IMG/VR virus record: IMGVR_UViG_3300002231_001575
Span: 1 to 41,657 of that record
Source of the DNA: a virus
Direction: 5' to 3' (one strand)
Length of the DNA stretch: 41,657 bases
A program made the translations under genes and the position numbers. Below, piece after piece: positions 1-41,657 of this stretch. Positions within the stretch are counted from its first letter, which is position 1. Each line of letters opens with the position of its first letter. The notes under the pieces were generated by a model. It saw only the letters and a list, made by a program, of their open reading frames with translations. It ran no database searches and had not been told where the DNA came from.

Positions 1-1559
1 TCATCTACAAAACCATAAGGAAGCATTCTCTGGTCTTCGATTTCTAATTGTTCGCTCTGCATCTTTTTTCTCAGATCAACATCGGTCAATTCTCTAAAGT
101 AGCTTTGTTGACATAGCCAACCAAAAAGCACTAATGTCATTACCAAATCGTCATTATAGCCAGAGTCCGCTTGATAGCCATATCCTTTAGCCACAAATGA
201 TGTTAACTCGGATATAGTGTCAAAATCTTGAACAATTAACTTATCGCCTTCGACCATATTCTTTAAATTCAGACAGCCAATACTCTTGATTTTCTTTGAA
301 GTCTTAATTCCGACCTGAGACTTTCCGGTTCCAAATCCACCCGTCAACTGCTGACCAGCTCGACCACGAACTGAAAGCATGAGCATGTTTTCATATTCCA
401 AATCATGGTACAATATGTCAGAAACCTGTTGCCCGACATCATTAATCTCAACTAACACCCATGCATTATTGTAATGTGTGGCCACATCATATATGATTGA
501 TGGATATAGCATCGGCGAAATACTACTATTTCGATATTTGGCTACTTGCTTATAGGGCAACCCAGAAGAATCGAATATTGAAAATGCAGAGTAATCCAAA
601 TCTTCGCCGTGTGACACATCTACGACAATAGTATATATATGCCCCTCTATCGGTTGCTCGTATACATCCAAGTTATTGCGAACTTCAATCGGATCAATAA
701 ACGGCATACTTCTTAACTTTGTTGGGCTGATAAGTGTATTGATCGAACCAACAAACTCACACTCGAACTCTTGACGAAACTGATCTTCAGAAGTGTTCCG
801 AATCGTCATCTTCTTCCACTCTTCGTCCCGACCAGGCACCTCGTTCCACTGAACTTCTATCGGATTGTAATTGCTATTGCCGTCTACTGCATCCATCCAG
901 AGCTTGTAGAAGTGATTCATTCCATATGGAGTAGATACGATAATTACTTTAGTTGTTTCGCCAGACGAAATTGTGGGATACACAGAACTGAAGAACTCGT
1001 CTGCAATGTTCATTGGAACAAAAGCAAACTCGTCTAATAGAATCATGTTATATGTTCCACCACGAACCGCGCTCGATGATGTGGATGCAGCTACGACTTT
1101 CGATCCATTCTCAAGATGAATATCGCCTCGATTCCAAACTTTAATTCCTTGTTGTAGCCACTTGGGAAGATTCTCATATGCTAGTTGCAGCCTACCGAGA
1201 ATATCTCTCGCAAGAGATCCTTTGTTCGCAAGAATCGCAATGTTGACATCTTCGTTGAATAGAATATACCAAAGGAAATATGCACAGACTGTTGTAGTCT
1301 TTCCGCTCTGTCTAGGCAGCTTGGCAATCGAAAATCGATTATCATGAAATGAATCAATCATTTTTTCCTGAAACGGATACAGATCAAATGACACTAAACC
1401 ATGATCGACATGAACAATCTTGACATACGTCTTAACAAAGTATAATGGATCTTGGGAACATTTCACATATTCGGAAATTGTATCTTCAGTCCACTCAGTA
1501 GTTGCACCGGCAGGCTTTAATAATGGATTTCCTAAATATCCAGCATCATCCGTCGCCAT
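1..1559 (-). CDS. gp17: Terminase large subunit (gp17-like), 3' end cut by window edge
   Basis: This is the packaging motor ATPase and headful nuclease that docks on the portal and pumps DNA into the prohead. I translated it from the minus strand, ATG at 1557-1559; 519 codons are visible before the left edge, against 610 residues in T4 gp17. The ATPase part shows a Walker A motif LPRQSGKTT near residues 81-89, a Walker B motif MILLDEFAF near 172-180 and a coupling-motif-like VSTPYG near 208-213. The RNase-H-like nuclease shows its three acidic positions in IVVDVSHGED (about 311-320), WVLVEIND (about 367-374) and YNDDLVMT (about 468-475). The start overlaps the end of gp16 by 14 bases, suggesting translational coupling. 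The last visible residues, MLPYGFVD, resemble the family's C-terminal end, so probably only a short tail is missing. Identification is very secure. Confidence 0.97.
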   Translation of the reverse strand, partial: MATDDAGYLGNPLLKPAGATTEWTEDTISEYVKCSQDPLYFVKTYVKIVHVDHGLVSFDLYPFQEKMIDSFHDNRFSIAKLPRQSGKTTTVCAYFLWYILFNEDVNIAILANKGSLARDILGRLQLAYENLPKWLQQGIKVWNRGDIHLENGSKVVAASTSSSAVRGGTYNMILLDEFAFVPMNIADEFFSSVYPTISSGETTKVIIVSTPYGMNHFYKLWMDAVDGNSNYNPIEVQWNEVPGRDEEWKKMTIRNTSEDQFRQEFECEFVGSINTLISPTKLRSMPFIDPIEVRNNLDVYEQPIEGHIYTIVVDVSHGEDLDYSAFSIFDSSGLPYKQVAKYRNSSISPMLYPSIIYDVATHYNNAWVLVEINDVGQQVSDILYHDLEYENMLMLSVRGRAGQQLTGGFGTGKSQVGIKTSKKIKSIGCLNLKNMVEGDKLIVQDFDTISELTSFVAKGYGYQADSGYNDDLVMTLVLFGWLCQQSYFRELTDVDLRKKMQSEQLEIEDQRMLPYGFVD

Positions 1560-1917
1560 CAGTATCTACCTTACCTTTTAAAAATTTCTGTAGTTCATGT
1601 GTACTACCGACAAACAATGCATTGGTTACGGAGTTTGGTCCGCTCTTCTCTGGCTTTTTAATATCTTTCATGTCTTTTTGCAATTCGATGAGCTGCTTGT
1701 TTGCGTCTGCAACATTCTTAATGATTTGCCCAACAACTTCATATGCTCTAGGATGTTCACTTTCTTGAGCAAGCTCTAAAATTCCATCTAAAGCATCTGA
1801 TCCTTTACCAATAAGCTCTCTTAGATTTTCTCGGGAATATTCATAATCATTAGTCAAATCATCTTTTTCATCTGGTTCTTCTTTTAGTGCAGGAAGAACT
1901 TCTGTTTTTTCGCTCAT
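1546..1917 (-). CDS. gp16: Terminase small subunit (gp16-like)
   Basis: The small terminase recognises phage DNA and regulates the gp17 motor. This 123-residue protein has an acidic N-terminus, a central helical, probably coiled-coil stretch (about residues 60-90, IIKNVADANKQLIELQKDMK) and a short C-terminal tail. T4 gp16 is 164 residues, so this is a compact version like those of marine T4-like phages. The assignment rests on the helical composition, the size and the exact position between gp15 and gp17. GGGTGA lies a few bases upstream of the ATG as a plausible ribosome-binding site. Its last 14 bases overlap the start of gp17. Confidence 0.88.
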   Translation of the reverse strand: MSEKTEVLPALKEEPDEKDDLTNDYEYSRENLRELIGKGSDALDGILELAQESEHPRAYEVVGQIIKNVADANKQLIELQKDMKDIKKPEKSGPNSVTNALFVGSTHELQKFLKGKVDTDGDG

Positions 1918-1930
1918 AAATCACCCATTA

Positions 1931-3058
1931 TTATGCAGTATTTGGAAATAAAGTAATTGTTTGAATTATTCCATAATCCGAATTAGAACTAATCTCAGAA
2001 ACAGCTACAGACAATGCAAGATTAGTAGTTGGAAGACCGTCAGAGGTAAGACCAGGTTGAGTGTATATACGACTCATTACTCCAGTATTCGCATGAACTG
2101 ATGTATTATTAGATGCCAATTGACCATCGGCAATTCTCTCAGTATCATACAATGGATTAATATAAGTCAATGAGTATTGTGTATTCGCTGCTGGGACTTT
2201 ACTAAGAGCAGTTCCAAGTGTGGCCACCTGATCCACTCCACTATAATCTTGAACAACAGAGCGACTTCCGGAACCATCACCATTAATAATATCTAAGGTG
2301 CCTCCAACATAAAAATTATCAATCAGCGATGCTGTATTGGCTAAATGAATTTGAGTTGTAGTTCCACCCGAAATGGGCACTGCATTTCCAGTAATCGTTT
2401 CACTTGCTGTTGGAATATACATATCAATATATGCTTTTTTGATGATATTGCTATCGCGAACTGGACCGTATAAAACACCTTTCACAGTAAAATCTAACGT
2501 CCACACAATTGATCGAATTTGCTCATAGCTTCCTTCATAAGTTTCTTCTTTATTGATAGTATTCAATATAATAGGAACATCTAAATTGATATCCAATTCA
2601 GTAAGTTCTTTGATCGATACTGTAAATTCTGGAGTAAAAAATGGTAGAATTTGTTCCACAATCATCGAGGCATCACGATTATTTCGTGCATAAACATGTA
2701 AAGTAAAGAAGAAATCATACGGCACGGGAGACCAAGCATATGATTGCTTATCATCTGAAGAATTTGCCGCAGAGGTCGTCTTCTGCATCGTATTCAATTT
2801 ACGATCTGCTGCATAGACCATTGATACCAATTCATAAGACATTCTAGGCAATACAATTCCAGCATCATTCGTCAATGAAGGATCTTGTTCAATTCGTGCT
2901 AACCACTTTTCTTTTGGAGCATAAGATAAAGGAACATCAATTGTTTGTGTTTTCGTGCCAGCTGAATTTTTTCTCCAAATTTGAATAGAATTGAACAACG
3001 TACCGAACGCAACTACATATGATCTTATTGTTTCGTGTGAAAACGTAGTTCCTAACAT
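1931..3058 (-). CDS. gp15: Tail sheath stabiliser and completion protein (gp15-like)
   Basis: gp15 caps the distal end of the tail tube and sheath and joins the tail to the neck. The N-terminus MLGTTFSHETIRSYVVAFG followed by TLFNSIQI is the conserved gp15 opening. I chose the ATG at 3056-3058 because GGAG lies 7 bases upstream and the start overlaps the gp14 stop as TGATG; two in-frame upstream codons (TTG, GTG) are less likely. The product is 375 residues against 272 in T4. The extra length is a beta-rich insertion near residues 222-300 (VGGTLDIINGDGSGSRSVV) that resembles modules in the gp8-like and DUF4815 proteins. The C-terminus NSDYGIIQTITLFPNTA looks like the end of the core domain. 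Family assignment is strong; the role of the insertion is unknown. Confidence 0.93.
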   Translation of the reverse strand: MLGTTFSHETIRSYVVAFGTLFNSIQIWRKNSAGTKTQTIDVPLSYAPKEKWLARIEQDPSLTNDAGIVLPRMSYELVSMVYAADRKLNTMQKTTSAANSSDDKQSYAWSPVPYDFFFTLHVYARNNRDASMIVEQILPFFTPEFTVSIKELTELDINLDVPIILNTINKEETYEGSYEQIRSIVWTLDFTVKGVLYGPVRDSNIIKKAYIDMYIPTASETITGNAVPISGGTTTQIHLANTASLIDNFYVGGTLDIINGDGSGSRSVVQDYSGVDQVATLGTALSKVPAANTQYSLTYINPLYDTERIADGQLASNNTSVHANTGVMSRIYTQPGLTSDGLPTTNLALSVAVSEISSNSDYGIIQTITLFPNTA

Positions 3059-3714
3059 CACCAATCTCCAAAGACGTTATCAGTTGTGATCAATACAGTA
3101 TTCGCTTCAGCTTGAATCGTCTCATTATCATCTCCAGGACGAGTCAATGTCGTGCCAGACAAATAATTATTTGCTACGTCTGTATATATTCGATCCACAT
3201 CAGCTAAGCCCGTATTAATAACTTCATTTGAATATACAAACGATTCACATACCAAATCATAAACAGGCAAAGATCCTAAAGGATAAAACAGCGCCTCATT
3301 ATTCACGAACTTAATCTCGAATAATGCACCTGTTCCCTGTGCAGCTAACGGATACCAGACTAAATCGCCTTCGTATGGTCGAGTCCTATCCATCTCATAA
3401 CTATGAATTGTATCTAAAAATCGTCTCTGTGATACAGTGAAAGTCATTTCATTTCTGATCTGAATACCAAATCGACCCAAAAACTGTTGCTCACCACCAA
3501 AACCTTCTACGTCTTTTACATAAAACTCTAATGGAATTGCCTTTTCAAATTTAGAAAGCTGATCTTCACCATATAGCGAATCGGTGTTGACCTGTGTTCT
3601 GGGCAACCAAAACACATCAATACCATACATCTTAATCGCTTCTATGATAAGGTCTTCAACAAGTCTTTGCTCAGTGCTATTTTCGTAATTGTTTATATAT
3701 ACATTTGTTGGCAT
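3058..3714 (-). CDS. gp14: Neck protein (gp14-like)
   Basis: gp14 with gp13 forms the neck that closes the filled head and receives the tail. The 218-residue protein begins MPTNVYINNYENSTEQRLVE and continues with IEAIKMYGIDVFWLPRTQVN, the typical gp14 N-terminal region. Further on, RFGIQIRNEMTFTVSQRRF and GDLVWYPLA also fit this family. T4 gp14 is 256 residues. It starts 3 bases after the gp13 stop and its stop overlaps the gp15 start, so gp13-gp14-gp15 form one tightly coupled block as in other T4-like genomes. Confidence 0.93.
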   Translation of the reverse strand: MPTNVYINNYENSTEQRLVEDLIIEAIKMYGIDVFWLPRTQVNTDSLYGEDQLSKFEKAIPLEFYVKDVEGFGGEQQFLGRFGIQIRNEMTFTVSQRRFLDTIHSYEMDRTRPYEGDLVWYPLAAQGTGALFEIKFVNNEALFYPLGSLPVYDLVCESFVYSNEVINTGLADVDRIYTDVANNYLSGTTLTRPGDDNETIQAEANTVLITTDNVFGDW

Positions 3715-3717
3715 TGG

Positions 3718-4731
3718 TTACCCCATCATCATATCTACAGGTAACTCAAACTTCAACTGCATCTCTTCTCTCAACCTTTCGATTTCTTCTTTTGCGTCAT
3801 CTAAGATTTGTCTACCGTTAAGTGTCACACCACCAGGCATCGGAACACCATCATACTTTGAAAGATTCATTCCCCATTGTCGTTTGATGAGTGCAGTACA
3901 ATATTGCTTTAGCCATAAATCATTATACACATCTGTATATGAATTAGGATCTAATACTCTAAAAGTATCGACAACAATGTAATCACCCTTACGCGCATCA
4001 TCATCCCAATCAATATCTAAATGTAATCGGTCTTCATGTCGATTATATCGTATAATAGGCTCACCACCAAGCAATTCATTTATCAATTGATAATTCTGCA
4101 TTTTCATTTGATATGAAAGTAGTTCATATCCACCACCCAACCTAAAGGTAGTCACATCATTGAGATGCATTTGATAACGAACATCAAACATACCTACGGT
4201 TGTGCTATCGTTTAAGCTGAAAATTCTTGTCACACCAATTACGTCATTAGGTAGTGTGATATAATGGAAATCTAAAGCACCTCGTTCCATATAATCCGAT
4301 TCAGTTGAAGATGTGACTAATGTGCCTACTGGTAAACCGAGGGAGTTGACAACAGTTTCTCCGCTCGAAAAAAGAGGAAAAGAATAACCATTTGCTGCTT
4401 CGTCGTTTACCGCAGCATAAATCCAGTTTCCATTGTCGGAAACATAATCACTCTTAAATGTTGCATTCGCACCACTTGTCGATCCCTGTAGCTCGCCCGT
4501 AACCCAAGTGTTACCAGAAACATTAGACGTAAACTTGAGAACAGAATGATTTAAAACATACTTTTCATATGATTTGATCGTTGCGTCATAATGATATTCT
4601 TGATAAATTTCTAGAGCTTCGTCAATACGATCTTCAACCTGATCGTCATCTACGTTAATTTCGATAACTGGTTTACCCAATCGACGTAAACAATACTCTT
4701 TAAGTTCTGCACGAGAAGATGGCTTTGCCAT
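3718..4731 (-). CDS. gp13: Neck protein (gp13-like) with inserted module
   Basis: gp13 is the neck/head-completion protein that connects the portal vertex to the tail. The N-terminus (SRAELKEYCLRRLGKPVIEI, then DDQVEDRIDEALEIYQEYH) and the C-terminal block (WLKQYCTALIKRQWGMNLSK, then MPGGVTLNGRQILDDAKEEI) are diagnostic. T4 gp13 is 309 residues; this is 337. Residues about 68-148 hold a segment rich in G, S, T and N (VSGNTWVTGELQGSTSGANA) that interrupts the usual run from the N-terminal helices to LDFHYITLPNDVIGVTRIF, so I infer a surface insertion. AAGGAAGA precedes the ATG and overlaps the end of the upstream BppU-like gene. Confidence 0.95.
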   Translation of the reverse strand: MAKPSSRAELKEYCLRRLGKPVIEINVDDDQVEDRIDEALEIYQEYHYDATIKSYEKYVLNHSVLKFTSNVSGNTWVTGELQGSTSGANATFKSDYVSDNGNWIYAAVNDEAANGYSFPLFSSGETVVNSLGLPVGTLVTSSTESDYMERGALDFHYITLPNDVIGVTRIFSLNDSTTVGMFDVRYQMHLNDVTTFRLGGGYELLSYQMKMQNYQLINELLGGEPIIRYNRHEDRLHLDIDWDDDARKGDYIVVDTFRVLDPNSYTDVYNDLWLKQYCTALIKRQWGMNLSKYDGVPMPGGVTLNGRQILDDAKEEIERLREEMQLKFELPVDMMMG

Positions 4732-4741
4732 TTATTCTTCC

Positions 4742-5089
4742 TTATACTTTTGTGATCTGGGGATTAACAGTAATCATTCCCTCATAGATTCTTGTAATTT
4801 TGTCATCATCACCAGTTAATTCAATATCATACAAATAACGACCATCAGTGAGATTCGCAGTCATTGTATTTGCCATCGTAAGATATAAACGACCATCAGT
4901 ATTTGCGGTATGAATATTAACTGTAATTGTTGCTTTTACTATAGAGGAAGAATACGACCGTCGAATCTGAGATGCAGCCGATTTATAGTCCACCATATTA
5001 AGTACAGTCGTTCCGTTTGCATAATAAGCGGTAAGATTTGCAGACCAATCTGCTCCTTGATCTACACTCAGATTATATACTTTTGCCAT
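4742..5089 (-). CDS. BppU-like N-terminal-domain virion protein
   Basis: This 115-residue beta-rich protein starts MAKVYNLSVDQGADWSANL and contains LYLTMANTMTANLTDGRYLY followed by DIELT, ending RIYEGMITVNPQI. The pattern (a polymerisation-like immunoglobulin fold with 'L-T-x-G-x-Y-x-Y-D-I' and 'R-I-x-E-G-x-x-x-V-x-P') matches the small BppU N-terminal-type proteins in marine T4-like phages and in baseplate upper proteins of other tailed phages. It is probably a structural adaptor in the fibre or neck region. It is preceded by an exact late promoter box 28 bases upstream of its ATG and by GAGGAAA as a ribosome-binding site, so it likely heads the neck/terminase transcript. Confidence 0.7.
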   Translation of the reverse strand: MAKVYNLSVDQGADWSANLTAYYANGTTVLNMVDYKSAASQIRRSYSSSIVKATITVNIHTANTDGRLYLTMANTMTANLTDGRYLYDIELTGDDDKITRIYEGMITVNPQITKV

Positions 5090-5117
5090 GTTGGTTTCCT
5101 CTGCCCTATCTTTATTC

Positions 5118-5125
5118 TATTTATA
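5118..5125 (-). promoter_or_regulatory. T4-type late promoter box TATAAATA
   Basis: On the minus strand this reads exactly TATAAATA, the -10 consensus of T4 late promoters recognised by the gp55 sigma factor. It lies in one of the longest intergenic gaps (5090-5152), 28 bases upstream of the 4742-5089 gene. One of only two exact copies I found; both sit at nearly the same distance from a start codon. Confidence 0.8.
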
Positions 5126-5152
5126 CGGCAGAGATATTGAATCTATCGACCT

Positions 5153-5623
5153 TTATACAAACACAATTTCACTGTCAGATACAATCTCATCCGAGTTAAT
5201 TTCCTCAAACGTATTTGAATCGACTTTCATATCTTTAGCATTAGAAATCACAGTGATGAATTGATCTTGAGTATTCGGATCTAATATCATATCAACATGT
5301 TCTGGCGTATGCCATTTTTCTAATACTTCTCTCTTTTTTGGATACAAAGCAATAACCCTATAGGGAGCCTCCGTTGTTACAACCGACAAAGGAGTATCAG
5401 CATCTACAAAACGAACACTAGGAGACCCAGATGATGGGAACGAACCAACTTCAGGCAAATGCATTGTAGAATTTCCTGTGTAAAAAAATGCCACAACATC
5501 AGTTGGCCATTGCGCGGCTAAACTTCCATCATCTGCACATGCCGACATTCCCTGATCTATTTGATTTATATCAATTACTGACATTACATGATCTTGCGTC
5601 GTTATTACTAACAATTGTCTCAT
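5153..5623 (-). CDS. Hypothetical virion-associated protein, acidic C-terminus
   Basis: A 156-residue protein I do not recognise. It begins MRQLLVITTQDHVMSVIDIN, has a probable beta-rich core with AQWPTDVVAFFYTGNSTMHL near residue 40, then PYRVIALYPKKREVLEKWHT near residue 87, and ends in an acidic tail (SDEIVSDSEIVFV). No signal peptide or membrane segment is evident. Its ATG overlaps the stop of the preceding gene as ATGA, so it is translationally coupled to it. Its place between the glycine-rich adhesin and the neck genes suggests a fibre accessory or assembly protein, but the sequence alone does not show a function. Confidence 0.6.
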   Translation of the reverse strand: MRQLLVITTQDHVMSVIDINQIDQGMSACADDGSLAAQWPTDVVAFFYTGNSTMHLPEVGSFPSSGSPSVRFVDADTPLSVVTTEAPYRVIALYPKKREVLEKWHTPEHVDMILDPNTQDQFITVISNAKDMKVDSNTFEEINSDEIVSDSEIVFV

Positions 5624-6090
5624 AACAGTAAACCCTCTGTAATTTTTGTTTCAATATCAGAAAGCGTTATTGTCGAATTCCCTGGAGTTTCGTCATAATT
5701 CAATTTAGGTGTAGCTTGAAAGTTTGAAAAATCTTTATGAAATTCAGTCAACTTAGAATCTGATGATAGCATCTGAGAGCGTATCGAAGAATTCGGTATT
5801 AGTTCATTCATCAAAACAGTGTCATCTAATAGAAACGAAACAGTAAATGCAGCCTTTGCATTATTAATTGAAGTACAATTCAATTTCTCATTAATAGGAA
5901 CTCGATACAAACCAATAGACTCCAAGTTTGAGGAAGATGTTTGATCTGTTCCTATGGAAAGATCACCTGTACCCAAAATAACCGTGTATAGTTTACTAAA
6001 TGAAAAATCATATGAAAGACTTTCATTAGAATCTAATAGATTAAAAATATGAAAAGAATAAGTGTCTTTATAAACTTTTATATTTGCCAT
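5620..6090 (-). CDS. Hypothetical protein in adhesin cluster
   Basis: A 156-residue protein of unknown function. It opens MANIKVYKDTYSFHIFNLLD and is rich in S, L, N and T, with predicted alternating strands (FSKLYTVILGTGDLSIGTDQ) and a more helical second half (FHKDFSNFQATPKLNYDETP). There is no transmembrane segment. GGAGAATAAATT before the ATG is a good ribosome-binding site that overlaps the end of the upstream gene. It forms a compact unit with the two flanking unknown genes downstream of the glycine-rich adhesin, so a role in adhesin folding or attachment is possible but is only inference. Confidence 0.6.
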   Translation of the reverse strand: MANIKVYKDTYSFHIFNLLDSNESLSYDFSFSKLYTVILGTGDLSIGTDQTSSSNLESIGLYRVPINEKLNCTSINNAKAAFTVSFLLDDTVLMNELIPNSSIRSQMLSSDSKLTEFHKDFSNFQATPKLNYDETPGNSTITLSDIETKITEGLLL

Positions 6091-6093
6091 AAT

Positions 6094-6321
6094 TTATTCT
6101 CCAGTTGTATGAATTACGAGTGGAGGCTGATCTTTCAGTCTGAATTCACTAACAATACGTTTCACTTTATTCCTTATCCAATCCATATCAGCATTTCCAT
6201 TACTATCAAGCTGCAATCCTATATTGTTCTGATCTACTATTAGTGTATTATTATCATTCACGCTAATCACACATTCAAGATTTTCGATACTTATACTATG
6301 TATAGTTACTTCCACTGCCAT
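6094..6321 (-). CDS. Small hypothetical protein in adhesin cluster
   Basis: A 75-residue protein starting MAVEVTIHSISIENLECVIS with a beta-like first half (VNDNNTLIVDQNNIGLQLD) and a short basic amphipathic helix (WIRNKVKRIVSEFRLKDQP). I do not recognise a family. Its ATG directly abuts the TAA of the glycine-rich adhesin gene and 3 bases separate it from the next gene, so it is certainly co-transcribed with them. Its small size and location directly after the adhesin resemble those of fibre-assembly helpers, but no motif supports that. Confidence 0.55.
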   Translation of the reverse strand: MAVEVTIHSISIENLECVISVNDNNTLIVDQNNIGLQLDSNGNADMDWIRNKVKRIVSEFRLKDQPPLVIHTTGE

Positions 6322-7437
6322 TTAATATGTCCCATCTCGACCCTTTACGCTTCCGGCCGCACCTTGATTAGTGACTGTTATCGATCCACCTGACGTAGGA
6401 TTGAGAAATCCAGACTGCAAAGTTTTAACTAATCCAGCCACACCTCCTGCTCCTGGTGTTCCGTCACTGCCGCTGGCAACTCCAGCAGAACCAGAAGATG
6501 CCCGAGCGCCGCCAACACCTCCTGCTGTTGGGTTCGTGTCGCCGGCGCCGCCGCCACCACCACCGCCACCGGATAAAATAAAACCTCCAGGCTTATTAAC
6601 AATACTTAATGTCGGCCCTTTTGCTGGAACTGAAACATCATAATACTTTCTATTAAAAATGGCAAAACAATCTCCTCCTGGGCTGCCGGCCGTCGCTGCT
6701 CGAACTGGCGTACCGCCTTGGGATCCAATACCGCCGGCGCCGCCTGCAAATGCAGTACCCGTTGCACCAGTGCCCCCGCCGACACCACCTGTACCTCCAA
6801 CTCTACCTGCGCCTCCGCCGCCGCCGCCTCCAGATTGATTATTCTTTCCGTCGCTCATAATTTGGCCTTTGCCGCCGAAGCCTCCTCGACCAATTGTGTT
6901 TCCACTATTTTCAATAGTCACTAATAAATTAGCAGAAGCATATTCAGTGAATGCTTGATTAGCCTGAGGAGAATTTGGCAATTCTCCACTAATAACCCTA
7001 AATGAAGGTTGTATAGCAGCCAAAAAGTCTGTATTACTTCCAACAACCACCGTACTTGGAATAACAATCGTTACATCCAAATTTGCCGAAATTGGTCTTG
7101 CTCTTTTCACTTTACCTATAGCAGGGTCATCATATATATAATTAGACCAAGTGTGTGTAGCATTACCCGTTGCACGATATGCCGAAAACGGATCTGTCGT
7201 TGGATTTCCCGGGTCGGATCCAGCAGCAGCCGTTGAAGACGATCCCCCCGACCAATTAACGAATGAATATGGAAAATCTATATTGTAATAGTTTCCATCA
7301 GAATTTAAGCGTTCAAACGTATCAGTATCTAGGGTTAATGTCAATTTATAATGAGTTGATGGCTCAGATGGAGACGGGCCCGTAGTATCGTCCGAATCAA
7401 TTCTCTTTGAAACTGATATAGAATTACTAATTTTCAT
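6322..7437 (-). CDS. Glycine-rich receptor-binding adhesin-like protein
   Basis: A 371-residue protein with two parts. Residues 1 to about 175 are beta-rich and not recognised (LTLTLDTDTFERL near 33-45, THTWSNYIYDDPAIGKVKRA further on). Residues about 178-371 are dominated by glycine-rich blocks such as RGGFGGKG, SGGGGGGGAG, GGTGGVGGGTGATG and LSGGGGGGGGAG, separated by short non-repetitive strands. Such blocks are the hallmark of polyglycine-II sandwich adhesins at the tip of T-even long tail fibres (gp38 of T2 and of Salmonella phage S16). The glycine codons make this stretch locally GC-rich in an otherwise AT-rich window. It follows a spike-base-like gene by 18 bases and both fibre genes lie upstream, so I infer it sits at a fibre or spike tip. 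Host receptor unknown. Confidence 0.75.
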   Translation of the reverse strand: MKISNSISVSKRIDSDDTTGPSPSEPSTHYKLTLTLDTDTFERLNSDGNYYNIDFPYSFVNWSGGSSSTAAAGSDPGNPTTDPFSAYRATGNATHTWSNYIYDDPAIGKVKRARPISANLDVTIVIPSTVVVGSNTDFLAAIQPSFRVISGELPNSPQANQAFTEYASANLLVTIENSGNTIGRGGFGGKGQIMSDGKNNQSGGGGGGGAGRVGGTGGVGGGTGATGTAFAGGAGGIGSQGGTPVRAATAGSPGGDCFAIFNRKYYDVSVPAKGPTLSIVNKPGGFILSGGGGGGGGAGDTNPTAGGVGGARASSGSAGVASGSDGTPGAGGVAGLVKTLQSGFLNPTSGGSITVTNQGAAGSVKGRDGTY

Positions 7438-7455
7438 AATAGTATTACTACTCTA

Positions 7456-7782
7456 TCAATATAAGCCAATAACGTGAGTCGCCGAAGTATCAGAAGCATG
7501 TACAACTGCTACACGAACAGGAAGGACAGATCCAACCGAAACATTGACGAATTGTACATTTGCTCCCATGCTAGAAGTATTTGAGGGATCAAGCGTATTA
7601 CCGACAAGCCTTACCTTAACATTTGCAGTGGTATCAGATAATGCCGCACCACAACCAATATAAAGAGCCCTCACAGGAATAGACAATTCTGCCTCATCAG
7701 TAGGTGTAATTGCCATAGCATACTTCGCAGGAGCTTCTAAATTATTTTCAAAATATTTAAATCTATCATCCGTAAGTGCCAT
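7456..7782 (-). CDS. Spike base protein, RCAP_Rcc01079 (GTA) family-like
   Basis: A 108-residue protein whose layout matches the spike base family named after rcc01079 of the Rhodobacter capsulatus gene transfer agent: an N-terminal NLEAPAKYAMAITPTDEAEL, then IPVRALYIGCGAAL, then a beta strand pair ending SVGSVLPVRVAVVHASDTSA and VIGLY. In the GTA, this protein anchors head spikes. Here it lies between a fibre gene and the glycine-rich adhesin, so it could anchor that adhesin to the particle. AAGGATAAATCAA before the ATG is a ribosome-binding site, and a late-promoter-like box lies 34 bases upstream. Family assignment is from remembered pattern, without an alignment. Confidence 0.72.
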   Translation of the reverse strand: MALTDDRFKYFENNLEAPAKYAMAITPTDEAELSIPVRALYIGCGAALSDTTANVKVRLVGNTLDPSNTSSMGANVQFVNVSVGSVLPVRVAVVHASDTSATHVIGLY

Positions 7783-7816
7783 TTGATTTATCCTTATAAA
7801 ACTCTAAGATTATTAA

Positions 7817-7824
7817 TATTTATG
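7817..7824 (-). promoter_or_regulatory. Candidate late promoter box CATAAATA
   Basis: Minus strand reads CATAAATA, one mismatch from the T4 late consensus. It overlaps the end of the fibre gene and lies 34 bases upstream of the spike-base start codon. This spacing is close to that of the exact boxes, which supports it, but an AT-rich genome yields such octamers by chance. Confidence 0.45.
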
Positions 7825-9442
7825 GATTAGGAAGACCCGCAACACCAGACTGACCAACATATGATGGGCTTTCGCGCACAATAGTCCTAGCGTCGTGTAT
7901 GATGCCAGATGTATGTAGCGTGTCTCTAGCTAACCAAGACTGTATCCTATACATATATATCTTACCTGATGTGAAATGAGTTTCTCCATTTCCAATTAGC
8001 AATACACTCTCCAAAGAAGCAGAAAAATGATGAGTTGTATATGTACTTGAAGTGGGAACATAAACTCGAACTGGATATGCAGTAATTCGGTTTCCGCCGC
8101 CGGCCGTAGAATCTAAATTATTACTTTGAATCAACGCGGGCTTAGTGTCTGCAAAATGAAACGGGCGCCAAGATCTATTAACAATTCCCGAAGCAATATC
8201 CACAACTTGATACTGTGGCTGTAAATATAACCAATCTCCATTTCCAGCAACTTGATTAACTATTGAAATTCCTTGAAGGTTTGTAGTAAATTCAATCACA
8301 GTTCCATTCGATAAAGGCGTCGCATTGATCGATAATGTGGTTTCGTTGTCTATATATAAGGTATTTGCTGCGGCAGGTGCAGAATATATGTTATCACCAC
8401 CGGCACCATCGGTGGTCATTGCCCCATAGCTACCAGAATTGACGATTGTACGAGTGGCCACATTAGTTGCATAACGCTTCACACGAAGAGGAAGCACCTT
8501 TGCAGTATAATTACCAGCAACATTATTTGCAAAAATACCTTCAGAGTTTGCAATCAGATTGGCGCCATTTGTTCTAAATTCATTATTAATTTGAGTGAAA
8601 TTAGCATTAGATGTGACTTGAATATCATCGGAAGTGGTAATACCTGATGTATGATTTTTCGTAATTAATCGTATTCCTAGATGCGAATATAGGTCCAAAG
8701 AACCCCTATTGTTCTGGCCACTATCATGCGAAGAACCAATACCAACTGTATTTGCTAATGCAAAATCTCCAGAAACAATTCCCAATATATTTGTGCCACG
8801 AACAAGTGGAACTCCAGCAGAAGTAGCTGAAGTCGCATTTACTGTGACGGGCGCTTTTTGACCACTGCCAATAACATCAGTGACACTGAAATATGTTGGG
8901 CGAGTTGTCGTTATATATGTGGTATTTGCATGAAATGAACCACTACCCAAAATTGCAGTTCTATTTGTGATTTGCGATGACGTACTATCACTGGTGTTGT
9001 TAAGTGTGAGTGATGCATATTTACCTGCTCCAGAAGTATAGAACAGTGCCGCAGCGTTTGCGGCCGCTTTTCGGATACCTAATTGATAATAATCATTCAG
9101 GCCTGTATTTGGATCTGCTCCACTCACACCACTAATAGTAGTTGGGTTGCCACCAACAAGATAATCACCAATACCAATTGCAGCTCCAGCTCCAACACCG
9201 ACACCACCCTGATTGATCAACCATAGACGACCACTTGATCCTCCGGAGACAGTGATGGGCGGATCTTCACTTGACAATCCATCAATCGTACCACCAAATC
9301 GAGTAATATCACCAGCATTAACAGCGGCCGCAGATATATCAAGCCCATTAAACTCGGATACTAGTTCATTGAACTTCGCGCGCCAATCCTGAAAGGTATC
9401 GCGCGATAGAACCTGATCTATTTGTTTCGTATTAATGGGCAT
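7820..9442 (-). CDS. Tail fibre/virion structural protein, shorter paralogue
   Basis: A 540-residue fibre-like protein. Its first about 60 residues (DTFQDWRAKFNELVSEFNGL, then TRFGGTIDG) align with the N-terminus of the 1161-residue neighbour, which suggests a shared particle-attachment domain. The middle (about residues 195-265) carries one copy of the KAPV/NTVGIG/LDLYS/IRL repeat found four times in the neighbour, followed by an ANSEGIFANNVAG-type short motif. The C-terminal half (about 275-540) is unrelated beta-rich sequence (PLRVKRYATN, WLYLQPQYQVVDIA, KIYMYRIQSWLARDT) and is probably the exposed tip domain. AAGGATAAGAT precedes the ATG. No enzymatic motif is visible. Confidence 0.75.
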   Translation of the reverse strand: MPINTKQIDQVLSRDTFQDWRAKFNELVSEFNGLDISAAAVNAGDITRFGGTIDGLSSEDPPITVSGGSSGRLWLINQGGVGVGAGAAIGIGDYLVGGNPTTISGVSGADPNTGLNDYYQLGIRKAAANAAALFYTSGAGKYASLTLNNTSDSTSSQITNRTAILGSGSFHANTTYITTTRPTYFSVTDVIGSGQKAPVTVNATSATSAGVPLVRGTNILGIVSGDFALANTVGIGSSHDSGQNNRGSLDLYSHLGIRLITKNHTSGITTSDDIQVTSNANFTQINNEFRTNGANLIANSEGIFANNVAGNYTAKVLPLRVKRYATNVATRTIVNSGSYGAMTTDGAGGDNIYSAPAAANTLYIDNETTLSINATPLSNGTVIEFTTNLQGISIVNQVAGNGDWLYLQPQYQVVDIASGIVNRSWRPFHFADTKPALIQSNNLDSTAGGGNRITAYPVRVYVPTSSTYTTHHFSASLESVLLIGNGETHFTSGKIYMYRIQSWLARDTLHTSGIIHDARTIVRESPSYVGQSGVAGLPNP

Positions 9443-9451
9443 ATCTTATCC

Positions 9452-12400
9452 TTATACCGATTCGCCAATAACTAGTATACTGAACACCGGGCCCGGGGAT
9501 CCGCTGCCGCCGTGGGTGATTACAATCGAACGCTCATCAGGTTGAACTTTCGCCCGGGGCGAGCGATCGTCCGATTGGCTCGCCTGAGTAGCTTGCACTG
9601 TCCAAATTTTAATAAATTCTGAAGATAAATCAATCGGCGTAGCCGGCCCGGAACCGGAAATATTTCTTGTATCGAACCATATTTTAATATTTCCTACAAG
9701 CGTGACCGAACCATTTGCGTTTCCGTAATTAGCTCCATCTGTCTCGCTTGTAGTGGAATTTGCAATAGCAGAGTTAGCAACAATAGGAAGAACAGATGAT
9801 GTTGAAGCTCCCCATGTAGGTTTAACGAAAGTACCTAATGTATTGACGGTAAACCGATTATCATTTAAAGTCCATGCGCCCGTTCCAGCGCCACCACCTG
9901 GGGACCGGGAGAATACTCTAAAATCGGTAATACTATATGCATCAAGGGTATAATGAGCACCGGAACCACCCACAGTTCCAAATCCAAGAGAATTTGCATA
10001 AGACTTATTAGTGCCTTCGGTCAGGTCGTCGCCGTCACTAATCCAAAAACTAATCTTATTCACACCCGAAGGATATTTATCTTGGCCACCGTACACTGGC
10101 GTATAGTTTCCTACCCTAATTGGTGCTTTAGGTCCAAACCAATCCGAGGGTGTTTTAGTAGTAGTGCCGAGAAAATTGGCTCCATTTGATCCAAATATAG
10201 CGGTATTCGTGCTTTGAATATGCTTGCCAGTAAACAAAGCAGCATTATTGGCAACAAAAACTGTTTCGTTGACTGCATTCCAAAAGAAAGCCTCACCTTT
10301 CGCATCATCAATGTTCGCGCCATCACTAGACGACAACACTCTCACACCAGACGAAGAAGAATACACGTCAAGTATGTTTCTGCCGTTGCTCTCCGACGAA
10401 GTGCTAGTTACACCAAAACCTATAGTATTTTGATATTGTGATGCTGCGTTGTAATGGTGCAATAATGATATTTTATTCACACCAGCAGCTTCATGTAGCG
10501 CGCCTGTAGACTGCGATAATGTGCCTATGAATATCGGAGCCCATTTACCAGTTCTAGCATCCGTTCCACCTGTCGCAGGATACCCATCTAGGCCAGATGG
10601 GGCATCGGCTCGGACACCTGCACGAATCGTATTTGCAGTGAAAAATCCTTGATCTCCTGGGCGATTATTGATAGTTGCAAATCCATAATTAGATTGAGAC
10701 GAGATATGCATAGGTGCATATACCATTGAGGTGTTTGCTACAAAGACTCTTCCACCTTCTGCGTCTAAACCAGGGGCAGCAGCATTTCCGATCGAAAAAC
10801 CGTTACTAGAATTTGCAACAAAACCATGAAACGTGTTAGCAAATAGCATAGCATCATCTAATCTAGTAAATGTGTCTTCTCCTGCCCTTGAAAACCAACG
10901 AAAAGTATCATAAGAATACGTATCAAAAGAAATGACACCCGCTTGATACGATGTACCGATTCCAATTGTATTTGAATACTGCGCAGCACCAAAAGAGATC
11001 TTATTTGTTCCAAAGGGCTCCAACGTATTAGTGGGCCCACCGTTGTTGTCTATAATTCTTAACGGCGCATTATTTCCAGATGTAACAGTAGCATCACCAA
11101 AAACATCTATAGTCGTTCTCGGGCTAAGGACCATTTTATTATTTGCACTAAAATAATTTCCAGGAGTTCCAGAAATTAAAGCAAATCCATCTTTAGCTGC
11201 ACCACCATCCGCATATGTTCCTTTTGTATTTGCCACAACATGAACAAGCGCATGATTGTTCAATATTTTAAATGCGGCCATTCCTGAAGCAGTAATATCA
11301 ACATAGGTACCCGTCGAATTTGCAACAGTTGTGCCCTGCTTCAATTTGAATCCAGGATTGCTAAATGCATATGTTCCATCAGTGCTAATAACTTTGAATG
11401 GACTTCCACCAAGCATTCTGAGCCCATTAGTCTCATCTACCCAGAGACCGGTGTTGTTTGCAACAAACGAAGTATCATCTAAAGCATAACCGTATACACT
11501 ATTTGCAAAAACTCCCTGGATATTAGCCCGAAAACGTATATCAGCAGCATCGAAAATTGCACCGGAGCCGGCAGAGGTTCCGTTTTCATTCACCAAAAAT
11601 CGATGTTCACCTGCGGTATAATGATCAATGGCAACTTTACCGCCAGGTCCAGAAGTCCAGGAAATACCAATACCATGAGAATTTGCAAATATTGGGTCCC
11701 CTGGAATCGTCGATGCTTTAGTAAGAAAAGATATTTTATTCACACCAGCTGGAGGTATTGGCCCGCTCACGGCACTAGCTTCAACAAAACGATTGATTAA
11801 TATCGGTGCTTTAGCTCCCGTAACATCAGCCGCAGCATATGCTGTCGTATCAGTACCTATGTTTATTGCATTTGCATATACTGAGGTAGTATTGGCAGTA
11901 AAAGAACCACCAGTAATTTTAAAGAAATTAACAGCATTATAATCCGAACCTGTTCCTACAGTCGTACCGAAAAATCTTCCATAAATTCCTGTAGAATTTG
12001 CTACAAATGATTCGTCAGCAAGGCTAAATCCAATTTCACCACCAGCAATAACACCTTTAGTGTTTGCAACAAATAATGCAGTTTCGACATTATCAACAGT
12101 TTCAGTCGGTTGTGAGTGAAATCCACCATAACGAGGAGCATATGTGCCCGTAGAATTTGCAACAGTGTTGGCGTTTAACAGATTAAAACCAGGAGCACTA
12201 GGTGCCAAAATACCATCAGCAGCAGTAGCAATTTTTGTATCATTATCCCAATACAAACCTGCTGTTCTAGAAAATACTGACTTTCCTTCTGTTACAAGAT
12301 GCGATTGGTTTGCGACAAATTTTGCATTATGTAATATAAATCCTTTTGTAGATGGAGAAAAAGTTCCTTGACTATTTGCAAGATCATGGGAAGCACCACC

Positions 12401-12937
12401 ACCCGCAGCAATAATCTTGAACCCTGTCGCACCATTTGCCCAAACACCAAGAGTATTCGCAACGATTTCTCCAGAGTGGTATATACCAGTATCATCTGCG
12501 AATAGTGCGGTTGCATTTGAAACGCTAATTGAATTTTGTGTAATTTCAGTTACGGATAAAGTAGAAGAATTGTTGAGTACAAGTGCTGCATATTTATCGG
12601 CAGTGTCCGTCTCTAACCATACCGCAGAGTTCGATCCTGTTCGCACATGAAGTTGAGCACCCGGAACAATAGGCTCATTCGTTCCTAAAAATTTTCCAAC
12701 ACCAATACCAGCCGTAGGAACACTACTAGTACGAATCATTAAAGTTCCTAATTGAGCTGCTACTACACCAGCCCCACTGTTATCACCATCAATTGTTCCA
12801 CCTAATCGAGTGACAGAACCAGAAGCAGCGGTAGGTAAATTATTAAATGCAGCAACAAGACTATTATATTTCACTCTCCATTCATTGAAAGTATCAGAAA
12901 GAGAGATTTGTGGCATTTGTTCCGTATCGACTGGCAT
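9452..12937 (-). CDS. Large repeat-rich tail fibre protein
   Basis: An 1161-residue protein. The N-terminus (DTFNEWRVKYNSLVAAFNNL, then TRLGGTIDGDNSG) matches the downstream 540-residue paralogue. Most of the rest is built from two repeat types: a short motif like FVANSTGIYG, FVANNTGLWV or VVANTKGTYA, repeated more than ten times, and a longer unit of about 70-80 residues (KAPI...GVNKISF...NTIGFG...LDVYS...FRVFSR) present four times. Such beta-repeats are typical of trimeric fibre shafts. The C-terminal about 110 residues (VTLVGNIKIWFDTRNISGSG and onwards) lack repeats and may be a knob or a foldon-like cap. Only 9 bases separate it from the paralogue. Confidence 0.8.
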   Translation of the reverse strand: MPVDTEQMPQISLSDTFNEWRVKYNSLVAAFNNLPTAASGSVTRLGGTIDGDNSGAGVVAAQLGTLMIRTSSVPTAGIGVGKFLGTNEPIVPGAQLHVRTGSNSAVWLETDTADKYAALVLNNSSTLSVTEITQNSISVSNATALFADDTGIYHSGEIVANTLGVWANGATGFKIIAAGGGASHDLANSQGTFSPSTKGFILHNAKFVANQSHLVTEGKSVFSRTAGLYWDNDTKIATAADGILAPSAPGFNLLNANTVANSTGTYAPRYGGFHSQPTETVDNVETALFVANTKGVIAGGEIGFSLADESFVANSTGIYGRFFGTTVGTGSDYNAVNFFKITGGSFTANTTSVYANAINIGTDTTAYAAADVTGAKAPILINRFVEASAVSGPIPPAGVNKISFLTKASTIPGDPIFANSHGIGISWTSGPGGKVAIDHYTAGEHRFLVNENGTSAGSGAIFDAADIRFRANIQGVFANSVYGYALDDTSFVANNTGLWVDETNGLRMLGGSPFKVISTDGTYAFSNPGFKLKQGTTVANSTGTYVDITASGMAAFKILNNHALVHVVANTKGTYADGGAAKDGFALISGTPGNYFSANNKMVLSPRTTIDVFGDATVTSGNNAPLRIIDNNGGPTNTLEPFGTNKISFGAAQYSNTIGIGTSYQAGVISFDTYSYDTFRWFSRAGEDTFTRLDDAMLFANTFHGFVANSSNGFSIGNAAAPGLDAEGGRVFVANTSMVYAPMHISSQSNYGFATINNRPGDQGFFTANTIRAGVRADAPSGLDGYPATGGTDARTGKWAPIFIGTLSQSTGALHEAAGVNKISLLHHYNAASQYQNTIGFGVTSTSSESNGRNILDVYSSSSGVRVLSSSDGANIDDAKGEAFFWNAVNETVFVANNAALFTGKHIQSTNTAIFGSNGANFLGTTTKTPSDWFGPKAPIRVGNYTPVYGGQDKYPSGVNKISFWISDGDDLTEGTNKSYANSLGFGTVGGSGAHYTLDAYSITDFRVFSRSPGGGAGTGAWTLNDNRFTVNTLGTFVKPTWGASTSSVLPIVANSAIANSTTSETDGANYGNANGSVTLVGNIKIWFDTRNISGSGPATPIDLSSEFIKIWTVQATQASQSDDRSPRAKVQPDERSIVITHGGSGSPGPVFSILVIGESV
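9900..11822 (-). repeat. Four divergent about 75-codon fibre repeats
   Basis: Inside the large fibre gene, units at roughly 11590-11822, 10880-11080, 10325-10550 and 9901-10137 each encode a KAPI-like strand, a GVNKISF-like strand, an NTIGFG-like turn, a D-x-Y-S-like strand and FR-x-(F/L). A fifth, more divergent copy lies at about 8640-8865 in the neighbouring fibre gene. Copies have diverged at DNA level, so they are old protein repeats, not recent tandem duplications. Confidence 0.75.
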
Positions 12938-12944
12938 TGGCTTA

Positions 12945-13172
12945 TTATCTCTCTAATAATTTGATTAACAATTCTTTAATCTCAGTGACATCATTCTGCA
13001 AACTATTAACTTGTTCTTCCATGGTTTCTATTTTATTTATCGCATTTTTAGATTCTTTTAGCTGCTTTACTTTTTTTCTATAGATTTCTAATTCATTTCG
13101 ATTTACAGCCAATAATGCATTACTTGTTTTATCTTTAATGTATTTTGAATTTTCTGTTTTCTCGTAACTCAT
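12945..13172 (-). CDS. Small coiled-coil virion protein
   Basis: A 75-residue, highly charged protein. The N-terminus (YIKDKTSNALLAVNRNELEI) is followed by a basic helix (YRKKVKQLKESKNAINKIET) and a clear heptad coiled coil (MEEQVNSLQNDVTEIKELLI) to the end. Similar small proteins with a 'K-T-x-x-A-L-L' segment and a terminal coiled coil occur in structural clusters of marine T4-like phages. It could bridge oligomeric fibre or baseplate parts. It begins 1 base after the stop of the upstream gene and ends 8 bases before the fibre gene. Confidence 0.7.
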   Translation of the reverse strand: MSYEKTENSKYIKDKTSNALLAVNRNELEIYRKKVKQLKESKNAINKIETMEEQVNSLQNDVTEIKELLIKLLER

Positions 13173-13173
13173 A

Positions 13174-14853
13174 TTATTCTAAAGCAATTGCTCTTAGGTC
13201 TTTGACTTTTGGAACAATTGTTGTATTATTAGTAATCATAACAATTTTAATCTTAAACTGATAAAACGAAGAATGAACTCGATCATAGGTATCTTTATAA
13301 GATATCGGATTATCTGAAATTTCAGAACCATACGGAACATATTCAATTTCATTATATATCCAACTTTGCCCACCAGAAACAGATGCTTCTGATTCGGGCG
13401 TTTTTTGTTTCATCAACACCCAATCATTATCTTCAATCTTTCCACCATCATCTTTATTTTTGACCTTATAATATACGCCAATATCAGTACCAGTTGGCTT
13501 ATGAGCACTCAAATATACACGAATATCATTCGCATCAAAACCATCGGCCAATGTAACTGTTTTTGAGATATATCTAGCTTTTGCATTACCACCATGAGAA
13601 TTTGTTTCTCCGTGAATACGAATATCAGCCCTTGAAGTTGCAGAGGTACTAACAACATTGGCTAAAGGCGAATCTAGATATTTAGTGCCAGAAGTAGATC
13701 CTGGCCGCTGCCAAATTCCAGTAATTACCCCGCCTGTTGCGTTGACCGTAAACGTCTCATTTTCCCAAACCGCACCATTCGCTCCAAATGTTCCGCTCTT
13801 TACAGAAATAACATTAATCGTATCACCTTCAGTATAATCTGCTCCACCACTTACAATCACAAAATCATTATTACTGAGTTCGGCATTATTTACTACATTC
13901 TTAATTGCAACCATCCCAACTCTATTAATGTCAAAAACAGGAGCAATTTTTTCGCTAATCGACGACAAAGTAGCCTTTACTGCAAAATCTGCTGTAGTAT
14001 CACCATCACTCACAATTTCATGACGCGATCCTAATTGAGTTTTATTATTCTTACCAAATCGTTTATATGTAGCATCTATACTCGATCCAACAGGTTTTGC
14101 CTTATATTCATATTGAATTCCCGAACCGCGCCCTGGAGTCATATCGTCAGCCCTGAAATAAAATTCATCATATGAAAAATTCTTAGTGAGACGATTTCTA
14201 TTCGATCCTGCACCAACATTAAAATTACCAAATTTCTTACTAAGGAGAAAATATGCAGTAGTTTCTGCTGCATTATTAAAACTACAACGATTCAATCTAA
14301 ACATCAAATCTTGATCATCTCTAGGAAACCAAGCTCCTCCGTTCTGATGTTGCGCTCGGAAAAGTTTACCTGCATAAGGTTGCTGCGTAATTAATGTTTC
14401 GGTTGTTCCAGATGCTACAATCTGATTTTCTCCGATTGTAGCAATATATGTCACATATTCAGAACTACCACTGCGAACAACTAATGCATATTCACCTGGA
14501 GTTAAGTAAACAGGATTGGAAAAAGGAAATCGAGAAAATACAGTCGAATCTGAAAAATTCGGAAATTTGTCTGCGGGGACCTCATAAATATCTCTTCCAA
14601 ATTTTCTTCTGCCACTACTACCATTCCAATATAAACTACCATATCGAATACACTGCGCGTTAGGGATAATTTTTTTTGTTACAGGTATTCCATTTTCGGT
14701 TGGGCGAATCTCAACAACAACAGGAAGATTCCTGCTAGTTTCGATACTCTGAAAACACAAATCAACACTGGATATATACACCCCTTGAGGATTCTGCTCA
14801 CTAGAAACATAAAAAGTTTCTGCTATCGGGCGATTTGTCCTAATTATTGCCAT
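13174..14853 (-). CDS. Tail/baseplate protein resembling the C-terminal module of DUF4815 proteins
   Basis: A 559-residue protein beginning RTNRPIAETFYVSSEQNPQG and continuing GVYISSVDLCFQSIE, VVVEIRPTENGIPV, NPVYLTPGEYALVVRSGSSE and ITQQPYAGKLFRAQ. In many marine T4-like phages this series follows 'DPLAQTFYV' within one long DUF4815 protein. Here it is a separate gene 26 bases downstream of the DUF4815 gene, so I infer a split protein. The second half is beta-rich (VTLADGFDANDIRVYLSAH, then YDRVHSSFYQFKIKIVM) and ends KVKDLRAIALE. It is probably a baseplate-periphery or fibre-attachment component. GGAGATAATAA precedes the ATG. Confidence 0.72.
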   Translation of the reverse strand: MAIIRTNRPIAETFYVSSEQNPQGVYISSVDLCFQSIETSRNLPVVVEIRPTENGIPVTKKIIPNAQCIRYGSLYWNGSSGRRKFGRDIYEVPADKFPNFSDSTVFSRFPFSNPVYLTPGEYALVVRSGSSEYVTYIATIGENQIVASGTTETLITQQPYAGKLFRAQHQNGGAWFPRDDQDLMFRLNRCSFNNAAETTAYFLLSKKFGNFNVGAGSNRNRLTKNFSYDEFYFRADDMTPGRGSGIQYEYKAKPVGSSIDATYKRFGKNNKTQLGSRHEIVSDGDTTADFAVKATLSSISEKIAPVFDINRVGMVAIKNVVNNAELSNNDFVIVSGGADYTEGDTINVISVKSGTFGANGAVWENETFTVNATGGVITGIWQRPGSTSGTKYLDSPLANVVSTSATSRADIRIHGETNSHGGNAKARYISKTVTLADGFDANDIRVYLSAHKPTGTDIGVYYKVKNKDDGGKIEDNDWVLMKQKTPESEASVSGGQSWIYNEIEYVPYGSEISDNPISYKDTYDRVHSSFYQFKIKIVMITNNTTIVPKVKDLRAIALE

Positions 14854-14879
14854 TTATTATCTCCAATTACTAATCGTCT

Positions 14880-17800
14880 CTAGATAAATGAGATCGGACC
14901 AAAGGTCCAATCAAATCCTCCCAATCCGAATTGAGGCATTTGTACACCAACTGGTGTTTCTACTGTCGGCCAAAAGGTTGGAGTACCTACAGAAGTTTCG
15001 CTGGGAAAAGGTAAAGGTTCACCCGGTATTGTTTCAGATGGCGGGTTCATGTCCACCGGACCTTGAGGGCTCGGAGACATTATAGTTCTTTGCCCAGAAG
15101 CAAAGAAATATGAATCTGCAATTGTTGTTGCCCGGTCCAATCTTCCGTCAGATACATCCATCAATCTTAAAGGTTTCATTCCAGTCGTAAAGCGATACCA
15201 GGCATCATCTGACGCCTCTGGAGACCAGTCGCGATACATAGGCAGCATGAACACTCCCATAAATTCACCAGCACTTGTAGTTCGTAGGTTTCCTAAACTA
15301 TATAATGAAGTGGTGTCTGGATAACCATTCGCGGACCATGCACTACCAACTGTTGCAATTTTTGTGGTGTTATCATAACCAGTGATCGTCCTCTTTTGTC
15401 CAACACCTTTACCAGCAACAATATAAATTATACCGCCATCTGTGTTTGCTTGAAGCGCAGCCAGATCATCATAATTTGAACCAGAATTTAATGTAATATT
15501 AAGTTGGCTACCACCTTGCGCTTGACCAGAATAATGTCGATATGATTGCACAGTAATTGTCGTATTATTACCAACAAGGTTTGGAGGATCTCCTTCATTA
15601 TATGGCGCATTTACTTCATTTCCAGCACTAAATGCACCATTGCTTGATATAATATATGCCTTATTTCCTCTCGCAGCAATCAATCTACCTTCTGCATCAG
15701 TATCTTGATTTTTCAGATACTCATATACAGCCACATCATCATCATATAAAACAGACTCATCAAATGTGATTTCATTTGCTCGTGCAGTAAACGAATTAAC
15801 CTTACGGCTATCAAAGAACGAATAAAGCACTGTATTAGACTTCATACCACTAGCAAGAATAGAAATTCCTTGCTCTCTTATATAAGGAATTACTGAGGTA
15901 TCAACAACATGCCCAGATGATGCCTGAGGAGAAGCGGGAGCAGAGCGAAGAAATCCCAAAAATTCAGAAAGAGGAACTTCATGGGGAACATTACGCCACG
16001 TTCTGTATCCACTTTTTATTCCATTCTGGTTTACACGACTAGTCGTACCACCTAGATTTAACATAATTGTTGGTTCTAGCCCAAAAAATTGATCAGCATT
16101 TCCTGGTCCTTGAAAATGACTAGGAACCTCATAGTTGTTATAGATATATGCAGAATCTAACAAATCAGGTCCAGCAAGTGTCTCATCATCTACAGTTGTA
16201 GTATCCACATATGTCGATAAATCATCTGTAGTTGTGACAGAAGGTTCGGTTCCCATAACTTGTGTGTCAATAAAAATATCACTAGATGGGCTTAATGTTA
16301 TAAATCCTCTGTAAACTGTTTCATCTACATCAACAACAGAAACAGCTTCAGATGCCATTGCTTGTGTAATAAAACCAACTTCTTCAAATTCAGGAAGAAC
16401 AAGATCACTAAATTTCTCTGCTGGTATACCAGTTCTTTGCTCATACAAAGCTGCACCAGAGAATATTAAATTGAAGGACTTCTTTCTAGTAGCAGGTCTC
16501 AAAATGCCAACAATTGTATCGACACCTGCTCTATAGTCTCCACTCAAAGTATCTGCAACCTGAAGACTATCAAAATTATCAGTCAATATACCATTTTTAA
16601 ATCGTTCTATCGTTCCATCATTATTCAGAATTGTTTTTGCGTTAGTCTCTGTTTCTAATTGATTTAATGCTACATAATATTGAAGCCGATCCAACCGAGA
16701 CTTCATTTCACCGATATCTTTCATCGTAAATCGTCGATTATTGTGTGGTACCAATTCGACATCTCGTGGGCTAAACACATATGATGGATATGAAATTGTA
16801 TATAAAATTAGCGAGTCCGGATCATCCGAAGGAGGCAATGGTGTTTCGTGTGCCACACCCTCAATAACTCTTAGAGTGCCATCGTATGCAATAACAAGAT
16901 TATCCCGTCTTGGTAAATATTTGGTACCCGAATAGCTTGCAATGCTCTGATCAGCCGGAGAATTTTTACCCGTAATCGGTAAATAGAAAGTATCAGTACG
17001 ACTTGACGAATCAACCTTTGCAGTAGCCAAAAGGTCTGTTCTCCTTGGTCGAAAGTCCAAGCTATCTCTTAGCTGCATAACACCACCATCGTCTCGGGTA
17101 TAACTACCTATACCTGTATACGAATTATTGACAGTATCATACGACTGCACAGAAAAATAACCATTGGAAGAACCACCATGACTATAATAGTCAAAAATAA
17201 CAGCAATCTGTCCAACAGGAGGAACAGCACCTGGCCGCAAAGTAATCGAAGCATGGTCATATAAAGAATCTCTTTGGCCAGTATCTAACATATACCGAGA
17301 CGTAATATCATATGTCGAATCAGATAAATGAAAAGTATTTGGTCCAACTCCCGACTGAAGTGTATCAACCACTTTACGGATCCTAATCACATCAGAAACA
17401 CCTAAATTATCTTTTCTTCCTGGCGTTTTATTTGGGGGATTAAACAAAACCCTTCCATCAGTTCGGAGTGTTGCTAGATTCTCGGCTGCGCCAATTACAG
17501 TTGAAACAACATTACCAGTTACTAATGATTTAGTTTTTAGCCCTAAAGATGGACTTCCCTGTGATACTATACCAGTTAAATTAAAGGAATGAGGCCCAGG
17601 AGCTTCAGGAAAAACTACTTGAAATGAATATGGATTACCGCTTCCGGTCAGCGTTTTACTTGTGGGCGTCAATATTCCAGATATACTATTTGAAAAAACA
17701 GCCTCATCCAATGTTTTCGCATCAAAATTTTCCAAACCCGCCGAAGCCGCAGAATACGTCACAGTTGCACTACCACCGCTAGTTGTTCCTGATCCAGAAG

Positions 17801-19628
17801 ACCTATATGTGAGTGTGGGTAGTGTTCGTATACCTTCACTATCATTCAAACTAAACACTAAACATTTGTTTGAAGCCTGATATACGATTGTATCTCCAGT
17901 TGAAACTTGGCCAACCTTTCCTACGTTTGCAACATCTGCCATAATATCATCAGCACCAGCAGCTCCAATACGAAGAGAGCGAGCCTTTTTAATATCTGTT
18001 GAAATTTCAACAGACTCTCCAGTAGCAAGTCCAACTAAAGGAGGATCTAAAGTGAAATTAAATGGACTGCCAGTTCTCGCCGTAATTTCGGCCGATCTAC
18101 CAAACTCTTGACTATTGGGATCTGTAACTGTTACCCTACTACCAATAAAAATACTCTCATCTCTATTCTGGCCCGCCTGAGGAATATCTGTATCATTTAC
18201 ACCATTGAATGTTGATTTAGTTCCACTTCCCGAAGGTGTCGCAACCGTTGTCGATATAACATTTGCACGAAAATCCGAAAGATAAGCCTTATAATGATTT
18301 GGATATCTCGCATCAGATTCAATAGGAATAATAGAACGAACCCTTGCATTCGCAATAACACTATTTGCCCTCTTAAGAGGGTCCCCAGCAGATTCAATTC
18401 CATAATTATTCGCGAAATGAATATCTACTATCGGAAAATCACCAGACTGAAAAATCTGATTCGTCACATTAGAAACAATAACATAACTACCCAAACTAAT
18501 AACAGACTCCGAAGAAAAGTCAGCAGATGTTCTAGGCTTATTAACAGCCAATATCGTTCTATCTGGTATTTCTACTCTATGACCACGAACATAAGCAATT
18601 CCAGGAGAAACACCAATATTCAATTGAGAATTCGGATCAGACGGATCATTTTCTTCGACATCAGCAATAAACTCATCAACAATATAATCACCACTTTCTT
18701 CATATGTTCTCTTTGCTAATTGGTCTCCCAGCTCCGAATATATTGGCTGAAATATTGCACGTTCAGTTGAACCATTTACGATACGAGCAAGCTCATAAAA
18801 ATTCGCATCAGCCGTCTCCGATATAGAAACACCGTCAGAACCAGGAGCCAATTCTAAGTCTAATTGAACTTTTAACCGATCCGCACCGGGTGCATTTAGG
18901 TTATACGTTCCCTGTGCATTATCATATAATGTTGCGTCACCAGCAGCATCAGAAATACTTTCATTGTATGAAAATCCCACTTTATATGTAGGAGTGTTGG
19001 TATACTTACTGAGAATAATTGACTGTTTAGTCGTGTGTATGAAATAACCCTTAGCATAATACACACCTTCTGATACCGTAAAGATTGAAGAATTTCCTGT
19101 CGCAGGAGTAGTATCAGTCGAAAAATCCTCAACACGCCCAATGATAGTATTATCCATTTTGGTAATAACATCATTTGCTTTAAATTGATCGCCACTACTA
19201 TAAGCCAAAATTAATGTTTTTGGATCATTAACATCACGATCAGCAGCTTGAATTACTCTAGCGAGTGGCTGCCTTCCGTCTAAAGCGACACCATTCTCAA
19301 CCCGAACCTCAATTCCACTGGCACTGGTTGAGTCGAATGCTACTTGAACATTTGCGGCTGTCCCTGTGGCATTATTAATTCCTATATTATCATAAAGTCT
19401 AACGTAATTGCAATCCAAAACAATATTAGTTTCACCATTTAATACAGGAGAACCATCCTTAAATATATGATCACCATGATATTTTATCTGCTGTTGAAGT
19501 GCAGTCTGTAACTGAGTAAGCTCTCTTGCCTGAACAGCCCGGCCGCCACGAAACATAATTCTATAATAATTTTTATTTGCATCAAAATTATCATAGTATG
19601 GAGCGGATGCTGTATTTACTGTAGCCAT
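14880..19628 (-). CDS. DUF4815-type baseplate/tail structural protein
   Basis: A 1582-residue protein with the DUF4815 N-terminal signature: YYDNFDANKNYYRIMFRGGR, then AVQARELTQLQTALQQQIKY and GDHIFKDGSPVLNGE. Repeated beta-rich segments follow. Two short modules resemble the insertion in gp15: SRVTVTDPNSQEFGRSAEIT near residue 495 and IYIVAGKGVGQKRTITGYDN near residue 1405. Near the C-terminus, WYRFTTGMKPLRLMDVSDGR and IADSYFFASGQRTIMSP fit the region that in longer homologues precedes the next gene's module. The last about 50 residues are rich in P, G and F. In gene order it takes the gp9/gp10 place after gp8, so it probably links wedge to fibres, but homology to T4 gp9 or gp10 is not visible. 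Confidence 0.82.
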   Translation of the reverse strand: MATVNTASAPYYDNFDANKNYYRIMFRGGRAVQARELTQLQTALQQQIKYHGDHIFKDGSPVLNGETNIVLDCNYVRLYDNIGINNATGTAANVQVAFDSTSASGIEVRVENGVALDGRQPLARVIQAADRDVNDPKTLILAYSSGDQFKANDVITKMDNTIIGRVEDFSTDTTPATGNSSIFTVSEGVYYAKGYFIHTTKQSIILSKYTNTPTYKVGFSYNESISDAAGDATLYDNAQGTYNLNAPGADRLKVQLDLELAPGSDGVSISETADANFYELARIVNGSTERAIFQPIYSELGDQLAKRTYEESGDYIVDEFIADVEENDPSDPNSQLNIGVSPGIAYVRGHRVEIPDRTILAVNKPRTSADFSSESVISLGSYVIVSNVTNQIFQSGDFPIVDIHFANNYGIESAGDPLKRANSVIANARVRSIIPIESDARYPNHYKAYLSDFRANVISTTVATPSGSGTKSTFNGVNDTDIPQAGQNRDESIFIGSRVTVTDPNSQEFGRSAEITARTGSPFNFTLDPPLVGLATGESVEISTDIKKARSLRIGAAGADDIMADVANVGKVGQVSTGDTIVYQASNKCLVFSLNDSEGIRTLPTLTYRSSGSGTTSGGSATVTYSAASAGLENFDAKTLDEAVFSNSISGILTPTSKTLTGSGNPYSFQVVFPEAPGPHSFNLTGIVSQGSPSLGLKTKSLVTGNVVSTVIGAAENLATLRTDGRVLFNPPNKTPGRKDNLGVSDVIRIRKVVDTLQSGVGPNTFHLSDSTYDITSRYMLDTGQRDSLYDHASITLRPGAVPPVGQIAVIFDYYSHGGSSNGYFSVQSYDTVNNSYTGIGSYTRDDGGVMQLRDSLDFRPRRTDLLATAKVDSSSRTDTFYLPITGKNSPADQSIASYSGTKYLPRRDNLVIAYDGTLRVIEGVAHETPLPPSDDPDSLILYTISYPSYVFSPRDVELVPHNNRRFTMKDIGEMKSRLDRLQYYVALNQLETETNAKTILNNDGTIERFKNGILTDNFDSLQVADTLSGDYRAGVDTIVGILRPATRKKSFNLIFSGAALYEQRTGIPAEKFSDLVLPEFEEVGFITQAMASEAVSVVDVDETVYRGFITLSPSSDIFIDTQVMGTEPSVTTTDDLSTYVDTTTVDDETLAGPDLLDSAYIYNNYEVPSHFQGPGNADQFFGLEPTIMLNLGGTTSRVNQNGIKSGYRTWRNVPHEVPLSEFLGFLRSAPASPQASSGHVVDTSVIPYIREQGISILASGMKSNTVLYSFFDSRKVNSFTARANEITFDESVLYDDDVAVYEYLKNQDTDAEGRLIAARGNKAYIISSNGAFSAGNEVNAPYNEGDPPNLVGNNTTITVQSYRHYSGQAQGGSQLNITLNSGSNYDDLAALQANTDGGIIYIVAGKGVGQKRTITGYDNTTKIATVGSAWSANGYPDTTSLYSLGNLRTTSAGEFMGVFMLPMYRDWSPEASDDAWYRFTTGMKPLRLMDVSDGRLDRATTIADSYFFASGQRTIMSPSPQGPVDMNPPSETIPGEPLPFPSETSVGTPTFWPTVETPVGVQMPQFGLGGFDWTFGPISFI

Positions 19629-19644
19629 TTGTTATACACCTTTT

Positions 19645-21447
19645 TTAAAATTCTATGACAATCTTATATTTCTGAGTCTGATCAAGGATACGAGTCACTG
19701 GCCTTTTGTTTTCCAAATATAAAATTTCTCCAGAATTTGGTAATAATTCAACAGTTTCAGGATCCTTTGATGCCAATGTTTGTGTCGTTCCAATAGCCGC
19801 TCCAGTAGAATCAATTTGAGTAATACTTTCACCAGGATGAAAAAATCCTCCTGTACTATTAGACACCAAATTAGTCACACGAACTCTAGATTCTCCTGCT
19901 GTAATTCCAGGCCCACGATCTTGATTCACATCAACAACGATAGCAATCGCCTCACTGGTCGTTCCTTTAATTCTTGCGGCTGGCTGAATCCACACAGGCG
20001 GGCTAGCTGTATTGATTATCAAATTTGTCATCTGCCTATACTCAGAACCAGTATTTGCAACATATGTACCAGCATTAATTGTAGGATTTCTAACAATACC
20101 AATTTGTCTAAACGAAGAACCAATCGGCAAACTGTTTTGAGTTCCTCTATTGACCAACTGAGCAGTCAATCCTGCATAATAGCCACCAAGCTCTTTTACT
20201 GGATCGGCTCCATATCCCCCAGAAGGAGGAATAATCGCACGAGCAACTGCACCAACACCAACGGTTGCACTACCTCCTGCTGTACTATTAACCGTCACAT
20301 TAGCGGTAGAATATCCAGTGCCCCCATCATCAATTCTTATGTTCGTTATTCGCCCTTGACTGTCTACATCCGAATACGCTACCGCACCAACACCATCCCC
20401 AATAATACCAATTCTAGGCCCTATCGAAAATGAATACTTAGCCGCACCAGCCACAACTCCAATTGAAGCTGGTATGGCAGGAGAAAATTCAACTTTCGCT
20501 GGAACCCCACTCACAGGACCATCTGTTATTTCAGCAACATGACTAAAACTACTATTCGCAACACGAATCATCAATCCATTAAAATCGCCTGTACTAAAAC
20601 CCAAACTAGCACTAGCAGTAAGAGAGTTAAGCGTTATAGAGTCTTGTGTAAGACCACCTCCAGAAGACTTACCTCGATATCCAGATCCTTGTTTTCCTGC
20701 CTCAACTACAATTGTTTCCAACTTACCGGTATTCGCATATGCCATAACTTCCTGAAGTTCACTCCAACCAGTAGGTGCAGTTCCATTTACTTCAGTATTG
20801 CTCAAAGATTGAATGGGCAAATAATTCGGAAATATAAACTTTTGCACAGAATCATCTGAAGATATTCGATACATAAACTTCCATCTATAGCCATCAGACG
20901 TAACAAAAGAGTTGGCCAAACCCCCTGCACTAGCAGAAGCATATGTTGGGGCATCTATCGATAAACTTCCTCCAACATTATCCAAACACATAAAGACCGA
21001 TCCACCATTATAGACATAATAAGGATTATCTACACTCGACAAATTTACTACCGATTCGGATTGATCATCATATTGCGAATATACTGCACTTGTAGTCCAA
21101 TCATTTCTCTTAATCAATATACTAACATCGCCTGAAGAAATTTTCTGTAATGATGTCATCGACCTCCAAGGCTCATATTCAATAGTAGAATGTGTTTGTT
21201 TAACTGGAGGAGGATTACTATCACTAAAACCTACCTTTTGATCGGGCGCCACATCCCATCGATGAACTCTTCCTATGAAAAAGTATATAGATGTGTTAGA
21301 GTATTTCGTATCAGGAGAATTACCGGTTGCAGTAGGAAATGGAAAATTTGCATCAGAAGAAAAACCAGGATATGCTGCCACATCAACCGATTTTACAAAA
21401 TCTCGAACATTTCTCAATCTAAGTTTATTGCTTACAATAGCTGGCAT
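19645..21447 (-). CDS. gp8: Baseplate wedge protein (gp8-like)
   Basis: gp8 is a wedge component that binds gp7 and gp6/gp10 in the T4 baseplate. The 600-residue protein opens AIVSNKLRLRNVRDFVKSV, has IYFFIGRVHRWD near residue 53 and the characteristic SDGYRWKFMYRISSDD near residue 185, followed by YLPIQSL. T4 gp8 is 334 residues. The extra length includes G/S/V-rich strands (IRIDDGGTGYSTANVTVNS) of the 'GGSGY' type and a module VANSSFSHVAEITDGPVSG similar to the gp15 insertion. The C-terminus ENKRPVTRILDQTQKYKIVI matches gp8-type endings of marine phages. GGAGTTTAATGAAAA precedes the ATG. Confidence 0.85.
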   Translation of the reverse strand: MPAIVSNKLRLRNVRDFVKSVDVAAYPGFSSDANFPFPTATGNSPDTKYSNTSIYFFIGRVHRWDVAPDQKVGFSDSNPPPVKQTHSTIEYEPWRSMTSLQKISSGDVSILIKRNDWTTSAVYSQYDDQSESVVNLSSVDNPYYVYNGGSVFMCLDNVGGSLSIDAPTYASASAGGLANSFVTSDGYRWKFMYRISSDDSVQKFIFPNYLPIQSLSNTEVNGTAPTGWSELQEVMAYANTGKLETIVVEAGKQGSGYRGKSSGGGLTQDSITLNSLTASASLGFSTGDFNGLMIRVANSSFSHVAEITDGPVSGVPAKVEFSPAIPASIGVVAGAAKYSFSIGPRIGIIGDGVGAVAYSDVDSQGRITNIRIDDGGTGYSTANVTVNSTAGGSATVGVGAVARAIIPPSGGYGADPVKELGGYYAGLTAQLVNRGTQNSLPIGSSFRQIGIVRNPTINAGTYVANTGSEYRQMTNLIINTASPPVWIQPAARIKGTTSEAIAIVVDVNQDRGPGITAGESRVRVTNLVSNSTGGFFHPGESITQIDSTGAAIGTTQTLASKDPETVELLPNSGEILYLENKRPVTRILDQTQKYKIVIEF

Positions 21448-21479
21448 TTTTCATTAAACTCCGTTTTGGAATACGATAC

Positions 21480-21487
21480 TATTTAGT
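21480..21487 (-). promoter_or_regulatory. Weak candidate late promoter upstream of gp8
   Basis: The 64-base gap between gp7 and gp8 contains a run of nine T followed by ACTAAATA on the minus strand. It matches six of eight late-consensus positions and lies 32 bases upstream of the gp8 ATG, the same distance class as the exact boxes. No hairpin was seen, so I do not call a terminator. Confidence 0.35.
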
Positions 21488-21511
21488 AAAAAAAAATACA
21501 ATTATGGTTTG

Positions 21512-24500
21512 TTATATCCACTGTTTCTTCAACGCTATAGGAATACCCATTGGTCTCCATCCAGAATCTACATACAAATCATTGGGCCCGTTTCTAAATT
21601 GCGCCGACATTATCAAATGAACATTTGCTCCGCTTGAAGGATTGGTCAATGCATATCCTCCAGTGGTGTTTGATGTAATCCTAAGAATCGTATTCGCCGC
21701 ATGATTTGGCGCAAGCAAATCCCACCGACGCATTGAGGACCAATATACCGATCCATCATATATATAATCGGTTGATGTTGAATTTCCAACATAGCTGGGC
21801 CCAACCAAAATACGCCCGCCATATATATTAGCCGTAGTGCTTGTGGCACCAGATGTACCGATATAATACGATCCGTTTGCGATAAGTTGCAAATCACCAT
21901 TATCGATAATAAACACTCCACCAACACTCGATGCAAATCCATCATATGCAGCATGGCTAGAAACAAATACTTGTTGCCTTGAATTAACATCAATTGAAAT
22001 TGGGCTAGGAATATTATTAGCGATTACTGATATTGTTCCACAACCAACCGCATAATCTCCAGATTTATTTGGTGTAATTTTAAACACATGCCCGTTTGAT
22101 GTATAGCTATTCTCCCACTGCGAGGCGCTGGCCACATACAAATTCTTATCATCATCCATTGCCATATCACAGAACACAAGATTTGCACCAGGAGTAAACT
22201 TATGATATCCACTATCACCAACTTCTAACAGAACAGCAGTATTTGAACTCACTTCCCAAGTGCTCGATCCAGGAGCACGAGTCTGTGTCACCACTTGAAC
22301 CGTATTCGGATTATTTCGCATCACATAAAAAATACGATCTTCATCGTCAACGTAAAAATTTTGAACCTGTTCAAGGTCTGCTATAGTAGTAACACCAACA
22401 TCATTACCTAAAACTCTAGTTTTTGTCGTATCCTCTGCTCTATAGCTACCGGTTGATGCGTTTGGTCGAATGCGAATTAAATTACCACCATTAACATACA
22501 AAGAATTATCAGACCCTCCAATCTTCAGAAAATCTTTAACGCCCAGATAGCCTACTAATCCCGATGCACTAGTTGCCCAAGGAAGTACATCCGGTGTAGT
22601 AGTTCGTCCTGCTTTCAGAACCAAATAAGGAGAAGCAGTGTTTGATGCGGGGAAAGCATAAACGTAAACAAAAGAACTAATTTGGCCTAATGCACCTGCA
22701 TACATCACAAATATCGTACCATCAGGAGAAGTTTCAATGTCAATTGGACCATTAAGCGAAGGCGGAGGATCTGTAGCGTAAACAAACTCCGAATTTGCAA
22801 ACTCAGCGATATGTGTAGTATGTTGAGGATCTGAACCTGTTGTATTAGAAGTAACTGTATAGATTATACCATTACCATTAAATCCGGCTGGGGCGGCTGG
22901 ATATAGAGATAATGTATTTGCAGTGTACAAAACATATGGTGCAACAAATCCATCAGACCCGGCCGCTTCAGGTGTCGCAGCTTGATCATTCAATGTAGAA
23001 TTTGTCCAAGACTCTTCCCATTCAGTCGAAGAAGCATTCAACCAATCAACTTCATATGCCACAACACCTTGTGTTGCTCCATCAGCAAACTGAATCGAAT
23101 CTCGATCTTTACATATTCTAATATTAAGTTCACCAATTCCATTTAGACGATATTGCGTTGTATCATTGTAGAATGTTTCGCCTCTCCATGCGCTGGCTAC
23201 ATTCTGCGTCTTATTCATATCCGAATTAATGGAAACATCTGATGCAACTATCGGAAAAGATTGTGTTGAATTTAAGTCTAGACCAGGCCTTTGAGGTCTT
23301 TTTCTCATTGCCATTAAGTGATCTTCTGGTAGATCAGTCAATTCAATCCACAGGTTTGGAGAAGAAGGATTCACCACTCTAGGATACCACATATCGAATT
23401 CAACAATTTTCCAATCACCACAAAAACCATCAAGCGAATCTTTATCGGGCTTCTCTGATTCTGTTTGCTTATAATCATATATTTTAGTCGGAATATTAAT
23501 TCCCAAGTTTCGTGTAAAGTCAGGAACAAGAGACGCTAACTGATTAAATGAAACTCCATTATACTCCTGACCATGACCAGTAAACTGCAAAAATACAGTA
23601 TTGTCTGTAATTCCAACCGAAGAATATCCATTTTGGGTTAACACACGCATTTTAAGCTGAAGATATCTTGCTCTGTCTCCTGGAATTTGCGGAGAAATTG
23701 TTCTAAACTCATTATTTTCATCAAAAGGAGCTTGTATATCATATACAGATGTAGGATAGTCTGTATTATTATAACCGTCAGTGTTTCCTCCACCATACCT
23801 CAGCAAAACAGATGAACGGGAAGTGGGGATACTGAACACAGACCTATTAGATCCCCAAGCAAATCCAGAACCATTTGAAGTCATGACCAGACCTTGCCCG
23901 ACCGCGCTCGCGCCAGCCCTAACTTCTAACAAAGCCTTATGCGTTCTTGCTGGTTCGTCTGCAAGAGGAAATGCAGTTGGATAATTTACATCAATACCAA
24001 TTCCAGGATATATTCCACTTGGAGGTAATGTTCCGTAGATTGCCACAGTTGCTCGCCCACTCGGCAACGACGTAAAGGTACTTATTGGATCCGAACTAGT
24101 GGGTTGCGTGACATCCGTATTCGCAAACTCGAACAATGCATGAGTATCAGGTCCTATAACAGCTTCATAATCATGATACGAACGATGGTCCAGTTCCGTC
24201 GTTGATCGGTCGGCCGAACCTATAGTATCTGTGCCAACAAAAAACGACACAATAGTATCAATGACATCTGGATCTGAAATGTCACCAAGATCAACTTCAC
24301 CAGTTCTTCTCGCAGACAAAAACATTTCAGCACTATCACCAACAGATTCGCCGTCTACCAATTCGGTAATACCACTAACAATACCAAACATCTTAGTACC
24401 AGCTGGATGGGCAAGATCATATAACAATTGTTTATATGTTTCTAATGATAAACCAGACTCAATTGCATAGGAATATATCTGATAATAATCACTATCCTGT

Positions 24501-27500
24501 AGTTTTTGCGTAGAACTAAGCTGACCAGTATCATCTACTGGTTTTCCTGCATATGCAAAATCGCCAGCTATACTAGAAGATAGTTCAGCATTTGATGCTG
24601 CCTCAATCTTAACATAATCGACATCGATGGTGTTATGTGCATTAAAAAATGTTGTAATATAAGCACCGTCAGGAGGATTCCATAAACCTCTCGCGCCGGC
24701 CGGGCCCGGATCAACATTTCGTACTACTTGAGCAACAAGAAAATCACCAAGATTTCTATCAGGAATAAAACGCATGAATGTTCCTGTTGAATCATCATCA
24801 AGTGCAACCCACGTTTGTTCATCTTCCCACCACTGAACCATACAGAAATTTTCAGTTGCAGGGGGGTCGGATGCCCAAGCTCCACTAAGACTGAAACGTG
24901 TTGCCGGATCTTGACTACTATACATCAAAAATGTTGCATTTGTTGTAGTCGTAAATCTACTTGAATCTGCATCAAAACCATTAGGAATATACGAATACTC
25001 TTTTGTAATTGGCCACGACTTTTCATTCAAATCATAGATAGCACCACCGCCAGTAATCACACCAATTGAAGCATAGAACCACGTTCCAAGAGGACTGGTT
25101 CCTGTTGTAATTTTCCTATCTGCAACAAAACTAACATTACCAGTTGCACCAATTCCTATAATACCATTTGATTGTGGATACAATGGAATTGAATTAGCAC
25201 CATACACACCTTCGTTTAGAATCATGTATGGTCGCATGTAAGCTACATCTGTCTGAAGACTTGCTGGAGTACCATAATCAAAATACGTTCCATCAGGAAG
25301 ACCATTGTGGGATCCTGTGGCAGATGATCCCTGGAAGTATGCATTTGCAATCGTCCAATCTGAACTCAAATTTGCAGATTGATGTACGAATTGATGAGAC
25401 GCATCTCCACCATACTCATAAGTTAAACGATCTACACCTTTAGTGGAAACATAGGCAGATCCAGTGTTTGTCGATTTCAATCCGACCACACCAAAGTGTA
25501 CGTTTGCGACTACAGAAACACTGTTAGTATATCCAAGAGGATTGTTCGGAGAATTAGCAACGCGCCGTGCTCTCACTGACATCTTATAGATAGTATTTTC
25601 ATCTCTATAAGCAATATCATCAGTATGAATCAAAGAAAGCCTTACTGTATTGGCAACTAGCTTTTGTTTTCCAGCTTCGGTTTCGGATCTAGTGAAAGTT
25701 ACATTAGAAACATCCGAATAACCAGAAACAAACCATTTACCCGAAATAGGTCGATACCTATTAGGATTCCTAAACAGCGCCTCAATCTCATTATTGGCCA
25801 ATGTCCTGTTGTAATATGAGACTTCATCATACAGCCCTGGTGCACCTCCGCTCTGATAAAAATTGGTCATAGCCCAAGGAGTGTATTGCACATTCTTATC
25901 GCCGCTCTGCCCGAGACCAGCTAGATGAACACTCGCCGTCATAGGTCGAGTATTGGCATACCTATCAATACCCGGATTAAGAGTTCTGCCTACATTATAT
26001 GCATACACACCAGTCGGATTTGAATAGCCTTGACTCTGATAACCATTCGAGAAGGAAGCGTTCGCAGAAACATCAATATCCCATGTACGATAAACAGGTT
26101 CAGTGTCATCACCATAATGTATACGAAAATATCCTTTATGGTTCTTATAATCTTCAGTAATGGCCATTAAGTGCCAAACATTTTGCCTTAAAGCAGCCTC
26201 CAAAGTTGTTACCGATCGAGGTTCAGCATTGGCGGCTCCAGCCATACGGCTAGTGATATTCAAATCAGCTAAACCTATACTTCTTCCGTGCGTCGTCGTA
26301 TTAGCATATTTGGCACTAGTCCAGTAATACCCAGGAACAGCATTAAGACTCTGATAAGGCGAAGTGAAGCCACCTGACAAAGAACCAGAGCGATCAGGAT
26401 TCCATACTTTGATATCAAAATAGGCATACCTAGAAATAATTGTAGCATTGTGTTGAATATTTGCTGTAGGTTTATACCAAAACGCCCAAGTCTGCTGATC
26501 GTCTTCTTCAATCTCATCGTGACTCATTAAACCTATCGAGCCAGATGCAAATTCAGCATTTGCACCACTGGTCGGCGAGTCACCTACAGGCCATCCAGTT
26601 CCTCCTCTAGCAATATTAGCCGAACTTACGGAAACCATGCTGAGTGATATATTTGATGTCGTAACTGAATTTGCCATTCCTGACACAAAATCATTCGATG
26701 TGCCCACCACTCGTCGATCGACAGGCAATCTTTGCAATTGATTCATGTTGAAATTAGCAGCTACAGCATGATGACCATGACCAGTCGAATCTTGGATAAA
26801 AGTTGAATTGGGATAATACGATCCATCTCCAAGAAAAGCGGCCGCGACCTTGCTGACGGTAGTAAGAGCACTACCAGTAAGACCATTAGGAATAACTCGA
26901 AGATCTTCAGGAACCGTATAATATCCAAGAGGATACTGCGAACGCAGCAACAAAGGAAGACCTTTCTCTTCTGCTTTACCTGCCCATCCGTTCATTTTCC
27001 AATGTGCCTTCAGCTCTAACGTAGGCACAGGAACAAGATTAGTGTCATTGGTAATTTGAGTGTTTGATGAATATCCACCAGGTAAAGCACTATCTGGTCC
27101 TCGATTATCATCAACAGAATAAAAACGAGTCGAAGCCCGAATTACAGGAACAGGAGTATTATTTCGCCTTATAGTAACTGGACGGTATGCACTAAAGTCA
27201 TCATAGAAAATAGTTTCTGTTGGACCTTCTTCAAATCTATCTTTTGTGTGTATTCCATGGGCAGTAATATCTGGAGTGGTCGTATATCCAATCCCTGGCT
27301 GTGTAATTTCAACTTCTCTAATTTCTCCAGAAGAACCAACAACAGAAACTTTAGCAGTACCGCCTTTACCACCAGAAATTGTAACAGGATCACCAACTTT
27401 AAAATTAGATCCTCCATTATTAATATTAATATTATGGACCAAACCACTAATCGTAGCAGCAATTTTCGTACCATCTGCTGGATTATTAGCATCATCTGTT

Positions 27501-28504
27501 TCTATCGTTTCGTTATATAAAAATTGTCCAACACGATCTGCACTTAATGTCAACTGAATAAAATCAGATCCAGCTAAACTAGAAGAAATAGCAGATTCTA
27601 CTGTTGCTGTCGCACCACTAACCAAACCAAACACTTTTCTACTGAGCAATTTAGCAGGATCTATCGTTTGTGTGCTCAAACCACTTTCGGCTGTTCCAAC
27701 TAATCCAATAGGATCAATTCTAAGTACAGAAGGAGCATTCCAGTGATTATAATTCGTTGGATATTGATCTCTCCTTCTACCCGAAGCACGAAGCATTTTC
27801 GTCTCTGGATATATCAGTTCTACATCTTCATCAAAAAATATTCTAAAAAGAAACTTAAAAGAATTTTCTGTTCCTCTAGAACGATAAAAATCTCTAAGGT
27901 TTTTAATTGCCTTTACTTTATCTGCGGTTCCGGCCAGCTCTAAAGGAAAACTTGCCGCATATTCTTTTTTAAGAAAAGATAAATAATCATCAAGAGTAAG
28001 ATCAATATCCTGATAATCTAAAAGACTCTTCATCGCGTTTATAGCACCAGCAGGAGCCTTATATACTGTCTCCGAACAAACCGCAATAGCACCACTAGTC
28101 TGCCCATATAATAGTGCATTATCGTTCGTTGAACGAGTTGCCACAAATCGGCTATCAGTACCAGAAATTTTATTCAATATCAGCGTGATTACATTACCAT
28201 CAGGAGAAATAACATAATCATATACTGTTCCTATTCCAGTAGGAATATCAGTTTCCGAATCGGCATACTGATGTAATAACTCTCCAACTTGAAAAGGAGT
28301 TCCATATGTTAATATATCAAATCCATTTCTATCTACCAAATAACCCGGATTCTGGACCAACAAATCCAACGCAATAGGTGGACCTGATAATTCTAAAAAC
28401 TCATAATAGCTTTCCAAAAACTTAATAAAAGTAGGAAAGTCACCACGAACAAAATCGGGAACTTGACTTGCAACAAGAGGAGATGTTTTTGTTTTATAAC
28501 TCAT
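21512..28504 (-). CDS. gp7: Giant gp7-like baseplate wedge initiator with LamG insertion and beta-propeller tail
   Basis: A 2330-residue protein, over twice T4 gp7 (1032). The N-terminus is the marine T4-like gp7 type: VASQVPDFVRGDFPTFIKFL, then YEFLELSG, SFLKKEYAASFPLELAG and IKNLRDFYRSRGTENSFKFL with RIFFDEDVELIYP (to about residue 240). A GGSNFKVGDPVTISGG segment follows near 365. Residues about 500-910 form a LamG/concanavalin-like cassette (TWAFWYKPTANIQHNATIIS near 666, VWHLMAITEDY, LYDEVSYYNRTLANNEIEAL). The family's usual terminal motif, YKQLLYDLAHPAGTKMFG, occurs only near 1365, so a long insertion splits the core. After more carbohydrate-binding-like beta domains, about 1865-2315 carries NHL/propeller-like repeats (PIDIETSPDGTIFVMY, PISIDVNSRQQVFVSS). 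The extra domains probably face outward and may bind glycans. AGGAATATAG precedes the ATG. Confidence 0.85.
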   Translation of the reverse strand: MSYKTKTSPLVASQVPDFVRGDFPTFIKFLESYYEFLELSGPPIALDLLVQNPGYLVDRNGFDILTYGTPFQVGELLHQYADSETDIPTGIGTVYDYVISPDGNVITLILNKISGTDSRFVATRSTNDNALLYGQTSGAIAVCSETVYKAPAGAINAMKSLLDYQDIDLTLDDYLSFLKKEYAASFPLELAGTADKVKAIKNLRDFYRSRGTENSFKFLFRIFFDEDVELIYPETKMLRASGRRRDQYPTNYNHWNAPSVLRIDPIGLVGTAESGLSTQTIDPAKLLSRKVFGLVSGATATVESAISSSLAGSDFIQLTLSADRVGQFLYNETIETDDANNPADGTKIAATISGLVHNININNGGSNFKVGDPVTISGGKGGTAKVSVVGSSGEIREVEITQPGIGYTTTPDITAHGIHTKDRFEEGPTETIFYDDFSAYRPVTIRRNNTPVPVIRASTRFYSVDDNRGPDSALPGGYSSNTQITNDTNLVPVPTLELKAHWKMNGWAGKAEEKGLPLLLRSQYPLGYYTVPEDLRVIPNGLTGSALTTVSKVAAAFLGDGSYYPNSTFIQDSTGHGHHAVAANFNMNQLQRLPVDRRVVGTSNDFVSGMANSVTTSNISLSMVSVSSANIARGGTGWPVGDSPTSGANAEFASGSIGLMSHDEIEEDDQQTWAFWYKPTANIQHNATIISRYAYFDIKVWNPDRSGSLSGGFTSPYQSLNAVPGYYWTSAKYANTTTHGRSIGLADLNITSRMAGAANAEPRSVTTLEAALRQNVWHLMAITEDYKNHKGYFRIHYGDDTEPVYRTWDIDVSANASFSNGYQSQGYSNPTGVYAYNVGRTLNPGIDRYANTRPMTASVHLAGLGQSGDKNVQYTPWAMTNFYQSGGAPGLYDEVSYYNRTLANNEIEALFRNPNRYRPISGKWFVSGYSDVSNVTFTRSETEAGKQKLVANTVRLSLIHTDDIAYRDENTIYKMSVRARRVANSPNNPLGYTNSVSVVANVHFGVVGLKSTNTGSAYVSTKGVDRLTYEYGGDASHQFVHQSANLSSDWTIANAYFQGSSATGSHNGLPDGTYFDYGTPASLQTDVAYMRPYMILNEGVYGANSIPLYPQSNGIIGIGATGNVSFVADRKITTGTSPLGTWFYASIGVITGGGAIYDLNEKSWPITKEYSYIPNGFDADSSRFTTTTNATFLMYSSQDPATRFSLSGAWASDPPATENFCMVQWWEDEQTWVALDDDSTGTFMRFIPDRNLGDFLVAQVVRNVDPGPAGARGLWNPPDGAYITTFFNAHNTIDVDYVKIEAASNAELSSSIAGDFAYAGKPVDDTGQLSSTQKLQDSDYYQIYSYAIESGLSLETYKQLLYDLAHPAGTKMFGIVSGITELVDGESVGDSAEMFLSARRTGEVDLGDISDPDVIDTIVSFFVGTDTIGSADRSTTELDHRSYHDYEAVIGPDTHALFEFANTDVTQPTSSDPISTFTSLPSGRATVAIYGTLPPSGIYPGIGIDVNYPTAFPLADEPARTHKALLEVRAGASAVGQGLVMTSNGSGFAWGSNRSVFSIPTSRSSVLLRYGGGNTDGYNNTDYPTSVYDIQAPFDENNEFRTISPQIPGDRARYLQLKMRVLTQNGYSSVGITDNTVFLQFTGHGQEYNGVSFNQLASLVPDFTRNLGINIPTKIYDYKQTESEKPDKDSLDGFCGDWKIVEFDMWYPRVVNPSSPNLWIELTDLPEDHLMAMRKRPQRPGLDLNSTQSFPIVASDVSINSDMNKTQNVASAWRGETFYNDTTQYRLNGIGELNIRICKDRDSIQFADGATQGVVAYEVDWLNASSTEWEESWTNSTLNDQAATPEAAGSDGFVAPYVLYTANTLSLYPAAPAGFNGNGIIYTVTSNTTGSDPQHTTHIAEFANSEFVYATDPPPSLNGPIDIETSPDGTIFVMYAGALGQISSFVYVYAFPASNTASPYLVLKAGRTTTPDVLPWATSASGLVGYLGVKDFLKIGGSDNSLYVNGGNLIRIRPNASTGSYRAEDTTKTRVLGNDVGVTTIADLEQVQNFYVDDEDRIFYVMRNNPNTVQVVTQTRAPGSSTWEVSSNTAVLLEVGDSGYHKFTPGANLVFCDMAMDDDKNLYVASASQWENSYTSNGHVFKITPNKSGDYAVGCGTISVIANNIPSPISIDVNSRQQVFVSSHAAYDGFASSVGGVFIIDNGDLQLIANGSYYIGTSGATSTTANIYGGRILVGPSYVGNSTSTDYIYDGSVYWSSMRRWDLLAPNHAANTILRITSNTTGGYALTNPSSGANVHLIMSAQFRNGPNDLYVDSGWRPMGIPIALKKQWI

Positions 28505-28512
28505 CTATATTC

Positions 28513-30417
28513 CTAATATTCAGAAACATTTCCATAATTTGGATCTGCCAATGTTCCTTGTATAATTGAAGAATCGTTTACCATCGAAACTATAATCTCA
28601 GATTCTTGAATTGTGATAAGTTGCTCGACATTAGGAACAATATCTTCGTGTTCTGGTGTTGCGATCAATGATATCGATTCACCAGCATTAACAGTAGGCA
28701 AAAAGCTAACTAAAGAAACAACACCCGACCGATAATCGACTGTGCCGACATTCGCATTTAACACCTGACCAGTCGAAGAAATTACTTGCACAACTCCATT
28801 ATAATCTCGCAATTTACACAAAGCATTATCGAAATATGTAAAAGACGAACTCGTTAATGCGCCTTCGTGTGTTGTATGTGGATGAAATATGGGATTAGAG
28901 AAATTTACTGTGTAATTACCAGCATTCGTCGTGCTCGGAACAAACTCTACTCTAATTTTAATACTCATCAAATTATTGCTAATCGCAGGAGAAGAAATAT
29001 CAATTTGCCTGCTTAATTGAGAAGATTTAAAATATGCCTCAAAATTTTCTAAATTATTTTGAGCAAAATCTAATACAGTCAACGACACAATCTTCGCTAA
29101 AGCTGATGGAGTCTGTAATGTTAATTTACTGTCATATTTCACAATAATTGTAGGCTGAATGTAAATATATTTAGGATCAATCAAAACAGGCCGAATAGTG
29201 ACAACATTACTAGGAGTAATAAATTCAGATATAATATTTGTTTTATCGGTATCGCTCAATATATAACCGCTCTTCGGTTTAATCGACATATACACCGCAC
29301 CATAATCTGGAGGTGTGTTTTCCTCTCCTCCCCAAACTCGAATCGCATCTATGTTTGGATATGAAGTCGTTAATTTAGTTCTATAGTCATTTACCGTAAC
29401 AGACCTTCCCTGTGATTCATAATTCAAAGGTGCCAAAAACTTAATAGATGAAATAGACTCTCTAGAGGCACCCCCCGCAGCAGCCTTAATTGTGGTAGTT
29501 GACAGCACAGTATCACTAGTAGAAGGGCGAGGATATGTCGAGGCGCCACTAGCCAGAGGTATAGGATCACACTCAAATATGGTAGCACCATTGCCCAACT
29601 CTTCTTTAGTTAAAGTATAGTTCATCGTAACAATAGATCCAGGTCCTGGTTTTTTACCTACTTGATTATCTCCAAAATAAATTTCAAACTTATTATCAAA
29701 CCCCTCTTGCAACCAATAAACATTATCGTCGGAACTAACTGCTGTTGTATCTGTAACACGGGACCATGCAGTAGACGAAGTACCGCTAACTGCATCAGTA
29801 ATAACCACTTCCAATGTAGACATATCTGCTTCTTCATTTGGTATCTGATACTTCTGATCAGTACCCTCATTTCCGACTATATGCTGAATAGATGAACTGA
29901 TTCCTTCTTTAATCATTACATTTGACGCTTTATATTCAACACCAGACGTAACGCTTGCAGCAGTGATAAGGGAAGTGGGTATAGCCGAATAAGACTTTGT
30001 TGCCAAATAAGTATAGACCGTATTTTCAATTGTTGCCGAAAATACATGATTTGCAGGTATCGTAATCGCTCCAGGATAATCAGCAACCGAACTCTCGAAA
30101 ATAGTAAAAGTGATATCCACAGTGGCAACTGCACCAGTCGGCGATCTTGGCACATAACCCAATTCTTTTGCTCTCGACACTACAGAATTTCTCAATGCTG
30201 CACTGTCTAGAAACATCTCATTTGCGATCATGTTTGCATAAAATCCATTATAATGAGTATTATAAGCAAGAACATCCAGCAGTATGGATAATCCAGAAGA
30301 ATCGAAATCATAATCAGTAAATTCCGATTGACCTCTCATATAGGATTTCAACGAAGTTTTAATTAAATCAAAATCTAACTCGGTAACGTCAATCTTATTT
30401 GTGGTTGATGTGGCCAT
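28513..30417 (-). CDS. gp6: Baseplate wedge protein (gp6-like)
   Basis: gp6 forms the inner ring that holds the wedges together and signals sheath contraction. The 634-residue protein (T4: 660) has the conserved N-terminus VTELDFDLIKTSLKSYMRGQ, YDFDSSGLSILLDVLAYNTH and NGFYANMIANEMFLDSAALR, then VVSRAKELGYVPRSPTGAVA, all typical of gp6 and the related J-like family. The middle contains DYRTKLTTSYPNIDAIRVWG, and the C-terminal part has the propeller-contact type sequence KSSQLSRQIDISSPAISNNL. It begins 3 bases after the gp25 stop. Assignment is very secure. Confidence 0.96.
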   Translation of the reverse strand: MATSTTNKIDVTELDFDLIKTSLKSYMRGQSEFTDYDFDSSGLSILLDVLAYNTHYNGFYANMIANEMFLDSAALRNSVVSRAKELGYVPRSPTGAVATVDITFTIFESSVADYPGAITIPANHVFSATIENTVYTYLATKSYSAIPTSLITAASVTSGVEYKASNVMIKEGISSSIQHIVGNEGTDQKYQIPNEEADMSTLEVVITDAVSGTSSTAWSRVTDTTAVSSDDNVYWLQEGFDNKFEIYFGDNQVGKKPGPGSIVTMNYTLTKEELGNGATIFECDPIPLASGASTYPRPSTSDTVLSTTTIKAAAGGASRESISSIKFLAPLNYESQGRSVTVNDYRTKLTTSYPNIDAIRVWGGEENTPPDYGAVYMSIKPKSGYILSDTDKTNIISEFITPSNVVTIRPVLIDPKYIYIQPTIIVKYDSKLTLQTPSALAKIVSLTVLDFAQNNLENFEAYFKSSQLSRQIDISSPAISNNLMSIKIRVEFVPSTTNAGNYTVNFSNPIFHPHTTHEGALTSSSFTYFDNALCKLRDYNGVVQVISSTGQVLNANVGTVDYRSGVVSLVSFLPTVNAGESISLIATPEHEDIVPNVEQLITIQESEIIVSMVNDSSIIQGTLADPNYGNVSEY

Positions 30418-30420
30418 CTT

Positions 30421-30807
30421 TTACCTAAGCCTTTCGAGAAATAGTGTTACAGTTTGTGGTATACTCTGATTCAATATTCGATATGTTAGCTGTATTGTAT
30501 ATCCATTCTGAGCTGTATCAGGAGAAACCAAAATCTTAATCATTTCAACTCTTGGTTCATAATTTGCAATCGCTTCCGATACAGCAGATTCAATATCCAT
30601 TGCGGTTGCTGGAGAGATATTTTCAAATAATAATCTTCTTATGTTGCTCCCCAATTCGGGTTGGAATAATCTTTCTCCTTTAATAGTAAACAACAAATAC
30701 TGTAGTGCTCTTTTTACTGCAACATCACCTTCACTTACAACTAATTTATTCGTATTAGGATGTACTCTAAACGATAAATCTATATCTCGAAATACGACGG
30801 AAGGCAT
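30421..30807 (-). CDS. gp25: Baseplate wedge protein (gp25-like)
   Basis: gp25 joins sheath, gp6 and gp53 and is the most conserved part of contractile-tail baseplates, also found in type VI secretion systems as TssE. The 128 residues (T4: 132) show VKRALQYLLFTIKGERLFQP and ELGSNIRRLLFENIS, the signature EPR motif in ANYEPRVEMIKI, and a closing strand pair IQLTYRILNQSIPQTVTLFL. An exact late promoter box lies 29 bases upstream of the ATG, so a gp25-gp6-gp7 transcript may start here. Confidence 0.97.
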   Translation of the reverse strand: MPSVVFRDIDLSFRVHPNTNKLVVSEGDVAVKRALQYLLFTIKGERLFQPELGSNIRRLLFENISPATAMDIESAVSEAIANYEPRVEMIKILVSPDTAQNGYTIQLTYRILNQSIPQTVTLFLERLR

Positions 30808-30836
30808 ACTCTATATCCCCTAAAAAACATTATATC

Positions 30837-30844
30837 TATTTATA
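30837..30844 (-). promoter_or_regulatory. T4-type late promoter box TATAAATA
   Basis: Exact TATAAATA on the minus strand in the 40-base gap before gp25, 29 bases from the gp25 ATG. One of only two exact copies found in the window. Position and spacing support use by a gp55-type late sigma factor. Confidence 0.8.
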
Positions 30845-30847
30845 ACA

Positions 30848-32935
30848 TTATGCCAAATTTGCTGTCTCCTGAAATGATGGACTTCCAACTATTTTCATTA
30901 TTGGCGCGACTGATTTATTTTCGGCCAAAGTAAGATAACTTCTTGCTTGAGCCGCAATCGTATTCCATCTATATACCTCATTTTGCGTACCAACATCATA
31001 TGCCAAATAATCAGACTTAAACGATCCAAGCCACATTGTAGTATTTGCGGCAATTTCCTGACTAAAACTGCCATACAAATAAAACAATTCATCGACCTCG
31101 GGGTCAGTTAATATTGTACTATAAAAACGAGCATCACTATACATGGCTTTAATTATTCTACGGTTGGCCAATCTGTTCCCAAAACCACTGAGACATACTG
31201 CTCCATTGCTATATGGAATATGATCATTATTATCACGATCACCATTAACCGTGTACCCAGCATTGTTTACACTTGCAGTCGTCTGTGATGGTAATGTATA
31301 TGTGTTCGTACACTTATGCCCATCATCAACATTATACACATAAATTTTTGCTTTTCCTGGAGTTCCACTCGTGCGATAATCAAACGTCATTGCAATGAAA
31401 TTCCAAACATTCTGTTTTAGTATGTTTTCTCCCACAAGTGTTCTATTTGCGGCGCTCGCTCCCATATCGGCAGGAGTATCCGGATTAGAATCACTAACAG
31501 AAACACCAGAAATAATCAAATCCCAATATGCACCATCAACAAAACCAGGAGAGTAGCCATCACTGCTCGCTGAACTAAAATCGACATTTGCGGCCAATTG
31601 CCACCAATCTGGGCGAGAAATAATTCTTGTTCGGTCACCAATCGCTCCAGTAGGTCGAATCCAAAATGCCCATGTTTGCTGTTCGTAATTTTTCACTTCA
31701 TCATGTTTAGCAAGTCTCAGAGTTCCTCGTGGAGGCCTGATCGGAATAGAGGGAAACGCCAAATCACCCGATCCAAACAATGAATCACCATCCGGATCTG
31801 CAAAGAAAGTTGCGATACAATTTCCAGTTTTTCTGAATGCACCTGCTGGCTGAAGATCAGCATTATCGAGTGCATTAATTTGATACGACCCAAGACTACC
31901 TACAGGAATATTAGGATCATCGGGGCTAGTATAATAGGTCTGACCAAAAAGCGTATAGCTATTCGCATAATCAGGTTTCACTGGACCAAAATTGAATGGA
32001 GTTGCATTTTTTAAATCAATGATATTCTTAGACAAATTAGCATCAAGCCCATCTGGATTTAAAACAAAGCCATCAAGTGGCCACCTTGCAGCCACAATAG
32101 AGCCGCGCCTTTCATTTGTATGTCGTGACAACTCATCAATAATCGTATCTCCCATCTCCCGAACAGTTCGGCAAGTGTTACTAGTTCCAGCATCAAAGGC
32201 AGCAGTTTGTGCGACAGATAACCTAGCAGAATAACTTGTAGCATCTGATGGTATATGAGTGGTTGAATTAGCTGCGGGGCCGGCCAATAAAGTAGACCGA
32301 GTATTTGCATCAATTGATATACTAGAAAACATAGCAGAAATAATATTATCTGTTCCCATATCAGAACTAAAAGAGTCTGACTCTTTATAATTATCTCGAA
32401 CATTTAGTGCCTCGTCTACGTTGGACGTATTATATGTCTCAAACAGAGAAGGTTCAGCATTTGTGCTGCCAACGGAAGAACTTCTACCCAAACCATAACC
32501 AAGAGCAACACCAGAAATAACGTCAATGGTTGAATTTGCACCCATCGTCTGCGATGAGCCATTTGTCGTGACCACATAATCTGGGCTAGTGTTGACTCCA
32601 CTTCTGGCATCTGTATGAAACACAAACGAAGTGCAGGTATTCATATATAGATCCAAAAGATGAAGTATTTCGCTGTGTTGATTAGCATTGTAAGAGTTGG
32701 CAGTGCTAATCGGAGGATTCAATGAATTGGGCCAATCAGTATGATCATATAATATCACACCATCCGAATCTGGCGGCTTTAAATTTCCCATTTCAAGTCT
32801 TTGTGTGGCTGCTTTTTGTTTTAACTCAGCCAAAAATACATTTGCAGCAGCATACGGATTCACAAATACCGTACCGGATTCAATCTCACTAATAACCTTT
32901 TCTACTTTTACTGTGTTCGATGATAACAACGCCAT
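30848..32935 (-). CDS. LamG-domain virion structural protein
   Basis: A 695-residue protein not present in T4. Residues 1-120 (NTVKVEKVISEIESGTVFVN, VFLAELKQKAATQRLEMGNL) look helical and may be the attachment part. Residues about 395-640 form a LamG/concanavalin-like domain: QQTWAFWIRPTGAIGDRTRI, then LKQNVWNFIAMTFDYRTSG and YSDARFYSTILTDPEVDELF. This domain is closely similar to the insertion in the gp7-like protein. LamG folds bind carbohydrates or proteins, so binding of host surface glycan is plausible. The last about 60 residues (YLAYDVGTQNEVYRWNTIAA) are helical. GGAGGATAAATTTATATT precedes the ATG, overlapping the end of the PAAR gene. Confidence 0.75.
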   Translation of the reverse strand: MALLSSNTVKVEKVISEIESGTVFVNPYAAANVFLAELKQKAATQRLEMGNLKPPDSDGVILYDHTDWPNSLNPPISTANSYNANQHSEILHLLDLYMNTCTSFVFHTDARSGVNTSPDYVVTTNGSSQTMGANSTIDVISGVALGYGLGRSSSVGSTNAEPSLFETYNTSNVDEALNVRDNYKESDSFSSDMGTDNIISAMFSSISIDANTRSTLLAGPAANSTTHIPSDATSYSARLSVAQTAAFDAGTSNTCRTVREMGDTIIDELSRHTNERRGSIVAARWPLDGFVLNPDGLDANLSKNIIDLKNATPFNFGPVKPDYANSYTLFGQTYYTSPDDPNIPVGSLGSYQINALDNADLQPAGAFRKTGNCIATFFADPDGDSLFGSGDLAFPSIPIRPPRGTLRLAKHDEVKNYEQQTWAFWIRPTGAIGDRTRIISRPDWWQLAANVDFSSASSDGYSPGFVDGAYWDLIISGVSVSDSNPDTPADMGASAANRTLVGENILKQNVWNFIAMTFDYRTSGTPGKAKIYVYNVDDGHKCTNTYTLPSQTTASVNNAGYTVNGDRDNNDHIPYSNGAVCLSGFGNRLANRRIIKAMYSDARFYSTILTDPEVDELFYLYGSFSQEIAANTTMWLGSFKSDYLAYDVGTQNEVYRWNTIAAQARSYLTLAENKSVAPIMKIVGSPSFQETANLA

Positions 32936-32944
32936 AATATAAAT

Positions 32945-33247
32945 TTATCCTCCGACAAATACGTTTAGGGATCCAGTTATGACAACATTGCCAGGTCCAC
33001 ACGCAATAGTATCACCAACTCTCGACACAGGCATTCCATTTGCAAAAACATTCATAGATCCCTTGGCTAAAAAACCAGGATGGCAACCTTTATCGGGGCA
33101 GCAGTGAACATTAAATCCATCACTAATACGAAGCACAGGTTGCGCATTAATAAAGACATTCAGTGATCCCGGTCCTATAGCATTCTGTGGAGGAAAACAA
33201 TCATGACCACTACTCATAGAAGACATTAGTGCGGCAGGCATTGGCAT
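32945..33247 (-). CDS. PAAR-domain spike tip protein
   Basis: A 100-residue PAAR-repeat protein, the sharp tip on the central spike (compare T4 gp5.4). It has three PAAR-like turns, GPGSLNVFINAQPVLRISDG, KGSMNVFANGMPVSRVGDT and ITGSLNVFVGG, with metal-binding candidates in SSGHDCFPP, VHCCPDKGCHPG and IACGPG. The Cys/His content is unusually high, consistent with a bound Zn or Fe ion holding the tip together. It lies directly downstream of the spike gene, the usual order for a tip protein. AGAGGTGAATTAATT precedes the ATG. Confidence 0.9.
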   Translation of the reverse strand: MPMPAALMSSMSSGHDCFPPQNAIGPGSLNVFINAQPVLRISDGFNVHCCPDKGCHPGFLAKGSMNVFANGMPVSRVGDTIACGPGNVVITGSLNVFVGG

Positions 33248-33261
33248 AATTAATTCACCTC

Positions 33262-35247
33262 TTAGGTATTTAGCAAGATAACTCCAGCAGTATCCTGAAT
33301 CACTGCTGAATTTAAACCAAAATATCCAGATCTAGAATGAAATGGTGATTGCTGCGTAATACTAACTGGCGTAATATAAATTGCACTACCGGCAGAAGAT
33401 AGAACACCAGGGAAAGCTCCAGCAGCACCACATGCAATCGACTGAGCCAGGCCGGCCTGTATTGATTGAGTAATCGTAGTACGAATGCTCAAGAACGTCG
33501 AACTAATATTATACTGACCCCGAACATCCAAATTACTATTAATACCAACTGATTTACTTTCAGATGCCATTACCACCAAAGAACGGTTACCACTCAACGT
33601 CTTTCCAGTAGGACCAAATATACGAGAAGTTGTCTCAGTTCCAATTATATGCGACTCGTTGCCTTTCACTTCTAACTGGTAATCACTACCAATCTTTGTA
33701 GTTCTTTTTCCTGCAATATTTTCATCATACGAGCCAGCAGTAACAAATGCAGCCTCATCTCCATCTACCTTAACATTATATCGACCCTTAACCCATAAAT
33801 TATAATCACCATCAACTTGCTGCGTCAAGTTTCCTTTAGAATAAAGATAACAATCTCCATCTACAGTAACAAAACAAGCACCCTGAATATGTACCGCTTT
33901 ATTGTTTGCCGTCAATTCATAGTTGTCGCCTAAAATTCTAGTAACCTTGGTACCATCAGGATAAACTTCATAATAAGTTCCAATTCTATGCGACTCCTTA
34001 ATCCTCTCTCTTCCTGGTGTGTCATCGGATTCAAAAATATGACCACTCTCAGTTTCCCTTACAGAATTATATGGATACACAGCACCATATGGATCTTCCG
34101 GAAAAGTCAAACCCAATTCAATCCGCTTACCTACAACAGGAGTTGATGCTATCGTAAATGTATGTGCAGGATTAGTTCTTAATGAAATACCTCTAGCCAA
34201 CCTAGAAACATTTGACTCCACGTTATTCGCAACAAGAGGCCAGTTCTCAGATACTTCAACACCACCACCCATAAAATCAGGAACAATTTTTCGAGGAGCT
34301 AACTCTACAATACCATAAGAAACACCCACACCAGAATATGCCGTATCGCTTGGGTTTTTATCTCCTGGCCAAGTTCTCTCGCGATCATCAAAAACAGCAC
34401 CCGCACCAAAAGCAATGTTACTATTTGCTGCTCTTGGTATTTTAGCCTGATACCTCAACTGTGGATAATCATCACCATACTCAATATTAGTAAAAGCTCT
34501 CTGCGCTCTAGTCGGATCGGACTGAGTATCTATTCCAATTGTGCCAACATCTAATTCATACTTCAATGCTAACGATAATGCATCAGAAATTGAACTAACT
34601 TTAAATGTTCCCGTCAAAGGATCAAGAACGCCGGCCGTTTGCATTCCACTTTCGTTCATACTACTAAGAGCATTACCAGCTTCTTCTTTTTTTACAGGAC
34701 CATCTTTTTTCGTAATGCCTTTTACTTGCTTGCTTAAAAGATCAGTAACACTGATATCAGCAGATTTAGACACACCATTATCATCGCCACTCAATAATGC
34801 CGGAAGCTGAAGCGACGAAGCAAAACCACCTAAAGCATCACCAGCAGCAGCACATGCTGCACCAGATAAGAAACCATCAAAATCTTCAGCAGCACTAACT
34901 ATTCCCTGTGCAACTGCTTCTGCTTTCTGAAGATACGAATTTGCCGTATCGATGAAATCATCAAATTGATCTCTTGCCGCATCGATAACAGCATCTTTTG
35001 CAGTATCAATAGCTTCCTGTACATTCTGTTTTATTATATCCTCTACGCCACTAAGACCATCCAATCCTTGCAATCTCATTAGAATTGGATTTGCACCTAA
35101 AACTAAACTGCGCGCTTCTTGTAATATAGGCGATATAACACCCGTCACACTTAAAGGACTACCAAATGAGCTAACGATTGATGATATATCAGTCGGAAAA
35201 CTCAGATCAATACCTGAAAATGAAATGGGGCAAGATTTCTCAGCCAT
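33262..35247 (-). CDS. gp5: gp5-like central spike protein, beta-helix part, no lysozyme domain
   Basis: A 661-residue protein carrying the needle of the cell-puncturing device. The N-terminal about 150 residues are helical (IIKQNVQEAIDTAKDAVIDA, ARDQFDDFIDTANSYLQKAE) and may pack in the hub. The middle is a mixed beta region (LARGISLRTNPAHTFTIAST, then VGKRIELGLTFPEDPYGAVY). From about residue 425, Gp5_C-type octapeptide repeats build a triple-stranded beta-helix: YELTANNKAVHIQG, VDGDCYLYSKGNLTQQVDGD, YNLWVKGRYNVKVDGDEAAF, YQLEVKGNESHIIG. There is no segment resembling the T4 lysozyme domain of gp5. Its start overlaps the OB-fold gene by 8 bases, which suggests translational coupling of two halves of gp5. 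Confidence 0.88.
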   Translation of the reverse strand: MAEKSCPISFSGIDLSFPTDISSIVSSFGSPLSVTGVISPILQEARSLVLGANPILMRLQGLDGLSGVEDIIKQNVQEAIDTAKDAVIDAARDQFDDFIDTANSYLQKAEAVAQGIVSAAEDFDGFLSGAACAAAGDALGGFASSLQLPALLSGDDNGVSKSADISVTDLLSKQVKGITKKDGPVKKEEAGNALSSMNESGMQTAGVLDPLTGTFKVSSISDALSLALKYELDVGTIGIDTQSDPTRAQRAFTNIEYGDDYPQLRYQAKIPRAANSNIAFGAGAVFDDRERTWPGDKNPSDTAYSGVGVSYGIVELAPRKIVPDFMGGGVEVSENWPLVANNVESNVSRLARGISLRTNPAHTFTIASTPVVGKRIELGLTFPEDPYGAVYPYNSVRETESGHIFESDDTPGRERIKESHRIGTYYEVYPDGTKVTRILGDNYELTANNKAVHIQGACFVTVDGDCYLYSKGNLTQQVDGDYNLWVKGRYNVKVDGDEAAFVTAGSYDENIAGKRTTKIGSDYQLEVKGNESHIIGTETTSRIFGPTGKTLSGNRSLVVMASESKSVGINSNLDVRGQYNISSTFLSIRTTITQSIQAGLAQSIACGAAGAFPGVLSSAGSAIYITPVSITQQSPFHSRSGYFGLNSAVIQDTAGVILLNT

Positions 35248-35542
35248 TGAATGCCCCTGTATTGATTGTTCCTAATACTACACGATCTTGAAATGATCTT
35301 CCGTCTCTACAAAAACCTACAACCCACGTTCCCTCTTTTGGTGGATGTACAACCTGATCGTTGTTGAATGATAACATTGGATATGCCCAAGGTAAATCAT
35401 CCGTTGGTTGAATATTCCTATCTTCATTGTCCACACCAAAAGCACGAACGCGGACTCGACCAATACCAAAAGGATCCATTCTATCTTCTATTATTCCGAC
35501 AAACCAATAAAACGATCCATCACTACCAAGACCAGTTTTCAT
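35240..35542 (-). CDS. gp5 OB-fold domain as a separate gene
   Basis: A 100-residue protein equivalent to the N-terminal OB-fold of T4 gp5, which sits on the gp27 hub trimer. Recognisable parts are FYWFVGIIEDRMDPFGIGRV, RVRAFGVDNED, LPWAYPMLSF and HPPKEGTWVVGFCRDGRSFQ, then RVVLGTINTGAFNG. In T4 the OB domain, lysozyme and beta-helix are one chain of 575 residues; here the OB domain stands alone and its stop lies inside the spike gene start. The AAAGG used as ribosome-binding site is in the end of the kinase-like gene. Confidence 0.88.
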   Translation of the reverse strand: MKTGLGSDGSFYWFVGIIEDRMDPFGIGRVRVRAFGVDNEDRNIQPTDDLPWAYPMLSFNNDQVVHPPKEGTWVVGFCRDGRSFQDRVVLGTINTGAFNG

Positions 35543-35546
35543 AATT

Positions 35547-36560
35547 TTATGCCTTTAGTTCTTTTCTCTTAATTTCTTGGCGCACGGAAGGAGGAATTCT
35601 ATCTCCCATCCAATCATTCAGTTTCTTTTGAATTTCCTTATCAGCAATAAATCTCTTGCCTGCTTCTTTTACCTTCAGATAAGTAAACCCCTTAACAACA
35701 GGGAATGATCTGTTCTTTGGATTGTTAAACTTAGGAGTCACTTTAATTTCATTACCGTTCTTATCAGTCCAATAAACAGTAGACTTGCCTAAAATAACAT
35801 ACACACCACCATTCACATTCTTAGGAATATTTCCTCGAACAATATCTGACATCGTTCGTGCTGCGCCTTCATGCGTCTGCAATAAAATCTTACTAGGAAC
35901 TCTTCGATTTCTCTCCATATTTGCCTGTACTGCAAAGTCATAATCAGATAGTACCCAAACAATATGTATGTTCTCTGGTTGATATCCAACAGACAATAAT
36001 TGAGAAACTGCTTCGGTCATATTTCTAGTATTCTTCAGCGTCACATCAAAAACAATATTTGGCAAACGGTCTCTCGATTTCGCACCACCAAGAAGATAGT
36101 TTAGTGTCTTGTCTTTAATTCCAAGATTATCAACTAAGTTATGCAACGTAAATACATCATCTGCATTTCTCAAATCCAACTCGTCAAGATCCTTTTTTGG
36201 CATTTGAGGAATATTCGGAGAAGTTCCTTCTGGATCATTGGCATGAGATTTTGCATAATTCATCACAGCCTTTTTTCGTAGTTCAGTTCCACTAACACCT
36301 TTCTGCACCTTTGATGCATCTTTACGAATACCATCGAGCTTCATGAATGCACTCTTCCATTCGTCTACGTCACGAACCTTAAACTTATTGGCATCCATAT
36401 AATTACCTAAAGAGAATCCTTTACCAGATCCAGCACCGCCAGCTAGGAAAACAACCTGACCATAATTGGCTCCCTTTCCAATCACAATCAATTTCTCTTC
36501 TAGATATTCTTCGTGCAACAAAAGATTTTCATACTCTTCTGCGGTTAATGTAATAGACAT
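35547..36560 (-). CDS. P-loop kinase / zeta-toxin-like protein in hub cluster
   Basis: I place the start at the ATG at 36558-36560 (337 residues) because AGGAGA lies 7 bases upstream; a longer frame opens 34 codons earlier inside gp27 and is unlikely. Near residue 34 is VVFLAGGAGSGKGFSLGNYM, a Walker A P-loop (GGAGSGKG). After it come KVRDVDEWKSAFM (possible acidic base), PNIVFDVTLKNTRNM (strand end, like the zeta-toxin/polynucleotide-kinase fold), a strand NIHIVWVLSDYDFAVQANME and RNRRVPSKILLQTHEGA, a basic 'lid'-like stretch. The fold looks like a zeta-toxin or small-molecule kinase. The C-terminus is basic and helical (WMGDRIPPSVRQEIKRKELK). The substrate is unknown. It has no counterpart in T4's hub genes. 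Packed 10 bases after gp27 and 4 before the OB gene, it is surely expressed late. Confidence 0.75.
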   Translation of the reverse strand: MSITLTAEEYENLLLHEEYLEEKLIVIGKGANYGQVVFLAGGAGSGKGFSLGNYMDANKFKVRDVDEWKSAFMKLDGIRKDASKVQKGVSGTELRKKAVMNYAKSHANDPEGTSPNIPQMPKKDLDELDLRNADDVFTLHNLVDNLGIKDKTLNYLLGGAKSRDRLPNIVFDVTLKNTRNMTEAVSQLLSVGYQPENIHIVWVLSDYDFAVQANMERNRRVPSKILLQTHEGAARTMSDIVRGNIPKNVNGGVYVILGKSTVYWTDKNGNEIKVTPKFNNPKNRSFPVVKGFTYLKVKEAGKRFIADKEIQKKLNDWMGDRIPPSVRQEIKRKELKA

Positions 36561-36570
36561 TTTTTGTCTC

Positions 36571-37908
36571 CTAAAGTACAGGTTCGTCGAATGGCGTTGC
36601 AAATGTGTCTGTTGCCAATTCCATATCCATAGTATATGATGATTCTTTTCCAACTCCACCAATAGTTAGTGTGTGTGCTAAAGAAACTATCATATAGTTT
36701 CCCGATAAATATTTATGTGATTCCGAACCATCATCTGATACAGGAGTCATTGATGGTAGCTGCAAATTGACTACTTGACCCAACTTTCTTCTTGGATCTC
36801 CATATGCTTGAGCACTAATTCTAATTCCTTGATTTGGACCATACTGCACTGCATATGAATTATGCCCAAGAGTAAATTGATCAGAAACAGCACTCGACGT
36901 TCTGTTGTCCCACGTACCAAAATGCTTTGACGCAAGCGTATAATATACATCATGGTTATTGCCAATTTGGGTTTTATTAGTCTGATAAGCAGGAAAATTA
37001 GAACGAACATTCTCTCCATTCAAATGCACTGTCTCATCATATAGATCAAAATAATTATAATAATCAATTCCTGTTGATCTCAAAACCGAATCGTATGTTA
37101 GCCTTTTTCCAGAATATGCTCCCATCTTAGAATCATCAATTATAGACAATTCTCTAATTACCCTATATGCAAGCAAATTAGAAAACTTCTCTTCCACATT
37201 TCGTTCAGTTGGAGATTGAACGTCAAAACCAAAGGTATACTGTTTGATCGGCTCAAAAACTGAAAGCTCATCCAACGACGCCAATATAAACTGATCTGGG
37301 TTCTCAAAAAAATAATAATTTGAAGAAGACCTATATCTGCTAGATTGCGCCTTCGCAGCTAGCCATTCAATAGCATTATATGGACTAAGATTCGGAATAG
37401 TAAATGAATGAGAACCAACTGATGGATCAAGCACACCGATAGGTTTAGGCCTAATAGATACAAATAAATATTCATCAAATATAGACCTAATAATATCTGT
37501 AATTTTTAGATTTTTATATGTCTTTCTAATTTTAGTTTGTGTGCTTAAAAAATATTCCAACGAAACAAAAGACAAAACATAAACTTGGCCTCTATCACCA
37601 ATACCTCTTGATCTATCTTTCACCTCAGCAATTGCGCCAAAAAAAGTTATTCGTTCCTCGATAGTAGGAACACTAAACTCTATTTCAATATACTCATTAC
37701 CATGAATACCAAACTGCTGGTCTAAACCAAGACCATCAGTAATTGTTATTTGCCCACTTATTCCTTGCTGGTATATACTAGTATACAATTCAATGTTATT
37801 GACCATCTGGCGAACGTCAACTACATCACCACCAGAAGTCAAGATGTTTAATTTATCTAAAGAATAATCCCCAGGCTGAATTATTTCATTTGTTCGATTG
37901 GTAGCCAT
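36571..37908 (-). CDS. gp27: Baseplate hub protein (gp27-like)
   Basis: gp27 forms the trimeric hub that links tail tube to the gp5 spike. The 445-residue protein (T4: 391) has the hub-type N-terminal beta domain: VVDVRQMVNNIELYTSIYQQ, GQITITDGLGLDQQFGIHGN and EYIEIEFSVP, followed by FSLEYFLSTQ-like sequence and IRKTYKNLKITDIIRSIFDE. The middle SPYNAIEWLAAKAQSSRY with YYFFENPDQFILASLDEL matches the second hub domain, and the end (KYLSGNYMIVSLAHTLTIGG) fits as the last tube-like domain. Similarity is at the fold level; the position directly before the gp5 halves supports it. It starts 1 base after the gp53 stop. Confidence 0.8.
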   Translation of the reverse strand: MATNRTNEIIQPGDYSLDKLNILTSGGDVVDVRQMVNNIELYTSIYQQGISGQITITDGLGLDQQFGIHGNEYIEIEFSVPTIEERITFFGAIAEVKDRSRGIGDRGQVYVLSFVSLEYFLSTQTKIRKTYKNLKITDIIRSIFDEYLFVSIRPKPIGVLDPSVGSHSFTIPNLSPYNAIEWLAAKAQSSRYRSSSNYYFFENPDQFILASLDELSVFEPIKQYTFGFDVQSPTERNVEEKFSNLLAYRVIRELSIIDDSKMGAYSGKRLTYDSVLRSTGIDYYNYFDLYDETVHLNGENVRSNFPAYQTNKTQIGNNHDVYYTLASKHFGTWDNRTSSAVSDQFTLGHNSYAVQYGPNQGIRISAQAYGDPRRKLGQVVNLQLPSMTPVSDDGSESHKYLSGNYMIVSLAHTLTIGGVGKESSYTMDMELATDTFATPFDEPVL

Positions 37909-37909
37909 A

Positions 37910-38821
37910 TCAAATTTGCATTAGCCCCTTAAACTCCTGAATAAAAGGATCCAACAATTCTGGACGCAATATTAATATCGACCGCCTCTCATCATTCAAA
38001 TCGTTTTCGTAATCAAAACGATTAATCGCCTTAACTGAAATTGCAGGATTATCATAATCTCGAATATCAGTAGTTGATTTTGAATAGATAATATCTCCAG
38101 CAGGTCCCGTTCTAGTTCTTTCAAAATGATGAACATTGAAAAGAGCAGTCACAGATTCTCCAACACCTGGCTCTGTATTCGCATTAAACGTATTAAAAGT
38201 AGAACAATCTAAATCAGTGGTAAATTCAGTATCACTATCCACAGAAACCACAGTCTGAGATGCGCCATATGGAATCTTTTGTATTCCAGGAACAAACTTA
38301 GGATCATTCACACCCGTAACATCTGTATACCAAGAATATGGTACAGATAATGAAACCTCATCTCCCACGAATACTTTGTTTTCAATACTTTCTACAGATG
38401 TGAATTTTGTTTGGAATTCTCCACCGACAATAACACTTCTAACATTTCCTCTAACATCAGCAACACCGTCATAAATTTTAATAGATGTCACTTGAACCTT
38501 TCTCTCACCTTCTCCATATTTCGATTCAAGATAACCTAAAAACTGATCAGTAGTTAGCGCAGTTTGATATACAGGATCCTGAATACTATTAACCAGTAAT
38601 AGCACCCAATGAAATTTGGAGCTTCCATAAAATTTATATGATATATCCTCAAGTCTTTCAGAATCTTTCATGCTGTATCCATAAAATAACGTCTTATCTG
38701 AAAGCTGATTGGCAACTACACGAACCCTCTTCATCACATCCACAACAACCTTACTATCACCAAGACCATCTTGATCATATTCAATAGTAGGAAACATTTG
38801 AAAATACGATTGGCGTGCCAT
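37910..38821 (-). CDS. gp53: Baseplate wedge protein (gp53-like)
   Basis: gp53 binds gp25 and gp6 and locks wedges around the hub. The N-terminal half carries the diagnostic MARQSYFQMFPTIEYDQ, ANQLSDKTLFYGYSMKDSER and LEDISYKFYGSSKFHWVLLL, the LysM-like segment of gp53, followed by QDPVYQTALTTDQFLGYLES. T4 gp53 is 196 residues; here it is 303, with a beta-rich extension in the middle (VFVGDEVSLSVPYSWYTDVT) and an end NDERRSILILRPELLDPFIQ that resembles the family's C-terminus. Start and stop lie within 2 bases of both neighbours. Confidence 0.93.
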   Translation of the reverse strand: MARQSYFQMFPTIEYDQDGLGDSKVVVDVMKRVRVVANQLSDKTLFYGYSMKDSERLEDISYKFYGSSKFHWVLLLVNSIQDPVYQTALTTDQFLGYLESKYGEGERKVQVTSIKIYDGVADVRGNVRSVIVGGEFQTKFTSVESIENKVFVGDEVSLSVPYSWYTDVTGVNDPKFVPGIQKIPYGASQTVVSVDSDTEFTTDLDCSTFNTFNANTEPGVGESVTALFNVHHFERTRTGPAGDIIYSKSTTDIRDYDNPAISVKAINRFDYENDLNDERRSILILRPELLDPFIQEFKGLMQI

Positions 38822-38823
38822 AA

Positions 38824-39957
38824 TTAAAACCCTTGAGAAATATGTTCTTTTGTAACGATTGCAATTTCCATAAAGCGCAACGTCATTTGTGTCTGAACTG
38901 GATGCCCATCATAAAAAGTGGAATTTACTTCAAAAGGATTTCTAGTAATCTGAATATCCGTCAAAGCACAAGGATGGAATTTGTGTACTTTATCCTCATT
39001 AAAATATGCAATATTAAATACGTCAGGATAAGAAAAGACTACACCATTTCCTCCGTTATCATAAGCAGGTGCCGAAAAATATTTAAACATCTTGATAATC
39101 TGCTGTACTTCATTTGCTTCTTTTCTGGACCTAGGAGCAAAGGTAAAAGAAAAATTAAATTCACGAAAATTAACACTACTAAACAATGCTTCAAGATGTG
39201 GATTTAACGCTTGGCTAGTCAAACGCTTCAATGCTGCTCCACCCAAATCCTGAGCACCAATCAAAGTACCTAATGCATCACCTGCGGCTTTTGTAGCAAA
39301 AGCTGCACCATCGCGACTATTTTGCATCTGATTCATCATTCTAGTAATAGCAGCTTTAGGTCCTTGAGAAATACCTTGAGTCGCTGTCTGAAGACCCTGC
39401 CCGGCGACTGGACCCAGTGCTGCACCGGTCCACTGTGGGCTATATGATTCTGACATACTCGGTGGGCTATACAAAGTAATAGATCCATGACTGGTACTTT
39501 TACTACTTCCATTAACAGAATCAATAATACCAGATATAAAACCAGCAGCTTCAATCAGCCCAGGAACTTTTTTAGCAATCTTACCCGACAAATTAATTGC
39601 CGCACCTTCAATTGCTTTTTCCGCAAAACCCCCAACCAGTCCTCCAACAACTTCACCAAACCTTTCAGCACTCGATAAATCACTCTTAGAACGTCGCAAT
39701 TTACTACTAGCAATCGAACTTCTTTTAGGTATTGCATCAGCCTGCAATGTCGCACCACGAATAGTTAAAGGCTCAAATCGAACAAAATGCATCTCTTCTG
39801 GACCTTCAACATCAAGAGGATACCGTAATGATACAAACTTCTCAACCTGAGTTGGAGCATTTACTACTTGATTCTGAAGATCCTCAAACGTATCCGAAAA
39901 TGTCTCATAAGCTATTTCGGTTTCTGTTTTATCTGGCGTCGGATTATCTGATGACAT
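38824..39957 (-). CDS. gp48: Baseplate tail-tube cap (gp48-like)
   Basis: gp48 sits on the hub with gp54 and starts tail-tube growth. The 377-residue protein (T4: 364) has a variable N-terminal half with a small-residue-rich helix region (VVGGLVGGFAEKAIEGAAIN, VPGLIEAAGFISGIIDSVNG) and a C-terminal tube-like domain: VNFREFNFSFTFAPRSRKEA, VQQIIKMFKYFSAPAYDN, VVFSYPDVFNIAYF and LTDIQITRNPFEVNSTFYDG with QTQMTLRFMEIAIV. That C-terminal pattern is the gp48/gp54/gp19 tube fold. A CATAAATA box 27 bases upstream is a candidate late promoter. Confidence 0.88.
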   Translation of the reverse strand: MSSDNPTPDKTETEIAYETFSDTFEDLQNQVVNAPTQVEKFVSLRYPLDVEGPEEMHFVRFEPLTIRGATLQADAIPKRSSIASSKLRRSKSDLSSAERFGEVVGGLVGGFAEKAIEGAAINLSGKIAKKVPGLIEAAGFISGIIDSVNGSSKSTSHGSITLYSPPSMSESYSPQWTGAALGPVAGQGLQTATQGISQGPKAAITRMMNQMQNSRDGAAFATKAAGDALGTLIGAQDLGGAALKRLTSQALNPHLEALFSSVNFREFNFSFTFAPRSRKEANEVQQIIKMFKYFSAPAYDNGGNGVVFSYPDVFNIAYFNEDKVHKFHPCALTDIQITRNPFEVNSTFYDGHPVQTQMTLRFMEIAIVTKEHISQGF

Positions 39958-39984
39958 ACATACATTTCCTTAGATGTTCTATTG

Positions 39985-39992
39985 TATTTATG
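39985..39992 (-). promoter_or_regulatory. Candidate late promoter box CATAAATA upstream of gp48
   Basis: One mismatch from the T4 late consensus, 27 bases upstream of the gp48 ATG and overlapping the TAA of the small upstream gene. The spacing agrees with the two exact boxes. Confidence 0.5.
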
Positions 39993-40158
39993 CTCTATTT
40001 TGTTGCTCAATTCTTTCGTTTTCCTCTTTCACATACTTTTCCAAAAGCATAACATACACATCACGTTCCCAAGGAATCATATTCTCAAGCTCAGTCAAAC
40101 TCCATTTATGATACTGCATAATATCAAAATTCAACTTATAATAATATCCAAGAGACAT
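39988..40158 (-). CDS. Small gp51-like baseplate hub assembly protein candidate
   Basis: A 56-residue frame starting ATG at 40156-40158: MSLGYYYKLNFDIMQYHKW, then SLTELENMIPWERDVYVMLL and a charged helical tail to EQQNRA. The core pattern (aromatic-rich start, 'Q-Y-H-x-x-S-L-T-E-L-E-N-M-x-P-W-E-R-x-x-Y') is a widely conserved small motif found just after gp26-like genes and in frameshift extensions of tail-assembly chaperones; it is often annotated as gp51-like hub assembly. T4 gp51 is much longer (249), so the name is tentative. An AGGG lies about 10 bases before the ATG. The frame is also reachable by a -1 shift from the gp26-like gene. Too short for usual ORF thresholds, but the motif makes it real. 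Confidence 0.7.
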   Translation of the reverse strand: MSLGYYYKLNFDIMQYHKWSLTELENMIPWERDVYVMLLEKYVKEENERIEQQNRA

Positions 40159-40169
40159 ATGACTGAGCC

Positions 40170-40889
40170 CTAGCCAAAAAAATTGTTCATTCCCTCCACT
40201 CTCACCAATTGCTCATGCTGATTTTGGCAACTATGTATTTTTTCATACTGAATCTTAGGCATCGAATCAAAAAAGAAACGAATCTTATCAAAGCAAACTT
40301 GAGGCAAACCATATAGAAAATCCTCTGCCTCTTCTCTCGAAATGTCTTTCATATAATAAATGCCTTTATCGTCATAAACACTTTCAATGCAATCTATGAT
40401 AACAGCAAAGTACATCTTCAATATTATCAGAATCCAATTCCTTCTCTCGACTTAAACTAGATTGAACTGTTGGATAACTCATTGTCACGCCAACAGTATC
40501 GGTTAAATCAAAACGCTTATTATGCCCATCTCTATCAAATACAAAATCTACATCATTAAGCAAATCGACCTCTACTGGTATCTTTGCGTCACACTCCTGA
40601 CACGGAACCATTAGATTCACTAGTTCTCCAATCGAACGGGCCCCGGACCTGTAGAAAATAATACTCCAAATCAAAAGTGGATAACTCTTCAATATTAAGA
40701 TCCGCATCTAAACAACAATTATTCAAAACCTGAATAACTGCACGCAACACCTCTTTTTGATCTCCACCCTCTTGTGCCAGTTAATAATATTTTTTCTTCT
40801 TTAACCAAAAACGGTCGATAAGTAATTTCTCTGCCTGTTGTAGGAAATTTCAAATAAAAAGTAGGTGCGGAAATTTTCGGTAAAGCCAT
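40170..40889 (-). pseudogene. gp26: gp26-like baseplate hub protein with three frame breaks
   Basis: Reading from the ATG at 40887-40889 (ribosome-binding site GGAG about 11 bases upstream) gives MALPKISAPTFYLKFPTTGR and TYRPFLVKEEKILLT. The frame then has to shift near 40777 to read AQEGGDQKEVLRAVIQVLNN, again near 40641-40644 to read ARSIGELVNLMVPCQECDAK, and again near 40407-40411 to read VIIDCIESVYDDKGIYYMKD, ending VEGMNNFFG. Each shift is solved by removing one base (GG, GGGG and TTT runs), and three such changes restore the original frame, giving about 238 residues. The series matches the T4_baseplate (gp26) family. CQEC and SCQNQH could form a zinc site. Open fragments seen separately are 40384-40707 and 40170-40421. 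Sequencing overcalls are more likely than true decay. Confidence 0.82.
40176..40182 (-). promoter_or_regulatory. Possible -1 frameshift slippery heptamer (T TTT TTT)
   Basis: Near the end of the gp26-like frame the codons AAT TTT TTT GGC TAG contain T_TTT_TTT in the exact register for a -1 slip. After the slip the reading continues TGG CTA GGG CTC and runs in frame through the gp51-like protein. A stimulatory structure downstream was not established. Confidence 0.4.
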
Positions 40890-40939
40890 AATATATCTAC
40901 TCCATAACCAATTAAGTTTTTAATACATCAGATAGATTC

Positions 40940-41614
40940 TCAGCAAAAAGTTTGACCTTGCTTCCATCTTCTAATTGCCTGTGCTCCATTTTGTGTTATT
41001 ATTGCCATTCCAAATTCATCGAGTGCCCCTGCGATATCGACATTTGGATATAAATTATTAACAGTTAACCATTTACTAAATGGGCTAAAACCAATCTTTT
41101 GCTGATACACAGTTCTAAGTGAAAATACAACCGAAAGATTTTGTATAACACCAGAAGCCGACCAATCTAATGCGAGAGGATTTACATTTGTCGGAAATGC
41201 ATCAACTACACGAACCGAATATATTGTCTTTCCGGTTGCATCAAATTGTTCAATTTCCATATCAACAGAATAATCATCATAATAACTAACACGATTAGTA
41301 TACACATCTACCATAGCATTTTGCCAATCTTCAAATAATCCCCTAGGAAACATATCTTTATCTCGACAATAAAAACTCAACTGAAGATCATCATACACAT
41401 TCCTATGCGCCTGTCTCCTTCTGGGACCATATGTAAACACATCAGAAGCATCAATTAATCTTCCCGGAATAGTAGCTTGATTGCACAACATCGTCAGACC
41501 TTCGATACTGCGAGATCGAAACAAAGGTCCAGAAAACATAACCCTAAAATTACTTTGAAGGGCTAATCCTTTTCCTATCGAACTTCTAAAATTTTGAACA
41601 TTAAATTGGCTCAT
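40940..41614 (-). CDS. gp19/gp54-family tail tube (initiator) protein, C-terminus probably frameshifted
   Basis: A 224-residue open frame with the T4 tube fold: FRSSIGKGLALQSNFRVMFS, then LTMLCNQATIPGRLIDASDV, TYGPRRRQAHRNVYDDLQLS and FYCRDKDMFPRGLFEDWQNA, then YYDDYSVDMEIEQFDATGKT and VVDAFPTNVNPLALDWSASG. These are typical of gp19/gp54 tube subunits in marine T4-like phages. Because it lies just upstream of gp26/gp48 it is more likely the gp54-type initiator than the main tube gp19. The open frame ends QAIRRWKQGQTFC, but another frame reads EDGSKVKLFAENLSDVLKT to a TAA at 40912. Removing one base near 40978 would join them (about 233 residues) and close the odd 50-base gap before gp26. AAGGAAGAG upstream of the ATG is the ribosome-binding site. 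Confidence 0.75.
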   Translation of the reverse strand: MSQFNVQNFRSSIGKGLALQSNFRVMFSGPLFRSRSIEGLTMLCNQATIPGRLIDASDVFTYGPRRRQAHRNVYDDLQLSFYCRDKDMFPRGLFEDWQNAMVDVYTNRVSYYDDYSVDMEIEQFDATGKTIYSVRVVDAFPTNVNPLALDWSASGVIQNLSVVFSLRTVYQQKIGFSPFSKWLTVNNLYPNVDIAGALDEFGMAIITQNGAQAIRRWKQGQTFC

Positions 41615-41657
41615 ACAGAACTCTTCCTTATAGCATTCTTACTATCTATCCAAACTT

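What the first reader, a model, noticed from the sequence alone, without database searches (positions are those of the whole stretch)
35547..36560. P-loop kinase / zeta-toxin-like gene embedded between hub (gp27) and spike (gp5)
The Walker A GGAGSGKG, the acidic DVDEW, the VFDVT strand and the R-rich lid-like region suggest an active phosphotransferase. A catalytic protein exactly between two hub genes, with no counterpart in T4, could be a virion-packaged effector injected with the spike, an assembly factor or a structural protein that has kept an ATP site. This is the strongest candidate for an undescribed function in the window.
Basis: partly seen in the sequence, partly recalled or inferred. 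Interest (0 to 1): 0.75.

Follow-up and report, generated by a model that had tools for sequence, protein, structure and literature searches.

The report
Swappable phage kinase in baseplate operon
A gene for an apparently intact zeta-toxin-like kinase sits between two tail-tip genes of an uncultivated T4-type phage, and because dozens of distant phages carry and swap the same gene at this or other places it looks like a cargo enzyme aimed at the host cell rather than a part of the tail.

Summary
In detail: window 35547-36560 (-) encodes a 337-aa protein with GGAGSGKG, DVDEWK, FDVTLK and NxxRxRxVP, directly between the gp27 hub and gp5 spike genes. It belongs to PHROG 5268 (unknown function). 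All 46 diverse members tested match Pfam Zeta_toxin, the P-loop is invariant, and the predicted fold matches epsilon/zeta toxin, PezT, AvrRxo1 and polynucleotide kinase. The arrangement is not one-off: 15 non-redundant IMG/VR loci (36 with near-duplicates) read gp48-gp53-gp27-kinase-gp5. But the junction is empty in 14 of 20 related loci chosen without regard to the kinase, and the kinase is exchanged independently of the hub: window versus L007, kinase DNA 96% (dS 0.13), hub protein 47%, with the jump near the ORF ends. Elsewhere (KP15, RB43, other phages) the gene lies outside the baseplate, and many of those members carry a leader like the T4 capsid-targeting sequence; the hub-junction members, this one included, do not. 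Best reading: an accessory zeta-superfamily kinase cargo of T4-superfamily phages, probably head-packaged and injected in some lineages, expressed with the late baseplate genes here. Substrate and virion presence are unproven. New variant of a predicted theme; moderate interest.

The parts
35547..36560 (-). CDS of the zeta-toxin-superfamily P-loop kinase (337 aa)
36568..36572 (-). Shine-Dalgarno AGGAG of the kinase, overlapping the gp27 stop codon
36495..36503 (-). L20-x-E22, near-invariant in the family (L/I 46/46, E 46/46); matches the T4 gp21 cleavage motif L/I-x-E, but its use as a cleavage site is inference
36417..36440 (-). Walker A (P-loop) GGAGSGKG, residues 41-48; K47 invariant
36354..36371 (-). 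DVDEWK, residues 64-69; D66 and K69 invariant; candidate catalytic base (zeta Asp67 equivalent, inferred)
36033..36050 (-). FDVTLK, residues 171-176, after strand 169-172; D172 and T174 invariant; candidate substrate-phosphate site (zeta Thr118/Arg120 equivalents, inferred)
35898..35921 (-). Lid-like NMERNRRV, residues 214-221; N214, R217, R219 and V221 invariant
36571..37908 (-). gp27-like baseplate hub (flank)
35240..35542 (-). gp5 OB-domain protein (flank; gp5 is split here)
33262..35247 (-). gp5 C-terminal needle protein, no lysozyme domain hit (flank)
32945..33247 (-). PAAR spike tip protein (flank)
37910..38821 (-). gp53-like baseplate wedge (flank)
38824..39957 (-). gp48/54-like tail-tube cap (flank)
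30421..30807 (-). gp25-like baseplate wedge (flank)

Best explanation
The gene encodes an active small-molecule-type kinase of the zeta-toxin/polynucleotide-kinase branch of P-loop kinases: ATP in the GGAGSGKG loop, D66 as general base, an R217/R219 lid, and T174/K176 near the acceptor phosphate. It is accessory cargo, not a structural part of the hub. In this phage clade the gene occupies a fixed slot between gp27 and gp5, so it is made late, together with the baseplate, and can be lost or replaced independently of the hub. In related phages the same enzyme sits elsewhere and often carries a T4-type capsid-targeting leader, so the most likely role of the family is an enzyme loaded into the virion, delivered with the DNA, and acting early on a host nucleotide-type metabolite. 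Shown: homology, invariant motifs, fold, synteny, gene exchange, leader enrichment. Inferred: catalytic roles of residues, substrate class, packaging and delivery.
For: Zeta_toxin Pfam hit in 46/46 members, best 4e-10. AF2 model (pLDDT 72.6) hits epsilon/zeta-substrate complex 3q8x at 6e-5, AvrRxo1 at 7.5e-5, PezT, 1gvn, then Clostridium Pnk (TMt 0.64); a second family member gives the same group plus PFK-2. Motifs invariant in 46/46. Two different inteins inserted inside this Walker A. gp27-kinase-gp5 in 15 non-redundant loci and 36 in all; junction empty in 14 of 20 gp6-selected loci and in L013-L015. Kinase/hub uncoupled: window-L007 kinase dS 0.13 versus saturated flanks, with the identity jump close to the ORF ends; L026-L045 likewise; L060-L063 the reverse. 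CTS-like leader in 14/43 non-hub members, 0/15 hub members, 29/997 background ORFs; strings of leader-bearing genes round L065 and L036 kinases. T4 IPII/IPIII leader checked, CTS biology in PMC9026906.
Against: The window protein itself lacks a CTS-like leader (0/15 hub-junction members have one), so packaging is least supported exactly here. No virion proteomics covering this family was found. TM-scores to zeta structures are low (0.34-0.46) with large rmsd, and the model is of medium confidence. Walker A has Gly-Phe where Ser/Thr usually follows Lys, so metal binding must differ. The substrate is not identified. The leader comparison is not corrected for phylogeny.
Confidence: 0.5

Rival explanations
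1. Late, non-packaged cytosolic enzyme: the kinase is simply expressed from the late operon and works in the infected cell on nucleotides, NAD or sugar nucleotides; its position is a matter of expression timing.
For: No capsid leader in hub-junction members. Straboviridae homologues lie in a non-structural region beside an NT5C 5'(3')-deoxyribonucleotidase, and the unrelated L058 has the same pairing, which hints at nucleotide metabolism. AvrRxo1, a fold neighbour, is reported to phosphorylate NAD (PMC5491322 abstract).
Against: Does not explain the capsid-targeting-like leader and leader-gene strings of many non-hub members.
Confidence: 0.3
2. Tail-delivered effector: the kinase docks on the hub or spike and is carried into the cell with the needle, like cargo of contractile injection systems.
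For: Exact and recurrent position between hub and spike genes, tight coupling to gp27 (ribosome-binding site overlapping its stop), and loss of the capsid leader only in the hub-junction members.
Against: The same kinase is carried with hubs only 47% identical and is swapped independently of them, which is not expected of a tightly hub-docked protein. No fusion to gp5 or PAAR was seen.
Confidence: 0.1
3. Structural or assembly protein of the baseplate (chaperone with an ATP site).
For: Gene order in a strict baseplate operon.
Against: Absent from 14 of 20 related junctions and from L013-L015; homologues in other phages lie far from baseplate genes; exchanged independently of hub and spike; catalytic motifs invariant.
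Confidence: 0.06
4. Classic zeta toxin of a toxin-antitoxin module (UDP-GlcNAc kinase with an epsilon antitoxin).
For: Closest solved fold is epsilon/zeta with UNAG; a Thr and a basic residue lie where zeta Thr118/Arg120 would be expected (inference).
Against: No conserved adjacent antitoxin gene: a 76-77 aa neighbour occurs in one subclade only and a 106 aa one in another; no NCBIfam or PADLOC hit; sub-threshold Pfam score for the window protein.
Confidence: 0.04

Closest known systems
PHROG 5268 / KP15_200 and RB43, Aeromonas phage 65 homologues (some records annotated 'zeta toxin')
   Same: Same family: PHROG E 1e-51, 33-37% identity, identical P-loop and DVD/FDVTLK/NxxRxR motifs
   Different: Those genes lie near hoc, inh, tRNA or nucleotidase genes, not between hub and spike; many begin with a T4-like leader
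Epsilon/zeta and PezAT toxins (1gvn, 3q8x, 2p5t)
   Same: P-loop kinase fold, top fold-search hits, Pfam Zeta_toxin in all members
   Different: No antitoxin gene, GKGF instead of GKT/S P-loop end, extra C-terminal beta region, low TM-score, substrate untested
Zeta-toxin-like kinase domains of polyvalent and MuF-fused phage proteins (PMC5512222)
   Same: Zeta-like kinase predicted to be packaged in the virion and injected
   Different: There fused to MuF or other domains; here a stand-alone protein with, at most, a short leader
AvrRxo1 (NAD kinase effector, zeta superfamily; PMC5491322)
   Same: Second or best fold hit; precedent for an injected zeta-like kinase with a non-UNAG substrate
   Different: A bacterial type III effector acting on plants; no sequence similarity was tested here
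T4 internal head proteins IPI-III and Alt
   Same: Leader MKTYQEFIAEA resembles leaders of many non-hub members; virion-injected cargo model
   Different: IPs are not kinases, Alt is an ADP-ribosyltransferase; the window protein lacks the leader

Membership tests
P-loop kinase superfamily | Walker A with conserved Lys | tested here: met
   GGxxSGK invariant, K47 46/46; the following residue is Gly rather than Ser/Thr
P-loop kinase superfamily | Kinase-type parallel-strand fold with P-loop after strand 1 | tested here: met
   Strands 36-41, 61-64, 169-172, 198-205, 253-258 alternate with helices; fold search prob 1.0 to kinases
Zeta toxin (PF06414) | Profile match | tested here: met
   46/46 members at E<=0.01, best 4.4e-10; the window protein alone 2.4e-4, just below the gathering score
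Zeta toxin | Catalytic Asp after strand 2 and substrate Thr/Arg (zeta Asp67, Thr118, Arg120) | tested here: inconclusive
   D66, T174 46/46 and K176 40/46 sit after the matching strands, but no residue-level structural superposition was available
Zeta toxin-antitoxin module | Adjacent epsilon/PezA-type antitoxin gene | tested here: not met
   No recurrent small partner across contexts
Zeta toxin | UNAG 3'-kinase activity and toxicity | not testable with these tools
   Needs enzymology
Polynucleotide kinase | Fold match to Pnk kinase domain | tested here: inconclusive
   4gp6 E 8e-4, TMt 0.64; worse E-value than zeta, better target TM-score
T4 capsid-targeted internal proteins | N-terminal CTS: aromatic at 4 and 7, L/I-x-E cleavage site at 8-10 | tested here: not met
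   Not in the window protein or any of 15 hub-junction members; present in 11/43 (exact spacing) to 14/43 (shifted) non-hub members versus 2-3% of background ORFs
T4 baseplate hub components | Universally present structural gene co-inherited with gp27/gp5 | tested here: not met
   Empty junction in 14/20 loci and dS uncoupling from gp27

The most novel reading that the evidence does not exclude
The same kinase has two alternative loading routes in T4-superfamily virions: capsid packaging by a cleavable leader in some lineages, and loading at the tail hub/spike in the lineages where the gene moved between gp27 and gp5 and lost the leader, so that a contractile phage tail delivers a catalytic effector.
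Probability: 0.12. Interest if true: 0.8.

Novelty: new variant of a known kind. Interest (0 to 1): 0.5.

Why it matters
It links an unnamed but widespread phage family (PHROG 5268, over 200 isolate records and 267 IMG/VR matches) to the zeta-toxin kinase superfamily, shows that it behaves as exchangeable cargo in a fixed slot of the baseplate operon, and points to virion packaging in many relatives. If packaging holds, these phages inject a metabolite kinase at the start of infection, which can be tested in cultured phages such as RB43.

Tried and rejected
One-off insertion in a single virus: rejected, 36 loci share the slot. Essential hub component: rejected by empty junctions and uncoupled inheritance. 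Degraded pseudo-kinase: rejected, motifs invariant and dN/dS low. Toxin-antitoxin pair: no conserved partner. Defence-system protein: no PADLOC hit in the window protein, only single weak chance hits in the family. Strict single origin of the hub-junction members: not shown, 6 changes on the kinase tree, at least 2 forced by supported branches. phmmer and profile search against PDB sequences gave no significant relative. The gp27 alignment was too diverged to scan with, so gp6 was used. No structural RNA in the junction. Literature searches found no proteomics naming this protein as a virion component; PMC13119998 did virion MS, but on Jiaodavirus phages, and the terms searched there did not mention a zeta protein.

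Full report
Observation. The ORF at 35547-36560 (minus strand, 337 aa, ATG start) is real and at the stated coordinates. It has a Shine-Dalgarno sequence overlapping the gp27 stop. Its neighbours on the same strand are gp48-like, gp53-like and gp27-like genes upstream, and a split gp5 (OB protein, then needle), PAAR, gp25 and gp6 downstream. The window is part of a 45.8-kb IMG/VR virus record.

Family. PHROG 5268 (unknown function) matches at 1e-51; 206 isolate phage records have a relative, mostly Straboviridae of Klebsiella, Enterobacter, Cronobacter and Aeromonas, plus Tenacibaculum and Vibrio phages. An alignment-based scan of IMG/VR found 267 relatives, 80 kept. The family is almost absent from bacterial genome contigs (three hits).

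Kinase identity. Pfam Zeta_toxin hits all 46 members of a diverse alignment, best 4.4e-10; the window protein alone is just below threshold. G41, G42, S45, G46, K47, G48, F49, D66, K69, H140, N168, D172, T174, N214, R217, R219 and H230 are invariant over 46 members. The AF2 model (pLDDT 72.6, pTM 0.69) has a P-loop kinase element order. Foldseek against PDB ranks epsilon/zeta toxin with substrate first (6e-5), then AvrRxo1, PezT, zeta 1gvn and Clostridium polynucleotide kinase. A second member (pLDDT 78.8) gives AvrRxo1, PFK-2, zeta, Pnk, adenylate kinase and dephospho-CoA kinase. TM-scores to zeta are only 0.34-0.46, so the claim is 'zeta/Pnk-type P-loop kinase', not 'zeta toxin'. The P-loop ends GKGF, so the usual Ser/Thr is missing; this is a family-wide state, not decay. 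Inteins in two members lie exactly in the Walker A (GGAG/SGKG): Tenacibaculum phage PTm1 gp187 and L078. Inteins are known to favour conserved active sites (general knowledge), which fits a functional site.

Genome setting. In 15 non-redundant loci the order gp48-gp53-gp27-kinase-gp5 is kept; 36 loci with near-duplicates. Hubs in this set are as little as 19-28% identical to the window's, so the slot is widespread or ancient. It is not universal: of 20 loci picked by gp6 alone in which the gp27/gp5 junction is visible, 6 (several of them related) have the kinase and 14 do not, and L013-L015, whose gp5-OB is 77% identical to the window's, lack it. In L001 (LR756508), KP15, Morganella Mm5, Aeromonas 65, RB43, PTm1 and others the gene lies in non-baseplate regions.

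Exchange. Window and L007 share the kinase at 96.4% DNA identity with dS 0.13, while hub, gp6, gp25 and gp5-OB have dS above 1.3 or saturated. Identity jumps from about 65-70% to 96-100% at the kinase start codon and falls off towards its stop. L026-L045 repeats the pattern (kinase dS 0.12, hub 64% identical), and L060-L063 shows the reverse (kinase dS 0.81, hub 0.25). So the kinase moves independently of the hub, which argues against a tightly co-adapted structural role. On the kinase tree the hub-junction members are clustered but not one clade.

Leader. T4 IPII/IPIII begin MKTYQEFIAEA; residues 4 and 7 drive targeting and 8 and 10 processing, with L/I-x-E cleaved by gp21 (PMC9026906). The pattern M-x2-[FYWLV]-x2-[FYWH]-[ILVM]-x-E occurs in 11/43 non-hub members (14/43 allowing a shift), 0/15 hub-junction members and 2-3% of other ORFs in the same loci (Fisher p about 1e-10 versus background, 0.012 hub versus non-hub, not corrected for phylogeny). 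In L065 eight nearby small genes share the leader with the kinase, in L036 three; such leaders are rare in control loci (2/815 ORFs in the gp6-selected loci, 1/217 in genome G001). This resembles the T4 internal-protein arrays. The window protein lacks the leader but keeps the family-wide L-x-E just before the kinase core; whether that is cleaved is unknown.

Mechanism. Most likely an ATP-dependent kinase of a host small molecule, made late and, at least in leader-bearing relatives, packaged and injected. A 2017 analysis predicted injected zeta-like kinases in MuF-fused and polyvalent proteins (PMC5512222). Substrate candidates: UDP-GlcNAc (zeta precedent, PMC3062530), NAD (AvrRxo1 precedent, PMC5491322 abstract) or a nucleotide, since an NT5C nucleotidase gene is adjacent in Straboviridae and in L058. 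The sequence does not decide among them.

Verdict. Real, conserved, and an intact-looking enzyme; more interesting as a mobile cargo family with a likely packaging signal in relatives than as a hub protein. New variant of a known kind; interest 0.5.

Noticed in passing
L017:3762-5603 (Tenacibaculum phage PTm1 gp187) and L078:3748-5175: Two different inteins inserted at the same point of the kinase Walker A (GGAG^C...N^SGKGF); L078 hits Intein_splicing at 7e-13, PTm1 has a weak LAGLIDADG hit.
   Followed up: partly
L065:2217-5143 and L036:7074-9886: Strings of small genes sharing a T4 capsid-targeting-like leader (MKSVDEFLDE, MKTVQEFLKE, MKSFKVFLTE...) next to the kinase, resembling internal-protein arrays.
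   Followed up: partly
L060:5763-5993, L070:6945-7175, also L122, L133, L148, L149, L157: A 76-78 aa gene with a leader-like start (MKTFKQFI/YL) and a conserved WALVSKKTGKPLRYYKGEGKPSDEW core lies between kinase and gp5 in one subclade; no Pfam hit for the L060 copy.
   Followed up: partly
window 33262-35542: gp5 is split into a 100-aa OB protein and a 661-aa needle protein, with no lysozyme domain hit in either; PAAR tip follows.
   Followed up: no
window 30848-32935: 695-aa protein between PAAR and gp25 with no Pfam or PHROG hit; only about 39% identical over parts in L007.
   Followed up: partly
L006 versus window 31349-31546: The near-identical IMG/VR contig differs from the window by three single-base indels inside the 695-aa gene, probably assembly errors in one of them.
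   Followed up: yes
L089:2469-3719, L097:4859-6064, L058:3641-4612, L086:6866-7288: An N-terminal domain (about 115 aa, HFxxRxNDxR motif) is fused to two kinases and occurs as a separate protein near two others.
   Followed up: no

Follow-up and report, generated by a model that had tools for sequence, protein, structure and literature searches.

The minus strand near the end of this viral DNA carries a gp26-like gene and, in the -1 frame behind it, a short gp51-like open frame. The question is whether the two are separate genes or are joined by a ribosome that slips at the end of the first. The window, which is the whole stretch of DNA analysed, is 41,657 nucleotides long and comprises positions 1 to 41,657 of IMG/VR virus record IMGVR_UViG_3300002231_001575. 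The coordinates of the features are collected in the table.

The last codons of the gp26 frame are AAT TTT TTT GGC TAG. The initial annotation had placed a T_TTT_TTT heptamer in the correct register shortly before the gp26 stop, and had a -1 slip entering the gp51-like frame without an intervening stop. Both statements are borne out. A single codon lies between the heptamer and the stop, and no stop interrupts the -1 frame between the heptamer and position 39988, a stretch that encodes FFWLGLSHMSLGYYYKLNFDIMQYHKWSLTELENMIPWERDVYVMLLEKYVKEENERIEQQNRA. A one-base backward slip on the heptamer reads FFWLGLSHMSLGYYYKLNFDIMQYHKWSLTELENMIPWERDVY and continues, open, to the same position. The downstream frame has a profile match to phrog_634, "baseplate hub assembly catalyst" (E 7e-24), and also matches positions 245-282 of the gp26/gp51 family phrog_150.

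Features of the gp26-gp51 region of the window (positions are those of the window; all features lie on the minus strand)
Feature	Coordinates	Strand	Remarks
Tail tube-like protein, just upstream	40940..41614	-	Weak Phage_TTP_2 / gp19 match, E 0.002, below curated cut-off
gp26 (TAC-N) coding region	40170..40889	-	PF12322; three frame changes (about 40.77-40.81, 40.64-40.69 and 40.42 kb)
Shine-Dalgarno-like GGAGGG, proposed upstream stimulator	40192..40197	-	9 nt before heptamer
Slippery heptamer T_TTT_TTT	40176..40182	-	In gp26 frame; T_TTT_TTN in register in 260/260 loci
gp26 zero-frame stop TAG	40170..40172	-	One codon past heptamer; equal spacing in 63/81 representatives
-1 frame extension, gp51-like	39988..40175	-	phrog_634; C-terminal part of proposed gp26-gp51 fusion
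Downstream helix 5' arm GGGCTCAGTCA, proposed stimulator	40160..40170	-	11 bp; compensatory changes
Downstream helix 3' arm TGACTGAGCTT	40087..40097	-	
gp48-like tail tube cap, just downstream	38824..39957	-	Weak T4_tail_cap match, E 0.019

The gp26 gene is identified by PF12322 (T4_baseplate, gp26), which matches two fragments in the window at 56.4 and 37.7 bits against a curated cut-off of 24.5; the E-value of the last fragment is 4e-15. In relatives, gp26 is a single intact ORF of about 230-250 codons. The gp26 of one of these (L020) aligns along its whole length to the window, as four pieces over three frames. The indels that were earlier said to weaken the case are therefore real. They lie upstream, at 40.4-40.8 kb, and leave the slip site and the gp51 frame untouched. 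They are separate from the slip site and are probably sequencing or assembly errors near the contig end. Since gp26 is broken by these other frame changes, the fusion could not be made from the contig in its assembled form. The slip-site argument is unaffected, because it rests on the relatives.

In the relatives, the same upstream neighbour is annotated as tail tube, and a tail tube-like gene is the kind of gene that precedes tail assembly chaperone (TAC) genes in other phages. A tape measure gene is annotated shortly downstream in phage Cr30. The gene that comes next in the window is gp48-like; behind it (36571-38821) are genes for a wedge protein resembling gp53 and for a hub-like protein of 445 aa with a weak Phage_GPD match, and no tape measure gene was identified in the window. 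The tail tube-like gene has an apparent frame change near its end. Many apparent frame changes occur at 40.4-41.0 kb of the window and at 42.7-45.8 kb of the record (L264), where an SSB-like gene lies in two frames (45113-45370 and 44598-45011). Broken genes continue up to the end of the record, and genes below 40.1 kb look whole.

The gp51-like sequence is matched in 525 phage records, mostly cyanophages, by tblastn. A search with the extension of Vibrio phage D479 returns one locus only. The comparison comprises 260 loci, which are the window, IMG/VR contigs and 17 reference phages spanning the Kyanoviridae and phages of Vibrio, Sinorhizobium, Rhizobium, Caulobacter and Pseudomonas. The first 11 references are Bellamy, P-SSM2, P-SSM7, S-RIM2, ME01, ACG-2014b, ACG-2014c, ACG-2014d, S-BM3, S-SRM01 and S-SSM6a. 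The others are Vibrio D479 and PVA23, Sinorhizobium phiM7, Rhizobium RHph_I1_9, Caulobacter Cr30 and Pseudomonas pf16.

Related phages keep the slippery site at the same codon throughout, as the initial annotation had proposed to check. In the first 80 IMG/VR loci, gp26 is an intact ORF with gp51 in its -1 frame and T_TTT_TTN in register (80/80), and the same register and frame are found in 17/17 reference phages. Among all 260 loci the heptamer is T_TTT_TTC in 208, T_TTT_TTT in 45, T_TTT_TTA in 6 and T_TTT_TTG in one. An eighth T, which would give a direct fusion, is present in 0/260 loci, and no locus of the 260 lacks the slip site while having its gp51 start well separated. Within gp26, the background frequency of in-register T heptamers is 0.0008 per codon. 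The conservation of the heptamer is far beyond chance.

Silent positions at the site are likewise fixed among 81 representatives that are less than 80% identical. The codon that holds the first T of the heptamer ends in T in 81/81, though it encodes D, S, N, A, T or G. The joint probability of this under codon usage is 2e-18. The first Phe codon is TTT in 81/81, against a background of 68.5% (5e-14). Both probabilities take the representatives as independent and are too small, because the 81 share ancestry.

Signals that may stimulate slippage are present on both sides of the heptamer. Upstream, GGAGGG or GAGGG is common at -15 to -10, and pairing with the anti-Shine-Dalgarno sequence has its peak there. 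When Glu is encoded at this Shine-Dalgarno-like site its codon is GAG in 39/55 cases, compared with 27% elsewhere (p 1e-11). Downstream, the 102 nt past the site fold more strongly than synonymous re-codings (mean z -1.75, SE 0.17; window -3.0). A helix that beats 95% of the re-codings is found in 47% of representatives, with its 5' arm starting about 3-13 nt past the heptamer; by the same test about half of the representatives have no strong downstream helix. Control stretches inside gp26 (n=4) have a strong helix in 5-7.5% of cases and a z of about -0.6.

Folding of the downstream RNA, also proposed in the initial annotation, yields helices with compensatory changes. In the window the helix is long-range, and 0/80 synonymous re-codings form one as good. 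Short-range folding in the window (+10 to +60 and +12 to +80) is not unusual. The signal there emerges only with the synonymous null and a longer range, and the long-range helix alone is unusual. Among the representatives, a common 5' arm pairs in three classes, which are our own grouping. Counted from the heptamer start, the partner lies at +32 to +42 (27 distinct sequences), +59 to +69 (21) or +85 to +95 (10, window included), with compensatory changes in each class; the percentage paired is biased, and double changes less so, because class members were chosen for pairing. One reading, plausible and evenly balanced, is that the fixed Shine-Dalgarno-like element nine bases upstream and the downstream helix form a two-sided stimulator. 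The partner would lie about 20, 45 or 75 nt away depending on lineage, and the stimulatory RNA structure would thus have been rebuilt repeatedly inside coding sequence in these T4-like marine phages.

The conventional alternative is a separate gp51 gene with its own start codon, coupled to gp26 termination, with the heptamer as merely a Phe-Phe motif. Databases annotate gp51 in this way. An ATG lies in the gp51 frame ahead of the conserved core in the window (at 40158) and in 32 others of the 81 representatives, but 48/81 have no ATG there and 27/81 have no ATG, GTG or TTG. The gp51 ORF overlaps gp26 in the -1 frame at all loci examined, and no -1 stop occurs within 150 nt in the 81 representatives. 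Moreover, residues are conserved in the -1 frame all the way from the slip site to the core, with L, M or F at codon 5 in 81/81 and His at codon 7 in 72/81, and this conservation extends past the gp26 stop. The annotations themselves are uneven. Those of ACG-2014b, ACG-2014c, ACG-2014d and S-BM3 omit gp51, and those of P-SSM7 and D479 cut it to about 30 residues, apparently because it has no usable start codon of its own. A Phe-Phe motif also leaves the frozen silent bases unexplained, and a separate gene is improbable. In the locus set, the references with gp51 missing or truncated are L092, L086, L095, L098, L099 and L100.

The frames could also be fused in the transcript, if polymerase slippage on the T run added a base to some mRNAs. 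The window does have a run of seven Ts, but most relatives (208/260) have six Ts followed by C, and six Ts are short for polymerase slippage. The codon register, the Shine-Dalgarno-like site and the downstream RNA helices speak for the ribosome instead, which makes slippage in the transcript very improbable. An artefact is more improbable still. Here the frame change at the heptamer would be another sequencing indel and the true gene a direct fusion, as the three other frame changes in gp26 and a contig end full of broken genes might suggest. However, the out-of-frame arrangement, with the gp26 stop close behind the heptamer, is present in all 259 other loci, references included. For the family, these loci refute a sequencing indel at the heptamer.

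The structure predicted for gp26 bears on function. The protein modelled is that of the relative L020, with 51 sequences (pLDDT 93, pTM 0.86). Foldseek ranks 2ob9, the HK97 tail assembly chaperone, first in the whole PDB (probability 0.84-0.87, E 0.55). Re-aligned over 84 residues, 2ob9 has a Z of 7.6, far higher than unrelated chains; it ranks behind an uncharacterised Bacillus protein, 3fgx (8.2), and ahead of a phage-satellite-element protein (5.1) and others (at most 4.3). No solved structure matched gp26 by sequence in a profile search. The N-terminal domain of gp26 is thus predicted, with moderate confidence, to have a tail-chaperone-like fold, the match itself being moderate (E 0.55; Z under 8).

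The proteins of T4 and RB49 provide a precedent for the fusion. T4 gp26 and T4 gp51 both match PF12322, and T4 gp51 consists of a PF12322 domain (1-201) and a phrog_634 region (147-246). RB49 gp51, judged by eye, has the same layout. T4 and RB49 gp51 are natural fusions of gp26 and the extension, and the two genes of T4 therefore appear equivalent to one gene plus a slip here. In T4, according to passages of PMC3004832, gp51 is required for assembly and is absent from the particle, and gp26 and gp51 are both listed as hub assembly chaperones. The suggestion that hub assembly uses a G/GT-type strategy is supported as to the strategy; for gp26 and gp51 themselves, tail assembly chaperone is a better description than hub part.

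The correct explanation is very probably a lambda G/GT-type -1 programmed ribosomal frameshift with two products, TAC-N (gp26) and TAC-NC (gp26-gp51). The lambda-like shift of the initial annotation is supported by the heptamer conservation, the frozen silent sites and the missing gp51 starts, and also by the stimulator signals on both sides, the chaperone-like gp26 fold and the T4 and RB49 fusions. The slippage itself, its rate and the chaperone function are inferred. Most ribosomes would terminate at TAG once gp26 is read, and their product would be TAC-N, the short form of the tail assembly chaperone. Some, aided by the downstream helix and by base pairing between GGAGGG and 16S rRNA, would slip one base on T_TTT_TTT and bypass the stop. 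These would append the gp51-like extension of 60-odd residues and yield TAC-NC. If lambda G/GT is a guide, both forms would coat the tape measure protein, recruit tail tube subunits and then leave.

In many phages, tail assembly is set up by a long and a short chaperone. In the T4 literature gp26 and gp51 are puzzling hub proteins, and here they look like two forms of one chaperone. The two forms would be made by frameshift in the T4-like phages checked outside the T4 group and by two genes in T4 and RB49. Because gp51 is split, shortened or omitted in reference annotations, the fusion is missing from proteome searches of abundant marine phages.

Xu, Hendrix and Duda reportedly showed in 2004 that lambda G/GT and other tail assembly chaperones are made by -1 frameshifting. 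Like lambda G/GT, gp26-gp51 has a short ORF with a -1 extension, a heptamer close to where the first ORF ends, an adjoining tail tube-like gene and a tail-chaperone-like predicted fold in the N-terminal domain of gp26. Unlike lambda, whose heptamer is G_GGA_AAG, the gp26 phages have T_TTT_TTN and a conserved Shine-Dalgarno-like element, and gp26, at about 240 aa, is longer and has additional C-terminal parts. The E. coli dnaX cassette has an A_AAA_AAG heptamer, a Shine-Dalgarno-like sequence about 10 nt upstream and a structure downstream. It resembles gp26-gp51 in its upstream element and downstream structure, and the gene is unrelated. Vladimirov and co-workers are said to have treated, in 2022, apparently the same two proteins in T4-like phages.

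T4 and RB49 have two genes, 26 and a full-length gp51, whereas the relatives examined here have one gene and a probable frameshift. Passages of PMC10885494 describe some T4-like phages in which a short gene and a separate, longer fusion gene take the place of frameshifting, and passages of PMC12846349 describe poly-T slippery sites in the TAC-N genes of T4-like phages. Given these statements and Vladimirov et al. 2022, known through both papers, the frameshift idea is not new for T4-like phages. The literature search found no paper combining gp26, gp51 and "ribosomal frameshift", and the passages of the two papers make no mention of the Shine-Dalgarno-like site or the downstream helices. These two elements and the gp51 mis-annotation may be new details. 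A TAC frameshift at a GTTTTT motif is also described in passages of PMC12846349 for the Vandenendeviridae and Andersonviridae, as in phage Adele. These are different phage families, likened to gp26-gp51 by arrangement: both have a TAC-N that ends in a T-rich -1 site, a -1 frame that is open in all genomes and a downstream ORF annotated as a separate gene.
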